This document shows positions 1 through 49,775 of a stretch of DNA of 49,775 nt, one piece after another. A model generated the notes under the pieces. It made no database searches and had not been told where the DNA came from. It worked only from the letters and a program-made list of their open reading frames with translations. The translations under genes were made by a program, and so were the position numbers. Position 1 is the stretch's first letter; every line of letters begins with the position of its first letter. The DNA comes from an uncultured Chloroflexota bacterium (GTDB lineage: Bacteria > Chloroflexota > Chloroflexia > Thermomicrobiales > UBA6265). The stretch covers positions 1 through 49,775 of the forward strand of contig CALMZR010000406.1 in NCBI GenBank assembly GCA_937870845.1, written 5' to 3'.

Positions 1-9
1 GGGAGGTAG

Positions 10-23
10 GAGCGTATACGCTC
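10..23. repeat. 14-bp perfect palindrome upstream of trxA
   Basis: GAGCGTATACGCTC reads the same on both strands. It lies 130 bp before the trxA start at the left edge of the window. It could be an operator, or part of an element cut by the edge. There is nothing else to assign it by. Confidence 0.4.
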
Positions 24-152
24 AGTTGTCCCAGTTGTGACGCAGCGGCTGGGAGGGGCTGGGGGAATGGACCGGGAAGGTTATTCTCTGGACAGGTTGC
101 GTCGCCCATCCCAGGTGATTCAATAGCACCACACACCGCAAGGAACATCGTC

Positions 153-473
153 ATGGCCAAAGAATTCACCGACGCGAACTTCAAAACCGAAGTCCTGAGC
201 AGCGACAAGCCGGTCCTGGTCGACTTCTGGGCTCCTTGGTGCGGTCCGTGCAAGATGGTCGGCCCGGTGATCGAGAAACTTGCCGCCGACCTCGCGAGCA
301 CTGTCAAGATCGGCAAGCTCAATGTCGATGACAACCCTGCGGTCGCTCAGGAGTACGGGGTGATGAGCATCCCCACCATGATCCTGTTCAAGGGCGGCCG
401 GGTGGCGGCCAAGACCATGGGTTTCCAGCCCGAGCCCAAGCTGCGCGAGTTCATCACCAGCAACAGCAAGTAA
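153..473 (+). CDS. trxA: thioredoxin
   Basis: This is a small cytoplasmic dithiol-disulfide oxidoreductase of 106 residues, the usual thioredoxin length. The active site WCGPC is at about residues 29-33 inside the conserved stretch [12 protein letters not shown]. The cis-proline segment SIPTMILF follows near residue 73, and a G-F stretch comes before the last helix. Both active-site cysteines are encoded as cysteine, so this is not a selenoprotein despite selA and selB in the window. An AAGGA ribosome site lies about 8 nt before the ATG. It stands alone: the next gene, pilT-like, converges on it from the other strand. No reductase gene is nearby. Confidence 0.97.
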
Positions 474-546
474 CCATCGTCCGCTTCAAGAAGGCGAGCT
501 GGGGCTCGCCTCTCCTGGCGAAGGCGTCGAGGCCACTGGCTGGCCT

Positions 547-1662
547 CTACTTCTTGGCTTCTTTGCCCATGGTTGAGAGGAGCGAGGTGGAGGAGCCGCG
601 TTGGATACCGCGGAAGAGCATCTCCATCTCGTCCGGATTGTCGGAGGTGGCTAGGGCGTCCTCGCGGCTGATCTGCTGCGTCTCGTAGAGCTTGAACAGC
701 GACTGGTTGAAGGTGATGCAGCCGAAGTGTTCGCTGTCGCGGATGGCGCTGTAGAGTTCAGGAGTGCGTCCCTCTTCAATCATCTGCTTGATGGTCGGTG
801 TGGCGATCATCACCTCCAAGCCGGGGCAACGGCCAGGCTTGCCGAGCTTGGGCACCAGACGCTGGCTGACCACCCCCTGCACCACCATCGACAGCTGCAT
901 GCGGATCAGGCTGTGCTGGTAGGGCGGGAAGAAATTGATGATGCGTTCCATGGTCTGCTGCGCGTTGATGGTATGCAACGTCGACAACACCAGATGCCCG
1001 GTTTCAGCCGCGTCGATCGCCGCCTGCACGGTCTCGGTATCGCGCATCTCTCCGATCAGGATGACGTCAGGCGCTTCACGCATGGCATTCTTGAGCGCGC
1101 TCTTGAAATCCCGGGTATCGATGCCGACCTCGCGCTGATTGATGAGGCAGCGCTCGTCGACGTAGGCGTACTCGATCGGATCCTCGATGGTGATGATGTG
1201 CCGGTTGGTGTTCCGGTTCATGTACTGGATGATCGAGGCCAGGGTGGTCGACTTGCCCGAGCCGGTGATGCCGGTGACCAGCACCATGCCGCGCCGCATC
1301 AGGGCGAGACGCTCGAAGGTGTCCTGGGGTAGGCCGAGATCCTTGAAGTCAGGGACGATATTCTGCACCAGACGCATGACGAAGCCGATGTTGCCGCGCT
1401 GCATGAAGACGTTGACGCGGAAGCGGCCGACGCCCTCGGATTCGTAAGCGCAGTCGACCTCGTGGTTCTTCTTGAAGATCTCGCGATTGTGGTCATCGAC
1501 GATCACCTTGAAGGCTTCATTGATGTCCTCCCGGGTCAGAATCGTGGTGCCCAGCTGGCGCACATTGCCATCGACGCGCACGCGCGGCGGGCTGTTGACC
1601 TTGAGAAACAGATCCGAGGCCTTGAGCTGGACCACCGCGCGCAGGATGTCGAGGACGTTCAT
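547..1662 (-). CDS. pilT: PilT/PilU-type retraction ATPase
   Basis: This is a cytoplasmic hexameric ATPase of the type II/IV secretion superfamily that powers pilus retraction. The 371-residue product has the Walker A motif GITGSGKST at residues 131-139, an Asp box (TIEDPIEY), the Walker B region ILIGEMRD and the His box TGHLVLSTLHT, all intact. The phrase MERIINFFP is PilU-like, while GEMRD and the His box are PilT-like, so the exact subgroup is unclear. The start at 1662 fits the family N-terminus (MNVLDILRAVVQLKASDLFL) and has GGAG 8 nt upstream. Open frame continues a further 33 codons upstream but looks non-coding. The start codon sits in a perfect 11-bp inverted repeat. No other pilus gene is in the window. 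Confidence 0.9.
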   Translation of the reverse strand: MNVLDILRAVVQLKASDLFLKVNSPPRVRVDGNVRQLGTTILTREDINEAFKVIVDDHNREIFKKNHEVDCAYESEGVGRFRVNVFMQRGNIGFVMRLVQNIVPDFKDLGLPQDTFERLALMRRGMVLVTGITGSGKSTTLASIIQYMNRNTNRHIITIEDPIEYAYVDERCLINQREVGIDTRDFKSALKNAMREAPDVILIGEMRDTETVQAAIDAAETGHLVLSTLHTINAQQTMERIINFFPPYQHSLIRMQLSMVVQGVVSQRLVPKLGKPGRCPGLEVMIATPTIKQMIEEGRTPELYSAIRDSEHFGCITFNQSLFKLYETQQISREDALATSDNPDEMEMLFRGIQRGSSTSLLSTMGKEAKK

Positions 1663-1715
1663 AACGCAGGCTCCGCCCGCAGGATGAAGCCATTGTCGGT
1701 CGCCGCCTGCGTTAT
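1661..1715 (-). promoter_or_regulatory. inverted repeat enclosing the pilT start codon
   Basis: On the transcript, ATAACGCAGGC (1715-1705) can pair perfectly with GCCTGCGTTAT (1671-1661). The second arm includes the first two bases of the pilT ATG and begins within or just after the GGAG ribosome site. An 11-bp stem here would hide the start codon. It could be an RNA translational switch or a dimeric operator. The pairing is directly visible; the function is inference. Confidence 0.45.
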
Positions 1716-1810
1716 TTGCTGTTGGTTTCGAAGGGCTGCGCCCCTCGTGCTCCTCTGGCACTCCCGCTCAACGGTTGTCTCGCAAGCGTGCGCATTAGTG
1801 GGCGGGAATG

Positions 1811-2452
1811 TCATCGGACGATTTCTCCAGGAGCCGGGACCAGCACCAGTAGCCGGTCTTCGAGTTCCCGCAGACCGTAGCCGCTGACGCCTGAGATGGC
1901 CAGCACTTCCTTGCCGATCAGCCGCCCCACCTCGTGGCACAGCGTCGCCATGTCCTCCACCGAATCGGCCTTGTTGAGCACGATGAGCTGGGCCTTTTCC
2001 GCCAGCAACGGGCTGAAGCGGGCCAGTTCGCGGTTGAGGATGGCGATGCGCTGGTGGATCGATGCGGCATCGCCGTCGCTGGCGCCGAGAACGGGCGCGG
2101 TAGTCGCCGAAGGCCAGGTGTCCGAGGCGGCCTCGGGCCAGAACCCGGCAGCGCCCATTTCCGATTCCGACACGGGCGACAGAGCCGGCTCTGTCGCGGG
2201 TGCGCTGGCCGCGGGGTTTTCCCAGCCGCTCTCTGCCGCTTCCGCGCTCGCCGCAGCCGTTGGCCAGCCTTCGTGATGGATGCTTTCGTCCGCCGCGGAC
2301 TGGCTCGCTCCCCAGGCGGGAGCGGGCTCGCTGGGGCGCGTGGCGTCAGCCTGAGAATCGAGCCCACCGTTTTCGACAAAGCGATATCCGCAGCTCGTGC
2401 AGAACTTGGCGCCGATGCGCGATTCCGAGCCGCAGTTGGGACACGTCTGCAT
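1811..2452 (-). CDS. zinc-ribbon protein with a C-terminal half-Obg GTPase segment
   Basis: The 213-residue product begins with a zinc ribbon, C4-x2-C7 and C18-x2-C21 (MQTCPNCGSES, FCTSCGYRF). A long linker rich in Ala, Pro, Ser and Glu follows (about 27-128). Residues 130-206 then look like the second half of an Obg/CgtA G domain: a helix of the 'RELARFSPLLAEK' type, the G4 motif LNKAD at 159-163, and a G5-like ISGVSGYGL ending in an amphipathic helix. The P-loop, G2 and G3 motifs and the Obg fold are absent, so it should not hydrolyse GTP alone. The start at 2452 is chosen because the zinc ribbon begins there. It lies 148 bp upstream of pilT on the same strand. Function is unknown; it may be a relic fusion or an adaptor. 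Confidence 0.75.
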   Translation of the reverse strand: MQTCPNCGSESRIGAKFCTSCGYRFVENGGLDSQADATRPSEPAPAWGASQSAADESIHHEGWPTAAASAEAAESGWENPAASAPATEPALSPVSESEMGAAGFWPEAASDTWPSATTAPVLGASDGDAASIHQRIAILNRELARFSPLLAEKAQLIVLNKADSVEDMATLCHEVGRLIGKEVLAISGVSGYGLRELEDRLLVLVPAPGEIVR

Positions 2453-2663
2453 GCATCCATCCTCGTTTTCGCGCATCCGACGCCGGGCGCGGCGCGGTCC
2501 CTGACGACATGGTACATCGGGAGCGCGCGGCTCAAGTGCCTCGACGCATGCCGCGGTGGGTCGCAAGCACGAGGCGATGCTGCGACACTGTGCGACTGCA
2601 ATCCGGCCAGGATCGTATCATTGCGCGCCGACGCATCCGAGGGGCGAGGAGGAGCACGCCAGC

Positions 2664-3557
2664 GTGAGCGACCTGTTGCAGGGTAAGACGCCGATCCGGG
2701 CGCGCCACATCCGGCCGGGGCAGGGGCAGTCCATCGAGGTCGAGGCCGGTCAGTTCCTGCAGATCGAGACCGTGCAGGGCAAGCAGGTCGCCGATTTCGT
2801 CGCATTTCGCCGCCAGGACACGGGTGAGTTCCTTTCGACGGCGGCGACGCGGTCGACGAATGCCAACATCGTGCCGCAGCTGGGGATGACGCTGTACTCG
2901 AACCGCCGGCAGCCGATGTTCGAGATCGTCGAAGACACGGTCGGCCGCCACGACATGCTCTATGCCTGCTGCGATCCGGTGCGTTACGAGATGCTGGGGG
3001 CGGAGCCCGGTCATGCCTCGTGCCGCGCGGCGCTGACCGAGGCGCTGGCGGAACACGGGATCGGATACGACCGCATCCCGGATCCGGTCAACTGGTTCAT
3101 GAACGTCTCCATCCAGCAGCGGGGAGAGCTGGAGATTCGCGAGCCGTTGGCCGAGGCGGGAGATTACGTGCTGCTGCGTGCGGTCGAAGATGCGATCGCG
3201 GCGGTCTCGGCCTGTCCGCAGGACATGGGGGCGACGAATGCCTCGAACCCGACCGACCTGGTCGTGCGCGTCTATCGCGACGCGCCGCTGCCGGGGGCGC
3301 CGGCGGTGCAGGCTGGGACGCTCGCTGACGAAGATCAGGCCGCGGCGTCGGCAGAGGGCTCCGAGGCGCCGGAGGACGCGTCTGTGACGGTGAAGGCGGC
3401 GACCATCGATGCAGCGCCCACGCCTTCGGCGGCCGCGGAGCCGCGGTCGGCGTCGGTGTCGAGCGGGGATGCCGCCGCGTATGGCCGCCCCGCCAAGCTC
3501 AGCGACACAGCGGAGGCGAGCGTCATTCGGGTCGAGAGGTCCGACGCCGGTCGCTGA
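2664..3557 (+). CDS. DUF1989 family (urea carboxylase-associated type) protein
   Basis: Residues 1-205 match the DUF1989 pattern known from urea carboxylase- and urea amidolyase-associated proteins. Visible stretches include IRPGQGQSIEVEAGQFLQI, GKQVADFVAF, the STAATRSTNANIVPQLG segment, DMLYACCDPVRY, and a C-terminal CPQDMGATNASNPTDL. The biochemical role of the family is not settled. Residues 206-297 form an Ala/Ser/Glu-rich low-complexity tail that I do not recognise as a domain. The GTG start at 2664 has GAGGAGGAG about 10 nt upstream. Open frame continues further upstream but is not conserved in character. The gene is divergent from the zinc-ribbon gene across 211 bp. No urea carboxylase or urease gene is in the window, so the link to urea is only by family. 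Confidence 0.8.
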   Translation: MSDLLQGKTPIRARHIRPGQGQSIEVEAGQFLQIETVQGKQVADFVAFRRQDTGEFLSTAATRSTNANIVPQLGMTLYSNRRQPMFEIVEDTVGRHDMLYACCDPVRYEMLGAEPGHASCRAALTEALAEHGIGYDRIPDPVNWFMNVSIQQRGELEIREPLAEAGDYVLLRAVEDAIAAVSACPQDMGATNASNPTDLVVRVYRDAPLPGAPAVQAGTLADEDQAAASAEGSEAPEDASVTVKAATIDAAPTPSAAAEPRSASVSSGDAAAYGRPAKLSDTAEASVIRVERSDAGR

Positions 3558-3591
3558 TCCCGCGGCTCGAATCAGCGAGGAAGGCAGGAAA

Positions 3592-3629
3592 GAAGCGCCG
3601 GCAACCGCGGCAGCGGTCATCGGCGCTTC
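3592..3629. terminator. stem-loop after the DUF1989 gene
   Basis: GAAGCGCCG (3592-3600) pairs with CGGCGCTTC (3621-3629), and inside it ACCGC pairs with GCGGT around a GGCA loop. It lies 35 bp past the DUF1989 stop. There is no long T run, so it would be a weak or Rho-assisted terminator. Confidence 0.45.
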
Positions 3630-3645
3630 TGGTTGAAGGTGGGCG

Positions 3646-3843
3646 GTGTTCGGCAAGCTGTCGCGCCCGGCCGTGACCCGGTGTGCGGCGGCAATCCACG
3701 GCGGATTGCCGGTGCGCGCGAACCTCGGCGGCGTCACGTTGGAGCGCGACGGCCGATCCGCCGCCCGCATCGCGGACCAGGTCCAGAGCGAGCCGACGTT
3801 CGCCCGGCAAGCCCGCGGGCCGGCCGGACGAGTTCCCGGGTGA
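3646..3843 (+). CDS. possible small protein of unknown function
   Basis: This is a 65-codon frame with a GTG start, AAGGTGGG about 7 nt before it, and almost every codon ending in G or C, as in the real genes around it. The product (starting VFGKLSRPAVTRCAAA) is basic, has no cysteine pairs or membrane helix, and matches nothing I know. It is the best coding candidate in the otherwise gene-poor stretch 3558-3967. The rest of that stretch holds the stem-loop at 3592 and nothing else I can assign. It may still be a chance frame. Confidence 0.25.
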   Translation: MFGKLSRPAVTRCAAAIHGGLPVRANLGGVTLERDGRSAARIADQVQSEPTFARQARGPAGRVPG

Positions 3844-3967
3844 ACGCCCCCCACGGGGTCAAGAGGAGAACCGCAGGCAGGGATGCGAGGCGGATTCCGT
3901 TCCCTGCCCCCATGGTCTGGGCCGCACCACCTCCGTACGTACACCCTACCGGACGCGGCGCGCGCCG

Positions 3968-4816
3968 TCAACTCCCGGCGGCGGTGGCGGGATCGGAGAT
4001 TCGCCAGAATCGTTCCGTAAGGGTTCCTTCACCTCCGTCTCGGGCGTATGCGGCCAATGCCTCGTCGATCTCCGCGCGCGACGTGCCGACGCCGACGTAG
4101 GCGCGGAAGACCGTTTCGAGCTGGGATGGGTATCGCATGATGGCGTCGATTTTCGCACCCCAGGTCGATTCGACCGGGATCCGGGCAACGGGGTCGAGCG
4201 GCGTCGATCGCGCGACGTCGGCGAGGCGCGAGTCGAAGGCGTTCGGCTTCAGCGCGTACGGGATGTCCTCGTAGAACCAGACGTCCCAACCGGCGGCGGC
4301 GAGGTCAGCGGCGGCGCGGAATACCGTCTGGTGGTCCACATGGCGGCCGACGCCGAGTGGGGCGTAGACGCGAGTCGCTGGGTCCGGGGCGCCCTGCAGC
4401 GCAAGCGAGGCGATGATTTCTCCAGGAAGGGTGGATTCCGCGGCGGCCGGCGTGCCGAAGAGGTCGTCGTCCGATAGGTACACGCTCCCTCGGTAGATGG
4501 CGTCGCGGAACGGGAGAACGTCGGTGACGGCGCCAAGCATCGCGGCGGCCGCGTGCTCTTCAGCTCGCCGGCTAGCGATGACGTCCGCCGCGTCGAGGCC
4601 CCAGGCGTCGTGCAACGAGCGGGCAAACGGCGTCAGCGGTTGGGCCGGGTCTGGTTCCGAACCGAAGACGACGAGTGATTCGGGCGAGGTTCCGTGGTCC
4701 GCAAGCAGCCTGACTGTACCTCCAGCCGAGAGAGGGACGTCGTCGTAGTGCGGCGAGAGAAAGAGGTGGCGGGTTGGGCGCGAGAGGGACGCGGGCAGCA
4801 GAGCCGCTGAGGTCAT
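3968..4816 (-). CDS. PIG-L family N-deacetylase
   Basis: This is a predicted zinc-dependent deacetylase of the LmbE/PIG-L fold, 282 residues. The family metal motif appears as SPHYDD at 21-26 (usual form PHxDD), and the third metal ligand region is GRHVDHQ at 157-163. Family members remove acetyl groups from N-acetylglucosamine-type sugars, as in mycothiol, bacillithiol and GPI precursors; the substrate here is unknown. An unrelated-strand MshA-like glycosyltransferase is at 14277-15611, which would fit a pathway of that kind but is 10 kb away. GGAGG lies 9 nt before the ATG. The gene starts 3 bp after the selB stop, so the two are almost certainly co-transcribed. No signal peptide is seen. 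Confidence 0.88.
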   Translation of the reverse strand: MTSAALLPASLSRPTRHLFLSPHYDDVPLSAGGTVRLLADHGTSPESLVVFGSEPDPAQPLTPFARSLHDAWGLDAADVIASRRAEEHAAAAMLGAVTDVLPFRDAIYRGSVYLSDDDLFGTPAAAESTLPGEIIASLALQGAPDPATRVYAPLGVGRHVDHQTVFRAAADLAAAGWDVWFYEDIPYALKPNAFDSRLADVARSTPLDPVARIPVESTWGAKIDAIMRYPSQLETVFRAYVGVGTSRAEIDEALAAYARDGGEGTLTERFWRISDPATAAGS

Positions 4817-4819
4817 GAC

Positions 4820-6808
4820 TCACGATCCTCCGGTTATTGGCATGCCAGGCTGGTCGGGGCGGCGAGGGCCGCGGACCCGATCGTCGCCGACGCGTCGCGT
4901 GTACTTCAGCCGATCGAGGTGTTCCAGCGCGGCCTGGGCGTACTTGCGGCTCGTGCCGAAGTGATCGCGGAACTGAGCCAAGGTCATCGCGCCGTTGGCA
5001 TCGATGTATGCCAGAGTCCCGGCGACCAGCTCGCGCCAGGCGTCCGGCGCGAAGTAGACGCCGTCGGCGATCTTTTCGACCTCGCCCAGGATCTCCAGCA
5101 CGGCGAGCGTCTCGGGGTCGAGATCGAACTCGTGCGGTCCCGGAGGGGAATATGGCTGCGATTGGGCCGCGGCGACGAAGGCGTCGGCCCGCGCACGCTT
5201 GGCTGGGGAGAGCGAGAGCCGAAACTCGGGGAGGCGCAACGTCGCGCCGTCGTCAACCAATGCTTTGGACGCGGCGGCCGTGGCGACCATGTCGTCGAAG
5301 AGCCGGGGAGTGAGGCTGCCCAAGCGGCTGCGTGCTTCCTCGCGGGCCATTCCTGGCCGGGCCGGTTGGGCGGAGTGGTAGGCGTGCAGGGCGTCGGTGA
5401 GACGTTGCAGCATCGAGCGCCAGAGACTGCTCGCCAGCACGAAGTTCGCGGGTGCGGGTGGTCGATCGTTGCCGCCAAGCACGACAACGTCGCCTTCGGC
5501 GATGAGCTGGGCGAGCGCCGCATCGATCTGACTTGGGTCCAAGCCCGGCGTCCGGGATGAGAGGTCGCGGATTTCGGCGGGTTGCTGCTCCAGCGCCTGG
5601 AGGACGATCTCGTCCGGCTCGCCGGCGGCGAGCGTCTCAAGGGCGGTGAGCGTTTCGGGGCGAAACCGCCGATGTCGGATCGGGTTCGGGTCAATCACCT
5701 CCCCGCCGCCGATCGTTTCGCTGGGAGATGGCCGGCGAATGATGAAGCGGTCGTGCTTCATGACCGCGATCGGCGCTCGGAAACGGATCTGGACCCAGGC
5801 TTCGTCGCCCGGCGCGATCGATTCCCGGTCGAGGAGCGTGACGCGCGCTGGGAACTCGGCGGCGCCGGTGAAAAAATCGACCTCGTCGTTCTGCTTCAGG
5901 GCGATCGGCGAATCGGGGAGGAGGCGCATTCGGGCGTCGAGCCGCTGGCTGGGCGTCATGAGTCGGGCTGGCGCCAAGACGTCGCCGCGGGCGATCTCTT
6001 CGACCGTGATCCCGGAGAGGTTGACGGCGGTGCGGCTTCCCGGCAAGGCGCGGCTCACCTTCTCCTGGTGACTCTGCAGACCGCGCACGCGGACGCGGCG
6101 GTCATGGGGAAAGAGCCGCAACTCGTCGCCAATGGCGATGCTCCCCCCGCTGAGCGTGCCGGTGACGACGGTGCCAAAGCCGGCGACGGAGAAGACGCGA
6201 TCGACCGGCAGGCGAGGCGCACCGGCGTCCGCGCGTCCAGGGGCGTCGGCAAGGACTTCCTGGAGTTGCCTCAGCAGTTCGGGAAGCCCCTCCCTGGTCA
6301 GGGCGGAGACTGCGATGATGGGCGCGGCGGCGAGGGAGGTCCCGGCGATGCGCTCGCGCACCTCCTCGCGCACCAGATCGAGCCAGTCGGGGTCGACAGC
6401 ATCGAGCTTGGTGAGGACGACGACGCCGCGATCGACGCCGAGCAGGTCGAGGATGGCCAAGTGCTCGGCGGTTTGCGGCATGGGGCCCTCGTCCGCGGCG
6501 ATCACGAGGAGGGCGGCATCGATGCCGCCGACGCCGGCCAGCATGTTCTTGATGAACCGCTCGTGCCCCGGAACGTCGACGACGCTGACGCGCTGGCCGC
6601 CGGGGAGGGTGAGCCAGGCGAAGCCGAGGTCGATGGTCATCGCCCGCGCCTTTTCTTCGGCCAGGCGGTCGGGATCGATGCCGGTCAGCGCCTTGACGAG
6701 GGTCGACTTGCCGTGGTCGACGTGGCCGGCGGTGCCGACGACGAACGGCTGGCTCGCCTCGGGCGCGGTGGCCGGCGCGTCCACGCCGGATGGTGTTAAT
6801 GGGCGCAC
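4820..6808 (-). CDS. selB: selenocysteine-specific elongation factor SelB
   Basis: SelB is the GTPase that carries Sec-tRNA(Sec) to a UGA codon next to a SECIS hairpin. The 662-residue product has G1 GHVDHGKST at 28-36, G3 DVPGHERF and G4 TKLD, then EF-Tu-like beta barrels and a long C-terminal winged-helix region that would bind SECIS RNA. The SelB-typical phrases MTIDLGFAWL, GVGGIDAALLVIAADEG and MPQTAEHL are present. The start is taken at a GTG (6808); the ribosome site is weak, and a second GTG lies 8 codons in. selA is 10 kb away on the other strand. No selD, tRNA-Sec or selenoprotein was found here. It probably belongs to the aroF-phzF unit upstream, with 86 bp between phzF and selB. 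Confidence 0.96.
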   Translation of the reverse strand: MRPLTPSGVDAPATAPEASQPFVVGTAGHVDHGKSTLVKALTGIDPDRLAEEKARAMTIDLGFAWLTLPGGQRVSVVDVPGHERFIKNMLAGVGGIDAALLVIAADEGPMPQTAEHLAILDLLGVDRGVVVLTKLDAVDPDWLDLVREEVRERIAGTSLAAAPIIAVSALTREGLPELLRQLQEVLADAPGRADAGAPRLPVDRVFSVAGFGTVVTGTLSGGSIAIGDELRLFPHDRRVRVRGLQSHQEKVSRALPGSRTAVNLSGITVEEIARGDVLAPARLMTPSQRLDARMRLLPDSPIALKQNDEVDFFTGAAEFPARVTLLDRESIAPGDEAWVQIRFRAPIAVMKHDRFIIRRPSPSETIGGGEVIDPNPIRHRRFRPETLTALETLAAGEPDEIVLQALEQQPAEIRDLSSRTPGLDPSQIDAALAQLIAEGDVVVLGGNDRPPAPANFVLASSLWRSMLQRLTDALHAYHSAQPARPGMAREEARSRLGSLTPRLFDDMVATAAASKALVDDGATLRLPEFRLSLSPAKRARADAFVAAAQSQPYSPPGPHEFDLDPETLAVLEILGEVEKIADGVYFAPDAWRELVAGTLAYIDANGAMTLAQFRDHFGTSRKYAQAALEHLDRLKYTRRVGDDRVRGPRRPDQPGMPITGGS

Positions 6809-6894
6809 GGAGCTAACGAGCGGCGCGATAAGGCAAGTGCATCATGCATGGGATGGTGGTTGACGGATGGCCTCGCGTCAAGGTTGGGGGGGAA

Positions 6895-7781
6895 TCATTC
6901 CGCTACGAAACTCCGCAGCAGGTCGCCATCGAACCAGCCTCCGCCGACGGGGACGGCAAACCCGCTGACTTCGATCTTCTCGATGCGCTCGTCGTTTCCA
7001 GAGACGCGCGCGAAGAGCGTGCTCGGCCGTCCGATTTCGGCGCCCTGCTCGATGCGGATCTCCTCCCCCCAGGGGATCAACCCATGACGCGTTAGATGCA
7101 GCGCCAGCGGCCCGGCGGCAGAGCCGGTGGCCGCATCTTCCGGGACGCCATCAGCGGGAGCGAACATGCGCGTCTTCCACGCCGATCCCTGCCCAGCAGA
7201 CACGTTGAATCCGATGATGCGCGCTCCGATTTCCCGAGCGAGCGTCGCCAGGGCGCCAAGATCCGGTTGCAGCGAGGCGACGTCGCCCGGATGGTCGAGG
7301 ACGACGTAGACATGGGGAATACCGTTGTCGTACGTCGTGATCGGGAGGAGCGAAGCATCCACCCGGAGCGCACTCAGCAACTGGTCCGCATGGCGATAGG
7401 GCTCGGATGTCGGCAACGGCTGCTCCATCGTGCCCCTGGCGGCAGGCCCACGAGGCGACTCGACGCGCACGGGATGGGGCCGCGGCCGCTCTCGAGCACG
7501 ACGCGATCCTTGCCAAGAGATTCCGCGACGACCGTCGCCGTGCCCAGCGTCGGGTGGCCGGCGAACGGGATCTCGTTCTCGGGCGTGAAGATACGCATCC
7601 GGGCATTCCCGCCGTCGCGTGCGGGGTACCGAAACACCGTCTCCGCGAAGCCGCTCTCCTTGGCCAGGGGTTGCACCATCGCCTCCGGGATGGCGGCGCC
7701 ATCCTGAAAGACGGCGAGTTGGTTGCACGCCAGCGGACGGTTCGTAAAGACATCGACGATCAGATAGTCCCAGCGGACCAC
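6895..7781 (-). pseudogene. PhzF-family isomerase gene with a one-base frameshift
   Basis: Two overlapping frames together make one complete PhzF-like protein of about 295 residues. The first frame, from GTG 7781, gives VDVFTNRPLACNQLAVF, the catalytic-Glu segment ESGFAETVF (E47) and ENEIPFAGHPTLGTA. It loses the family pattern at about 7470. The second frame resumes at VRVESPRGPAARGTMEQPLP and ends with DAATGSAAGPLALHL and the usual C-terminus. Adding one G to the CCCGTGCG stretch at 7466-7473 restores a single frame. It is either a young pseudogene or a base-calling error. Family members are epimerase-fold isomerases, including phenazine PhzF. AGGAGA lies 8 nt before the GTG, and only 15 bp separate it from the DAHP synthase stop, so the two form an operon. 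Confidence 0.85.
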
Positions 7782-7796
7782 GGTTCGGTTCTCCTG

Positions 7797-8840
7797 TCAG
7801 TGCAAGACCACGGCGCGCTCGCGGGCCAGTTCATCGCGTTCCGATCCGGCCAGCAGCCCGGCGTGCAGCATCCTGCCCGTCTGGATGATGGTCGCCAGCT
7901 CGTCCACGGTGATCGTCTGCGGGCCGTCGCAGAGAGCGCTGTCGGGGTCGGGGTGCGCTTCGATGATCAGGCCGTCGGCGCCGGCGGCGAGACCGGCGAG
8001 GGCCATGCGGCCGACGAGGGTGCGGCGTCCCGTGCCGTGGCTGGGATCGACGATGACCGGCAGGTGGGACAGCTCCTTGACCAGCGGCACGGCGTTCAGG
8101 TCGAGGGTGAAGCGGGTGGCGGAGTCGAAGCTTCGAATGCCGCGCTCGCAGAGGACGACGTTCGGGTTGCCCTGGGCCAGGATGTACTCGGCGCTCATCA
8201 GCCACTCCTCGATGGTGGCGGCGAACCCGCGCTTGAGGAGGACCGGCGTGTTCGATTGGCCGGCGCGGCGGAGAAGGGGAAAGTTGGCCATGTTGCGGGA
8301 GCCGATCTGGATCATGTCGGCGTAGCGGGCGACGAGTTCGACGTGATCCGGCTCCATGGCTTCGGTGACGATGGGCATGCCAGTCATTTCGCGCGCTTCG
8401 GCGAGGTAACGCAACCCCTCTTCGCCAAGCCCCTGGAATGCGTAGGGGGAGGTGCGGGGCTTGAACGCGCCGCCGCGCAGGACGTCGGCGCCGGCGGCTT
8501 TGGCCGCCTGCGCCGCGGCGAGGAGCGCCTCGCGGCTTTCGATGACGCACGGCCCGCCCATGACCACCGGGCGGCCGCCGCCAACGCGCACGCCGCCGAC
8601 CATGACCACGCTCGGGGCGTTGGGGCGTCCCTCGCGGCTGGCGAGCATGTATGGGCGGTGTTTCTCCAGGACGGCGGAGACGCCGGGGAGCCCGTTCACG
8701 GAGACCTCGCCGACGATGCCGACGACCGTGCCGCCATGACCGTCGTCGAAGGTGCGGCTTTCGCAGCCGGCCCCGGCGGCGGCGGCGAGGATGGCGTTGA
8801 CGGTCGATACCGGCGCGTCGGCGGTCAACGTAACGATCAT
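7797..8840 (-). CDS. aroF: 3-deoxy-7-phosphoheptulonate (DAHP) synthase
   Basis: The enzyme joins phosphoenolpyruvate and erythrose 4-phosphate in the first step of the shikimate pathway. The 347-residue protein has an N-terminal ferredoxin-like (ACT-like) regulatory domain (about 1-70, MIVTLTADAPVSTVNAIL) and a type I-beta/KDSA barrel: GGPCVIES with the metal-binding cysteine, RGGAFKPRTSPYAFQG, MQIGSRNM, VLLKRGFA, LCERGIR and VDPSHGTGRR. This is the T. maritima-type layout, in which the N-domain gives feedback inhibition by aromatic amino acids. The start at 8840 is set by GAGGAGGGA about 8 nt upstream. The gene follows an aromatic leader peptide and terminator (8875-9063) and precedes phzF-like and selB. 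Expression is therefore probably controlled by attenuation. Confidence 0.96.
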   Translation of the reverse strand: MIVTLTADAPVSTVNAILAAAAGAGCESRTFDDGHGGTVVGIVGEVSVNGLPGVSAVLEKHRPYMLASREGRPNAPSVVMVGGVRVGGGRPVVMGGPCVIESREALLAAAQAAKAAGADVLRGGAFKPRTSPYAFQGLGEEGLRYLAEAREMTGMPIVTEAMEPDHVELVARYADMIQIGSRNMANFPLLRRAGQSNTPVLLKRGFAATIEEWLMSAEYILAQGNPNVVLCERGIRSFDSATRFTLDLNAVPLVKELSHLPVIVDPSHGTGRRTLVGRMALAGLAAGADGLIIEAHPDPDSALCDGPQTITVDELATIIQTGRMLHAGLLAGSERDELARERAVVLH

Positions 8841-8874
8841 CGGACTTCCCTCCTCGTACGGGGCGGCGGGCAAC

Positions 8875-8898
8875 AAAAAACCGAGGCGTTTGCCTCGG
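8875..8898 (-). terminator. intrinsic terminator before aroF (attenuator)
   Basis: On the minus strand, CCGAGGC-AAAC-GCCTCGG (8898-8881) forms a perfect 7-bp hairpin, followed at once by TTTTTT (8880-8875). It lies between the leader peptide stop (8932) and the aroF start (8840), so it can only act on transcripts heading into aroF. Confidence 0.85.
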
Positions 8899-8973
8899 CC
8901 CCCGGCGCTGCGTTCTGGACGATTGGGACGGTTAGCGGATCATCGCCTCTCGTCCCGCCAGCAGCGCCGGGGG
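8899..8973 (-). promoter_or_regulatory. 13-bp stem abutting the attenuator terminator
   Basis: CCCCCGGCGCTGC (minus strand, 8973-8961, codons for Pro-Pro-Ala-Leu of the leader peptide) is perfectly complementary to GCAGCGCCGGGGG (8911-8899). The second arm touches the terminator's first base. Inside the loop, GGGACG (8956-8951) pairs with CGTCCC (8930-8925), and GAGGCG (8949-8944) could pair with CGCCTC of the terminator arm (8888-8883). A ribosome stalled on the aromatic codons just upstream would cover the first arm. Which fold permits read-through I cannot decide by eye. Confidence 0.6.
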
Positions 8974-9063
8974 AACGTAGCCAAAAAAGACGTAGCCGTA
9001 CCAGCGAGCCGCCGGCTCGTGGATGCGGATGGTCTCGGATGGCGCCCCGTCGCTGGTGTGCAT
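8932..9063 (-). CDS. aromatic leader peptide of the aroF attenuator
   Basis: This is a 43-codon frame, ATG to TAA, ending 91 nt before the aroF start. Residues 21-29 are W-Y-G-Y-V-F-F-G-Y: one Trp, three Tyr and two Phe in nine positions, against no aromatic residue elsewhere in the peptide. That is the hallmark of a transcription-attenuation leader whose ribosome stalls when charged aromatic tRNAs run low. The stem arm 8973-8961 begins 4 nt after the last Tyr codon, the right place to be masked by a stalled ribosome. There is no SD sequence. A TTGACA-N17-TACCGT promoter puts the transcript start at or within about 2 nt of the ATG, so it may be read as a leaderless message. The peptide itself probably has no other job. 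Confidence 0.75.
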   Translation of the reverse strand: MHTSDGAPSETIRIHEPAARWYGYVFFGYVPPALLAGREAMIR

Positions 9064-9069
9064 GGCGGC

Positions 9070-9098
9070 ACGGTAGCGGGGCGCCCGGCATCTGTCAA
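9070..9098 (-). promoter_or_regulatory. promoter of the leader-aroF operon
   Basis: The -35 box is TTGACA (9098-9093), with a 17-bp spacer and the -10 box TACCGT (9075-9070), read on the minus strand. The expected start point is around 9063, the first base of the leader peptide ATG. It overlaps the region driving the divergent gene at 9164. Confidence 0.65.
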
Positions 9099-9163
9099 GG
9101 CGTCGGTCCAGTAAACTGCCGTCGCCTGATGCGAAGCGGCGAGAAGCGCCCGCGAGGATATCC

Positions 9164-9799
9164 GTGGAAGGAACCCCAGCGCCCCTCCAGCTCACCCGCA
9201 GTCCGCGCCTGGACAACGCGCTTCGCTTCGGGTGGGACGCGTTCTCGCGCACGCTGGCGGCGTCCGGGGCCGAGGAGGCGGCGCGCTGGCTTGCCGCCCG
9301 CGTGCATGATCCAGAACTGGCGGACGTTGCCGAGCCCCTGCTGGAATCGTCCATCTCGGCTGACCTCGAGGAGTCCGCCGAAGCGTTGTTCACGTTGGCC
9401 GAACTGGCGGAGGAGACCGGGGATGATCTGCTGGCCGATACGCTCTGGGAAGGCGTGCTGGCGCGGGCGCGGGATGCGAACAATGAGGATCTGATCATCG
9501 AGGCCACGCGCCGGCTGGCGGCGCTCGCCGAGCGATTGGGCGACCCGCTCGCGGCCGCGGAGTTCTTCATCGCGTTCTTGAACTGGCGGCGGCAGGACGG
9601 GCACGCCGCGGACCCCGATGACGTGCTGGACGCGTTCAACGAGATCGTCCGGCTGGCTGAGGTTGATGGGGCCAGGAAGGCGGCGGCCGAGTACGAGTAT
9701 CGGCAGGCAGGGTTTGCGCGCGTCCTCGAAGCGGAGGATCCGCGCGCGGTCGAAGGGGATTGGGAACCTGGCCGGCCGGCATACGAAGCATGGGAGTGA
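9164..9799 (+). CDS. helical repeat protein of unknown function
   Basis: The 211-residue product is acidic and almost wholly helical by composition, with Ala/Leu/Glu-rich stretches such as SADLEESAEALFTLAELAEE and RRLAALAERLGDPLAAAEFF. These look like tetratricopeptide-type (TPR-like) helix pairs without a clear consensus. There are no cysteines, no signal peptide and no membrane segment, so it is probably a cytoplasmic interaction protein. The GTG start has GAGGA 5-6 nt upstream. It is divergent from the aroF leader and lies 71 bp before another small gene of unknown function, which may be co-transcribed. I do not recognise the family. Confidence 0.75.
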   Translation: MEGTPAPLQLTRSPRLDNALRFGWDAFSRTLAASGAEEAARWLAARVHDPELADVAEPLLESSISADLEESAEALFTLAELAEETGDDLLADTLWEGVLARARDANNEDLIIEATRRLAALAERLGDPLAAAEFFIAFLNWRRQDGHAADPDDVLDAFNEIVRLAEVDGARKAAAEYEYRQAGFARVLEAEDPRAVEGDWEPGRPAYEAWE

Positions 9800-9870
9800 C
9801 CTGCCGCGTCCGCGCCGCCGAACGTGGCACAATGGCGCGTTGAAACACGGCCAAGGCATTGGAGACGCTC

Positions 9871-10224
9871 GTGAACGTTCTGGAAGGCCTGCAAACGATT
9901 CGATTGCGCCTCGTCGAGAACGGGGCCGCCCCCGAGACGTTGACGCTCGTCGACGCGATCATGCAGCGCGCGGCGCTGCCGGCGGCGGCGCCGGCCTCGG
10001 CGCAATCACTGCTGCAACTGACGCGGATGCTGGCGAGGACGCCAGCGGCGAGCGCCAACATCACCGTCTACAACGATCTGCTGCGGCTGGAGGAAGACCT
10101 GCAATCCGCGGCACAGGACTACCATGAGCGGGCCGAGGCCGAGGCGGCGAAGCCCGTTCCCAAGACGAAGAAACATTACAAGCAGATCCGGGAGCGCGAG
10201 GAGCGTAAGCACAAGGCGTCGTGA
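9871..10224 (+). CDS. small helical protein of unknown function
   Basis: The 117-residue product has two long helices (VNVLEGLQTIRLRLVENG; YNDLLRLEEDLQSAAQDYHE) and a strongly basic tail (KPVPKTKKHYKQIREREERK), which suggests nucleic-acid or ribosome contact, though that is a guess. I prefer the GTG at 9871 because GGAG lies 6 nt before it; a TTG four codons earlier is the only rival. It sits 49 bp upstream of the aminotransferase gene on the same strand. No family is recognised. Confidence 0.7.
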   Translation: MNVLEGLQTIRLRLVENGAAPETLTLVDAIMQRAALPAAAPASAQSLLQLTRMLARTPAASANITVYNDLLRLEEDLQSAAQDYHERAEAEAAKPVPKTKKHYKQIREREERKHKAS

Positions 10225-10273
10225 GCGGTCTCACCGGGGCCGCGGCAGAAGTTCGCTGAAAGGATTGGAGGCC

Positions 10274-11572
10274 ATGGCTCAGGTCATCGAGCGCGTGCAG
10301 GAGCTTCTCGATCCGGCGGAGATGATCCCCCGGGTGATCGGCCGCTACTCCCCGTTGCACATCGACCACGGCGAGGGCGTCTACGTCTGGGACGTCAACG
10401 GCGAACGCTACGCCGACTTCACCTCCGGCATTGCGGTGGTCAACACGGGGCATTGTCACCCGCGGGTTGTGGCGGCGATCCAGGAGCAAGCGGCGCGCAT
10501 CATCCATGCCCAGGCGAACATCCTGGCCCACTCCCCCATGATGCGGGCGGCAAAGCTGCTGACCGAGACGACCGCGCCGAACCTCAATCAGGTCTTCTGG
10601 ACGAACAGCGGCGCGGAGGCGACGGAGGGGGCGATCAAGCTGGCCAAGATCGCTACCGGCCGGCCAGCCATCATCGCCTTCCGGCACGGGTTCCACGGGC
10701 GAACCCATGCGGCGATGGCCGTTACCTCGTCGCGGGTCAAGGTGCGCGGGCACTACGAGCCGCTGATCCCCAGCGTTTACTTCGCGCCGTTCCCGTACGT
10801 GTTCCGCAGCCCGTACAAGGGCGCGCCGGAGGACGCCGACCTCTACTACTTCGCCGAGCTGGAGATGCTCTTCGACCAGATGGTGATGCCCGACGACGTG
10901 GCGGGCCTGCTGGTGGAGACGATCGTCGGCGAGGGCGGCTACCTCGTGCCGACCAAGCGCTGGATGCAGATGGTGCGGGAGCTGTGTGATAAGCACGGCA
11001 TCATGCTCATCCTGGACGAAGTGCAGTCGGGCATGGGCCGCACCGGGAAGATGTGGGCCTACGAGCATTTCGACATCGTGCCGGACATCATGACGGCGGC
11101 CAAGGGGCTGGCGTCCGGGATGCCGGCGGCTGCGGTCGTCTCCGACCGGGCGCACATGGACAAGTGGGCGCCCGGCTCGCATGGAGGCACCTACGGCGGC
11201 AACGCGGTGGCCACCGCGGCGGCGGCGGCGACGTTGGAGGTCATGCGGGACGAGGCGCTGCCGGAGAACGCGGCAACGATGGGCGCGATCCTGATGGAAG
11301 GGTTGCGCGAGATCCAGGCCGACTATCCCGTGATCGGCGACGTGCGCGGGCTGGGATTGATGGTCGCCACCGAGTTCGTCCACCCCGACGGCTCGCCGAA
11401 CCCCGACGCGGTCAAGCAGGTTGTGGCCGAGGCGTTTGAGGAGAAGACGCTCCTCATCACGTGCGGGACGTACGATCAGGCGATCCGCATCGTGCCGCCG
11501 CTGGTGGTGAACGAGGGGCAGATTCGGGAGTTTCTGGAGGTGTTCCGAAGGGCCGTGGCGTCGGTGGGCTGA
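10274..11572 (+). CDS. gabT: class III PLP-dependent aminotransferase, 4-aminobutyrate type
   Basis: The enzyme probably moves an amino group from an omega-amino acid such as 4-aminobutyrate to 2-oxoglutarate. The 432-residue protein shows the class III signature: TSGIAVVNTGHCHPRVV, NSGAEATEGAIKLA, the GFHGRTHAAMA loop, LILDEVQSGMGRTG and the PLP lysine in TAAKGLASGMP (K277), then GTYGGNAVA. The ATG at 10274 follows AAGGATTGGAGGCC. Related enzymes use ornithine, acetylornithine, beta-alanine or putrescine, so the gabT name is tentative; no gabD is nearby. A strong intrinsic terminator of repeat family 1 follows at 11626. Confidence 0.88.
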   Translation: MAQVIERVQELLDPAEMIPRVIGRYSPLHIDHGEGVYVWDVNGERYADFTSGIAVVNTGHCHPRVVAAIQEQAARIIHAQANILAHSPMMRAAKLLTETTAPNLNQVFWTNSGAEATEGAIKLAKIATGRPAIIAFRHGFHGRTHAAMAVTSSRVKVRGHYEPLIPSVYFAPFPYVFRSPYKGAPEDADLYYFAELEMLFDQMVMPDDVAGLLVETIVGEGGYLVPTKRWMQMVRELCDKHGIMLILDEVQSGMGRTGKMWAYEHFDIVPDIMTAAKGLASGMPAAAVVSDRAHMDKWAPGSHGGTYGGNAVATAAAAATLEVMRDEALPENAATMGAILMEGLREIQADYPVIGDVRGLGLMVATEFVHPDGSPNPDAVKQVVAEAFEEKTLLITCGTYDQAIRIVPPLVVNEGQIREFLEVFRRAVASVG

Positions 11573-11625
11573 TGGCTTGGATAGGAGCGAGCGTCGCGCC
11601 TCTTCTTCGCTTGCCCCTCCCCTAA

Positions 11626-11658
11626 CCCCTCTCCCCGCGCGGGGAGAGGGGCTTTTTG
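11626..11658 (+). terminator. strong intrinsic terminator (repeat family 1)
   Basis: A perfect 26-nt palindrome with 13-nt arms (CCCCTCTCCCCGC and its reverse complement) is followed by CTTTTTG, 53 bp after the aminotransferase stop. It is the best-formed of five family-1 copies in this window, the others being near 20421, 23861, 37984 and 49001. All begin with the lead-in CCCCTCACCCC or a variant of it. Confidence 0.85.
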
Positions 11659-11731
11659 CGGCGCGTGCGGTTGCCGGATTGGCTATCATGGTTGGTTGCT
11701 GGAGGACGTTGGTTTTCGAGGATTTTGTGAG

Positions 11732-12826
11732 ATGAGCACGTTTCTGGAGACGCTCGGGGATATCGAGCGGCGATTTGAAGAGCTCGAAGAATTGATGGCC
11801 GACCCGGCGGTGACGGCCGATCACCTGCGCTTGCAGGAGATCGGGCGGGAGCGCGCCGAGTTGGATGACGTGGTGACGGCGTTCCGCGAGCTGCGAGAGA
11901 CGGAAACCGCTATCGCGGAGACTGAGGCATTGGCAAGCGATGCGGAGATGGCCGAGCTGGCGGCCGAAGAATTGCGTTCGCTGCGCGAGCAACAGGAGGC
12001 GCTGACCCAGCGCGTGCGGATGCTGCTGATCCCGAAAGATCCGAACGACGACAAGGATGTGATCGTCGAAGTGCGGGCCGGGACGGGCGGCGACGAGGCG
12101 GCGCTGTTCGCGGCGGACCTGTTCCGGATGTATACGCGCTATGCGGAGCGCAACCGATGGAAACCAGAGGTGCTCTCAGCGACCGAGACGGACGGCGGCG
12201 GGTTTCGCGAGGTCATCTTCGAGGTGCGCGGCAAGGGGGCCTATAGCCACCTCCGCTACGAGAGCGGCGTGCATCGGGTGCAGCGGGTGCCGGTGACGGA
12301 GCGGCAGGGACGGATCCACACCTCGACAGCAAGCGTGGCGGTCCTTCCTGAGGCGGAAGAGGTCGATATCCAGATCAGCGACAACGATCTGCGGATCGAC
12401 GTCTATCGCTCGACGGGCCACGGTGGACAGAGCGTCAACACCACCGACTCGGCGGTCCGGATCACGCACCTGCCGACCGGGATCGTGGTGACGTGCCAGG
12501 ATGAAAAGTCGCAGCTCAAGAACAAGACGAAGGCGATGACCGTGCTGCGTTCACGCCTGTACGACATGGAGCAGCAGCGGTTGGCGCAGAAGCGGGGAGA
12601 CGCGCGCCGGTCGCAGATCGGCAGCGGAGAGCGTTCTGAGAAGATCCGGACGTACAACTTCCCCCAGGATCGGATCACGGACCATCGCATCAACCTGAGC
12701 ATGAGCAACATTCCTGGCGTGCTCGACGGCCAGATCGATCCATTCGTCCAGGAGCTGCGCAACGCCGACGAAGCGGAGCGGCTGCGCGAGGCTGGACTCG
12801 AAGAGCAGGGCGCCGCGGCCGACTGA
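11732..12826 (+). CDS. prfA: peptide chain release factor 1
   Basis: RF1 ends translation at UAA and UAG. The 364-residue protein has the coiled N-domain, the stop-codon reading tripeptide PVT at 187-189 within [18 protein letters not shown], and the catalytic GGQ at 231-233 ([20 protein letters not shown]), whose spacing and sequence mark RF1 rather than RF2. The C-terminus ([12 protein letters not shown]) is also typical. The ATG at 11732 is chosen from the usual family start, with GAGGA about 10 nt upstream; 12 further codons are open upstream. The common partner prmC is not next to it. It has its own gap before and after, so may be transcribed alone or run on into the Rieske gene 75 bp downstream. 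Confidence 0.96.
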
Positions 12827-12901
12827 CCGGGCCGCGCCAATCCCTGTGTTATCGTTCCGGGCGAAGTCACGTTCAGCACATCGCGCCAGGAGGAAGAGTC
12901 G

Positions 12902-14176
12902 ATGGTCGACGCTCTCGCCGATCGCCGGCAGCGGCACGATTCGGTGTCTCCGATCGCTCCCGAGGAGGTCGCCAACGTGCGGCGGCCGACCCTGGCGGCC
13001 TCGGTATTGCCGCCGCGCGCCTTCCACGACCAGAGCATTTTCGACTACGAGCAGGAGGCGTGGTTCGCCGGCGGCTGGGTCAGCGTTGGCCGCGAGGAAG
13101 ACGCGCTGACGCCCGGCCAGTACTTCCTGACGCCGGTGGCGGGTGAGAACATCGTCATCGTGCGCGGGAACGACGGCGAGCTGCGCGGCTTCTACAACGT
13201 TTGCCGCCACCGTGGCGCCACCATTGTCGAAGAGGCGTGCGGCACGCTGCCCCGCTTCCAGTGCCCGTATCACGCGTGGGTGTATGACCTCGAAGGGAAA
13301 CTGAAGCAGCCGCGGCATACGGAACTGCTCGTCGATTTCGATCCAGCGGAGTGGGGGCTCATTCCCGTTCGCGTGGCGACCTGGCAGGGCATCGTTTACG
13401 TCGATCTCTCGGGCAACGCTGAGCCGCTGCGCGAGTACCTGGGCGACATCGCCGTCGAACTGGATCGGTTCGACCTTGGGGCGCTGCGACGAGCGCGGCG
13501 GATCGATTACGACGTGAAGGCGAACTGGAAGGCGATCGTCGAGAACTTTTCGGAGTGTTACCACTGCCCTGGCGTCCATCCGCAGCTCAATCGCATTACG
13601 CCGTACGACTCCGGCAGCTACCTGCCCTCCAACGGGGCGGCAATGAACAGCTATATGGAGGTGCTGCCGCAGTTCGAAACCCTCTCCATGAGCGGGGCGG
13701 CGGATGGCCGGGCGCCGATGCCGGGCATGACGGGAGAGGACGACCGGCGGATCTACTACTCGGCGATCTGGCCGAACCAGCTCTTCAGCCTGCACCCGGA
13801 TTACTTGATGCTGCATTGGGTGACGCCGCTGGAGCCGGGGCGCACCATGGTGCGCTGCGAGTGGTACTTCGAGCCGGCGGAGATGGCGAAGCCAGACTTC
13901 AACCCCGACGACGCCATCGAATTCTGGGACCTGACGAATCGGCAGGACTGGCACGTCTGTGAACTCCAGCAACAGGGAACGAAGTCGCGGGCGTACACCG
14001 CGGGCCGCTACTCCTCGATGGAGAGCAGCGTACATGGTTTCGACCTGCTGGTGGCGGATCGCTACGCCAACGACGGGATCATGACGCCGCAGGATCGGGT
14101 GAGGAAGCAAGACAGCGCCGACGCGATCCGTGAGCGGGCCAAGCGCAAGGCGCTGGGGAACGCGGCTGCCGACTAG
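12902..14176 (+). CDS. Rieske [2Fe-2S] aromatic-ring-hydroxylating-type oxygenase, alpha subunit
   Basis: This is a non-haem iron oxygenase of 424 residues. The Rieske cluster ligands are C101-x-H103 and C121-x2-H124 (CRHRG ... CPYHAW). The mononuclear iron site is N215-FSECYHCPGVH with H221 and H226, and an Asp in the later FWDLTNRQDW segment. This layout is shared by ring-hydroxylating dioxygenases, choline monooxygenase and the betaine/stachydrine demethylases; the CYHCPGVHPQL phrase and single-subunit setting lean toward the demethylase or choline group. No reductase or ferredoxin gene is adjacent. GGAGGAAG stands 7 nt before the ATG. A sarcosine-oxidase-like gene lies 24 kb away (38105-39271), which would fit methylated-amine breakdown, but there is no direct link. 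Confidence 0.88.
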   Translation: MVDALADRRQRHDSVSPIAPEEVANVRRPTLAASVLPPRAFHDQSIFDYEQEAWFAGGWVSVGREEDALTPGQYFLTPVAGENIVIVRGNDGELRGFYNVCRHRGATIVEEACGTLPRFQCPYHAWVYDLEGKLKQPRHTELLVDFDPAEWGLIPVRVATWQGIVYVDLSGNAEPLREYLGDIAVELDRFDLGALRRARRIDYDVKANWKAIVENFSECYHCPGVHPQLNRITPYDSGSYLPSNGAAMNSYMEVLPQFETLSMSGAADGRAPMPGMTGEDDRRIYYSAIWPNQLFSLHPDYLMLHWVTPLEPGRTMVRCEWYFEPAEMAKPDFNPDDAIEFWDLTNRQDWHVCELQQQGTKSRAYTAGRYSSMESSVHGFDLLVADRYANDGIMTPQDRVRKQDSADAIRERAKRKALGNAAAD

Positions 14177-14177
14177 A

Positions 14178-14270
14178 GTGACGGGGTATGGGCGAAGGGC
14201 CGTGAGAGCCGACGCGCTCACACACCCTGTCGCCCAAGGACCCAATCACCCGGCCCTTGTCAGCCGTCAC
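14178..14270. terminator. nested inverted repeats between convergent genes
   Basis: GTGACGG (14178-14184) pairs with CCGTCAC (14264-14270), and AAGGGCCG (14195-14202) pairs with CGGCCCTT (14251-14258). A competing GGGCGA/TCGCCC hairpin lies inside. The position between the converging Rieske and glycosyltransferase genes suggests a two-way terminator, without T runs. Confidence 0.4.
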
Positions 14271-14276
14271 CCGCGG

Positions 14277-15611
14277 TCAATCGCTGCCAGTCATGGCGAA
14301 GACGTCGTAGCCAGAGCAGAAGTGGGCGCGGTGGCCTTCGGCAAGGCGACCGTAGACATGCATGACCTGCCGGGCGATGCTCGACCAGTCGTAGCGCTCG
14401 ACCGAGCGCCTGGCGTTTGCCGACATGTCGCCGCGCAAGCCCTCGTCGGTCAGAATCGCCTCGATGCCGGAGGCCAGGGCCGGCGCAGATTGCGGCTTGA
14501 CCAGGAACCCCGTTGCCCCTTCGTCGATGGTGAATCGGAGGCCGCCGGCGCGAGAGGCGACCACCGGTGTGCCGCAGGCCAGCGATTCGACGGCGACGAG
14601 GCCGAACGACTCGTAGCGCGATGGCACGGCGGTGACATCCGCGGCCGAATAAAAGACCGGCAGCCGGTCCTGGGGCTGCGAGCCGACAAGCCGGAAGCTG
14701 GAAGCGACGCCGCGGGCGTCGATCGACTGCGCGACGTGCGCCAGGGGGCCGATCGGGGCGCCGTCGGAATCGAGATCGCCGCCCACAATGACGAATGTCG
14801 GGCGCGACCCGCTGGAGTCCAGAACGGCGGCGGCATCGACCAGGGTGTCGATGCCCTTGATGGGGTCGATGCGGCCGACGAAGAGGACGACCTTCTCGGC
14901 GAGTCCAAGACCGAGCTCGACCCGGCAAGCCGCGCGGTCCAGCGGTTGGAACACGCCGAGATCGACGCCGGGGGGGATGGTGCAGATCTTCTCGGTCGGC
15001 ACGCCCATGCGCCAGATCAGGTCGGCGCGCTCGTCCGGATTGGCGGCGATGATGCCGTTGGCGAGGGTGAGGAGCCGCTTTTCGACATTGAGGCGAAGAT
15101 CGGTCTCGCGGTCGGCCGCGGCGGCGACGGCATTCTTCATGTGCGCCGTCGTGTGGAACATCTGCACATAGGGAGCATCCCAGTAGCGCTTCGCTAACTC
15201 GGCGACCCAGCCGGAGAGCCAATAGTGGGCGTGAACCACATCGTAGCGGACGCCGGCGCGCAGGGAGTACAGCGCCATTTGTTCGGCGAATTCGGGTAGG
15301 TATGGGAAGAGGTCGGTCTTGGAAAGCTGTTCTGGCGGGCCCGCGTCTATGGTGATGACGTTGACGTCTGGACAGATAGCGCGCACTTCGGGAGTTTCGG
15401 CATCGGTGCGCCGCGTGAAAATGTCGATCGGCAGGCCGGCCTGGGCGAGGTGGCAGGCAAGCTCGCGAATGTAGACGTTCATCCCCCCCGCGTCGGCGCC
15501 GCCAAGCGTGGCGAGTGGAGACGTATGGACCGAAATCTGCGCGGCACGGCGCAGGGGCATGTCGGTTTCGTAGCCGAAGACCGACGGCCCCTGGTACGGG
15601 GCTATGGACAC
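14277..15611 (-). CDS. GT4 family glycosyltransferase, MshA-like
   Basis: This is a retaining GT-B glycosyltransferase of 444 residues. The N-half has the MshA/sucrose-phosphate-synthase phrase SVHTSPLATLGGADAGGMNVY (GGMN at 42-45) and VVHAHYWLSGWVAE. The C-half has LFVGRIDPIKGIDTLV and the nucleotide-sugar motif E-SFGLVAV-E followed by ACGTPVVAS. MshA joins UDP-GlcNAc to inositol phosphate in mycothiol synthesis, but close relatives make other glycosides, so substrate is open. I take the GTG at 15611, with AAGGGTGG just upstream; an ATG at 15716 is open but lacks a ribosome site. It converges on the Rieske gene. The 280 bp upstream (15612-15891) holds a family-3 repeat and no gene I can support. 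Confidence 0.85.
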   Translation of the reverse strand: MSIAPYQGPSVFGYETDMPLRRAAQISVHTSPLATLGGADAGGMNVYIRELACHLAQAGLPIDIFTRRTDAETPEVRAICPDVNVITIDAGPPEQLSKTDLFPYLPEFAEQMALYSLRAGVRYDVVHAHYWLSGWVAELAKRYWDAPYVQMFHTTAHMKNAVAAAADRETDLRLNVEKRLLTLANGIIAANPDERADLIWRMGVPTEKICTIPPGVDLGVFQPLDRAACRVELGLGLAEKVVLFVGRIDPIKGIDTLVDAAAVLDSSGSRPTFVIVGGDLDSDGAPIGPLAHVAQSIDARGVASSFRLVGSQPQDRLPVFYSAADVTAVPSRYESFGLVAVESLACGTPVVASRAGGLRFTIDEGATGFLVKPQSAPALASGIEAILTDEGLRGDMSANARRSVERYDWSSIARQVMHVYGRLAEGHRAHFCSGYDVFAMTGSD

Positions 15612-15840
15612 GGTTCCACCCTTCTCAAATCCCGGCCGCGACGGCGCAGCGGACGCGGGTCGATGTTGCTCCGATCGGTCGATTCTGCGCTGCAGAGCCT
15701 CCAGGTTGCGGAGCATACCAGCATCGGGGCAACGTCAGGGCGTCGACGGCCGTTCCGCTGGGCGCCGAACGTAGCCCGCGTGGCGCCGCCTAAGGCCACC
15801 GTGGCGATGAGCGACGTGGTCCAACCAATCTGCGCGCCCT

Positions 15841-15890
15841 GAGTGCCGAGATTCCTTCCGCATCGGAATGACACGAGTTCGGCGCGGCGC
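15841..15890. repeat. dispersed repeat family 3, copy 1
   Basis: GAGTGCCGAGATTCCTTCC ... TCGGAATGACACGAG ... GGCGC. The core pairs GATTCC with GGAATG. Similar copies are at 34703, 39271 and 43434. It sits between the hpf stop and the glycosyltransferase gene. Confidence 0.6.
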
Positions 15891-15891
15891 G

Positions 15892-16470
15892 CTATCCCCC
15901 GCTGGGGATGAGGAGGCCGTAGGCGCCGTCACGGCGTCGATAGACGACGCTGGGGATGTCTTCGTCGGCGTAGTGGAAGAGGAAGAAGTCGTGGCCGAGG
16001 AGCTCCATTTGCTCGATGGCTTCCGCGACGTCCATCGGCTTGAGGTCGAAACGCTTGGTGCGGACGAGGTCTCCGACGCGCTCGTCTTCTTCGAGGTCGA
16101 CATCGTCGGCTGAGATCGGCAGCTCCGGTTCGACCGGGGCGACGCGGATCGATTCCTGGCCGGGGGCGCGGCGGCGAGTTCGCTTGTCGTGGACGCGGCG
16201 GATCTGGCGCTCGAGTTTGTCGAAGACTTGATCGACGGCTTGCGAGGGGTCAGAAGCGCGCTCTTCGGCGCGGAGGACGTCGCGGCCGGAGCGGATGGTG
16301 ATCTGGGCGGCGGTGGTGTCGGGGCCGACGCGGTTGTGAAGGCCGCGCAGCTCGAGCTTGGCGTCGGTGACGCGGCCGACGAGGTGGTCGAGTTTGGCGG
16401 CGCGGCGGTCGACGAAGTCTCGCAGCGTTGCGTCGATGGCAACGCCGTTGCCGCGAACCTGAATGTCCAT
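15892..16470 (-). CDS. hpf: ribosome hibernation promoting factor, long form
   Basis: The protein binds the 30S decoding site and pairs ribosomes into inactive 100S dimers. The 192-residue length and two domains mark the long form: an N-terminal RaiA-like domain (1-100, MDIQVRGNGVAIDATLRDFV, ITIRSGRDVLRAEERASDP), a charged linker, then the C-terminal dimerisation domain (about 132-190, RTKRFDLKPMDVAEAIEQME, HDFFLFHYADEDIPSVVYRR, DGAYGLL). AAGGAG lies 6 nt before the ATG. tRNA-Arg is 107 bp upstream on the same strand. secA, its common neighbour in many bacteria, is not here. Confidence 0.95.
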   Translation of the reverse strand: MDIQVRGNGVAIDATLRDFVDRRAAKLDHLVGRVTDAKLELRGLHNRVGPDTTAAQITIRSGRDVLRAEERASDPSQAVDQVFDKLERQIRRVHDKRTRRRAPGQESIRVAPVEPELPISADDVDLEEDERVGDLVRTKRFDLKPMDVAEAIEQMELLGHDFFLFHYADEDIPSVVYRRRDGAYGLLIPSGG

Positions 16471-16576
16471 TGGCGCTCCTTCCCGACGACGAAACCGGGG
16501 AGGGAACGACCCTGTTCCCTGCCGCCGACGGTGAGAAGAATCGTGCTTGGCGACGACTCGAAAAAGTCCGTTACGG

Positions 16577-16649
16577 TGCCCGCGGAGGGACTCGAACCCC
16601 CGACGCCCACCTTAGGACGGTGGCGCTCTATCCACTGAGCTACACGGGC
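16577..16649 (-). tRNA. tRNA-Arg (CCT)
   Basis: This is a 73-nt cloverleaf on the minus strand. The acceptor stem GCCCGTG/CGCGGGC has one G-T pair, the D arm is GCTC...GAGC, and the anticodon stem CCACC/GGTGG encloses GTCCTAA (anticodon CCT, reading AGG). The T arm has GGTTCGAGTCC and the discriminator is A. CCA is not encoded. Confidence 0.93.
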
Positions 16650-16781
16650 CGGCGGGCGAACACGCCTCGAGGATTGATCGTAGCACAGAGCGGTCCAGGC
16701 ACGGAAACGAGCGGTTCTGGTAGACCCCGCAGATCGACCCGAGTTCGGCGCTGCGGCGCGAATTTCTCGCGCGGGCGACGA

Positions 16782-16810
16782 TTGCCGGGGCTCCCCCGAT
16801 GTGGTATCTT
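16782..16810 (+). promoter_or_regulatory. promoter of tRNA-Pro
   Basis: TTGCCG, a 17-bp spacer, then TATCTT; the tRNA begins 10 bp after the -10 box. The spacing and position fit a housekeeping sigma promoter. Confidence 0.6.
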
Positions 16811-16819
16811 TCCGCCGTC

Positions 16820-16896
<77 letters not shown>

Positions 16897-16931
16897 GATT
16901 CGGGAGTGGCTTCGCGCCGCTCCCGTTGTGC

Positions 16932-18404
16932 ATGGCGTCAAATGATCTGGCCATGACAGTCCCCGCTCCTCAATCGTCTCACCTGAATTCGATCGGCCGC
17001 GATGTGCCCGCCCAGGAGAGCGGAGACGCGGAACGGAGGGCGCGGTTTCGGCAGATTCCGCCGGTCTCCGCCCTGGTCGAGGCGGCGCGGCGGCAGGGGA
17101 GCCGCTTCAGCGAGGAGGTTCTCGCCCGCGCCGCGCGGGCCGAGCTGGAGGGGGTTCGTCGCGCGCTCGCCGAAGGTGAGGTGCTTGGCCGCGAGGCGAT
17201 CGCGGAGCGGGTGACCGGGGCGATCCTCGATCTGGAGACCGCTCGCCTGGCGCCGGTGATCAACGCGACCGGCGTGATCGTCCACACGAACCTGGGGCGG
17301 GCGCCGGTCAGCGCGGAGACCGCGGAGGCGATGCGCCTCGCGGCGGCGAACCCGGTCGCGCTTGAGATTGAACCGGAATCGAATGAGCGTGGCGGACGGA
17401 TGCGCGAGGTTGGCGGGCTGATGCGGGCGCTGACCGGGGCTGAGGCCGCGCTGGTGGTCAACAATTGCGCGTCGGCGGTGCTGCTGGCGCTGGCGGCGAT
17501 TGGCGCGGGCAAGGGCGTGGTCGTGTCGCGGGGGGAGGCGGTCGAAATCGGGGGCGGCTTCCGGGTGCCCGACGTGCTGCGGCAGTCCGGGGCGCGGCTG
17601 GTTGAGGTGGGGACGACCAATCGGACCTATGCGCGGGATTACGCGGCGGCGACGGATGCCGAGACCAGCGCCTACCTCAAGGTGCATCCGAGCAATTTTC
17701 GCTCGTTCGGCTTCGTGCATGCGGCCTCCACCGGGGAGTTGGCGGCGTTGGGGCGAGAGCGCGGCGTGCCGGTGCTGGAAGACCTCGGAAGCGGGGCGCT
17801 GCTGGATACGACGCGGTTTGGTTTGGCGCCGGAGCCAACTGTCGGCGAGGCGATCGAAGCCGGAGCGGCCTTGGTGATGGCGAGCGGCGACAAGCTGCTG
17901 GGCGGTCCGCAGGCGGGGCTGATCGTGGGGCGCAAGGCGTGGGTTGAGCGTGTGACGCGGCACCCATTGGCGAGGGCGGTGCGGGCGGACAAAACGGCGC
18001 TGGCAGGGCTGGCGGCGACGCTGCGGCACTACGCGCGCGGCGAGGCGGAGACGCTGGTTCCGGTGTGGCGAATGATCGGGGCGGCGGAATCGGAGATTCG
18101 AGATCGGGCCGAGCGAGGGCGCCAGGCATTGGTGGGATCGGGGATTGATGCGAGTGAGGAGCCGGTCGTTTCGACTGTCGGCGGCGGGTCGTTGCCGGGG
18201 GAGACGCTGCCGAGTTGGGCGATCGTCATCAAACCCATGCGCGGAGAATCGGTGGACGAGGTTGCCCGACGCTTGCGGGTTGGCGATCCGGGCGTCTTTG
18301 GGCGGATCGAGCGGGATCGGCTGGTGTTGGACTTGCGGACAGTGTTGCCGGAAGATGATGACGTGTTGGTTGACGCGGTGCGGCGGGGGATTGCGGCGAC
18401 GTAG
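16932..18404 (+). CDS. selA: L-seryl-tRNA(Sec) selenium transferase
   Basis: SelA is a PLP enzyme that turns seryl-tRNA(Sec) into selenocysteinyl-tRNA(Sec) using selenophosphate. The product is about 490 residues and has the family N-terminal phrase RQIPPVSALVEAA, PVINATGVIVHTNLGRAP, LVVNNCASAVLLAL, SRGEAVEIGGGFRVPDV, EVGTTNRTYARDY and the PLP lysine in ASGDKLLGGPQAG. The start is uncertain: ATG 16932 and ATG 16953 both lack a ribosome site, and the transcript may come from the tRNA-Pro promoter. With selB at 4820 it shows that the organism decodes UGA as selenocysteine, although no selD, tRNA-Sec or selenoprotein lies in this window. It converges on dnaG across 97 bp. Confidence 0.95.
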   Translation: MASNDLAMTVPAPQSSHLNSIGRDVPAQESGDAERRARFRQIPPVSALVEAARRQGSRFSEEVLARAARAELEGVRRALAEGEVLGREAIAERVTGAILDLETARLAPVINATGVIVHTNLGRAPVSAETAEAMRLAAANPVALEIEPESNERGGRMREVGGLMRALTGAEAALVVNNCASAVLLALAAIGAGKGVVVSRGEAVEIGGGFRVPDVLRQSGARLVEVGTTNRTYARDYAAATDAETSAYLKVHPSNFRSFGFVHAASTGELAALGRERGVPVLEDLGSGALLDTTRFGLAPEPTVGEAIEAGAALVMASGDKLLGGPQAGLIVGRKAWVERVTRHPLARAVRADKTALAGLAATLRHYARGEAETLVPVWRMIGAAESEIRDRAERGRQALVGSGIDASEEPVVSTVGGGSLPGETLPSWAIVIKPMRGESVDEVARRLRVGDPGVFGRIERDRLVLDLRTVLPEDDDVLVDAVRRGIAAT

Positions 18405-18501
18405 AACGTACGAAGGCATATCGGTTGCCGTTGCTTTCCCCGATCCCCTTGCCTGTGGGACACGTACGCAGGAGACCTTTCCGTGCCTTTGAGACTCCCC
18501 G

Positions 18502-20418
18502 CTACCGGCCGGAGGCGGCCGTGGGGAGGTCGCCGTCGCGGCTGTCGCGGAAGTAAGGGCTGCGGGGCGGGTAAAACTGGCGGTGGCGCTCGTAGAGGGC
18601 GGAGAGCTGGAGGCGGAGGTCGGTGAGGGCCTCGGCGTCGTCGGCGGCTTCGGCGGCCGTGATGCTGTTCTGGAGTTGGGTCATCAGGTAGTCGAAGCGT
18701 TCCTTTTCGAGGCGGATGAGGGCACGGCGGGCGTCGCGCTCGATCTGGGCCGGGAATTGGCGAGGAGTTTGGTCCAGGCGTTCGAGCAGGGCTTCGGCGT
18801 GGTCGGCGACGAGATCGTCGAGGCCGGCGACAATGAGCTCAGGGGCGAGGTCGAGGGGGATCTCGGGATCCTTGAGGACGCGGAGCAGCTCGCGGTTGCG
18901 GGCGTCGGCGAGATCTTCCACGGGGACGAGGTCGAGGATGGCCTGGCAGATGGAACGGTAGCGGAGCAGCAGCGCGAGGAGGTGATTCTCGTTCGACGCC
19001 CGCTGCGACGTCGGCACAGGGGGAGCGAACTCGGAGGATCGCCGGACCCGGGAACGGATGGCGATGCTCTTGATTTCTTCACGGACCCTGTTCTCGGAAA
19101 TCTGGAGTTTGCGGGCGACGATGCCGACGTAGTGATCTTGAATCGTCTTGTCGCCCGATGCTTCGATCAGCGGCGCCAAGTGTCTGAGCGCGGCAGATTT
19201 TGCCGCGCCATCCGTCAGGTCGATGGAGGATATCTGGGCGTCGATGTAGAAGTCCAGAAAACGGGTTGCCATCGCGACCACCGAAGGCCACGACTCAGGA
19301 TTGAGACGGATCAACTCGTCGGGGTCTTTACCCTGAGGCAATCGGACGATCGAAATGTTGGTCTTGAACTGGCGCTGCCAGATCATCAGTCGCTCAGCAT
19401 CTGGGCGATCTGATGCACGGGAAGCATCAATCGACTTGAGCTCGTGATCGAGGGCGCTCGGCAGCATCTCAAGCGAACGGATCGTGGCGCCCTGACCGGC
19501 GGCGTCGGCGTCGAGGGCGAGCACGATGTTGCGGCTGAGGCGCTTCACCAGGCCGATTTGCTGCTCGGTGACGGCCGTGCCCATCGCAGCGACGACGTTG
19601 GCGTAGCCGAACTGGTGCGCGGCGATGGCGTCCATGTAACCCTCGACGATGACGACCTGGTCGGCGCGGCGGATCGCGTCCTGGGCGAGATCCAGGCCAT
19701 AGAGGAGGGCGCTCTTGTCGAAAATGGCCGACTGGGCGGAATTGAGGTACTTGGGCATGGCGTCGCCCATGGCCCGGCCGCCGAATCCGACGGTGCGGCC
19801 CTCGCGGGTGCGGATTGGAAAGAGGAGTCTGTTCCAGAAGCGGTCGCGGAAGGCGCCGTTGTCGCGCTCGACGACGAGGCCGGCTTCGACCGCCATCTTC
19901 GTGTCCACGCCACGCTGGCCGAGGTAGCGAAGGAGGGCGTCGCCGTCGGGCGCGAAGCCGAGGCCGAAGTGCTCGGCGGTTTCGGTGGAGACGCCGCGTT
20001 GGTCGAGGATGGCCCGGCCCGGGGCGCCGGCGGCGGTGTTGCGGAGGACGTTGGCATAGAAGGCGGCGGCCATCACGTTGAGCTCGATGAGGCGGTTGCG
20101 GTGGGCGTCGACTTCGGGCGGGAGGCTGGGGGCGGAGGAGAGCTCGATGCCGGCGCGCTTGGCCAGCTCTTGCAGGGCGTCGCGGAACTCGACGTGCTCG
20201 ACACCCATGTAGAAGGTGAAGACGTCGCCGCCACGGCCGCAGCCGAAGCAGTGGAAATTGCCGGACTCCGGGAAGACGACGAAGGAGGGGGTCTTTTCCT
20301 GGTGAAAGGGGCAGAGCCCCTTGTATGAGCGGCCTGTTTTCTTGAGCTGGACGTAGCTGGAGACGAGATCGACGATCTCGGTGCGCTCGCGGACTTCAGC
20401 GACGGCATCTCGTGCCAT
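18502..20418 (-). CDS. dnaG: DNA primase
   Basis: DnaG makes RNA primers at the replication fork. The 638-residue protein has the N-terminal CHC2 zinc finger (C36-x2-H39 ... C57-x2-C60, in [11 protein letters not shown] and [10 protein letters not shown]), the RNA polymerase core, the Toprim domain ([26 protein letters not shown]) and a C-terminal DnaB-binding region. It starts 45 bp after the dgt stop in a pcrA-dgt-dnaG unit. The ribosome-binding purines (GTGAGGGGCA) before the ATG come from the purine-rich strand of a family-1 repeat that fills the gap. rpoD, often the next gene after dnaG, is absent; selA converges instead. Confidence 0.97.
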
Positions 20419-20420
20419 TG

Positions 20421-20463
20421 CCCCTCACCCCCACCCCTCTCGCCGCGCACGGGGAGAGGGAAG
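20421..20463. repeat. repeat family 1, copy 2, between dgt and dnaG
   Basis: The lead-in CCCCTCACCCCCACC is followed by a CCCTCTC (20435-20441)/GAGAGGG (20454-20460) stem. It lies inside a likely operon. Reading as transcribed, the stem comes first and the GA-rich lead-in then serves as the ribosome site of dnaG. No T run follows the stem on the minus strand. Confidence 0.6.
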
Positions 20464-21492
20464 TTAGACGGACCAGTGATGCGGGACAAAAATCCGTTCG
20501 TAGCACTCGATCGCGTAGCGATCGGTCATGCTGGCGACAAAATCGGCGACGCGGCGGGCGTCGTCGTCGGCGCGGGCTTGATACTCGGCGGGGAGACGGT
20601 CGGGGTTTTCGAGGAAGTGGGCAAAGAGTGCGCGCACGATGTGTTGCGCGCGGTGGGTGTTCGGGTCCTCGTTGAGCGGAGTGTACACGCGCAGAAAGAG
20701 GAACTCCCGTAAAGCATCGGCGGCGGATCGAATGGGAGCGGAGATGGCGATGTTCCCTGGCAGGCTTGACGTATCTGAGTGAGCGATGACGTCGGAGACG
20801 AGGGTGTTGATGCGGCTGGCGTGCGTGCGGCCAAGGATGTCGAGAGCGTCGGGCGGGCCATCGGAGAGCGCGATGAGGCCGGCGCGGATGGCATCGTCGA
20901 GGTCGTGGTTGATGTAGGCGATGCCGTCGGCGATGCGTACGACCTCGCCCTCGAGCGTGCCGGCTTGGCCGGCGGCGGCATGCGTGAGGCCGGAGCGGAG
21001 CTTGGAGTGGCGAAGGATGCCGTCGCGGACGGGGTAGGTGAGGTTGAGGCCGCGGCCGTCGCGTTCGAGATGGTCGACGACGCGGAGGCTTTGCTCGTTG
21101 TGGCGAAAACCGGGGTACGCCTCGGCGAGGGCGGTTTCGCCGGCGTGGCCGAAAGGCGTGTGGCCGAGGTCGTGGCCTAGGCCGATGGCTTCGATGAGGT
21201 CTTCGTTGAGGCGGAGGGCGCGGCCGATGGTGCGCGCGATCTGGGTGACTTCGAGGGTGTGGGTGAGGCGGGTGCGGTAATGGTCGCCGGTGGGGGCGAT
21301 GAAGACCTGGGTCTTGTGCATGAGGCGGCGGAAGGCCTTGGCGTGGAGGACCCGGTCGCGGTCGCGCTGGAAGGCGGTGCGGAGGCCGCACTCCGGCTCC
21401 GGGTCGGGGCGGGACGTGTCGCGGCTGCGCGTGCCTGCCGGGGCGAGGAGGGCGTCATCGCGATCCTCTTGCGCCTCGCGAAATGTGGACAT
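20464..21492 (-). CDS. dgt: dGTP triphosphohydrolase-like HD-domain protein
   Basis: This is an HD-superfamily phosphohydrolase of 342 residues that splits dGTP or other dNTPs to the nucleoside and tripolyphosphate. Metal ligands are visible in TRLTHTLEV and in GLGHDLGHTPFGHAGE (HD pair), with a later HNEQSLRVVDHLE segment. The N-terminal RTAFQRDRDRVLHAKAFRRL is the usual start of the family. GGAG lies 9 nt before the ATG. The gene is 4 bp from the pcrA stop and 45 bp before dnaG; the dgt-dnaG pairing recurs in several phyla and suggests nucleotide-pool control linked to replication. Confidence 0.93.
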   Translation of the reverse strand: MSTFREAQEDRDDALLAPAGTRSRDTSRPDPEPECGLRTAFQRDRDRVLHAKAFRRLMHKTQVFIAPTGDHYRTRLTHTLEVTQIARTIGRALRLNEDLIEAIGLGHDLGHTPFGHAGETALAEAYPGFRHNEQSLRVVDHLERDGRGLNLTYPVRDGILRHSKLRSGLTHAAAGQAGTLEGEVVRIADGIAYINHDLDDAIRAGLIALSDGPPDALDILGRTHASRINTLVSDVIAHSDTSSLPGNIAISAPIRSAADALREFLFLRVYTPLNEDPNTHRAQHIVRALFAHFLENPDRLPAEYQARADDDARRVADFVASMTDRYAIECYERIFVPHHWSV

Positions 21493-21496
21493 CGGC

Positions 21497-23845
21497 TCAC
21501 GCTCCGGGCTGGTCGATGATGTCCATGGCGGCGAGGCTGGCGAGGAGGCGCTTGGGGCCGTGGCGGACGAACTCGACGGCGACTTCCTGGTCGCCGCCGC
21601 GCTCGCTGGCTTCGATGACGAAGCCTTCGCCGAACTTGGGGTGGAAAACCTTCTGACCGCTGGCGTAGGTGATGACCGTACCGTTTGGGCCGTTGTCGCT
21701 TGTGGAGGGAGACGCGCCGCGGACCTTGTCGCGGAGGCTGCCGGACGAACCGGGGCGCAGGGCGCCGCGGCGACCGAGTGTGCGCAGGAGGTGGTCGGGG
21801 ATGGCTTGCAGGAAGCGGGAGGGGACGGAGTAGCCGAAGCGCCCGTAGGTGGCGCGAGAGCTGGCGTACGTGAGGTAGAGGAGACGTTCGGCGCGGGTCA
21901 TGCCGACGTAGAAAAGGCGCCGCTCTTCTTCCAACTCTTCCGGGTTGAGGTGCTCGCTTTCGACGGCGCGGCTGATGGGCAGGAGACCTTCTTCGACCCC
22001 CGCGACGAAGACGACGGGGAACTCGAGGCCCTTGGCGGAGTGGAGAGTAATGAGGGTGACCAAGCCGCGCTCGTCGGCGTCCAGATTGTCGACGTCGGCG
22101 ACGAGGGCGACCCGCTCGAGGTAGGGGGCGATGGTCTCCTTGGCGGGGCCGTCGCCAACGCGGTCCCATTCCGAGCGAAGCTCGAGGAGGTTGGCCCAGC
22201 GGTCGAGGTCTTCCTCGTCGGTGCGGTCGAAGGTGGCGCCGTAGCCGGTGCGCTCGAGAATGGCGTCGAACAGGCCCGTCAGCGGCATGTCGGCGGTAAG
22301 GTCGCGGAGGGCGGCGAGGACGGCGCCGACGCGCTGAGCGGCGCCGCGCGAAGCCCCGCTCAGAGGGGGGGCGGACTCGGCATCTGCCGCGCCGGCCAGC
22401 GCCAGGAAGCCGTCAAGCATGGTGCGGCGTTCGCTCGCGGCCCACGTGCGGATCGTGTCGAGGGCGCGCGGGCCGAGACCGCGGCCGATGGGAAGGTTGC
22501 CGACGACGCGCTCGAGGGCGATGGCGTCGGCGGGGTTGTGCAGGAGCCGGAGCACGGCGAGAACGTCCTTGATCTCCTTGCGCTCGTAGAAGCGGACGCC
22601 GCCGATGACCTGGTAAGGGATGCCGAGGAAGCGGAGCGCTTCTTCGATGGCGCGGCTCTGGGCGGTGGTGCGGTACATGACGGCGACGTCATCGAAGACG
22701 GCGTCGGTAACGGCGACGGTGCGGCGGATTTCGTCGGCGATGAAGGAGGCTTCGTGGGTCTGGTCGCTCAGCTCGCGGAGAATGATCGGGTCGCCGTCCG
22801 GGTTTTCGGTGCGGAGGCGACGGTCGATGCGGGCTTCGTTTTCGCGGATGACGCGATCGGCGGCCTCGACGATGCGGGCGGTGGAGCGATAGTTGAGCTC
22901 GAGGTGGATTTCGGTCGCGTCGGGGTAGTCCTTCTTGAAGTCGAGGATGTTGCGGATATCGGCCTGACGCCAGCCGTAGATCGATTGGTCGGGATCGCCG
23001 ACGACGAAGAGGTTGCGGTGGCGTTCGGCGAGGGCGGAGACGAGGACGTACTGGACGCGGTTGGTGTCCTGGTATTCGTCGACGAGGATGTGGAGGAATC
23101 GCTCCTGGTAGCGCTCGAGGAGAAAAGGGGCCTCCTCGAAAAGGTTGATGGGTTGGACGAGGAGGTCGTCGAAGTCGAGGGCGGAGGCGCGGCGGAGGAG
23201 GCGCTCGTACTCGGCGTAGGCGCGGGCGATGATCTCTTCGTCGTACGTTTCGGCCTGGTTGCGGAATTCGTCCGGAGTGATGAGCTGGCTCTTGGCGGCG
23301 GAGATGCGGGCGCGGATGCGCCGGGGTTGATAGACCTTGGGGTCGAGGCCGATGTTCTTGAGAGCGGACTTGACGGTTTCGACCTGGTCGCCATCGTCGT
23401 AGATGGAGAACTGGGGGAGGATCCCGAGGCGGTCGGCGACGACGCCGGGGTTTTCGCGGAGGAGGCGGGCGCCGAAGGCGTGGAAGGTGCCCATGACGAC
23501 GCCGTCGAGAGGGCGGCCGTCGCGGAGGCGCTCGATGCGGGCGCGCATCTCGCGGGCGGCCTTGTTGGTGAAGGTGACGGCGAGGACGCGGTCGCCGGGG
23601 ACGTGGAGGACCTCCATCAGGTACGCAATGCGGTGGGTGAGGACGCGGGTCTTGCCGGAGCCGGGGCCAGCGACGACGAGGACGGGCCCGTCGACGGCGA
23701 GCACGGCTTCGCGCTGGGCGTCGTTGAGGCCCGCAAGGAGCGCGGTCTTGAGAGCGGCGGAGATGGAATCCAACGGTGGTTGTCGGCTCCGGCGAGAGGG
23801 CGGCGCGCGGGTCGGGACAAGTCTAGCATTCGGATTGACCCGCAC
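21497..23845 (-). CDS. pcrA: UvrD/PcrA-type superfamily 1 DNA helicase
   Basis: This is a 3'-5' ATP-dependent helicase for repair and clearing of replication forks, 782 residues. Motifs include LNDAQREAV (Q motif), the P-loop AGPGSGKTRVLTHRIAY, TFTNKAAREMRARI, LVDEYQDTN, the GDPDQSIYGWR segment, NYRST, and LITLHSAKGLEFPVVFVAG. A PcrA-like C-terminal Tudor module follows (GQKVFHPKFGEGFVIEA). Conserved sequence begins near residue 33; the GTG at 23845 has GGGGAAGG close by, but a TTG at 23773 is a plausible shorter start. It heads a unit with dgt and dnaG. Confidence 0.94.
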   Translation of the reverse strand: MRVNPNARLVPTRAPPSRRSRQPPLDSISAALKTALLAGLNDAQREAVLAVDGPVLVVAGPGSGKTRVLTHRIAYLMEVLHVPGDRVLAVTFTNKAAREMRARIERLRDGRPLDGVVMGTFHAFGARLLRENPGVVADRLGILPQFSIYDDGDQVETVKSALKNIGLDPKVYQPRRIRARISAAKSQLITPDEFRNQAETYDEEIIARAYAEYERLLRRASALDFDDLLVQPINLFEEAPFLLERYQERFLHILVDEYQDTNRVQYVLVSALAERHRNLFVVGDPDQSIYGWRQADIRNILDFKKDYPDATEIHLELNYRSTARIVEAADRVIRENEARIDRRLRTENPDGDPIILRELSDQTHEASFIADEIRRTVAVTDAVFDDVAVMYRTTAQSRAIEEALRFLGIPYQVIGGVRFYERKEIKDVLAVLRLLHNPADAIALERVVGNLPIGRGLGPRALDTIRTWAASERRTMLDGFLALAGAADAESAPPLSGASRGAAQRVGAVLAALRDLTADMPLTGLFDAILERTGYGATFDRTDEEDLDRWANLLELRSEWDRVGDGPAKETIAPYLERVALVADVDNLDADERGLVTLITLHSAKGLEFPVVFVAGVEEGLLPISRAVESEHLNPEELEEERRLFYVGMTRAERLLYLTYASSRATYGRFGYSVPSRFLQAIPDHLLRTLGRRGALRPGSSGSLRDKVRGASPSTSDNGPNGTVITYASGQKVFHPKFGEGFVIEASERGGDQEVAVEFVRHGPKRLLASLAAMDIIDQPGA

Positions 23846-23860
23846 CGACCTTCCCCAATG

Positions 23861-23922
23861 CCCCTCACCCCAACCGCAGCCCGGAGGGCGCCCGGCCGCG
23901 TGCGCAGGAAAAAGGGGCTTGC
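23861..23922. repeat. repeat family 1, copy 3 (long variant)
   Basis: CCCCTCACCCCAACCGCAGC, then a GGAGGGCGCCCGG block and an A-rich GGGGCTT end. It shares the GAGGGCGCCCGGCC insert with the copy at 49001, defining a longer subtype. It lies between the 5' end of pcrA and the tRNA promoter. Confidence 0.55.
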
Positions 23923-23948
23923 GGCGGGCGGGGCGAGGCTTCTGTAAA

Positions 23949-23978
23949 TTGACGAATTGAGGGCGGGTTGAGTACCCT
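23949..23978 (+). promoter_or_regulatory. promoter of the CAT tRNA and probably tilS
   Basis: TTGACG, an 18-bp spacer, then TACCCT. The tRNA begins 14 bp after the -10 box. No other promoter fits between the tRNA and tilS, which are 4 bp apart. Confidence 0.55.
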
Positions 23979-23991
23979 TTTGTGTAGATTT

Positions 23992-24066
23992 GCCGACGTA
24001 GCTCAGCGGCAGAGCAAGGGACTCATAAGCCCTTGGCCGGTGGTTCGATTCCACCCGTCGGCACCA
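23992..24066 (+). tRNA. tRNA with CAT anticodon (elongator Met, or Ile2)
   Basis: This is a 72-nt cloverleaf plus an encoded CCA (24064-24066). The acceptor stem is GCCGACG/CGTCGGC with discriminator A, the D arm GCTC...GAGC has a short 7-nt loop, and the anticodon loop is CTCATAA. The anticodon stem AGGGA/GCCCT has an A-G mismatch next to the loop. The A5-T68 pair leans toward elongator Met. However, tilS, whose enzyme modifies the CAT anticodon of tRNA-Ile2, begins 4 bp downstream, so Ile2 cannot be excluded. Confidence 0.9.
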
Positions 24067-24070
24067 AGCA

Positions 24071-25792
24071 ATGTCCCCCAATCATGATCCCGAGAACGAA
24101 ACGAGAGACCGCGCAGAAGGGGCGCAACCTCCCGATTCGCGCAGGCAGCTGACCCCGGTCGGCTTCGAACAGCGACTCCTGGCGCGAGCGCGGGCGGCCG
24201 GGCTTGGGCTTGGCGATCGGGTGATCGTCGGGTTTTCTGGAGGGCGTGATTCATTGGCCCTGGCGGCCGGGCTGCGGCGAGTCCGCGATGTGCTTGGCGT
24301 CGAGTTGCTGCTCGTGCATGTCGATCATCTGCTGCGCGCCGAGTCGGGCGAGGAAGCGGCGCGAGCCGCGATGCTGGCGCAACGTCTCAGTCTCCCGTTC
24401 ACGTCCCGTGCTCTGAAGTTGTCTCCGAGCGAGATCCACCCGCACGTCGGGGTGGAGGAGGCGGCGCGACGAGAACGGTATGGAGTGCTGTTCGAGGCGG
24501 CAAGCGAGATTGGAGCGCGAGCAGTGGCCACGGGTCACCATGAGGCCGATCAGGCGGAAACAGTGCTGCTGCACCTGCTGCGCGGAAGCGGGGTCCATGG
24601 GGCTGCGGGGATGCGGGAGTGGGGAGGCGCGCCGTACCCGTCCGCGGCATCGCGCGACATATCCCCAAAAATGGGGAGACCGCCTGCTTGTGAGGTAAGT
24701 ACACCGCGCGGGAGGGAGCCCGCGCTGTGGAGACCATTGTTGCGGGAGCCGCGCAGCGCCATCGGCGCCTACGCCGATTGCCTGGGGTTGCCGTGGATCG
24801 AGGATGCGTCGAACACGGACGTCAGCTTCCGGCGGAACGCGATTCGGCACGAGGTGATGCCGCTGCTGGAGGCGAGGTTTCCAGGGGCGACGGCGGCGCT
24901 GGCGAGGTATGCCGACCTGGCGGCGGCGGACGATGATGCGCTGCAGCGGATGACGGGGGAGGCGCTGGAGGGCGGGGTCGACCCGGGTGGACGGTTGCGA
25001 GTCGCCGCATTTGCCGAACAACCGCTTGGAATGCGGCGGCGGATCGTCCGGGGGTGGCTGGCGCGGGCCGTTGGTGCAGAGGAGATTTCCGCGAGTCGCA
25101 TCGATGCGGTGACCGCACTCGCTCAGGCGGGGAGGGGCGGGAGCTGCGTGGAAATCGGTAGGGGCTGGACGGTTTGCCTGCGGCGGGGGATGCTGAGCGC
25201 GGAACGGTGGCGGGATGACCGGCAAGGGGGGGCCATGGGCGATGAACCGCGCGCGGACGGAGTGGCACGGATATTGATCGATGCCGGGCAGATCCGGGAG
25301 CGGACTGCCGAGATGGCGAAAGTTCTGGATGCCGAGTACGGATACGACGTGCCGCTGCTCGTCGGGGTTCTCAATGGGGCCGTGACGTTCATGACGGACT
25401 TGATGCGGGCGATGACGATCCCGCTGGAGATCGATTTCATGGCGGTGTCGTCGTATGGGGCGGCCACGCAGAGCTCGGGGGTGGTGCGGATCTTGAAGGA
25501 CCTGGATCGGGAGATCGAGGGGAGGCGTGTTGTTGTTGTGGAAGACATCGTCGACAGTGGGCTGACGCTACAGTATCTGCTCGACGTGCTGGGTCGGCGA
25601 AACCCGCGGGACCTGCGGGTTGTTGCGCTGCTGAAGAAGGACAAGCCGGACGCGCTGGAGGTGGCGGTGGACGAGATCGGGTTCACCATTCCCGACGAGT
25701 TCGTGATCGGGTATGGGCTCGACTACGCGGGGAAATACCGCAATTTGCCGTATGTTGCGGTGCTGGACCCGCGGATGTACGCGGGAGAGTGA
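24071..25792 (+). CDS. tilS-hpt: tRNA(Ile)-lysidine synthase fused to hypoxanthine phosphoribosyltransferase
   Basis: The first 385 residues are TilS, which puts lysine on C34 of tRNA-Ile2: PP-loop GFSGGRDS (54-61), HVDHLLRAES and the GHHEADQAET signature. Residues 389-573 are a full-length Hpt for purine salvage, with FMAVSSYG and the PRPP loop VVVVEDIVDSGLTL. Single-chain TilS-Hpt proteins are known from Listeria. Here an ATG at 25235 with AAGGGGGG just before it would also give a free 185-residue Hpt, so both products are possible. An in-frame insert at residues about 184-217 holds two perfect hairpins at DNA level. The start 4 bp after the tRNA has no ribosome site of its own. ftsH follows, a tilS-hpt-ftsH order conserved widely. 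Confidence 0.93.
   Translation: MSPNHDPENETRDRAEGAQPPDSRRQLTPVGFEQRLLARARAAGLGLGDRVIVGFSGGRDSLALAAGLRRVRDVLGVELLLVHVDHLLRAESGEEAARAAMLAQRLSLPFTSRALKLSPSEIHPHVGVEEAARRERYGVLFEAASEIGARAVATGHHEADQAETVLLHLLRGSGVHGAAGMREWGGAPYPSAASRDISPKMGRPPACEVSTPRGREPALWRPLLREPRSAIGAYADCLGLPWIEDASNTDVSFRRNAIRHEVMPLLEARFPGATAALARYADLAAADDDALQRMTGEALEGGVDPGGRLRVAAFAEQPLGMRRRIVRGWLARAVGAEEISASRIDAVTALAQAGRGGSCVEIGRGWTVCLRRGMLSAERWRDDRQGGAMGDEPRADGVARILIDAGQIRERTAEMAKVLDAEYGYDVPLLVGVLNGAVTFMTDLMRAMTIPLEIDFMAVSSYGAATQSSGVVRILKDLDREIEGRRVVVVEDIVDSGLTLQYLLDVLGRRNPRDLRVVALLKKDKPDALEVAVDEIGFTIPDEFVIGYGLDYAGKYRNLPYVAVLDPRMYAGE
24620..24726. repeat. palindrome-rich in-frame insert within tilS
   Basis: TCCCCA-AAAA-TGGGGA (24662-24677) and GCGCGGG-AGGGAG-CCCGCGC (24706-24725) are perfect hairpins about 30 nt apart. 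The segment encodes about 34 residues absent from typical TilS between GAAGMRE and LWRPLLREP. It looks like a small palindromic element that inserted without breaking the frame. Confidence 0.5.
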
Positions 25793-25806
25793 GGCCGCAA
25801 ACCCGG

Positions 25807-25831
25807 TGATATACTCCCGGCGCGTGGGAGT
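25807..25831 (+). promoter_or_regulatory. ftsH promoter with overlapping inverted repeat
   Basis: TGATATACT (25807-25815) is an extended -10 box with no good -35. ACTCCC (25813-25818) and GGGAGT (25826-25831) form a perfect 6-bp inverted repeat that overlaps the -10 box and start point, so a repressor bound there would block initiation. It is not CIRCE. It could instead be a 5' RNA hairpin. Confidence 0.5.
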
Positions 25832-25874
25832 GTAGATCGACACCGCCCAACCGCGCCGCGTTGGAGACCGTTTC

Positions 25875-27851
25875 ATGCCCGAGCAACGTTGGATCCGCAG
25901 CAGCCTCGTCTGGATCGTCCTCATCGTCGCGGTGCTGGCCATGTGGGCGACCTTCGTCGGCAACGACGGAGCGCCGACCGCGCGCCCCGTCGGCCAAGTG
26001 GCGCAGGATGTCCGCGACGGCAAGGTCAAGACGTTGACGCAGGCGGAGGGGAGCCGGGAGGTCGAGGTCGCTTACCTGCCGGACGCCGGGCGCAAGAACG
26101 CGGTGACGACGATCCCCGCCGACACGGATCTGTTGACAGTGCTCGACAACTATGGGATCGACCCGGCGGGTCTGCCGTCGGGGATGATCGTGTTCGAGCC
26201 GGCCAGCCGCTGGGGCGCGTGGCTGGGGGCGCTGACGTTCGTGCTGCCGATGCTGATCATTCTGGGCATTTTCGTGTTCATGATGCGCCAATCGCAGGGG
26301 ACGAACAATCAGGCGATGTCGTTCGGCAAGAGCCGGGCGCGGTTGTTCACGGCGAATCGGCCCTCGGTCGTCTTCTCCGACGTGGCCGGAGTGGAAGAGG
26401 CGAAAGAAGAGTTGGTCGAGGTCGTCGAGTTCCTGAAGTATCCGGAGAAGTTTGCCGCGCTCGGGGCGCGGATTCCGCGCGGCGTTTTGCTGGTGGGGCC
26501 GCCGGGGACGGGGAAGACGTTGCTGTCGCGTGCCGTGGCGGGCGAGGCAGGGGTGCCGTTTTTCAGCATTTCCGGCTCCGAATTCGTCGAGATGTTCGTC
26601 GGTGTCGGCGCCAGCCGTGTGCGCGACCTGTTCGACCAGGCAAAGCGGAATGCGCCGTGCATCGTGTTCGTCGATGAGATCGATGCGGTGGGGCGCCAGC
26701 GCGGGGCCGGGCTGGGCGGGAGCCACGACGAACGGGAGCAGACGCTCAATCAAATCCTGGTCGAGATGGATGGGTTCGATTCCTCGACGAACGTCATCGT
26801 CATCGCGGCGACGAACCGGCCGGACGTGCTGGATCCGGCGCTCTTGCGGCCGGGACGGTTCGACCGGCAGGTGATTCTGGATCGTCCGGACATCCAGGGG
26901 CGCATCGAGATCCTCAACGTCCACGTGCGCGGAAAGCCGCTGGAGGAGGATGTCTCGATCGAGGGGCTGGCGCGGCAAACGCCGGGATTCTCCGGGGCGG
27001 ACCTGGAAAATCTGGTGAATGAAGCGGCGATCCTGGCGGCGCGCAGGAATCGGAAGACGGTCAGCCGAGAGGAGATGACCGAGGCGATCGACCGGGTGAT
27101 CGCGGGGCCGCAGCGCAAGAGCCGGGTCATCTCCGACCGGGAACGGGTGATGACGGCGTACCACGAGGCGGGGCACGCGCTGGTGGCGCGGATGCTGCCG
27201 AACGCCGACCCGGTGCGCAAGGTGAGCATCGTGGCGCGGGGGATGATGGGCGGGTACACGCGGGTGGTGCCCGACGAGGACCGCTTGTTCAAGACGAAGG
27301 CGCAGTTCGAGGACGAGCTTGCGGTCTACATGGCAGGCCACGTTGCCGAAGAGATGGTCTTCGAGGAGCAGTCAACGGGAGCCGCCAACGACATCGAGCG
27401 GGCGACGGGGATGGCGCGGCGGATGGTGACCGAGTTCGGAATGAGCCGGACATTAGGTCCTCGGGCGTTTGGGAAAAAGGACGAGCTGATCTTCCTCGGC
27501 CGCGAGATTAACGAGCAGCGCAACTACAGCGACGAAATCGCCTACCAGATCGATCAGGAGATCCGGGAATTGATCGACGCGGCGCACGAGCGGGCGCGGA
27601 CGATCGTCGAGGATCAGGCAGACAAGCTGACGGCGATCGCGGAGCTGTTGCTGGCCAAGGAGACGATCGAAGGGGAGGAGCTGGAGGCGCTATTCGAGAC
27701 CCCGCGGCCGCGCCCAGACTTGATCGGGCCGCCGACGGGGCGTCCATCTCGTACGGCGACCGCGCCGCCGCCCGCTGAGCGGCCTGCTCCACGTGGGGGG
27801 CGCGAAGCGCCGCCAAACGCAGGACAGTTGCGGCCGCAGCCTGCCGACTGA
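25875..27851 (+). CDS. ftsH: ATP-dependent zinc metalloprotease FtsH
   Basis: FtsH is a membrane-anchored AAA+ protease that removes damaged membrane proteins and short-lived regulators. The 658-residue protein has two membrane helices (about 11-27 and 116-136) around a small external domain. The AAA+ module has Walker A GPPGTGKT (208-215), Walker [10 protein letters not shown] and the second region of homology ([20 protein letters not shown]). The zinc site HEAGH is at 430-434. The tail after residue 600 is Pro/Arg-rich and not conserved. GGAG lies 8 nt before the ATG, and an extended -10 promoter with an inverted repeat lies upstream. It follows tilS-hpt, as in many bacteria. Confidence 0.98.
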
Positions 27852-27995
27852 GCGTTTGCCAGCCCTACTCCAATACTCCCTGTGCGCGATGGCTGAGGCG
27901 GAATGTGTCGCACCTCCCACCGGTTGGCCGGCCTCTGTGAACGCGTTTGCAGCCCCTTCGTGGGCAGCTACGCCAGCGTTCAATCCGGTCCCGCG

Positions 27996-28178
27996 TCAGT
28001 CGGTCTCGGTGCTCGATCCCCCAGCGTACCCGGGGGCGTCGCTGGCGGGGAACGATTCTTCCGAGGCCTCCTGCACGTCGGCGTTGTCGACGGTGCCCTC
28101 GCCTGGCTTTTCGGGTTCCTTGTCGTCGACGGAATAGATGACCTTGCCGAGACCGGCGCGTTCCTTGTCGTCTTGCAT
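27996..28178 (-). CDS. small acidic protein with an EESFPASDAP motif
   Basis: The 60-residue product is very acidic and probably unfolded, ending with ADVQEASEESFPASDAPGYAG. From memory, an E-E-S-F-P-A-S-D-x-P motif recurs in small proteins of several phyla and its function is unknown. GGAGA lies 6 nt before the ATG. It is 47 bp downstream of an ABC permease gene on the same strand, so could be the last gene of that operon, though nothing ties it to transport. The 144 bp between it and the convergent ftsH hold no gene I can support. Confidence 0.7.
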   Translation of the reverse strand: MQDDKERAGLGKVIYSVDDKEPEKPGEGTVDNADVQEASEESFPASDAPGYAGGSSTETD

Positions 28179-28225
28179 GGAGTTTCTCCGAATCTCGAGG
28201 TAAGTGCGAAGCCGAGGCTGCGGGC

Positions 28226-29125
28226 CTACTTCACCGACCCTGCGGTGAGTCCCTTGACGATGTACCGTTCAAGAACGATGCCAATGACCGCGAGCGGGGC
28301 AACGGCGGCCATGGTCAGCGCGGCCATCGTCCACCACTTGATGCCCTGGGAACTGACCTGCCCGGCGATGAGGAAGGGAAGCGTCACCGCGTTGGCGGAG
28401 GCCAGGACCAACGCGATGAAATACTCGTTCCAGCAGAGGACGACGGTCAGGATGTAGGCCGCGACCAGCCCAGGAGCAGCGACCGGGAGAACGATGCGCA
28501 GAAAGGCTCCCCAGATCGACGAGCCATCGACCTGCGCGGCTTGCTCCAACTCGGTCGGAATCGAGTTGAATTGATCGAACATGATCCAGATGACGATGGG
28601 CAGATTCATCACCGTATAGATGAGAATCAGTCCTTCACGGGTGTCTTTCAGGCCCAGGTTGACGAACATGAGCAGGACGGGCAAGGCGATGGCGGCGGGC
28701 GGGAGGATAAGCTGGGCGAGGAAAAAGTTGCGGATCTGGGTATTGTCGTAGGGGCCGTAGCGATACTGGAAGCGGGAGAGTCCGAAGGCGGCCAGCGAGC
28801 CGAGCACGACCGCCAGCAACGCCGCCAGGAGGGACACGACGAGCGTGTTCTGAAAATGGCGCAAGAAGTTCGCCTGTTGACCGGGTTCGTAGAGGAGCGG
28901 GAACCATCCCATCTGGTCGGGCTGGAAATCGACCCACGGCACGTACTTTGGTCCCTGAAGGACGGCTTCGCGGGACTTGATCGACGTTGTGGCCGTCCAA
29001 TAGAGGGGAAAGAGGCAGATGATGGCCCAGATGATGAGCGCCAGGTAGATGCTGGTGCGGCCGAGGAAACGCGCGGGATTGAGCGAGCTGGGGCGGGCAT
29101 GGTAGGTGATCGGTTGGTTGTTCAT
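28226..29125 (-). CDS. ABC sugar transporter permease, MalG type
   Basis: This is an inner-membrane permease of a carbohydrate importer, CUT1 class. The 299-residue protein has about six membrane helices, starting with IYLALIIWAIICLFPLYW. The cytoplasmic EAA loop that docks the ATPase reads ELEQAAQVDGSSIWGAFLRI. It is the second permease of the set SBP (30457) - permease (29228) - permease (28226). GGGGGG lies 6 nt before the ATG. The 102-bp gap to the first permease holds half a copy of repeat family 2. No ATPase gene is present, so a shared MsiK/UgpC-like subunit encoded elsewhere is likely. Confidence 0.93.
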   Translation of the reverse strand: MNNQPITYHARPSSLNPARFLGRTSIYLALIIWAIICLFPLYWTATTSIKSREAVLQGPKYVPWVDFQPDQMGWFPLLYEPGQQANFLRHFQNTLVVSLLAALLAVVLGSLAAFGLSRFQYRYGPYDNTQIRNFFLAQLILPPAAIALPVLLMFVNLGLKDTREGLILIYTVMNLPIVIWIMFDQFNSIPTELEQAAQVDGSSIWGAFLRIVLPVAAPGLVAAYILTVVLCWNEYFIALVLASANAVTLPFLIAGQVSSQGIKWWTMAALTMAAVAPLAVIGIVLERYIVKGLTAGSVK

Positions 29126-29140
29126 TCCTGACCCCCCTTT

Positions 29141-29180
29141 ATCGGCCTGCGGCCGATGGGCGCAGGAAGCAGCGCCCCTA
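29141..29180. repeat. repeat family 2, half copy A
   Basis: ATCGGCC-TGC-GGCCGAT is followed by GGGCGC...GCGCCC. It matches one hairpin and outer arm of the full elements at 32325, 42108 and 47372, in the orientation of the last. It lies between the two permease genes. Confidence 0.6.
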
Positions 29181-29227
29181 CGGGCGGGGGTGGCATGGCG
29201 CCGCTCTGGAATGGCGCGGCCACCGGG

Positions 29228-30340
29228 CTAGTAGACGACATCGCGGACCCGCCGGTTGAGAAAGACGAGGAGCGCCGTCACCGACACCAGGACGATGACC
29301 AGAAAGACCATGGCCATGGCCGTGGCGTACCCGACGTTGCCGCTCTCAACGCCCTCGCGGTAGATGAACAGGGAGAGGGTGTCGGTGGCGCCGCCCGGAC
29401 CGCCGGCGGTGACGACGCGCACCACGTCGACGAGCTTGAACTCGAAAATGACGCGCAAGATGACTGCCGTGATCGAGACGGGCAGCATGAGCGGAAACGT
29501 GATGTCCCAGAACCGCTTCCAGCCGCTGGCGCCGTCGATTTGCGCGGCTTCGAAGACTTCGGTGGGCAGCGCCTGCAAGCCGGCCAGGAGCATGACCATC
29601 ATGAAGGGGATCGAGATCCAGGAGTCCATCGCCACGATGCCCAGAAAGGCCGGCACGGGTTGATCGAAGAACGAAACCCGTTCGATGCCGATGCTCGCCA
29701 GGAGCTTCGGCACGACGCCGCGGTTGGCGTCGAGGATCGAGCGGCCGATCATCCAGCCGACGGCGACCGGGCTGATCATGAACGGCAGCAGGAACGCGAC
29801 GCGAAAGAACTTCTGGCCCCGGATCGATTGGTTTAGGAGGAGGGCGATGGCGAAGGCGACCACATACTGAAACGGCACGGCTACTAGGACGTACTTGAAG
29901 TTGTTTCCAAGGGCGTTCCAGAAGCGTTCATCGGTCGCCATGTAGCGAAAGTTGTCCAATCCGTTGAAAACTGGTCCGCTGATTCCGCCGATATCCCACT
30001 GCGTGAACGCGACGGCGAGCCCGAACACGGTCGGGAAGATGACGAGCGAGAGGGTGATCTGGAGTGCGGGGAGGAGGAAGAGGAGGCGCTGGCCTTTCAA
30101 CCCTCCGGTCAGGTAGACGGCGGCGTCGACGACAACGAACCAGAGCAAGACGACGATCGCCACCGGCTGCCACGATGTGAAGCCGAGCTCGATCGCGCCG
30201 ACGGTGCGCAAGACTTGCATGACGACGACGGCGGCGACGATGAGGGTCATGCCGCGCGCGGCCATGCGCACCAGTCCGTGCCAGCCTGCTGCGGGGCTGG
30301 CTGGCGCGGAATACGTGGGCTGGAGCGCGGTCTCGCTCAC
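29228..30340 (-). CDS. ABC sugar transporter permease, MalF type
   Basis: This is the first inner-membrane permease of the importer, 370 residues. It has two extra N-terminal membrane helices (about 30-50 and 60-80), then the usual six, beginning LLFLLPALQITLSLVIFPTVFGLAVAF. The EAA loop reads EVFEAAQIDGASGWKRFWDI. The GTG start at 30340 is chosen from GAGAGG nearby and the loss of coding character upstream, where the frame remains open but runs into the binding-protein gene region. It lies 116 bp after the binding-protein gene. Substrate cannot be read from sequence. Confidence 0.92.
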   Translation of the reverse strand: MSETALQPTYSAPASPAAGWHGLVRMAARGMTLIVAAVVVMQVLRTVGAIELGFTSWQPVAIVVLLWFVVVDAAVYLTGGLKGQRLLFLLPALQITLSLVIFPTVFGLAVAFTQWDIGGISGPVFNGLDNFRYMATDERFWNALGNNFKYVLVAVPFQYVVAFAIALLLNQSIRGQKFFRVAFLLPFMISPVAVGWMIGRSILDANRGVVPKLLASIGIERVSFFDQPVPAFLGIVAMDSWISIPFMMVMLLAGLQALPTEVFEAAQIDGASGWKRFWDITFPLMLPVSITAVILRVIFEFKLVDVVRVVTAGGPGGATDTLSLFIYREGVESGNVGYATAMAMVFLVIVLVSVTALLVFLNRRVRDVVY

Positions 30341-30456
30341 GCGGCGCCTCTCGTCACGATGGATGGCGTTGGCAACGTTACCCGAATCGGGAGCGAGCCG
30401 AGCGCCTGCCCGGAGACGGTGCGCTCGGCTCCACGGCGCGACGTTCCGGCGGGGCT

Positions 30457-32094
30457 CTACATACCGAGAGCGGCCTGGTAGAGCGAAATCTGGCTCTCGC
30501 GGTCGTTGCGGTCGGTAATCTCCTCCCAGCGGGCGGCGGCGGAATCGAGAGCCTCCTGGGCCGTTTTCTCGCCCGCGACGGCCAGCGCGACCTCTTCCTC
30601 GGCCGCGATGTAGTAATCGAAGATGCCGGGGATGCGCGGCTCGATGGCGCCGTTCGGATGATTGTAGGAGTCGGACTCCGAGGCGAGATACGCCTCGGCG
30701 AACTCTGGCGGGTACCCGGCGTCGACCCAGTATTGCAGCTCGAAGTGGCTGTTGCGATAGGGCTGGAAGCCGGAAGGATAGATCGCGGTCCACATGGAAA
30801 GGTCCCTGCCGCCGAGGTGGGCGGCCAGATCCCACGCGGCCTCGGAGACGCCGCGCGCTTCCGCCTCTTGCATGACGTAGAGACCCCAGCCGATGTACGC
30901 CTCATTCGGCGCGAAGTTGAGCTGCCCGTCGCCGACCGTGTCCCATGCTCCGCTCTCGTTGTTGTAGACGTCGGGGGAGCCGGGGAGAATGGAGAAGCTC
31001 ATCTTGTCTTGCACGACCGACTGGTCGCTGGTGTAGACGTTGGAGCCGACATCGCCCCACCACGCGGTCATGGCGCCCGTTCCGCCGAGAATCTGGCCGA
31101 GCGTGACCAGGAGGTCGGCATTGAGCTGGTCCGGCGGCTCGACCCCGATCACGTCGATCATGTCCTGCAGAGCCCGAACGAACGCTTCGTTGTTGACGTA
31201 GGGCGCCATGTCGTCCGGATCGAAGAGCCAGGCGGGGCTATCGGGGTGCTTGGCGTAGGCGGAGGCGCGGCTGGCGAAGAAGTACCAACTGAACCCGCCG
31301 CCGGGTTTGACCACGTCCAGGTAGCCGTAGATGTCGCTGCCGTCGATCTGCTTGCCGTTGAGGAATTGGGTCTGGGCCTGGACTTGCTGCCAGCTCGTCG
31401 GCACGCTCCAATCGCCCTCGCCGCCGGATGCGGACCACTCCGCCGCGAGCTCGGGGCTCGCGAAAACGTCGCTGCGATAGTTGAAGTTGTGGCAATCGCC
31501 ATCGATCGAGATACGGTAGGTGACGCCGTCCCAGGTTCCGACGGGGGCCTGCAAGAGCCGGACGTAATCGTCGATGTCGATCTGCTCCTTGACCCAATCC
31601 GGCATCGCGCCGGCGAGCCCGCGGCCGAGAATGTCGCCTTCCCAGGGAGCGCCGCCCTCCAGGACGTCGAACTCGATCTCGCCGGTGGCCACGCCTTGCT
31701 GGACTCTGGAGAAGATCTCGGCCTGCGGCACGTCGATCCACTGGATCGTGGCGCCGGTGTACTCCTCCCAGGCGCGTGTCAGCGGTCGGAAGATGTTGTT
31801 GTGGAACCCGGCGTTGTTCAGACCGATGAAGGTGACGGTCTGACCGGTGAAAGCCCCCTGCTTGTCGGAGCGGAGGCAGAGCTCGCCGACGCGTTCCATG
31901 TCGGCTTCGGTCGGCTGGCCGCCGGCCCCGGGGATGGCGAGAATCTGCGCGAGAGTATCGTCCTGGGCCAGGGTGCGCTGGTATGACTTGCCGGGGACGC
32001 CCCAGGCGGAGAAACCGGCCGCGGCGCCGGTGGCGGCCTTGAGCATCGTGCGTCGGTCGAGCGAAGCGCGAAGGATCCGTGAGTTCGTTGCCAT
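30457..32094 (-). CDS. extracellular solute-binding protein, Tat signal, sugar ABC importer
   Basis: The 545-residue binding protein captures the substrate outside the membrane. It opens with a twin-arginine signal, DRRTMLKAATGAAAGFSAWG (Arg pair near residues 14-15). Family-1 binding-protein features follow (TVTFIGLNNAGFHNN, ATIQWIDVPQAEIFSRVQQGV, DVLEGGAPWEG). Its length and many tryptophans are on the large side for the class. AGGAGG lies 6 nt before the ATG. It leads the operon with two permeases downstream. The gap 32095-32441 upstream carries a full copy of repeat family 2. otsA lies next upstream on the same strand, which hints at an alpha-glucoside or trehalose link but is not proof. 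Confidence 0.92.
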   Translation of the reverse strand: MATNSRILRASLDRRTMLKAATGAAAGFSAWGVPGKSYQRTLAQDDTLAQILAIPGAGGQPTEADMERVGELCLRSDKQGAFTGQTVTFIGLNNAGFHNNIFRPLTRAWEEYTGATIQWIDVPQAEIFSRVQQGVATGEIEFDVLEGGAPWEGDILGRGLAGAMPDWVKEQIDIDDYVRLLQAPVGTWDGVTYRISIDGDCHNFNYRSDVFASPELAAEWSASGGEGDWSVPTSWQQVQAQTQFLNGKQIDGSDIYGYLDVVKPGGGFSWYFFASRASAYAKHPDSPAWLFDPDDMAPYVNNEAFVRALQDMIDVIGVEPPDQLNADLLVTLGQILGGTGAMTAWWGDVGSNVYTSDQSVVQDKMSFSILPGSPDVYNNESGAWDTVGDGQLNFAPNEAYIGWGLYVMQEAEARGVSEAAWDLAAHLGGRDLSMWTAIYPSGFQPYRNSHFELQYWVDAGYPPEFAEAYLASESDSYNHPNGAIEPRIPGIFDYYIAAEEEVALAVAGEKTAQEALDSAAARWEEITDRNDRESQISLYQAALGM

Positions 32095-32324
32095 GCGAAC
32101 CTCCTGTGCGTCGATGCACGTCACGGGCCGTTCCCCGAGTGGACTGATGCTCTTCGGGTCGGACCAGGGCGTACTATCGCCAGCGTGCGGATGGCTGTCA
32201 ACTGCACGTTGCCGTTCAAAGCTTGCGCTTGGAGCCGATCTTCAGCGCGGTGCATTGACGCCATAAGGCGCCGATGAAAGCGCAGGCTCATGAGGCGGAG
32301 CGCCACAATTCCGCCCGTGCGTAT

Positions 32325-32422
32325 GGGCGATGCCTGCGTTGCCCGTCGGCCGCAGGCCGACAACCGTCGTTCAGGCATCACGTTGTGGCCCTGCGGGTCA
32401 CCGGCGATGCAGGCATCGCCCC
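32325..32422. repeat. repeat family 2, full copy B (three-way-junction palindrome)
   Basis: The outer arms GGGCGATGCCTGC (32325-32337) and GCAGGCATCGCCC (32409-32421) are perfectly complementary. Two inner hairpins lie between them: GTCGGCC-GCA-GGCCGAC (32345-32361) and GTGGCCC-TGC-GGGTCAC (32385-32401). It fills most of the 347-bp gap between otsA and the binding-protein gene; the rest of that gap holds no gene I can support. Confidence 0.75.
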
Positions 32423-32441
32423 TGCAGGCCGCGTGGCCGCG

Positions 32442-34073
32442 TCAGGCCCCGGTGGTGGAGACGCGCTCAGTTCCGGTCAAGGGGACGATGTTGGGCGGGA
32501 GGACGACCTCTTCTTCCTCGAGCGGGGGGCGTTCCTGGCCGTAGGTGAGCATGTCGGCGACCTGGTTCTCGAACCAGGTGGTCACGTCGTCGCTCTCCAC
32601 GGCGCGGCGGAGGCCCTCGGCGCGGCGGCGGCGGTCTTCGAGGGGCATGGTCAGCGCGTCGTAGATGGCGTCGGCGGTGCCCTCGACGTCGGTGGGGCCG
32701 ATGATGAGGGAATGCTCCCCGAGCTGGCTGACGGCGCCGGCGCCTTCAGAAAGGATGAGGACGCCGTTGCGCTCGTTGAGGAGGGCGCCTTCCTTGGCCA
32801 CGAGGTTCATGCCGTCGATGATGGAATTGACGAGGAGTACGTCATACCACTTCATGGCGGCAAGGGCGCGAGGGTAGTTCTCGCCCATAATGAGGTGGAT
32901 CGGCTGCCAGCCGGTTTCGACGTTGGCGTACTTGGCGTTGATGCGGCCGACGACGGCGCTGACGTCGTCGAGGTAGTCCTGGTACTCGACGACGTCCATG
33001 CGGGAGGGGACGGTGATGGCCACGAAGTTGACCCGGCCCTGGAAGTCGGCGTGCGCCTCGAGGAAGCGGTCGAACGCCTGAAAGCCGCGGACGATGTTCT
33101 TGCTCGGCTCAGCGCGGTCGACGCGGAGGACGGTGAACTCGTTCCAGTGATTGGGGAGGTAGCGGTCGTGGGAGCGGGCCTCCTTGGAGTAGGCCATGCG
33201 GCGCACGGCGGCGGCGTCGATGGAAATGGGGTAGGCGCGGACTTCGATGCGGCGACCGTTCCAGAGGATGGATGACGCAGCATAGTCGATCTCGGCGTCG
33301 GGGACGTAGGCGTGGCAGGTGTACATGAACGAGCGGCCGTGATCGGGGGTCTGGAAGCCAACAATGTCGTTGCCGAGCATCCCCTCGCAGATGCCGCGGC
33401 GCATCTCCAGAGGAAGGAGCCGCCAGTAGTCGGGGTCGGGCCAGGGGATGTGGACGAAAAGCTGCAAGCGGGCGTGCGGCGTTTTCTCGCGGACGAATCC
33501 GGCGCAGAGGTAGAGGTGGTAGTCCTGGAGCATGATGAGGGGGTCGCCGTCGACGGCGTCGATGGCGGCCAGGATTTCGTCGGCGAACATGCGGTTGACA
33601 GAGACGTAGCCGCTGCGCCAGGCGTCCCAGATCTCGTGGGTGATGTCGGGGGTGCGGGGCGTGTCCCACAGGTAGTGCTGCAGGAACCAGAGGAGCGGGT
33701 TGCTGATGACGTTGTAGTACTGGTGGTAGCAGTCGGGGGAGGGGACGACGAAGCGGAGGCGAAATTCCGGCGGGTCGCCGAACTCGATGAGCTGCTCGTC
33801 GTTTGCGGCGGCTTGCTGGGCCCGCTGCCGATCGCCCTCGGTCATGGCCGCGGCGATCCAGATGGGCTGGCGCTCGCGGGCGATGGCGCTGACGGCGGTG
33901 ACGACGCCGCCGCTCCCCTTGCGGGCGTCGAACGTGCCCTTGGCGCGGCGGGTGAAGGTCACCGGGCCCCGGTTGGAGGCGATGATGAGCGGCTGCACCG
34001 CGTCGTTATTGGGCGAGGCAGCCGAGATTGCTCCGTCGCTGCTGTCCGGGGCCGTGGGGACGCGGTCGGTCAT
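32442..34073 (-). CDS. otsA: alpha,alpha-trehalose-phosphate synthase (GT20)
   Basis: The enzyme makes trehalose 6-phosphate from a nucleotide-glucose and glucose 6-phosphate for osmotic and heat protection. The 543-residue protein is of the SNRGPVTF subgroup: LIIASNRGPVTFTRR, the acceptor region LQDYHLYLCAGFVRE, LFVHIPWPDPDYWRLLP, GNDIVGFQTPDHGRSF, VLRVDRAEPSKNIVRG, and NSIIDGMNLVAKEGALLNERNG. GGAGG lies 9 nt before the ATG. No otsB phosphatase is adjacent. A closely similar GT20 group makes glucosylglycerol phosphate, so product identity is not certain. It is divergent from a zinc-ribbon gene and is followed by the sugar importer genes on the same strand. Confidence 0.9.
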   Translation of the reverse strand: MTDRVPTAPDSSDGAISAASPNNDAVQPLIIASNRGPVTFTRRAKGTFDARKGSGGVVTAVSAIARERQPIWIAAAMTEGDRQRAQQAAANDEQLIEFGDPPEFRLRFVVPSPDCYHQYYNVISNPLLWFLQHYLWDTPRTPDITHEIWDAWRSGYVSVNRMFADEILAAIDAVDGDPLIMLQDYHLYLCAGFVREKTPHARLQLFVHIPWPDPDYWRLLPLEMRRGICEGMLGNDIVGFQTPDHGRSFMYTCHAYVPDAEIDYAASSILWNGRRIEVRAYPISIDAAAVRRMAYSKEARSHDRYLPNHWNEFTVLRVDRAEPSKNIVRGFQAFDRFLEAHADFQGRVNFVAITVPSRMDVVEYQDYLDDVSAVVGRINAKYANVETGWQPIHLIMGENYPRALAAMKWYDVLLVNSIIDGMNLVAKEGALLNERNGVLILSEGAGAVSQLGEHSLIIGPTDVEGTADAIYDALTMPLEDRRRRAEGLRRAVESDDVTTWFENQVADMLTYGQERPPLEEEEVVLPPNIVPLTGTERVSTTGA

Positions 34074-34220
34074 GATCTCTCCCTCCGCGAGAGACATCGG
34101 CCGCGACGGGCGTCGAACCGCCGCGCGGGCCGGTCTAGCAAATTATGCGCCCTTCGCGTCTAGCACGTTGCATGCCCCGCGCCCGGGCCGTGGGTCGCAG
34201 CGGTGGGCTCGGGCGCCAAG

Positions 34221-34248
34221 TTGGGGGAGCGGCGCGCCTTGGTACACT
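34221..34248 (+). promoter_or_regulatory. promoter of the zinc-ribbon gene at 34285
   Basis: TTGGGG, a 16-bp spacer, then TACACT. The expected start is about 30 nt before the GTG codon. Confidence 0.4.
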
Positions 34249-34284
34249 GTCGGCTTGGACTTTGATTGGCGACTGGAGCAGCAA

Positions 34285-34611
34285 GTGGTCGAACGCGAGC
34301 GGAATGTGGCCGCGGGTCGCGTCTGCCCGTGGTGTGAATCGGAGGACGTCCGGTTCGTTCAGCGCGGCTACGTTGGCCCGACGGACGAGGTCGATCAATA
34401 TCTGGTGTGCAGCGCGTGCCACAAGACGACCTACGAGATCGTGGCCAAAACGGCGCGGGAGATGCGCCTGGGCCGGTACAAACCGGGGGACGTGTATCAG
34501 GACCGGCCGCAACAGACGCGGTACACGATCAACCGAGTGCTGCGGGCGGGGCAAAACGAGTATTTGCTCTATTTGAAACCGATAGCGGAGCGGGCGGGGG
34601 CGGTTCTCTGA
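34285..34611 (+). CDS. small zinc-ribbon protein of unknown function
   Basis: The 108-residue product has two CxxC pairs, CPWCESED and CSACHK, about 25 residues apart. They should hold one zinc ion in a ribbon like those of RNA polymerase-associated or nucleic-acid-binding proteins. The rest is basic (TAREMRLGRYKPGDVYQDR; TRYTINRVLRAGQNEYLLYLK). The GTG at 34285 has GGAG 6 nt upstream; a TTG ten codons earlier is also in frame. A promoter-like TTGGGG-N16-TACACT precedes it. It is divergent from otsA. I do not recognise the family. Confidence 0.7.
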   Translation: MVERERNVAAGRVCPWCESEDVRFVQRGYVGPTDEVDQYLVCSACHKTTYEIVAKTAREMRLGRYKPGDVYQDRPQQTRYTINRVLRAGQNEYLLYLKPIAERAGAVL

Positions 34612-34702
34612 CTTACGACGCGGCGGAGTCGCGGTCGTGCCATTCCGAGAGGCAGCGAGGGTTCCCAGGAATCACGTCGGCTTCGACGTAGCGATGTTCC
34701 CC

Positions 34703-34750
34703 GAGCGCCGAGATTCGTCCTTCGTCGGGATCACGCGAGTTTGGAGCGCC
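34703..34750. repeat. dispersed repeat family 3, copy 2
   Basis: GAGCGCCGAGATTCGTCC ... GTCGGGATCACGCGAGTTTGGAGC. A more diverged copy in the other direction may lie at 34635-34672. Together they fill the 152-bp gap between the zinc-ribbon gene and the converging M16 peptidase gene. Confidence 0.55.
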
Positions 34751-34763
34751 GAGCCTCCCCGGT

Positions 34764-37391
34764 TCAGCCCGGTTTCGCCACGCCGATGGCGAGGCGTGAT
34801 GGGTCGAGGTGCTGGGCTGCCGCGGTAAGGACGTCGTCGCGGGTGATGCTGGCGACGATGTCGGGGTAACGGTCGAAGTAATCGAGTCCCAGGGAAAATT
34901 GCTCGATGGCGAGGAGCGTGGCGGCCATACCGTCGTGGGTTTCCAGCGCCAGGGGAAGGACGCCGACCGAGTAGCTCTTGGCGTCCTCCAGCTCGGCGGC
35001 GGTGATGGGGGTCGTGCGGAGGCGGGTCAGCTCTGCCTCGATGGCGGCGAGGGCGCGATCGACATTGGCGGGGTCGACGCCAGCGCGAGCGGCCCAAAGG
35101 GAGCCGTCGACGTGCGGCTCGATCTGGCTGAAGACGTAGTAGGCCAGGCCCTGCTTGTCGCGGACCTCGGCGCCAAGGCGACCCATGAGGCCTAACCGGC
35201 CCAGGACCAGATTCGCCATGTCGAGCGCGTAGTAGTCGGGGTGCTTGCGGGGGATGGTGGCGAGTCCGACGGCGAGATCGGCCTGGCTCTTGCCGGGGAT
35301 AGCTTCGGTTTGCGAAACGCGATTGTCGTTCTCGCTGGACTCTTGCGCATTCGGATTGCCGGCTGCGCCTCGCCAGGAGCCGAAGGCCGTGGCAATGGTT
35401 TCGAGGGCGCGCCCGAAGCCGTCGAGTCCACCGACGACGGCGATCGCCGCGGCTTGCGGGCCGTACCGCGCGGTGTGGAAATCGCGGACGGCGCGTTGGT
35501 CTAATCCGCCAACGGTCTCGGCCGTGCCGAGGACGCGGCGGCCGAGGGGGTTTGGCTCGGGGTAGACGCCGCCGCGCATGAGGCGGTCGGCGGTGGCGCG
35601 GGTGTCGTGGTTCAGCTCGGAGATGGAGCCGAGTTGCTCGGCGCGGACGCGGGCGACCTCGGCTTCGGGGAAGTCGGGGCGGAGGAGAATGTCGGCGAGG
35701 AGGCGTGTCATCTCGGCGAGGTCGCCGCTGAGGGAGCGGACGCGGGCTTCGACGAACTCGCGGCCGGCGTCGATGGCGACTGAGCTGCCCAGGGCGTCCG
35801 TGCGGAGGTTGATTTCATCGAAGGTGAGGCCATTCGCGCCGCGCAGGAGCGAGCGAGCGGTGAGGTGGGCGAGGCCAGCGTTGTCCCATGAGTCGCGAAT
35901 GGCGCCGGCGGGGATGCGGAGGCGGAGGGCGACGGACTGACCGTGCGGCCGCTCCTGACCGAGGACGACGAGGCCGTTTGGCAGTTCGGCGCGTTCGAGA
36001 CCGCGGGTTTCATTTCGTTGGGGGTTGCTCGGTCCGTCGAGTCCCCAAGCGATCGGTTCGACGAACGCCGCTTCAGGTGGCACGCTGGCGGTGGGTGCGC
36101 CGTTTGAGGTCGGCACGAGCCATCCCACCGTGCGTCGCTCGGGGAGGAGGTACTCCTTCGCGACACGCTGGATATCCTCGGCGGTGACCGCGCGAATTTC
36201 GTCCGGGAGCGGCTCGGCGCGCTGCCAGGCGTCGACGATCTCCCACTGACCAAGCCAGTACGCTTGATTCGTGACGCCTTCGGAGGAGTAGACGAATTGC
36301 GACTCGACCTGGCGCTTGGCGCGGTCGAGCTCAGCGCCGGCGATGGCTTCGCGGCGAAGCTTGTCGAGTTCCGCGTCGATGATGGCTTCGATGCGGGCGA
36401 GGTCGGCGTCGGGGAGCGCGGTGACGGCGATCTGGAAGAGGTAGGGGTCGATGCTGATGGCCATGTCGCTGTCGGCGGAGCGGGCCAGGCCGCTGGCGAC
36501 GAGCGCCCGATACAGGCGCGAGGAGCGGCCCATGCCGCCGCCGCCGCCGAAGCCCATCGGCTTGCCGCCGGAGAGAAGGGCCTCCGTCACGAGGAGGGGC
36601 ACGGTATCAGGATGGGAGGCGTTCGGGGCGTGGAAGGCGAGGCGCAAGTACGGGGCGCCAGCGGGGCGCCTCAGGGTGATGCGGCGTTCGCCGGGCTGGG
36701 GCGGCTCGGTCACTCCAATGTCGCGCGGGGCCGCGGGTGCAGCTGGCGCCTCGGCGAATGCCCGTTCGACTCGAGTGGCGAGCTCTGGAGCGGAGAAATC
36801 GCCGACGGCAACGATGATGGCGTTGGCGGGGTGGTAGTAGTGGCGGTAGTGATCGTAGAGGCCGTCGCGGCTGATGCGGCGCAGATCCGCTTCGTAGCCG
36901 ATGACCATATGGCGGTAGGGGTGGGCGTGGAAGGCGGTCCCGTTGACCTCTTCGTAGAGGGCGTAGGCGGGGTTGTTTTCGGCGCCCTGGCGCTCGGAGA
37001 GGATGACGGTGCGTTCCGATTCGACTTCGGCGGGGTCGAAGAGGGAGTTGGTCATGCGATCGGGTTCGATGCGCAGAGGCAACGCAAGCTGGTCGGCGGG
37101 CACGGTTTCGAAGTAGGCGGTCCAATCGTGGGAGGTGAGGGCGTTGAGCGTGCCGCCGACGCGATTGACGTCGCGAAAGATGGACCCCTTCTCTATCGTC
37201 GGGGTGCCTTTGAATTGCATGTGCTCGACCCAGTGGGAGAGGCCGGTCGCGCCGGGGAGCTCGTTGCGGCTGCCGACGCGGTACCAGGTCCAGAACGAGG
37301 CGATGGGGGCGGCGTGGTCTTCCTTGAGGAGGAGCTTCATGCCATTAGGCAGGGTCGTTTCCTGAACTTCGGATGTAGCGGCGCGATTCAC
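34764..37391 (-). CDS. M16 family zinc peptidase, two-domain single chain
   Basis: The 875-residue protein carries two M16 repeats. The first has the inverted zinc motif H53-x2-E56-H57 (LSHWVEHMQFKGT) and a downstream glutamate region (AEVESERTVILSERQG), so it should be active. The second starts near residue 475 (LPNGLVVLGQERPHGQSVAL) and has HLTAR in place of HxxEH, so it is the non-catalytic half. No signal peptide is seen, and the N-terminus goes straight into the domain. AAGGAG lies 9 nt before the GTG. Bacterial M16 proteins degrade peptides or process small proteins; the target here is unknown. It is divergent from the small gene at 37539. Confidence 0.9.
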   Translation of the reverse strand: MNRAATSEVQETTLPNGMKLLLKEDHAAPIASFWTWYRVGSRNELPGATGLSHWVEHMQFKGTPTIEKGSIFRDVNRVGGTLNALTSHDWTAYFETVPADQLALPLRIEPDRMTNSLFDPAEVESERTVILSERQGAENNPAYALYEEVNGTAFHAHPYRHMVIGYEADLRRISRDGLYDHYRHYYHPANAIIVAVGDFSAPELATRVERAFAEAPAAPAAPRDIGVTEPPQPGERRITLRRPAGAPYLRLAFHAPNASHPDTVPLLVTEALLSGGKPMGFGGGGGMGRSSRLYRALVASGLARSADSDMAISIDPYLFQIAVTALPDADLARIEAIIDAELDKLRREAIAGAELDRAKRQVESQFVYSSEGVTNQAYWLGQWEIVDAWQRAEPLPDEIRAVTAEDIQRVAKEYLLPERRTVGWLVPTSNGAPTASVPPEAAFVEPIAWGLDGPSNPQRNETRGLERAELPNGLVVLGQERPHGQSVALRLRIPAGAIRDSWDNAGLAHLTARSLLRGANGLTFDEINLRTDALGSSVAIDAGREFVEARVRSLSGDLAEMTRLLADILLRPDFPEAEVARVRAEQLGSISELNHDTRATADRLMRGGVYPEPNPLGRRVLGTAETVGGLDQRAVRDFHTARYGPQAAAIAVVGGLDGFGRALETIATAFGSWRGAAGNPNAQESSENDNRVSQTEAIPGKSQADLAVGLATIPRKHPDYYALDMANLVLGRLGLMGRLGAEVRDKQGLAYYVFSQIEPHVDGSLWAARAGVDPANVDRALAAIEAELTRLRTTPITAAELEDAKSYSVGVLPLALETHDGMAATLLAIEQFSLGLDYFDRYPDIVASITRDDVLTAAAQHLDPSRLAIGVAKPG

Positions 37392-37538
37392 GAAGTTGGC
37401 TCCTTGAGCGCGATGGGATCCGGCGGATGACCGGCCGGGTCAGGTATCCTGCGGTCAGGATAGAATGGCGCCGCGGCGGGCGTTTGCGCGGAGCAGCGGG
37501 ACGACGCCGCGTCGCGGTGTCGCCGTGAGGGGTGAAGG

Positions 37539-37982
37539 GTGGCCCAGATTTATCCAGGCGAACCGTACAACAACGAGCTGATGGACCGGGTGGTGCGCTA
37601 TCTGCAAACGCGCGATCCGCGCTATTTTCCCTTCGCCGCCGAGTTCGACAAGCGGCAGCAGGCGGCGTTTGTGCGGGACCTGCAAGAGGGGCTGAGCACC
37701 ATCACTGACAGCGGCAGCGCTCGCAAATCGTCGGCGACCGGTTTTACCACCAGTGACGAGGTGCTGCGGCGGGTGGTCAACGAGTGGGCGGAAGCGGGCG
37801 GCGGCTGGCCGGAGGGGTCGTTTCCGCAGGATGCGGTGACGGCGCTCGGATCGTCGTCGCGCGTCGATTCGCCGCCGCGGCGGGCGTACCCGCGGCGCGT
37901 GATTCGCGAGGCAGCGCGGCCGGGGGAGGCGTGGGGGAGCGTTTCAACGCTGGGGCCAGCCAAGCCGCCGGGTTCAGGTTAA
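37539..37982 (+). CDS. small protein of unknown function
   Basis: The first 65 residues of this 147-residue product look folded and helical (GEPYNNELMDRVVRYLQTRDPRYFPFAAEFDKRQQAAFVRDL). The rest is rich in Ser, Arg and Pro and probably disordered. The GTG start has GAGGGG about 7 nt upstream. It is divergent from the M16 peptidase gene and ends at a family-1 terminator repeat (37984-38040). No motif, cysteine pair or membrane segment helps; the function is unknown. Confidence 0.65.
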   Translation: MAQIYPGEPYNNELMDRVVRYLQTRDPRYFPFAAEFDKRQQAAFVRDLQEGLSTITDSGSARKSSATGFTTSDEVLRRVVNEWAEAGGGWPEGSFPQDAVTALGSSSRVDSPPRRAYPRRVIREAARPGEAWGSVSTLGPAKPPGSG

Positions 37983-37983
37983 A

Positions 37984-38040
37984 CCCTCACCCCCCAACCC
38001 CCCCTCTCACTGTGCGCAGGGCGAGGAGGCTTTTTGTGCC
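37984..38040 (+). terminator. repeat family 1, copy 4, terminator-like
   Basis: ACCCTCACCCCCCAACCCC is followed by an imperfect CCTC...GAGG stem and CTTTTTG, just past the small gene's stop. It lies between convergent genes. The remaining bases to 38104 hold nothing I can assign. Confidence 0.6.
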
Positions 38041-38104
38041 GTAGGAACGGGGGTGGTTGTCCGAAGATGCCAAAGATGCCGAAGATTTCGGGGTATAGCC
38101 GGCT

Positions 38105-39271
38105 TCAGGTCGCCGCCGTGGACGGGGCGAGGTCGAAGCGGGAGAGGCTGAGGCGGGGGATGGGGGCGGCCGTGGGGCTGGCGACCATGTCGGCGAGAAG
38201 CTCGCCGATGGCGGGGGCGAATTTGAAGCCGTGGCCGGAGAAGCCGGCGCCGAAGACGACGTTGGTTGAGCGCGGGTCGCGGTCGACGATGAAGTCGGTG
38301 TCCGGAGTCATGGTGTAGAGGCAGACGGCGCTCTTGTGGACCGCGGGGCGGACGCCGGGGATGAGGTGGGAGGCAAGCTCGAGGCAGTCGCGGTTTTCGC
38401 CGGGGCGGGTTTGGCGGTCGACGGTTTCGACGTCGACGACGTCGCCGCCGGCATGGTTGGCGATCTTGAGGGCGGGCTCGCCGTAGATGGGGAAACCGTA
38501 GATTTCGCCGGCGGACGAGTCGGCGATGAAGACCGGAAAGCGGTCGGGCTGGTAGCGAGACACGTCGTCGACCTCTTGCCACCAGAGGGTCTTGCGGCGG
38601 ACGTGGATGGGCAGGCCGAAATCGGCCAGCATGGCGCCCGCCCAGGCCCCAGCGGTGATGACGAGGGCGCCCGCCTCGTAGCGGCCGGAGGCGGTTTCGA
38701 CCCAGACGCTGCCGTTGTCGCTGCCCCAGGCGGTCGCGGGGGTGTGCTCCAGCAGCGTGGCGCCGAGGCGCTGCGCGGCCTCGGCCATGCCGCGCAGGGC
38801 GGGTTCGGTGAGGAGAAAGCCGGTGCTGGGGGTGTAGAGGGCGTCCCAGTCATCGGGGATGCGAAAGGCGGGCCAGCGGGCGGCGGCTTCGGAGGCGGGG
38901 AGCCATTCGTAGGGGAGGCCGTGCTCGTCGGCGCTGAGGCGGGCGAGGCGGGCGTGGTCGTAGCCGGGGGCGGCCAATTCGAGGCCGCCGCAGCGGATCA
39001 GAACCTGCTGGCCGGATTCGGTTTCGAGCTCTTGCCAGAGCTGGTCGGCGCGCAGGACGAGGGGGACGTATTCGGGGGATTCGGCGTAGGCGTGGCGGAT
39101 GACGCGGGTGTCGCCGCCGTGGCTGCCCATGGCGTGGACGTGCTGGAACTGTTCGAGGATGAGCGAGGTCAGGCCGCGGCGGCCGAGGGCCCAGGCGGCG
39201 GCGGTCCCCATCGTGCCGCCGCCGAGGACGATAGCATCGTAGTGGTTCGGGTTCGGCAGCGTCGTGCCCAT
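38105..39271 (-). CDS. sarcosine oxidase / N-methyltryptophan oxidase-like flavoprotein
   Basis: This is an FAD amine oxidase of the monomeric sarcosine oxidase group, 388 residues. The N-terminal dinucleotide fold reads DAIVLGGGTMGTAAAWALGR. The covalent-FAD cysteine sits in SAVCLYTMTPDTDFIVD. The C-terminal FAD motif is GAGFSGHGFKFAPAIGELLA. It should oxidise an N-methyl amino acid or related amine to aldehyde and peroxide. The ATG at 39271 overlaps the edge of a family-3 repeat, and the only ribosome-like purines (GGAGGAA) are 14 nt away inside that repeat. It is last in a minus-strand run after ThuA-like and Gfo/Idh genes. Confidence 0.9.
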   Translation of the reverse strand: MGTTLPNPNHYDAIVLGGGTMGTAAAWALGRRGLTSLILEQFQHVHAMGSHGGDTRVIRHAYAESPEYVPLVLRADQLWQELETESGQQVLIRCGGLELAAPGYDHARLARLSADEHGLPYEWLPASEAAARWPAFRIPDDWDALYTPSTGFLLTEPALRGMAEAAQRLGATLLEHTPATAWGSDNGSVWVETASGRYEAGALVITAGAWAGAMLADFGLPIHVRRKTLWWQEVDDVSRYQPDRFPVFIADSSAGEIYGFPIYGEPALKIANHAGGDVVDVETVDRQTRPGENRDCLELASHLIPGVRPAVHKSAVCLYTMTPDTDFIVDRDPRSTNVVFGAGFSGHGFKFAPAIGELLADMVASPTAAPIPRLSLSRFDLAPSTAAT

Positions 39272-39318
39272 GGGCGCCGAGATTCCTCCTTTGTCGGAAT
39301 GACGCGTGTTGGGAGCGT
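39271..39318. repeat. dispersed repeat family 3, copy 3
   Basis: TGGGCGCCGAGATTCCTCC ... GTCGGAATGACGCGTGTTGGGAGC. ATTCC pairs with GGAAT. It fills the 53-bp gap between the ThuA-like and oxidase genes and reaches the oxidase start codon. Confidence 0.6.
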
Positions 39319-39324
39319 TTGGCC

Positions 39325-40047
39325 CTACCCGGACGGCAAGGCGGCCTGGTTGCCGAAGACGCGCGGCGGGCCGTCGGTGGGGGCGGCCCAGCGGACGGCG
39401 TTGGCGATGACCTTGCGCACGTCGGGGTTGTAGAAGGTCGGGTAGCTCTCGTGGCCGGGGCGGAAGTAGAAGATCTTGCCGGAGCCGCGGGTATAGCAGC
39501 AGCCGGAGCGAAAAACTTCGCCGCCGGGGAACCAGGAGATGAAGACCAGCTCGTCCGGCGGTGGGACGTCGAAGAACTCGCCATACATCTCCTCGCGCTC
39601 GATCTCGATGTAGCGGTCGAGTCCGCGGGCGATGGGATGCGACGGCGCGACGACCCAGATGCGCTCCAGCTCGTCGGCGACGCGCCAGATGAGGTTGGCG
39701 GACGTGCCCATCAGGCGGCGGAAGATTTTGGAGTGGTGGCCGGAGTGGAGCACGACCAGACCCATGCCGTGCAGCACACGTCCCTGGACGCGGTTGACGG
39801 TCTCCTCGTCGACCTCCTCGTGGGCCTTGTGGCCCCACCAGAGGAGGACGTCGGTCTCCATCAGGACATCTTCGGGGAGCCCGTTCTCGGGTTCGTCGAG
39901 GGTGGCCGTGCGGATGGTGAAGCCGGATTCGAGGCCGAGCCCTTGGGCGATGGCGCCGTGGATGCCGTCGGGGTAGACGGCGCGGTACCGCTCGTCTTCC
40001 CGCTCGTGGCGGTACTCGTTCCAGATCGTGACGCGGATAGGATTCAT
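39325..40047 (-). CDS. ThuA-like protein (class I glutamine amidotransferase fold)
   Basis: The 240-residue product resembles the trehalose-utilisation protein Thu[76 protein letters not shown]. The family has the glutamine amidotransferase fold without its catalytic triad; in Sinorhizobium, ThuA and ThuB act on trehalose through 3-keto sugars. Its ATG overlaps the stop of the Gfo/Idh gene upstream by 4 bases (ATGA), a strong sign that the two work together, as thuA and thuB do. It is followed by an amine oxidase gene. Confidence 0.88.
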
Positions 40048-41168
40048 GCGGAGCTCCCACCTTCTGTTGCGGCGGCAGGCGAATCGGGCGCCTCCACCTC
40101 GACTTCGCGGCCCAGCTCGGCCGAGCGGTAGATGGCCTGAATGAGGCGGACGCGATCGAGCCCCTCCTCGCCGGAGGGGGACATCGGCGTGCCGTCGAGC
40201 ACGCTCTCGATGAAACCGCGAAAGACCTCGCCGTGGCCGTGGCGCTCGAGAAGGCGCGGCTCCGTCACGGTCGGCACGCCGTCGATCTCGCCGAAGAAGC
40301 GCAACGTTCCGGTCTGGGCGTAGTCGCGGGCATGGATCTCGGCGCCGCCGTTGTCGCCGAGGAGGGCCAGGCCGAAGTCGTCGCCGTGGCCGGTGTAGGC
40401 GGCCCAGGAGGCGTCGAGTTGGAGGGTGAGGCCGCCGTCGAAGCGGATGAAGGCGGTGGCGAAATCTTCCACCTCGTAGGTCTCGCCGGGGACGATCTTG
40501 AAGCGGCCGCCTTGCCACTGGCCGCGGCCCTGGGGCCCGAGCTCGGCGTAGGTCGCGGCGCTGACGCGGCGGGCGACCGGGTTGCCGAGGACCCAGAGGG
40601 CCAAGTCGAGGACGTGGATGCCGAGGTCGATGAGGGGGCCGCCGCCGGCCATGCCTTTGGAGGTGAACCAGGTCCCGAGACCTGGGATGCCGGAACGGCG
40701 CATCCAGAAGGCGCGGGCGTGGTAGACCTCGCCCAGGGCGCCGCGCTCGACCTCGCGCTTGACGAGCTGCACGTCCTGCCGGCCGCGGCGGTTGAAGACG
40801 ACGCCGAGGACGCGGTTGGCTTCGCGCGCGGCGTCGATGATGCGCTGCCCTTCCTCGGCGGTCGGGGCCAGTGGTTTCTCGACCATGACGTGCTTGCCGG
40901 CTTCCAGGGCGGCGAGGGCGACGGGGACGTGGAGGATGTTCGGCACGGCGACGGTGACGGCTTCCACGTCGGGGTCGGCGATCAGCTCCTGGTACTCGCG
41001 GTAGATGCGAGGGACGTTGAATTGCTTGGCCAGGTCGTGGCACCGGTCCTGGTCGAGGCCGGCGATGGCGACCACATCGGCGCGGGGATTCTCGGCAAAG
41101 CCTTGTAGATGCAGGATGCCAACCCCGCAGCCGATGATGCCGATTTTCAGTTTTCTCGGTTCGTCCAC
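40044..41168 (-). CDS. Gfo/Idh/MocA family NAD(P)-dependent oxidoreductase
   Basis: The 374-residue product has an N-terminal Rossmann fold ([18 protein letters not shown]), the cofactor and active-site segment [36 protein letters not shown] with the conserved catalytic Asp-Ile-His pattern, and a C-terminal beta sheet. Such enzymes oxidise sugar or inositol hydroxyls. Overlap with a ThuA-like gene suggests a ThuB-like role in making 3-keto glycosides. The GTG at 41168 has GAAGGGG 6 nt upstream; open frame upstream of it is not conserved. The next gene upstream, 66 bp away, is a metallophosphoesterase. Confidence 0.92.
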
Positions 41169-41234
41169 GGCTGCCCCTTCACTCCCCTTCGATCCCGGGC
41201 GGAGCATGGCATCCAGGCGTCCCGTTGACAAGCC

Positions 41235-42047
41235 CTACGGGCAATGTGTCGGGTTGAGCGTGACCAGCGTCACTTCCGGCGGGCAGCGAAAGCGGATCGG
41301 GGGCCGGTAGACGCCGACGCCGCGGGAGGTGTGGATCGGCATGCTGGCGACTTGGTTGAGGCCGGAGACGTAGCGGCGGCCGCCGCTGGGGGCCGCGATG
41401 TTGCCCAGCAAGGGGAGTCGGACTTGGCCGCCGTGGCTGTGGCCGGAAAGTTGAAGGAGGGGGCCGTAGCGCGCGGCGTCGGGCGCCCAATCGGGTTCGT
41501 GCCAGAGCGCGACTGTCGCGGCGTCAAGCGGCGCGCCGGCGAACGCTCGAGGCACGTCCGGGGTCCCGAGGATGGCGTCGTCGATGCCGACGATCCAGAG
41601 ATCACCGGCGGGTGTTTCGACTCGCGCGGCTTCGTTGCGCAGGACGCGGATGCCCTGGCGCTCCAGGAGGGAGGTCAGGCGCGGGGCGTCGCACGAGTAG
41701 TCGTGGTTGCCGAGGACGGCGATCGCGCCGTAAGGCGTCGAGGCCGCGTGCGCGCCGAGAACGGCGGCGGCATCGGGCGCGTAGCGCGGGGATTCGCAAA
41801 TGTAGTCGCCGCCGAAGAGGAGGAGATCGGGCTTGGCGGCGCTGAGGAGCGTCAGGGCGCGGTCGACGTCGGCGGCGCGGATGGCGGGGCCGATGTGGGT
41901 GTCGGTGACGAAGCCGATGCGAAACGGCTGCCCGATGCCGAGGCGGTCGGGGACATCGAGGTCGAGTCGCACCAGTTTTGGGTCGTAGGGGGCGGTGTGT
42001 CGGGCGCGGTGCAGCATGCCCCCCGCGACGATGGCTCCGGCGCCCAT
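41235..42047 (-). CDS. calcineurin-like metallophosphoesterase
   Basis: The full metal-binding set is present: DTHIG, GGDYI, GNHDY, and GHSHGGQ near the end, as in YkuE-like phosphoesterases. The start is uncertain. ATG 42047 gives 270 residues, but the hydrophobic stretch LARLAAGAMGAGAIVAGGML, which looks like a membrane anchor, begins before it. The frame stays open further upstream straight into repeat family 2 (copy C, 42108-42204), so the true 5' end may have been altered by that repeat. No good ribosome site precedes either option. It lies between ispG and the Gfo/Idh gene on the same strand. Confidence 0.85.
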   Translation of the reverse strand: MGAGAIVAGGMLHRARHTAPYDPKLVRLDLDVPDRLGIGQPFRIGFVTDTHIGPAIRAADVDRALTLLSAAKPDLLLFGGDYICESPRYAPDAAAVLGAHAASTPYGAIAVLGNHDYSCDAPRLTSLLERQGIRVLRNEAARVETPAGDLWIVGIDDAILGTPDVPRAFAGAPLDAATVALWHEPDWAPDAARYGPLLQLSGHSHGGQVRLPLLGNIAAPSGGRRYVSGLNQVASMPIHTSRGVGVYRPPIRFRCPPEVTLVTLNPTHCP

Positions 42048-42107
42048 TGCTCCAGCGGCGAGACGAGCAAGGGCGGCTCGACCGAGAAGTCTTTCACCCG
42101 GCTGTAG

Positions 42108-42204
42108 GGGCGCTGCTTGCTGCGCCCGTCGGCCGGGGGCCGAGAATGGGTGTTCAGCAACCCCGTTGTGGCCCTGCGGGCCACGGGCGCAGCTTGCTGC
42201 GCCC
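42108..42204. repeat. repeat family 2, full copy C
   Basis: The outer arms GGGCGCTGCTTGCTGCGCCC and GGGCGCAGCTTGCTGCGCCC frame GTCGGCCGGGGGCCGAG and GTGGCCCTGCGGGCCAC. It is in the same order and spacing as copy B, but with different outer-stem sequence. It sits just upstream of the phosphoesterase start. Confidence 0.75.
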
Positions 42205-42245
42205 TTACGATCCGCGTCTGGCTCCGGAATGGCTGGATCTGCCAC

Positions 42246-43424
42246 CTAGACAGGGGTGAGGCGGAGAGAAGGGCGGGCTGCCTGGTAGCGAGCGGGGTCG
42301 TCGTCGACGATGCCTTGGCGGCGCTCGTCGATGACGAGGCGGATTTCGTTCTTGAGTGCGTCGAGCATGTCTGCTTCGGCGACGGTGCGCACGATCTTGC
42401 CCTTGCGGAAGATGACGCCCTTGGAGTTCCCGGCGGCGAGGCCGACGTCGGCATCGCGCGATTCGCCGGGACCGTTGACGACGCAGCCCATCACGGCGAC
42501 GCGGATCGGCTCGTCGACGGTGGCCAGAAACTCGTCGACCTGATTGGCGAGGGTGAAGAGATCGACTTCGACGCGGCCGCAGGTGGGGCAGGCGATCATG
42601 ATCGCGCCTTTTTGCCGCAGTTCCAGGCTCTTGAGGATCTCGTAGGCGACGAAGACCTCTTCGACGGGATCGGTGGTCAGGGAGACGCGGATGGTATCGC
42701 CGATGCCGAGCGCGAGGAGCGTGCCGATGCCAGCGGCGGAGCGGACGCTGCCGGCGCGGGGGGTGCCGGCTTCGGTGACGCCGAGGTGGAGGGGGTAGTC
42801 GTTGGGCAGCGCGGCGAAGCGGCGGTAGGCCTCGAAGAGCACGGGCAGCTCGAAGGCTTTGAGGCTGACTTTGGTCAGGCCGAAGTCGAGGTCTTCCAGG
42901 ATCTGGATGTGGCCCAGGGCGGAGCGGACCAGCCATTCGGCGCGCAGCTCGAGCTGGCTGGCGTTCTGCTGCGCCATCTCGTCAACGAAGGCCTCAGGCA
43001 TCGGGGCGACGGAGCCGAAGTTGACGCCGATGCGGATGGGGGTCTGGCGTTCCTTGGCCTTGGCGACGACTTCGCGCACGTCTTCCGGCTTGCGGATGTT
43101 GCCGGGGTTGAGGCGCAAGCCGTGGATGCCGGCATCGAGCGCCTTGAGGGCGAGCGTGTGCTCGAAGTGGATGTCGGCGATGAGGGGGACGGGCGAATGG
43201 GGGACGATGTCGGGGAGGGCGGCGGCGGCTTTGCGGTCTGGGACGGCGATGCGGACGATCTCGCAGCCGGCCTCGGCCAACTCGCGGATCTGGCGCAGAG
43301 TGGCGATGGGGTCGCGCGTATCGGACGTGGTCATCGATTGGACGACGATGGGGTTGTCGCCGCCGATGCGGACGTCCCCCACGTGGAGGACGCGGGTGTG
43401 GCGGCGGGGAGCGATCAAGGTCAT
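42246..43424 (-). CDS. ispG: 4-hydroxy-3-methylbut-2-en-1-yl diphosphate synthase
   Basis: IspG (GcpE) is the [4Fe-4S] enzyme of the penultimate step in the non-mevalonate isoprenoid pathway. The 392-residue protein has the TIM-barrel start (GGDNPIVVQSMTTSDTRD), HFEHTLALKALDAG, LRLNPGNI, GVNFGS, GVTEAG, and the C-terminal cluster ligands in CPTCGR and GCVVNGPGES. The ATG at 43424 is set by the family N-terminus, with GAGGA 10 nt upstream. It follows rseP by 70 bp, a gap that holds a family-3 repeat. An rseP-ispG pairing (often with dxr) is common in bacteria; dxr is not in this window. Confidence 0.97.
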   Translation of the reverse strand: MTLIAPRRHTRVLHVGDVRIGGDNPIVVQSMTTSDTRDPIATLRQIRELAEAGCEIVRIAVPDRKAAAALPDIVPHSPVPLIADIHFEHTLALKALDAGIHGLRLNPGNIRKPEDVREVVAKAKERQTPIRIGVNFGSVAPMPEAFVDEMAQQNASQLELRAEWLVRSALGHIQILEDLDFGLTKVSLKAFELPVLFEAYRRFAALPNDYPLHLGVTEAGTPRAGSVRSAAGIGTLLALGIGDTIRVSLTTDPVEEVFVAYEILKSLELRQKGAIMIACPTCGRVEVDLFTLANQVDEFLATVDEPIRVAVMGCVVNGPGESRDADVGLAAGNSKGVIFRKGKIVRTVAEADMLDALKNEIRLVIDERRQGIVDDDPARYQAARPSLRLTPV

Positions 43425-43433
43425 TGAAATGGT

Positions 43434-43480
43434 GTCCTCGGAGTTCCTCGGAATGACACGGCGCCTGGGAATGACACCGC
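43434..43480. repeat. dispersed repeat family 3, copy 4
   Basis: GTCCTCGGAGTTCCTCGGAATGACACGGCGC is followed by a second GGGAATGACACCGC. It lies between rseP and ispG. Its GAGGA also provides the ribosome site of ispG. Confidence 0.5.
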
Positions 43481-43494
43481 ACTCATGTGCGGCG

Positions 43495-44835
43495 CTACGG
43501 GAGGAATGAGCGGCCCTCGTATATGCGGAGGGCATCGAGGGCCAGGACGATGGCCATGAAGCCCAGCAGAAGGATCAGGCCGGCGACGTGGACGAGACCC
43601 TCGCGCTCCGGGGCGAGCCGTTTGCCGCCACGCAACACTTCGATAATGACGAACAGAAGGCGGCCGCCGTCGAGGGCGGGCAGGGGCAGCAGATTCAGCA
43701 TGGCGAGGTTGAGCGATAGCAGGATGGTCAGTTGGCCGAGTGTGACCCAGAGCGGCAACGGGCTGGCGGCGACGATCTCGCTGGTGGCCTGACCCATGCC
43801 GAGCGGGCCGGCAATCTGGCCGAGCGGCGCCTGGCCGGTGATGAGGTCGCGAATCATGGCGACCATCTCGGTGGTCTGTCCCCAGGCCTGACCGATGCCG
43901 ACGGGGATCACGGAGCCGAGCGGGACTCGCTCGAAAATCGGTTCGATGGCGGGGGTGAATCCCAGCGGCGCGAAGATATCGGCGTCTGCATCGAGGGAAG
44001 GCACGGCGAGCGAAACCGTTTCTCGGTTTTCGCCGCGCTGGACCTCAACGGCAACCGCCCCGCCAGCGGCATCCAGGAGCGCAAACTGCAATCCAATCGG
44101 ATCACTGATGGCTTCCGGGCCGATGGCCACGATGCGGTCGCCGGGCAACAGTCCCGCGGCGGATGCCGGCGAGTCTGGAGTTACGCTCTCCACGGTCGTT
44201 ACGGCGATGGCGGGCTCGCTGATGCCGACGCCAGTGGCGCCTTGCCCTGGCGGAGGGTTGATTCGGGGCGTGACGGTCGTCTCCACGAGGGCGCCGTCTC
44301 GCTCCACGACGACGCTCAGCGGGCGCCCGGCGAATTCGCGAGTGCGGGCGCCGACGTCGCTGGCCGACGTCACCGGCATGCCCGCCACCTCGACGATGCG
44401 ATCGCCGGCTTCCCAGCCGGCTTCGACCGCCGGCGAGTCCGGGACGACTTCGGAGATGTAGACGTTCGACGTCGTGACGCCCTGGACGCCGACGATGACG
44501 ATCATGAGCAGGAAGGCCAGGGCGAAGTTCATCAGCGAACCGGCGATGAGGAAGAAGCCGCGCTGGGCGGGAGACTTGGCGTTGAACGACTCCGGGTCGC
44601 CGGCTCCGGTGTCTTCGCCGAGCACCTTGACGAAACCGCCGAACGGGATCCAGTTGAGCGACCAGAGGACGCCCTTGTGGCGCCAGCCGACGAGCCGGGG
44701 CGGAATGCCAATGCCGAACTCTTCGACCTTGACCCCGATGAGCCGCGCGGCCACGAAGTGACCGATCTCGTGGACGAGGATAAGCACGCCCAGGATAGGG
44801 ATGATGTAGAGACCGTTTCTCAGTCCTTCTGACAC
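43495..44835 (-). CDS. rseP: site-2 intramembrane metalloprotease RseP
   Basis: This M50 protease cuts membrane-bound anti-sigma factors or signal-peptide remnants within the membrane. The 446-residue protein has the zinc motif H22-E-x2-H26 (LVHEIGHFVAARL) in the first membrane helix and two PDZ domains: about 115-200 around VVPDSPAVEAGWEAGDRIVEV, then VTPDSPASAAGLLPGDRIVAI. The third metal ligand lies in LLPLPALDGGRL near the C-terminus. The start is GTG with GGAG about 11 nt upstream. It heads a minus-strand run with ispG. Two PDZ domains match the E. coli type more than the single-PDZ Bacillus RasP. Confidence 0.95.
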   Translation of the reverse strand: MSEGLRNGLYIIPILGVLILVHEIGHFVAARLIGVKVEEFGIGIPPRLVGWRHKGVLWSLNWIPFGGFVKVLGEDTGAGDPESFNAKSPAQRGFFLIAGSLMNFALAFLLMIVIVGVQGVTTSNVYISEVVPDSPAVEAGWEAGDRIVEVAGMPVTSASDVGARTREFAGRPLSVVVERDGALVETTVTPRINPPPGQGATGVGISEPAIAVTTVESVTPDSPASAAGLLPGDRIVAIGPEAISDPIGLQFALLDAAGGAVAVEVQRGENRETVSLAVPSLDADADIFAPLGFTPAIEPIFERVPLGSVIPVGIGQAWGQTTEMVAMIRDLITGQAPLGQIAGPLGMGQATSEIVAASPLPLWVTLGQLTILLSLNLAMLNLLPLPALDGGRLLFVIIEVLRGGKRLAPEREGLVHVAGLILLLGFMAIVLALDALRIYEGRSFLP

Positions 44836-44987
44836 TGCTGCTAGCGCTCCGTTCCCCGCGATGGCGCGGCCGTGTTGGCCGCCGATGGCCTTCCGCGCGT
44901 CGTCTCCGAGTCTACAACGCCAGGCGGCGGCGGGGTGATCCGTAGCGTCATATACCGGCGCCCGACTTGCGATTTGATGTTCGAGAA

Positions 44988-45000
44988 ACTGGCGTCCAGT
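44988..45000. promoter_or_regulatory. palindrome upstream of ald, possible operator
   Basis: ACTGG-CGT-CCAGT is a perfect 5-bp inverted repeat directly before the -10-like TATGTTAGACT. It lies 109 bp before the ald start, in the 273-bp gap between rseP and ald. That gap holds no gene I can support. Confidence 0.35.
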
Positions 45001-45108
45001 TATGTTAGACTGCGGGCGCCCGCGAGGGTTGGGGTGGGGTGAGCGGACGAGTCAGGGTGCATGCATGAGGGACGAGCAGAGCAGCATCCCGCACAGGGGC
45101 GCCGCGCC

Positions 45109-46239
45109 ATGCTGGTAGGCGTGCCGAAAGAGGTCAAGGACCACGAGTTCCGGGTCGCCGTGACGCCGTCGGGCGCGCGCGAGTACGGGCGGCGGGGGCA
45201 TCGGGTGCTGGTGCAGCGTAGAGCGGGCGAGGGGAGCGGGTTCACCGATCCCGAGTACGCGGCGGTCGGCGCGGAGTTGGCCGATACGGCGGAGGAGGTC
45301 TTCGCCCGCGCCGACATGATCGTCAAGGTCAAGGAGCCGGTCCCGGCCGAGTTCGAACTTCTGCGCCCAAGCCAGTTGCTCTTCACCTATCTCCATCTGG
45401 CGGCGGACGAGCCGCTGACGCGGGCGCTCATGGGCAACGGCGTGCAGGCGGTGGCCTACGAGACGGTTCAGCTCGAAAGCGGGGTCTTGCCGCTGCTGAC
45501 GCCGATGAGCGAGGTGGCCGGGAGGATGTCGGTCCAGGTGGGTGCGCATCACCTGGAGAAGGCGCACGGCGGCAACGGAACGTTGCTGGGCGGCATTCCC
45601 GGGGTGCCGGGGGCGCACGTCGCCATCATGGGCGGCGGGGTGGTCGGGGCGAACGCGGCGCAAATCGCGCTCGGCATGGGCGCCAACGTCACCATCATCG
45701 ACAAGTCCCTCGATCGCTTGCGCCAGCTCGACACCCTGCTGCACGGGCGCATCAATACGCTAGCTTCCAACACGGACAACGTGGCAGCAGAAGTGCAGCG
45801 GGCCGATTTGGTGGTCGGGGCGGTGCTGGTTCCCGGAGCCAAGGCGCCGAAGATCGTCTCGGAGGAGATGGTGGCTTCGATGCGGCCGGGCTCGGTGGTG
45901 GTCGACGTCGCCATCGACCAGGGCGGTTGCATCGCCACGGCGCGGCCAACAACGCACAGTGCGCCCACGTACGTCGATCATGGCGTCGTGCATTATTGCG
46001 TGACGAACATGCCGGGGGCGGTGCCCCGGACGAGCACGATCGGGTTGTCTAACGCGACGTTGCCGTATGGGCTGTTGCTGGCGGATCACGGGTTGGCAAG
46101 GGCCGTCGCCGAGGATCCGGAGCTGGCGATGGGCGTCAACGTGCTGAATGGACGAATCACGCACCCGGGGGTCGCGGAGGCCTTCGGACTGGAGTACACG
46201 CCGCTGGCGGACGTCACGCTTGCGGGCATCGCGGCGTAG
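45109..46239 (+). CDS. ald: alanine dehydrogenase
   Basis: The enzyme interconverts L-alanine and pyruvate plus ammonia with NAD. The 376-residue protein starts [20 protein letters not shown]. It has the substrate lysine K75 (VKVKEP), catalytic H96 (TYLHLAADE), and the NAD fold [20 protein letters not shown]. The C-terminal [21 protein letters not shown] is diagnostic and separates it from transhydrogenase alpha subunits. The start at 45109 follows the family N-terminus; an in-frame ATG at 45061 would add 16 unlike residues. A palindrome at 44988 may be an operator. xerC follows 62 bp downstream. Confidence 0.96.
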
Positions 46240-46301
46240 GGCAGTGCTCGGACGTGCGCCGCGGGCGTTGCGTCGGCAACGTCGAGGCGCGGGAGGAACC
46301 A

Positions 46302-47300
46302 ATGGATCACGACATCGACCGATTTCTGCGGGTGCTCGAGACGGAGCGCGGATTCTCGGTCAACACCATCTTCGCCTATCGCAATGACCTGACCCAGTTC
46401 CTCGGCTATCTGCGGGGCGAAACGGGCGACGAAGGCGGGCGCGAAGGGAACGGCCATCTTGATGAGGCCGTGGGTCTCGTCGGTACGCCGGACATCGTGC
46501 TCCGGGTGGAGCGCTGGGATCAGCTCAGCGATCAGCACCTGACCAGCTTCCTGCTCTATCTGCGCAGCCGCAAGTACGCCTCCTCGACGGTGGCGCGCAA
46601 GATGGCGGCGATCAAGTCGTTCTTCAATTTTCTCATCAGCGAAGGGATGATGCGCGGCGATCCCTCGGCGCGGATGACGGCGCCGAAGGTCGATAAGTAC
46701 ACCCCGCGCTCGATCTCGCCGGAGGAAGTGCAGCGGCTGCTGGAGCAACCGGGCAAGGGCATGGCGCCGGAGGGGCGCCGTCCTGAGACGTACCGCGACC
46801 GGGCCATGCTGGAGACGCTCTACTCGACGGGGATGCGGGTGAGCGAGTTGGTGGCGTTGGATACCTGCGACGTCGACCTGGGGGAGCGCCACATGCGCTG
46901 CGCCGGGCGCACGAACCGCGAGCGCAGGGTGCCGCTGCGGGACAGCGCCATCGACGCCATCGACCACTACCTGGCGCGTGGCCGGCCAATGCTTGTGCTG
47001 CGCGAGGAAGAAGCCCTGTTCCTGAACCACCGCGGCAACCGGCTGACTCGGCAGGGATTCTGGCTGATCCTGAAGTCGTACGCCAACCAGGCGGAGATCG
47101 CCGATATCACGCCGCACACGCTGCGCCACACGTTTGCCACGCACGCGCTGCGCAGCGGCATGGACCTGCGCGAGGTGCAGCAACTCCTGGGGCACGTCAG
47201 CATCTCGACGACGCAGGTCTACCGCCGGCTGGCGACCGATCAGGAACGCGTCGGCGCGGCGGAATCTGCCGGGGCTGGGTCCGAGGCGTACCTCGACTGA
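46302..47300 (+). CDS. xerC: XerC/XerD-like tyrosine recombinase with the catalytic Lys replaced
   Basis: This is a site-specific recombinase of the type that resolves chromosome dimers at dif, 332 residues. The N-terminal SAM-like domain (MDHDIDRFLRVLETERGFS) contains an extra loop of about 30 residues (39-70). Catalytic residues seen are R179 (STGMRVSELVAL), H272 and R275 (PHTLRHTFATHAL), H298 (LLGHVSISTTQVY) and Y307. The lysine of the usual GKG motif (K172 in E. coli XerD, 24 residues after the first Arg) is R203 here, in CAGRTNRERRVPL. GGAGGAA lies 6-7 nt before the ATG. It follows ald closely. No integrase-type neighbours or attachment sites are seen, so it is probably the housekeeping enzyme. 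Confidence 0.9.
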   Translation: MDHDIDRFLRVLETERGFSVNTIFAYRNDLTQFLGYLRGETGDEGGREGNGHLDEAVGLVGTPDIVLRVERWDQLSDQHLTSFLLYLRSRKYASSTVARKMAAIKSFFNFLISEGMMRGDPSARMTAPKVDKYTPRSISPEEVQRLLEQPGKGMAPEGRRPETYRDRAMLETLYSTGMRVSELVALDTCDVDLGERHMRCAGRTNRERRVPLRDSAIDAIDHYLARGRPMLVLREEEALFLNHRGNRLTRQGFWLILKSYANQAEIADITPHTLRHTFATHALRSGMDLREVQQLLGHVSISTTQVYRRLATDQERVGAAESAGAGSEAYLD

Positions 47301-47349
47301 GCAATGCGCGCCGCTATGGCCGGCCGCGCCAGGCAGACGGCTATTGCTC
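47299..47349 (+). terminator. stem-loop at the end of xerC
   Basis: GAGCAAT (47299-47305, overlapping the stop codon) pairs with ATTGCTC (47343-47349). There is no T run, so it is a weak candidate. Confidence 0.3.
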
Positions 47350-47371
47350 GCTGGATCGATGACCGGATTGC

Positions 47372-47470
47372 AGGGGCGCCGCTTGCTGCGCCCGTGGTCC
47401 GCAGGGCCACATCGTCGTTGCGTGGCATCTGTTGTCGGCCTGCTGCCGACGGGCGCAACAAGCAGCCCCC
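47372..47470. repeat. repeat family 2, full copy D
   Basis: This is the reverse-complement orientation of copies B and C. It contains GTGGTCCGCAGGGCCAC and GTCGGCCTGCTGCCGAC within GC-rich outer arms that pair with some G-T and mismatched positions. It fills most of the 266-bp gap before glyQS; no T-box features were seen there. Confidence 0.75.
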
Positions 47471-47566
47471 TTTCTGGCGAACGATTCAGTGAAACGCGGG
47501 TTGGGCGCCTCGACACTTCCCGTGGGGAATGGTCCACGGGTTGAATCAATGGGGAAACCGAAGCTG

Positions 47567-48982
47567 ATGACGACTTCCGAAACCACTCGCGTCGCCACCA
47601 TGGACAAGATCGCCGCGCTGGCCAAACGGCGCGGATTTGTCTTCCCCGGGTCGGACATTTATGGAGGGCTGGCCAACACCTGGGATTACGGTCCGCTCGG
47701 CGTCGAGCTGAAGCGCAACGTCAAGGACGTGTGGTGGCGGACGTTCGTGCATGGGCGGCGCGACATCGTCGGCATTGACGCCGGAATCCTGATGCACCCG
47801 CGGGTCTGGGAGGCGTCCGGGCACGTCGAGAGCTTCAATGACCCGCTGGTCGACTGCCGGACATGCAAGAGCCGGTTTCGGGCCGATCACCTGATCGAGG
47901 AGAGGCTGGGGCAGCACGCGGAGGGGAAGTCGCCAGCGGAGATGTCGCGGATCATTGCCGAGGCGGGCCTGAAATGCACGGTCTGTGGCAACGCCACGCT
48001 GACCGACGCCCGGCAGTTCAACATGATGTTCCGCACGGTCATCGGGCCGGTGGAGGAGACGGGCACGGAGGTCTACCTGCGGCCGGAGACGGCGCAGGCG
48101 ATGTTCGTGCAGTTCAAGAATATTCTCGCCACCGGCCGGGTAAAAGTTCCCTTCGGCATCGCGCAGATCGGGAAGGCGTTCCGCAACGAGATCACGCCGG
48201 GCAACTTCATCTTCCGCCTGCTCGAGTTCGAGCAGATGGAGATCGAGTACTTCGTCAAGCCGGACGAGGCGGCGGAGTCGTTCGAGACTTGGGTCGCGGC
48301 CATGCGCGACTGGCTGGGTTCCATCGGGGTCAAAGACGAATTCGTGCGCGTCCGCGAGCACGACGCCGACGAGCTGTCCCACTATTCGAGCCGCACGATC
48401 GACTACGAGTATCTGTTTCCGGGGTCAATGGGGTGGCGGGAGCTGTATGGGCTGGCCAACCGCAGCGATTACGACCTGCGCCAGCATCAGGAGCATAGCG
48501 GCGAGGACTTGCAGTATTTCGATCAGGCCGAGAATCGGAAGTATCTCCCGTACGTGATCGAGCCGACGTTCGGGGTGGATCGGACCTGCCTGATCCTGCT
48601 CCTCGACGCGTACGACGAGGAAGAGACCGTCGACGTCAATGGGAAACCGGATACGCGGGTGGTCTTGCGGCTGCACCCGCGGGTGGCGCCCTACAAGGCG
48701 GCGGTGCTGCCGTTGCTGCGGAAGCCGGAGCTGGCGGAGCCGGCGCAGCGGCTTTTCGAGGCGCTGAGCGGCGTGCCGGGCGCTTTGGTCGAGTACGACG
48801 AGACGGGGAACATTGGCAAGCGGTATCGGCGGCAGGACGAGATCGGGACGCCGTTTTGCTTCACAGTCGATTTCGAGTCTCTGGAGGATCAGAGCGTCAC
48901 GGTTCGCCACCGGGACGACATGAGCCAGGAGCGGCTGGCGATGGCGGACGTGCCGGGGTGGTTGCTGGAGCGGATAGCCTGA
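47567..48982 (+). CDS. glyQS: glycyl-tRNA synthetase, alpha2 dimer type
   Basis: This class II synthetase charges tRNA-Gly; it is the single-chain type of 471 residues. Motifs: [38 protein letters not shown], the zinc cysteines CRTCKS and [18 protein letters not shown], the class II motif 2 [21 protein letters not shown], and motif 3 [11 protein letters not shown]. The anticodon-binding domain is at the C-terminus ([15 protein letters not shown]). The start is uncertain: ATG 47567 has GGGGAA about 11 nt upstream, and ATG 47549 is 6 codons earlier without a site. A full family-2 repeat ends about 96 nt upstream. A family-1 terminator follows. Confidence 0.95.
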
Positions 48983-49000
48983 GGGCGGCAACACTCCCAA

Positions 49001-49079
49001 CCCCTCTCCCCTGATCGCCTTTGTCCCCAACCGCCGCCCAGAGGGCGCCCGGCCCCGTTCGCGGGGAGAGGGGCTTTGT
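49001..49079 (+). terminator. repeat family 1, copy 5, terminator of glyQS
   Basis: CCCCTCTCCCC (49001-49011) pairs perfectly with GGGGAGAGGGG (49063-49073), followed by CTTTGTT. The loop holds the GAGGGCGCCCGGCC block seen in the copy at 23861. It lies between convergent genes. Confidence 0.7.
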
Positions 49080-49109
49080 TGCAGCGGGCGGCGGCTGGAT
49101 GGGAGATCG

Positions 49110-49775
49110 CTAGCCGGTCATGTCAAAGGTGGCTTGGGGGTCGTTAGCGGAGAGGCGGCCGCCTTCGACGACGGCGTAGCGCAGGGCGAAGACGCCGCAG
49201 AGGGTGAGGACAGGGGCGACGAGGTTCGCCAGGCGGCGGAGGAAGCGGGGGAGCCTGCCGGATGCGGCGGTCAGGGCCAGAGGCGCGGTCATGCCGGCGG
49301 CGACTATGCCATGGCGGACGACGGCGCCGATGGAGCCTTCCATCAGCGGCTTGCGCGTCGATCCGAGGCTGACGAGCCAGGCGGAGAGCAATGCGCCCTC
49401 GGCGATTGTGGCGATGCCTTCCAAGTGGTGCAGTCGCTCGGTGATCGACGCTTCGCCGTCCGCGGTGAAGGCGTGCGCAGCCGCGACGGCGGCTGCCCCT
49501 GAGGTCATCGCGGAGGCGAGAAAGAGGGGGCCGAGGAGCGCGGGGCGCTTGGCCCAGAGGGGGACCGCTGTCGCCGCGAGCAGCGTGCCCGTGTAGCCGG
49601 CGAGCAAAAACCCGCTGAGTGCGCCCAAGGGAGCCAAAGCCAGGCCGGCACGTCGCTGGAGCGCGCTGGGCGTCCTACCGTGGCGCCGGGCCACATCTGA
49701 CGCAAGCTGGTTGGCGGCGGCGAGCGTTGTGACGACGGCGAACACCGTCAGGTCCCAGGAGCCGATCGACATGGG
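49110..49775 (-). CDS. NrfD/PsrC-like membrane subunit, C-terminal part cut by the window edge
   Basis: About 221 residues of a polytopic membrane protein are present. The pattern PMSIGSWDLTVFAV, GYTGTLLAATAVPLW, LLGPLFLASAMTSGAAAV, RHGIVAAGMTAPLAL and the ending FALRYAVVEGGRLSANDPQATF resembles the quinol-facing NrfD/PsrC subunits that anchor molybdopterin or cytochrome oxidoreductases. The ATG near the edge (49770-49772) is probably not the start: a proline codon precedes it in frame, as expected inside the family, and about the first third is missing. Partner subunits would lie beyond the window. The gene converges on glyQS. Confidence 0.75.
   Translation of the reverse strand, partial: PMSIGSWDLTVFAVVTTLAAANQLASDVARRHGRTPSALQRRAGLALAPLGALSGFLLAGYTGTLLAATAVPLWAKRPALLGPLFLASAMTSGAAAVAAAHAFTADGEASITERLHHLEGIATIAEGALLSAWLVSLGSTRKPLMEGSIGAVVRHGIVAAGMTAPLALTAASGRLPRFLRRLANLVAPVLTLCGVFALRYAVVEGGRLSANDPQATFDMTG

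Follow-up and report, generated by a model that had tools for sequence, protein, structure and literature searches.

A putative leader-peptide attenuator of aroF in an uncultured Chloroflexota bacterium, predicted from sequence to be a phylum-wide variant of an already known attenuator type

Attenuation by leader peptides is textbook knowledge, and a short frame rich in aromatic codons in front of a DAHP synthase gene, the entry to aromatic amino acid synthesis, immediately suggests such a device; the question raised by the locus described here is which part of the RNA would act as the switch. The initial annotation of this stretch of DNA (49,775 nucleotides, hereinafter the window) noted on the minus strand a 43-codon frame with WYGYVFFGY at residues 21-29, a 13-bp stem, a 7-bp terminator hairpin with TTTTTT, and aroF. 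All these elements are present and are arranged as follows:

9070-9098, minus strand: predicted promoter, -35 TTGACA (9098-9093), 17-nt spacer, -10 TACCGT (9075-9070)
8932-9063, minus strand: putative leaderless ORF for a 43-aa leader peptide, MHTSDGAPSETIRIHEPAARWYGYVFFGYVPPALLAGREAMIR, ATG at 9063, stop codon TAA at 8934-8932; start and translation are predictions
8977-9003, minus strand: putative regulatory codons WYGYVFFGY (Trp, Tyr, Phe), residues 21-29
8961-8973, minus strand: arm 1 of stem P1, CCCCCGGCGCUGC, coding for P-P-A-L-(L), with covarying pairs
8899-8911, minus strand: arm 2 of P1, GCAGCGCCGGGGG
8925-8956, minus strand: inner hairpin P2 (8956-8951/8930-8925, GGGACG/CGUCCC), which encloses the stop codon and is found in most homologues
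8875-8898, minus strand: intrinsic terminator CCGAGGC-AAAC-GCCUCGG (8898-8881) with UUUUUU (8880-8875), stem covarying
7797-8840, minus strand: aroF, DAHP synthase type I-beta (Bacillus subtilis type), ATG at 8840, above the cut-offs of NF006421 and TIGR01361

All 13 pairs of P1 (8973-8961/8911-8899) are perfect, and its arm 2 runs directly into the terminator, with a gap of 0 nt and 0 bases shared. Arm 1 starts 3 nt past the last Tyr codon (8979-8977, with GTT between), not 4 nt as originally given. A purine-rich ribosome-binding site lies between the terminator and aroF, and the genome encodes at least one further DAHP synthase in addition to the leader-bearing copy. The fold of the leader has a z-score of -3.9, a value that none of 200 shuffled sequences attained. 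At the gathering score, Rfam recognized only tRNAs in the window and nothing in 13 homologous loci. Right after aroF comes a PhzF-like gene (6895-7781, minus strand) that is broken in two: the overlapping frames 7374-7781 and 6895-7728 match different halves of Pfam PF02567, which is a frameshift or an assembly error.

The -10 hexamer ends 6 nt ahead of the leader ATG, and because of this spacing the leader message is predicted to be leaderless, with a start site placed by promoter geometry. The same arrangement, TTGAC(A/T)-17/18-TANNNT-6 to 10 nt-ATG, is found in 39 of the 43 homologous leaders, compared to 0.4% in the shuffled control.

Among the relatives that carry the leader-bearing (first) aroF copy and for which the upstream region was available, nearly all have the promoter, the ORF, the aromatic run, the P-P-A-x-L-x-G motif, the stem and the terminator; the relatives were examined specifically for loss of the aromatic cluster or the terminator with aroF kept, and both were found to be retained. 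The aromatic runs, 4-8 residues within 9, occupy an equivalent position in nearly all homologues of the order, and the unit at aroF spans five families. In an alignment of 31 leaders, 95.8% of the cells are standard pairs and 50 two-sided changes are observed compared to 17 in shuffles, and the pairing falls to 35-61% when the partner strand is slid by 1-3 columns; the helix scores of 860 shuffled leaders all stayed below the median of the real ones. The U-run is present in most relatives, and the terminator stem covaries in the order as well as in the phylum. The unit was not found in front of the second DAHP synthase copies or the sister-class copies examined. One genome, G063, has a different aromatic leader, GYYFAYYFYFYFFGYYALPGRS, with a long GGAGAGGGGACCTTCC hairpin before aroF (L061, about 485-690), which does not match the covariance model described below and is perhaps a parallel invention. 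Conserved codons, stem and terminator thus support the original proposal of a ribosome-mediated aromatic attenuator in front of the DAHP synthase gene, including the idea that a single leader, here with WYGYVFFGY and elsewhere with comparable runs, carries Trp, Tyr and Phe codons.

Which element would switch is less straightforward. A classical 2:3 antiterminator was not found in the window or in about 25 homologues that were folded with arm 1 masked to several depths, in agreement with the earlier remark that such a structure is not obvious and that the switching fold may be unusual; in the same foldings, the probability of the terminator remains high whether arm 1 is masked or free. In contrast to shuffled leaders, among which 27% have a helix end even within a wider window of -6 to +4 nt, an unrestricted search placed the end of the best helix between -3 and +3 nt from the terminator in 39 of the 43 homologues. 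In other members, P1 overlaps the 5' arm of the terminator by 1-7 nt, and the stem takes 2-7 nt of this arm in Thermomicrobium-like aroF leaders and in several leaders of asd, tyrS and pheS. The terminator base then has a probability near zero if arm 1 is free and mostly 0.7-0.97 if arm 1 is covered; for overlaps of at least 3 nt, the medians are 0.02 and 0.80, respectively. A few of the listed overlaps stem from a G-U extension of the terminator, and those show no switch. Furthermore, the stop codon lies within P1 in 85 of the 86 leaders, in some lineages within arm 1, so that a ribosome completing the ORF would end inside the stem. Given that its base adjoins the terminator, that the overlap excludes the terminator in relatives and that the stop codon lies within it, the most likely antiterminator is P1 itself.

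The position of the aromatic codons was compared with the 13-nt reach of the Escherichia coli ribosome footprint, which was taken as the threshold. By this measure, 297 of the 460 aromatic codons precede arm 1 by 13 nt or more, so that a ribosome stalled on them would leave it free. In the window, stalls at W, Y, Y, F and F, respectively, fall 30, 27, 21, 15 and 12 nt from arm 1, leaving it essentially free, whereas deep coverage of arm 1 would require a stall at the last Tyr. The initial annotation had the stalled ribosome covering arm 1; these distances, together with the exclusion of the terminator by the stem in relatives, point the other way.

Putting these observations together, we consider it probable that the leader controls aroF by ribosome-mediated transcription attenuation, with charged Trp, Tyr and Phe tRNAs as the signal and P1 as the antiterminator. 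Transcription would start on the leader ATG or no more than a few bases away from it, giving a leaderless mRNA on which ribosomes would load. When aromatic aminoacyl-tRNAs are scarce, a ribosome would stall within the aromatic run and leave arm 1 free, such that the long P2+P1 hairpin could zip up on emerging from the RNA polymerase; with the GC-rich base of P1 set against the 5' arm of the terminator (or, in some relatives, overlapping it), the terminator would stay incomplete and aroF would be transcribed. When aromatic amino acids are abundant, the ribosome would pass arm 1 and reach the stop codon inside P1, holding P1 open while the terminator forms and transcription ends. In the window, where P1 abuts the terminator, the blocking action is a prediction: no base is shared, and at equilibrium the folding allows P1 and the terminator to coexist (0.96 with arm 1 free, 0.85 with it covered), so blocking would have to be steric or kinetic, at the RNA polymerase. 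Several observations count against P1 as the antiterminator: antitermination is not expected from a stall at the last Tyr, which would hide the base of P1; in the leader of the window, a ribosome that has reached the stop codon does not by itself cover either arm; 2-4 nt separate P1 from the core terminator in many members of the phylum; and some leaders (pheS L122, tyrS L147) have few aromatic codons.

The main competing scheme retains the classical sense: the stalled ribosome would mask arm 1, P1 would be a 1:2 protector or a pause hairpin, and the released arm 2 together with a part of the terminator would form the antiterminator. Such pairing is conceivable since CCGGGG of arm 2 can pair with CCUCGG of the terminator 3' arm (6 bp, including one G-U pair), the counterparts in other families being CGGAGG and CCUCUG; moreover, in nearly all homologues arm 1 begins 3-9 nt past the final aromatic codon, and a stall there would cover its start. 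However, the masking of arm 1 does not reduce the terminator in most homologues (with exceptions such as L004 and L011), and the pairing of arm 2 with the terminator is missing in Thermomicrobium-like and L028/L029-like leaders and, where present, is weaker than the terminator and forms after it. Leaders of the Ktedonobacteria type have their stop codon in arm 1, which would accordingly be masked in both states, and in the overlapping members P1 antagonises the terminator. We therefore regard the classical scheme as unlikely. Three further pairings were considered and rejected: extension of P1 into the terminator 5' arm via codons upstream of arm 1 amounts to isolated pairings of 2-4 bp in a few leaders; pairing of the purine-rich arm 2 with the U-tract would reinforce termination under starvation, which is the wrong direction; and pairing of arm 2 with the terminator 3' arm is not general and is kinetically unfavourable.

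The leader shares with the trp, pheA and pheST attenuators of E. coli the starved leader codons, the intrinsic terminator and the decisive role that ribosome position would have. In those attenuators, the antiterminator occupies a large part of the terminator 5' arm, a 1:2 hairpin exists alongside it, the mRNA has a ribosome-binding site, and each responds to one amino acid; the pairing characteristic of the four-segment E. coli trp type (a 2:3 pairing that includes the terminator 5' arm, with the 1:2 hairpin apart) was found neither in the window nor in the folded homologues. A closer parallel is the 'fast attenuator' of ilvBNC in Corynebacterium glutamicum, in which mutations support a competition of the neighbouring antiterminator and terminator for three boundary bases (GCC) (PMC11857589). 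As is predicted for the Chloroflexota leaders, it has a leaderless leader peptide, control codons near the antiterminator and adjacent hairpins but belongs to a different phylum, operon and set of amino acids, has an H1 antiantiterminator, and overlaps by 3 nt, compared to a range from a 7-nt overlap to a gap of a few nucleotides in Chloroflexota (PMC11857589). Because the window shares 0 boundary nucleotides, we describe its leader as one that would work like the ilvBNC type rather than filing it as a member. An aromatic leader peptide in front of a DAHP synthase gene is already known from C. glutamicum: aroR, which precedes aroF, contains Phe-Tyr-Phe codons, and ribosome stalling raises transcription (Neshat 2014 in PMC11802643; also PMC4046766). 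It differs in that Phe limitation is the reported signal, that the accounts drawn on here describe no Trp run, and that the organism belongs to Actinobacteria (PMC11802643, PMC4046766). The trp and leu attenuators of actinobacteria, identified by comparative genomics, contain triple complementary repeats for the antiterminator and terminator; short leader ORFs and GC-rich terminators are common to both groups, and this survey does not mention aroF (PMC1262725). A search of the open-access literature turned up no description of this attenuator in Chloroflexota.

How far does this architecture extend beyond the order? A covariance model built on the stem and the terminator matched 48 of the 61 genomes of the order and 115 of the 400 genomes sampled across the phylum Chloroflexota, most of the phylum matches being located before aroF. 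Of 80 named aroF loci taken from a broad range of phyla, only five match on the sense strand, namely four MAGs of Thermomicrobiales or Chloroflexota and Dictyobacter arantiisoli. In 51 diverse members of the phylum, 91.6% of the positions are paired, with 172 two-sided changes compared to 49 in shuffles, figures that lean towards the model because the alignment was fitted to it. The unit also precedes other genes, whose names were checked against NCBIfam or Pfam with the exception of L123:

L141: class I-alpha DAHP synthase
L135, L149: chorismate mutase, aroH
L159: prephenate dehydrogenase, tyrA
L147, L153: tyrS, with a Tyr-rich leader in L153
L122, L125: pheS
L123 (genome G008), L124 (genome G005): pyruvate phosphate dikinase

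The pyruvate phosphate dikinase leaders are aromatic (e.g., APYAYAFYYFYAYQAMLEV) and have the same hairpin-terminator unit. The pheS leader L122 (G047) and the tyrS leader L147 (G184) keep the stem and terminator, but close to the stem they have only a single Phe or a single Tyr; they are perhaps degenerate or differently tuned. For two R2 matches before class I-alpha DAHP synthase genes, L255 in G000 and L254 in G020, no leader frame is convincing, and chance is the probable explanation. With a second model, we detected sites before asd, with leaders containing IITIIDGMTITPAG, and additional aspartokinase sites, with leaders containing TTTTITRPPA; altogether, Thr/Ile-rich leaders precede asd at L245-L249, L251, L258 and L259, and aspartokinase at L126, L252 and L253. 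Weaker sites precede the glutamate synthase gene gltB (L250, L256, L257), where the leaders share the conserved ending NPRTT(R/H)P. A search with the terminator-core pattern recovered the already known sites and nothing further. Because Thr/Ile versions precede asd and aspartokinase, the architecture is not bound to aromatic residues, the control codons matching the regulated pathway.

These findings lead us to propose, tentatively, an architecture common to Chloroflexota in which a long hairpin that abuts the terminator, and shares at most a little sequence with it, would block its completion at the RNA polymerase without sequestration; the sensed amino acid would be swapped by changing the leader codons (aromatic, Tyr, Thr/Ile and possibly others at gltB), and the switch would reach the supply of PEP, through pyruvate phosphate dikinase, as well as DAHP synthase. 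What is new is a phylum-wide family with its own architecture, runs of Trp, Tyr and Phe codons in a single leader and a graded overlap, together with the Thr/Ile variants and the reach of the family to PEP supply and to aminoacyl-tRNA synthetases. A leader before pyruvate phosphate dikinase would link PEP supply to aromatic demand, which predicts joint control of DAHP synthase and the PEP-making enzyme in some lineages. The family would represent a conserved, unlisted RNA switch at the entry to aromatic amino acid synthesis in a little-studied phylum, and its roughly 100 natural variants, in which the overlap of antiterminator and terminator ranges from 7 bases to none, make it testable whether an antiterminator must take bases of the terminator or whether abutting suffices.

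The same comparisons bear on the remaining explanations. The leader could be constitutive, setting a fixed basal level or aiding transcription-translation coupling without amino acid sensing, and indeed some members have only three aromatic codons. Nevertheless, the codons fit the pathway, being aromatic before aroF, class I-alpha DAHP synthase, aroH and tyrA, Tyr-rich before tyrS at L153 and Thr/Ile before asd and aspartokinase, and the aromatic run is retained while the neighbouring residues drift, so this possibility appears quite doubtful. Still less plausible is arrest by the nascent peptide in the manner of TnaC, whereby PPA after the aromatic run would stall the ribosome (Pro-Pro) and the aromatic residues would exert their effect inside the exit tunnel instead of serving as starved codons. 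In favour of it, the motif P-P-A-x-L-x-G is conserved, and the top covarying pair includes the third position of the first Pro codon (C-G in 11 cases, U-A in 10 and G-C in 8), so that the stem and the Pro codon are maintained together; yet Pro is substituted in places (RPA, SPA, APA, SGG) with the stem retained, the Thr/Ile leaders combine the same stem with a different peptide, and the kinds of residue track the pathway. Finally, short frames and terminators are common and this frame has just 43 codons, but a chance pairing of an aromatic-rich frame with the unrelated terminator of an upstream transcript is refuted, for practical purposes, by conservation and covariation over more than 100 genomes and by the dedicated promoter.

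In alignment A3, the terminator core (C)AGAGG...CCUCU(G) with the tail TTTTTTGTT hardly changes from one member of the phylum to another, whereas the stem next to it covaries freely; this near-invariance may be partly a product of how the matches were found. Outside Chloroflexota, two aroF loci of Firmicutes, L178 and L196 (Desulforamulus putei and a Sporomusaceae MAG), have short aromatic ORFs upstream (MSFYYFACWLY and one containing SGFWFSSFGQGYFFSAGYF, respectively) that are possibly other attenuators.
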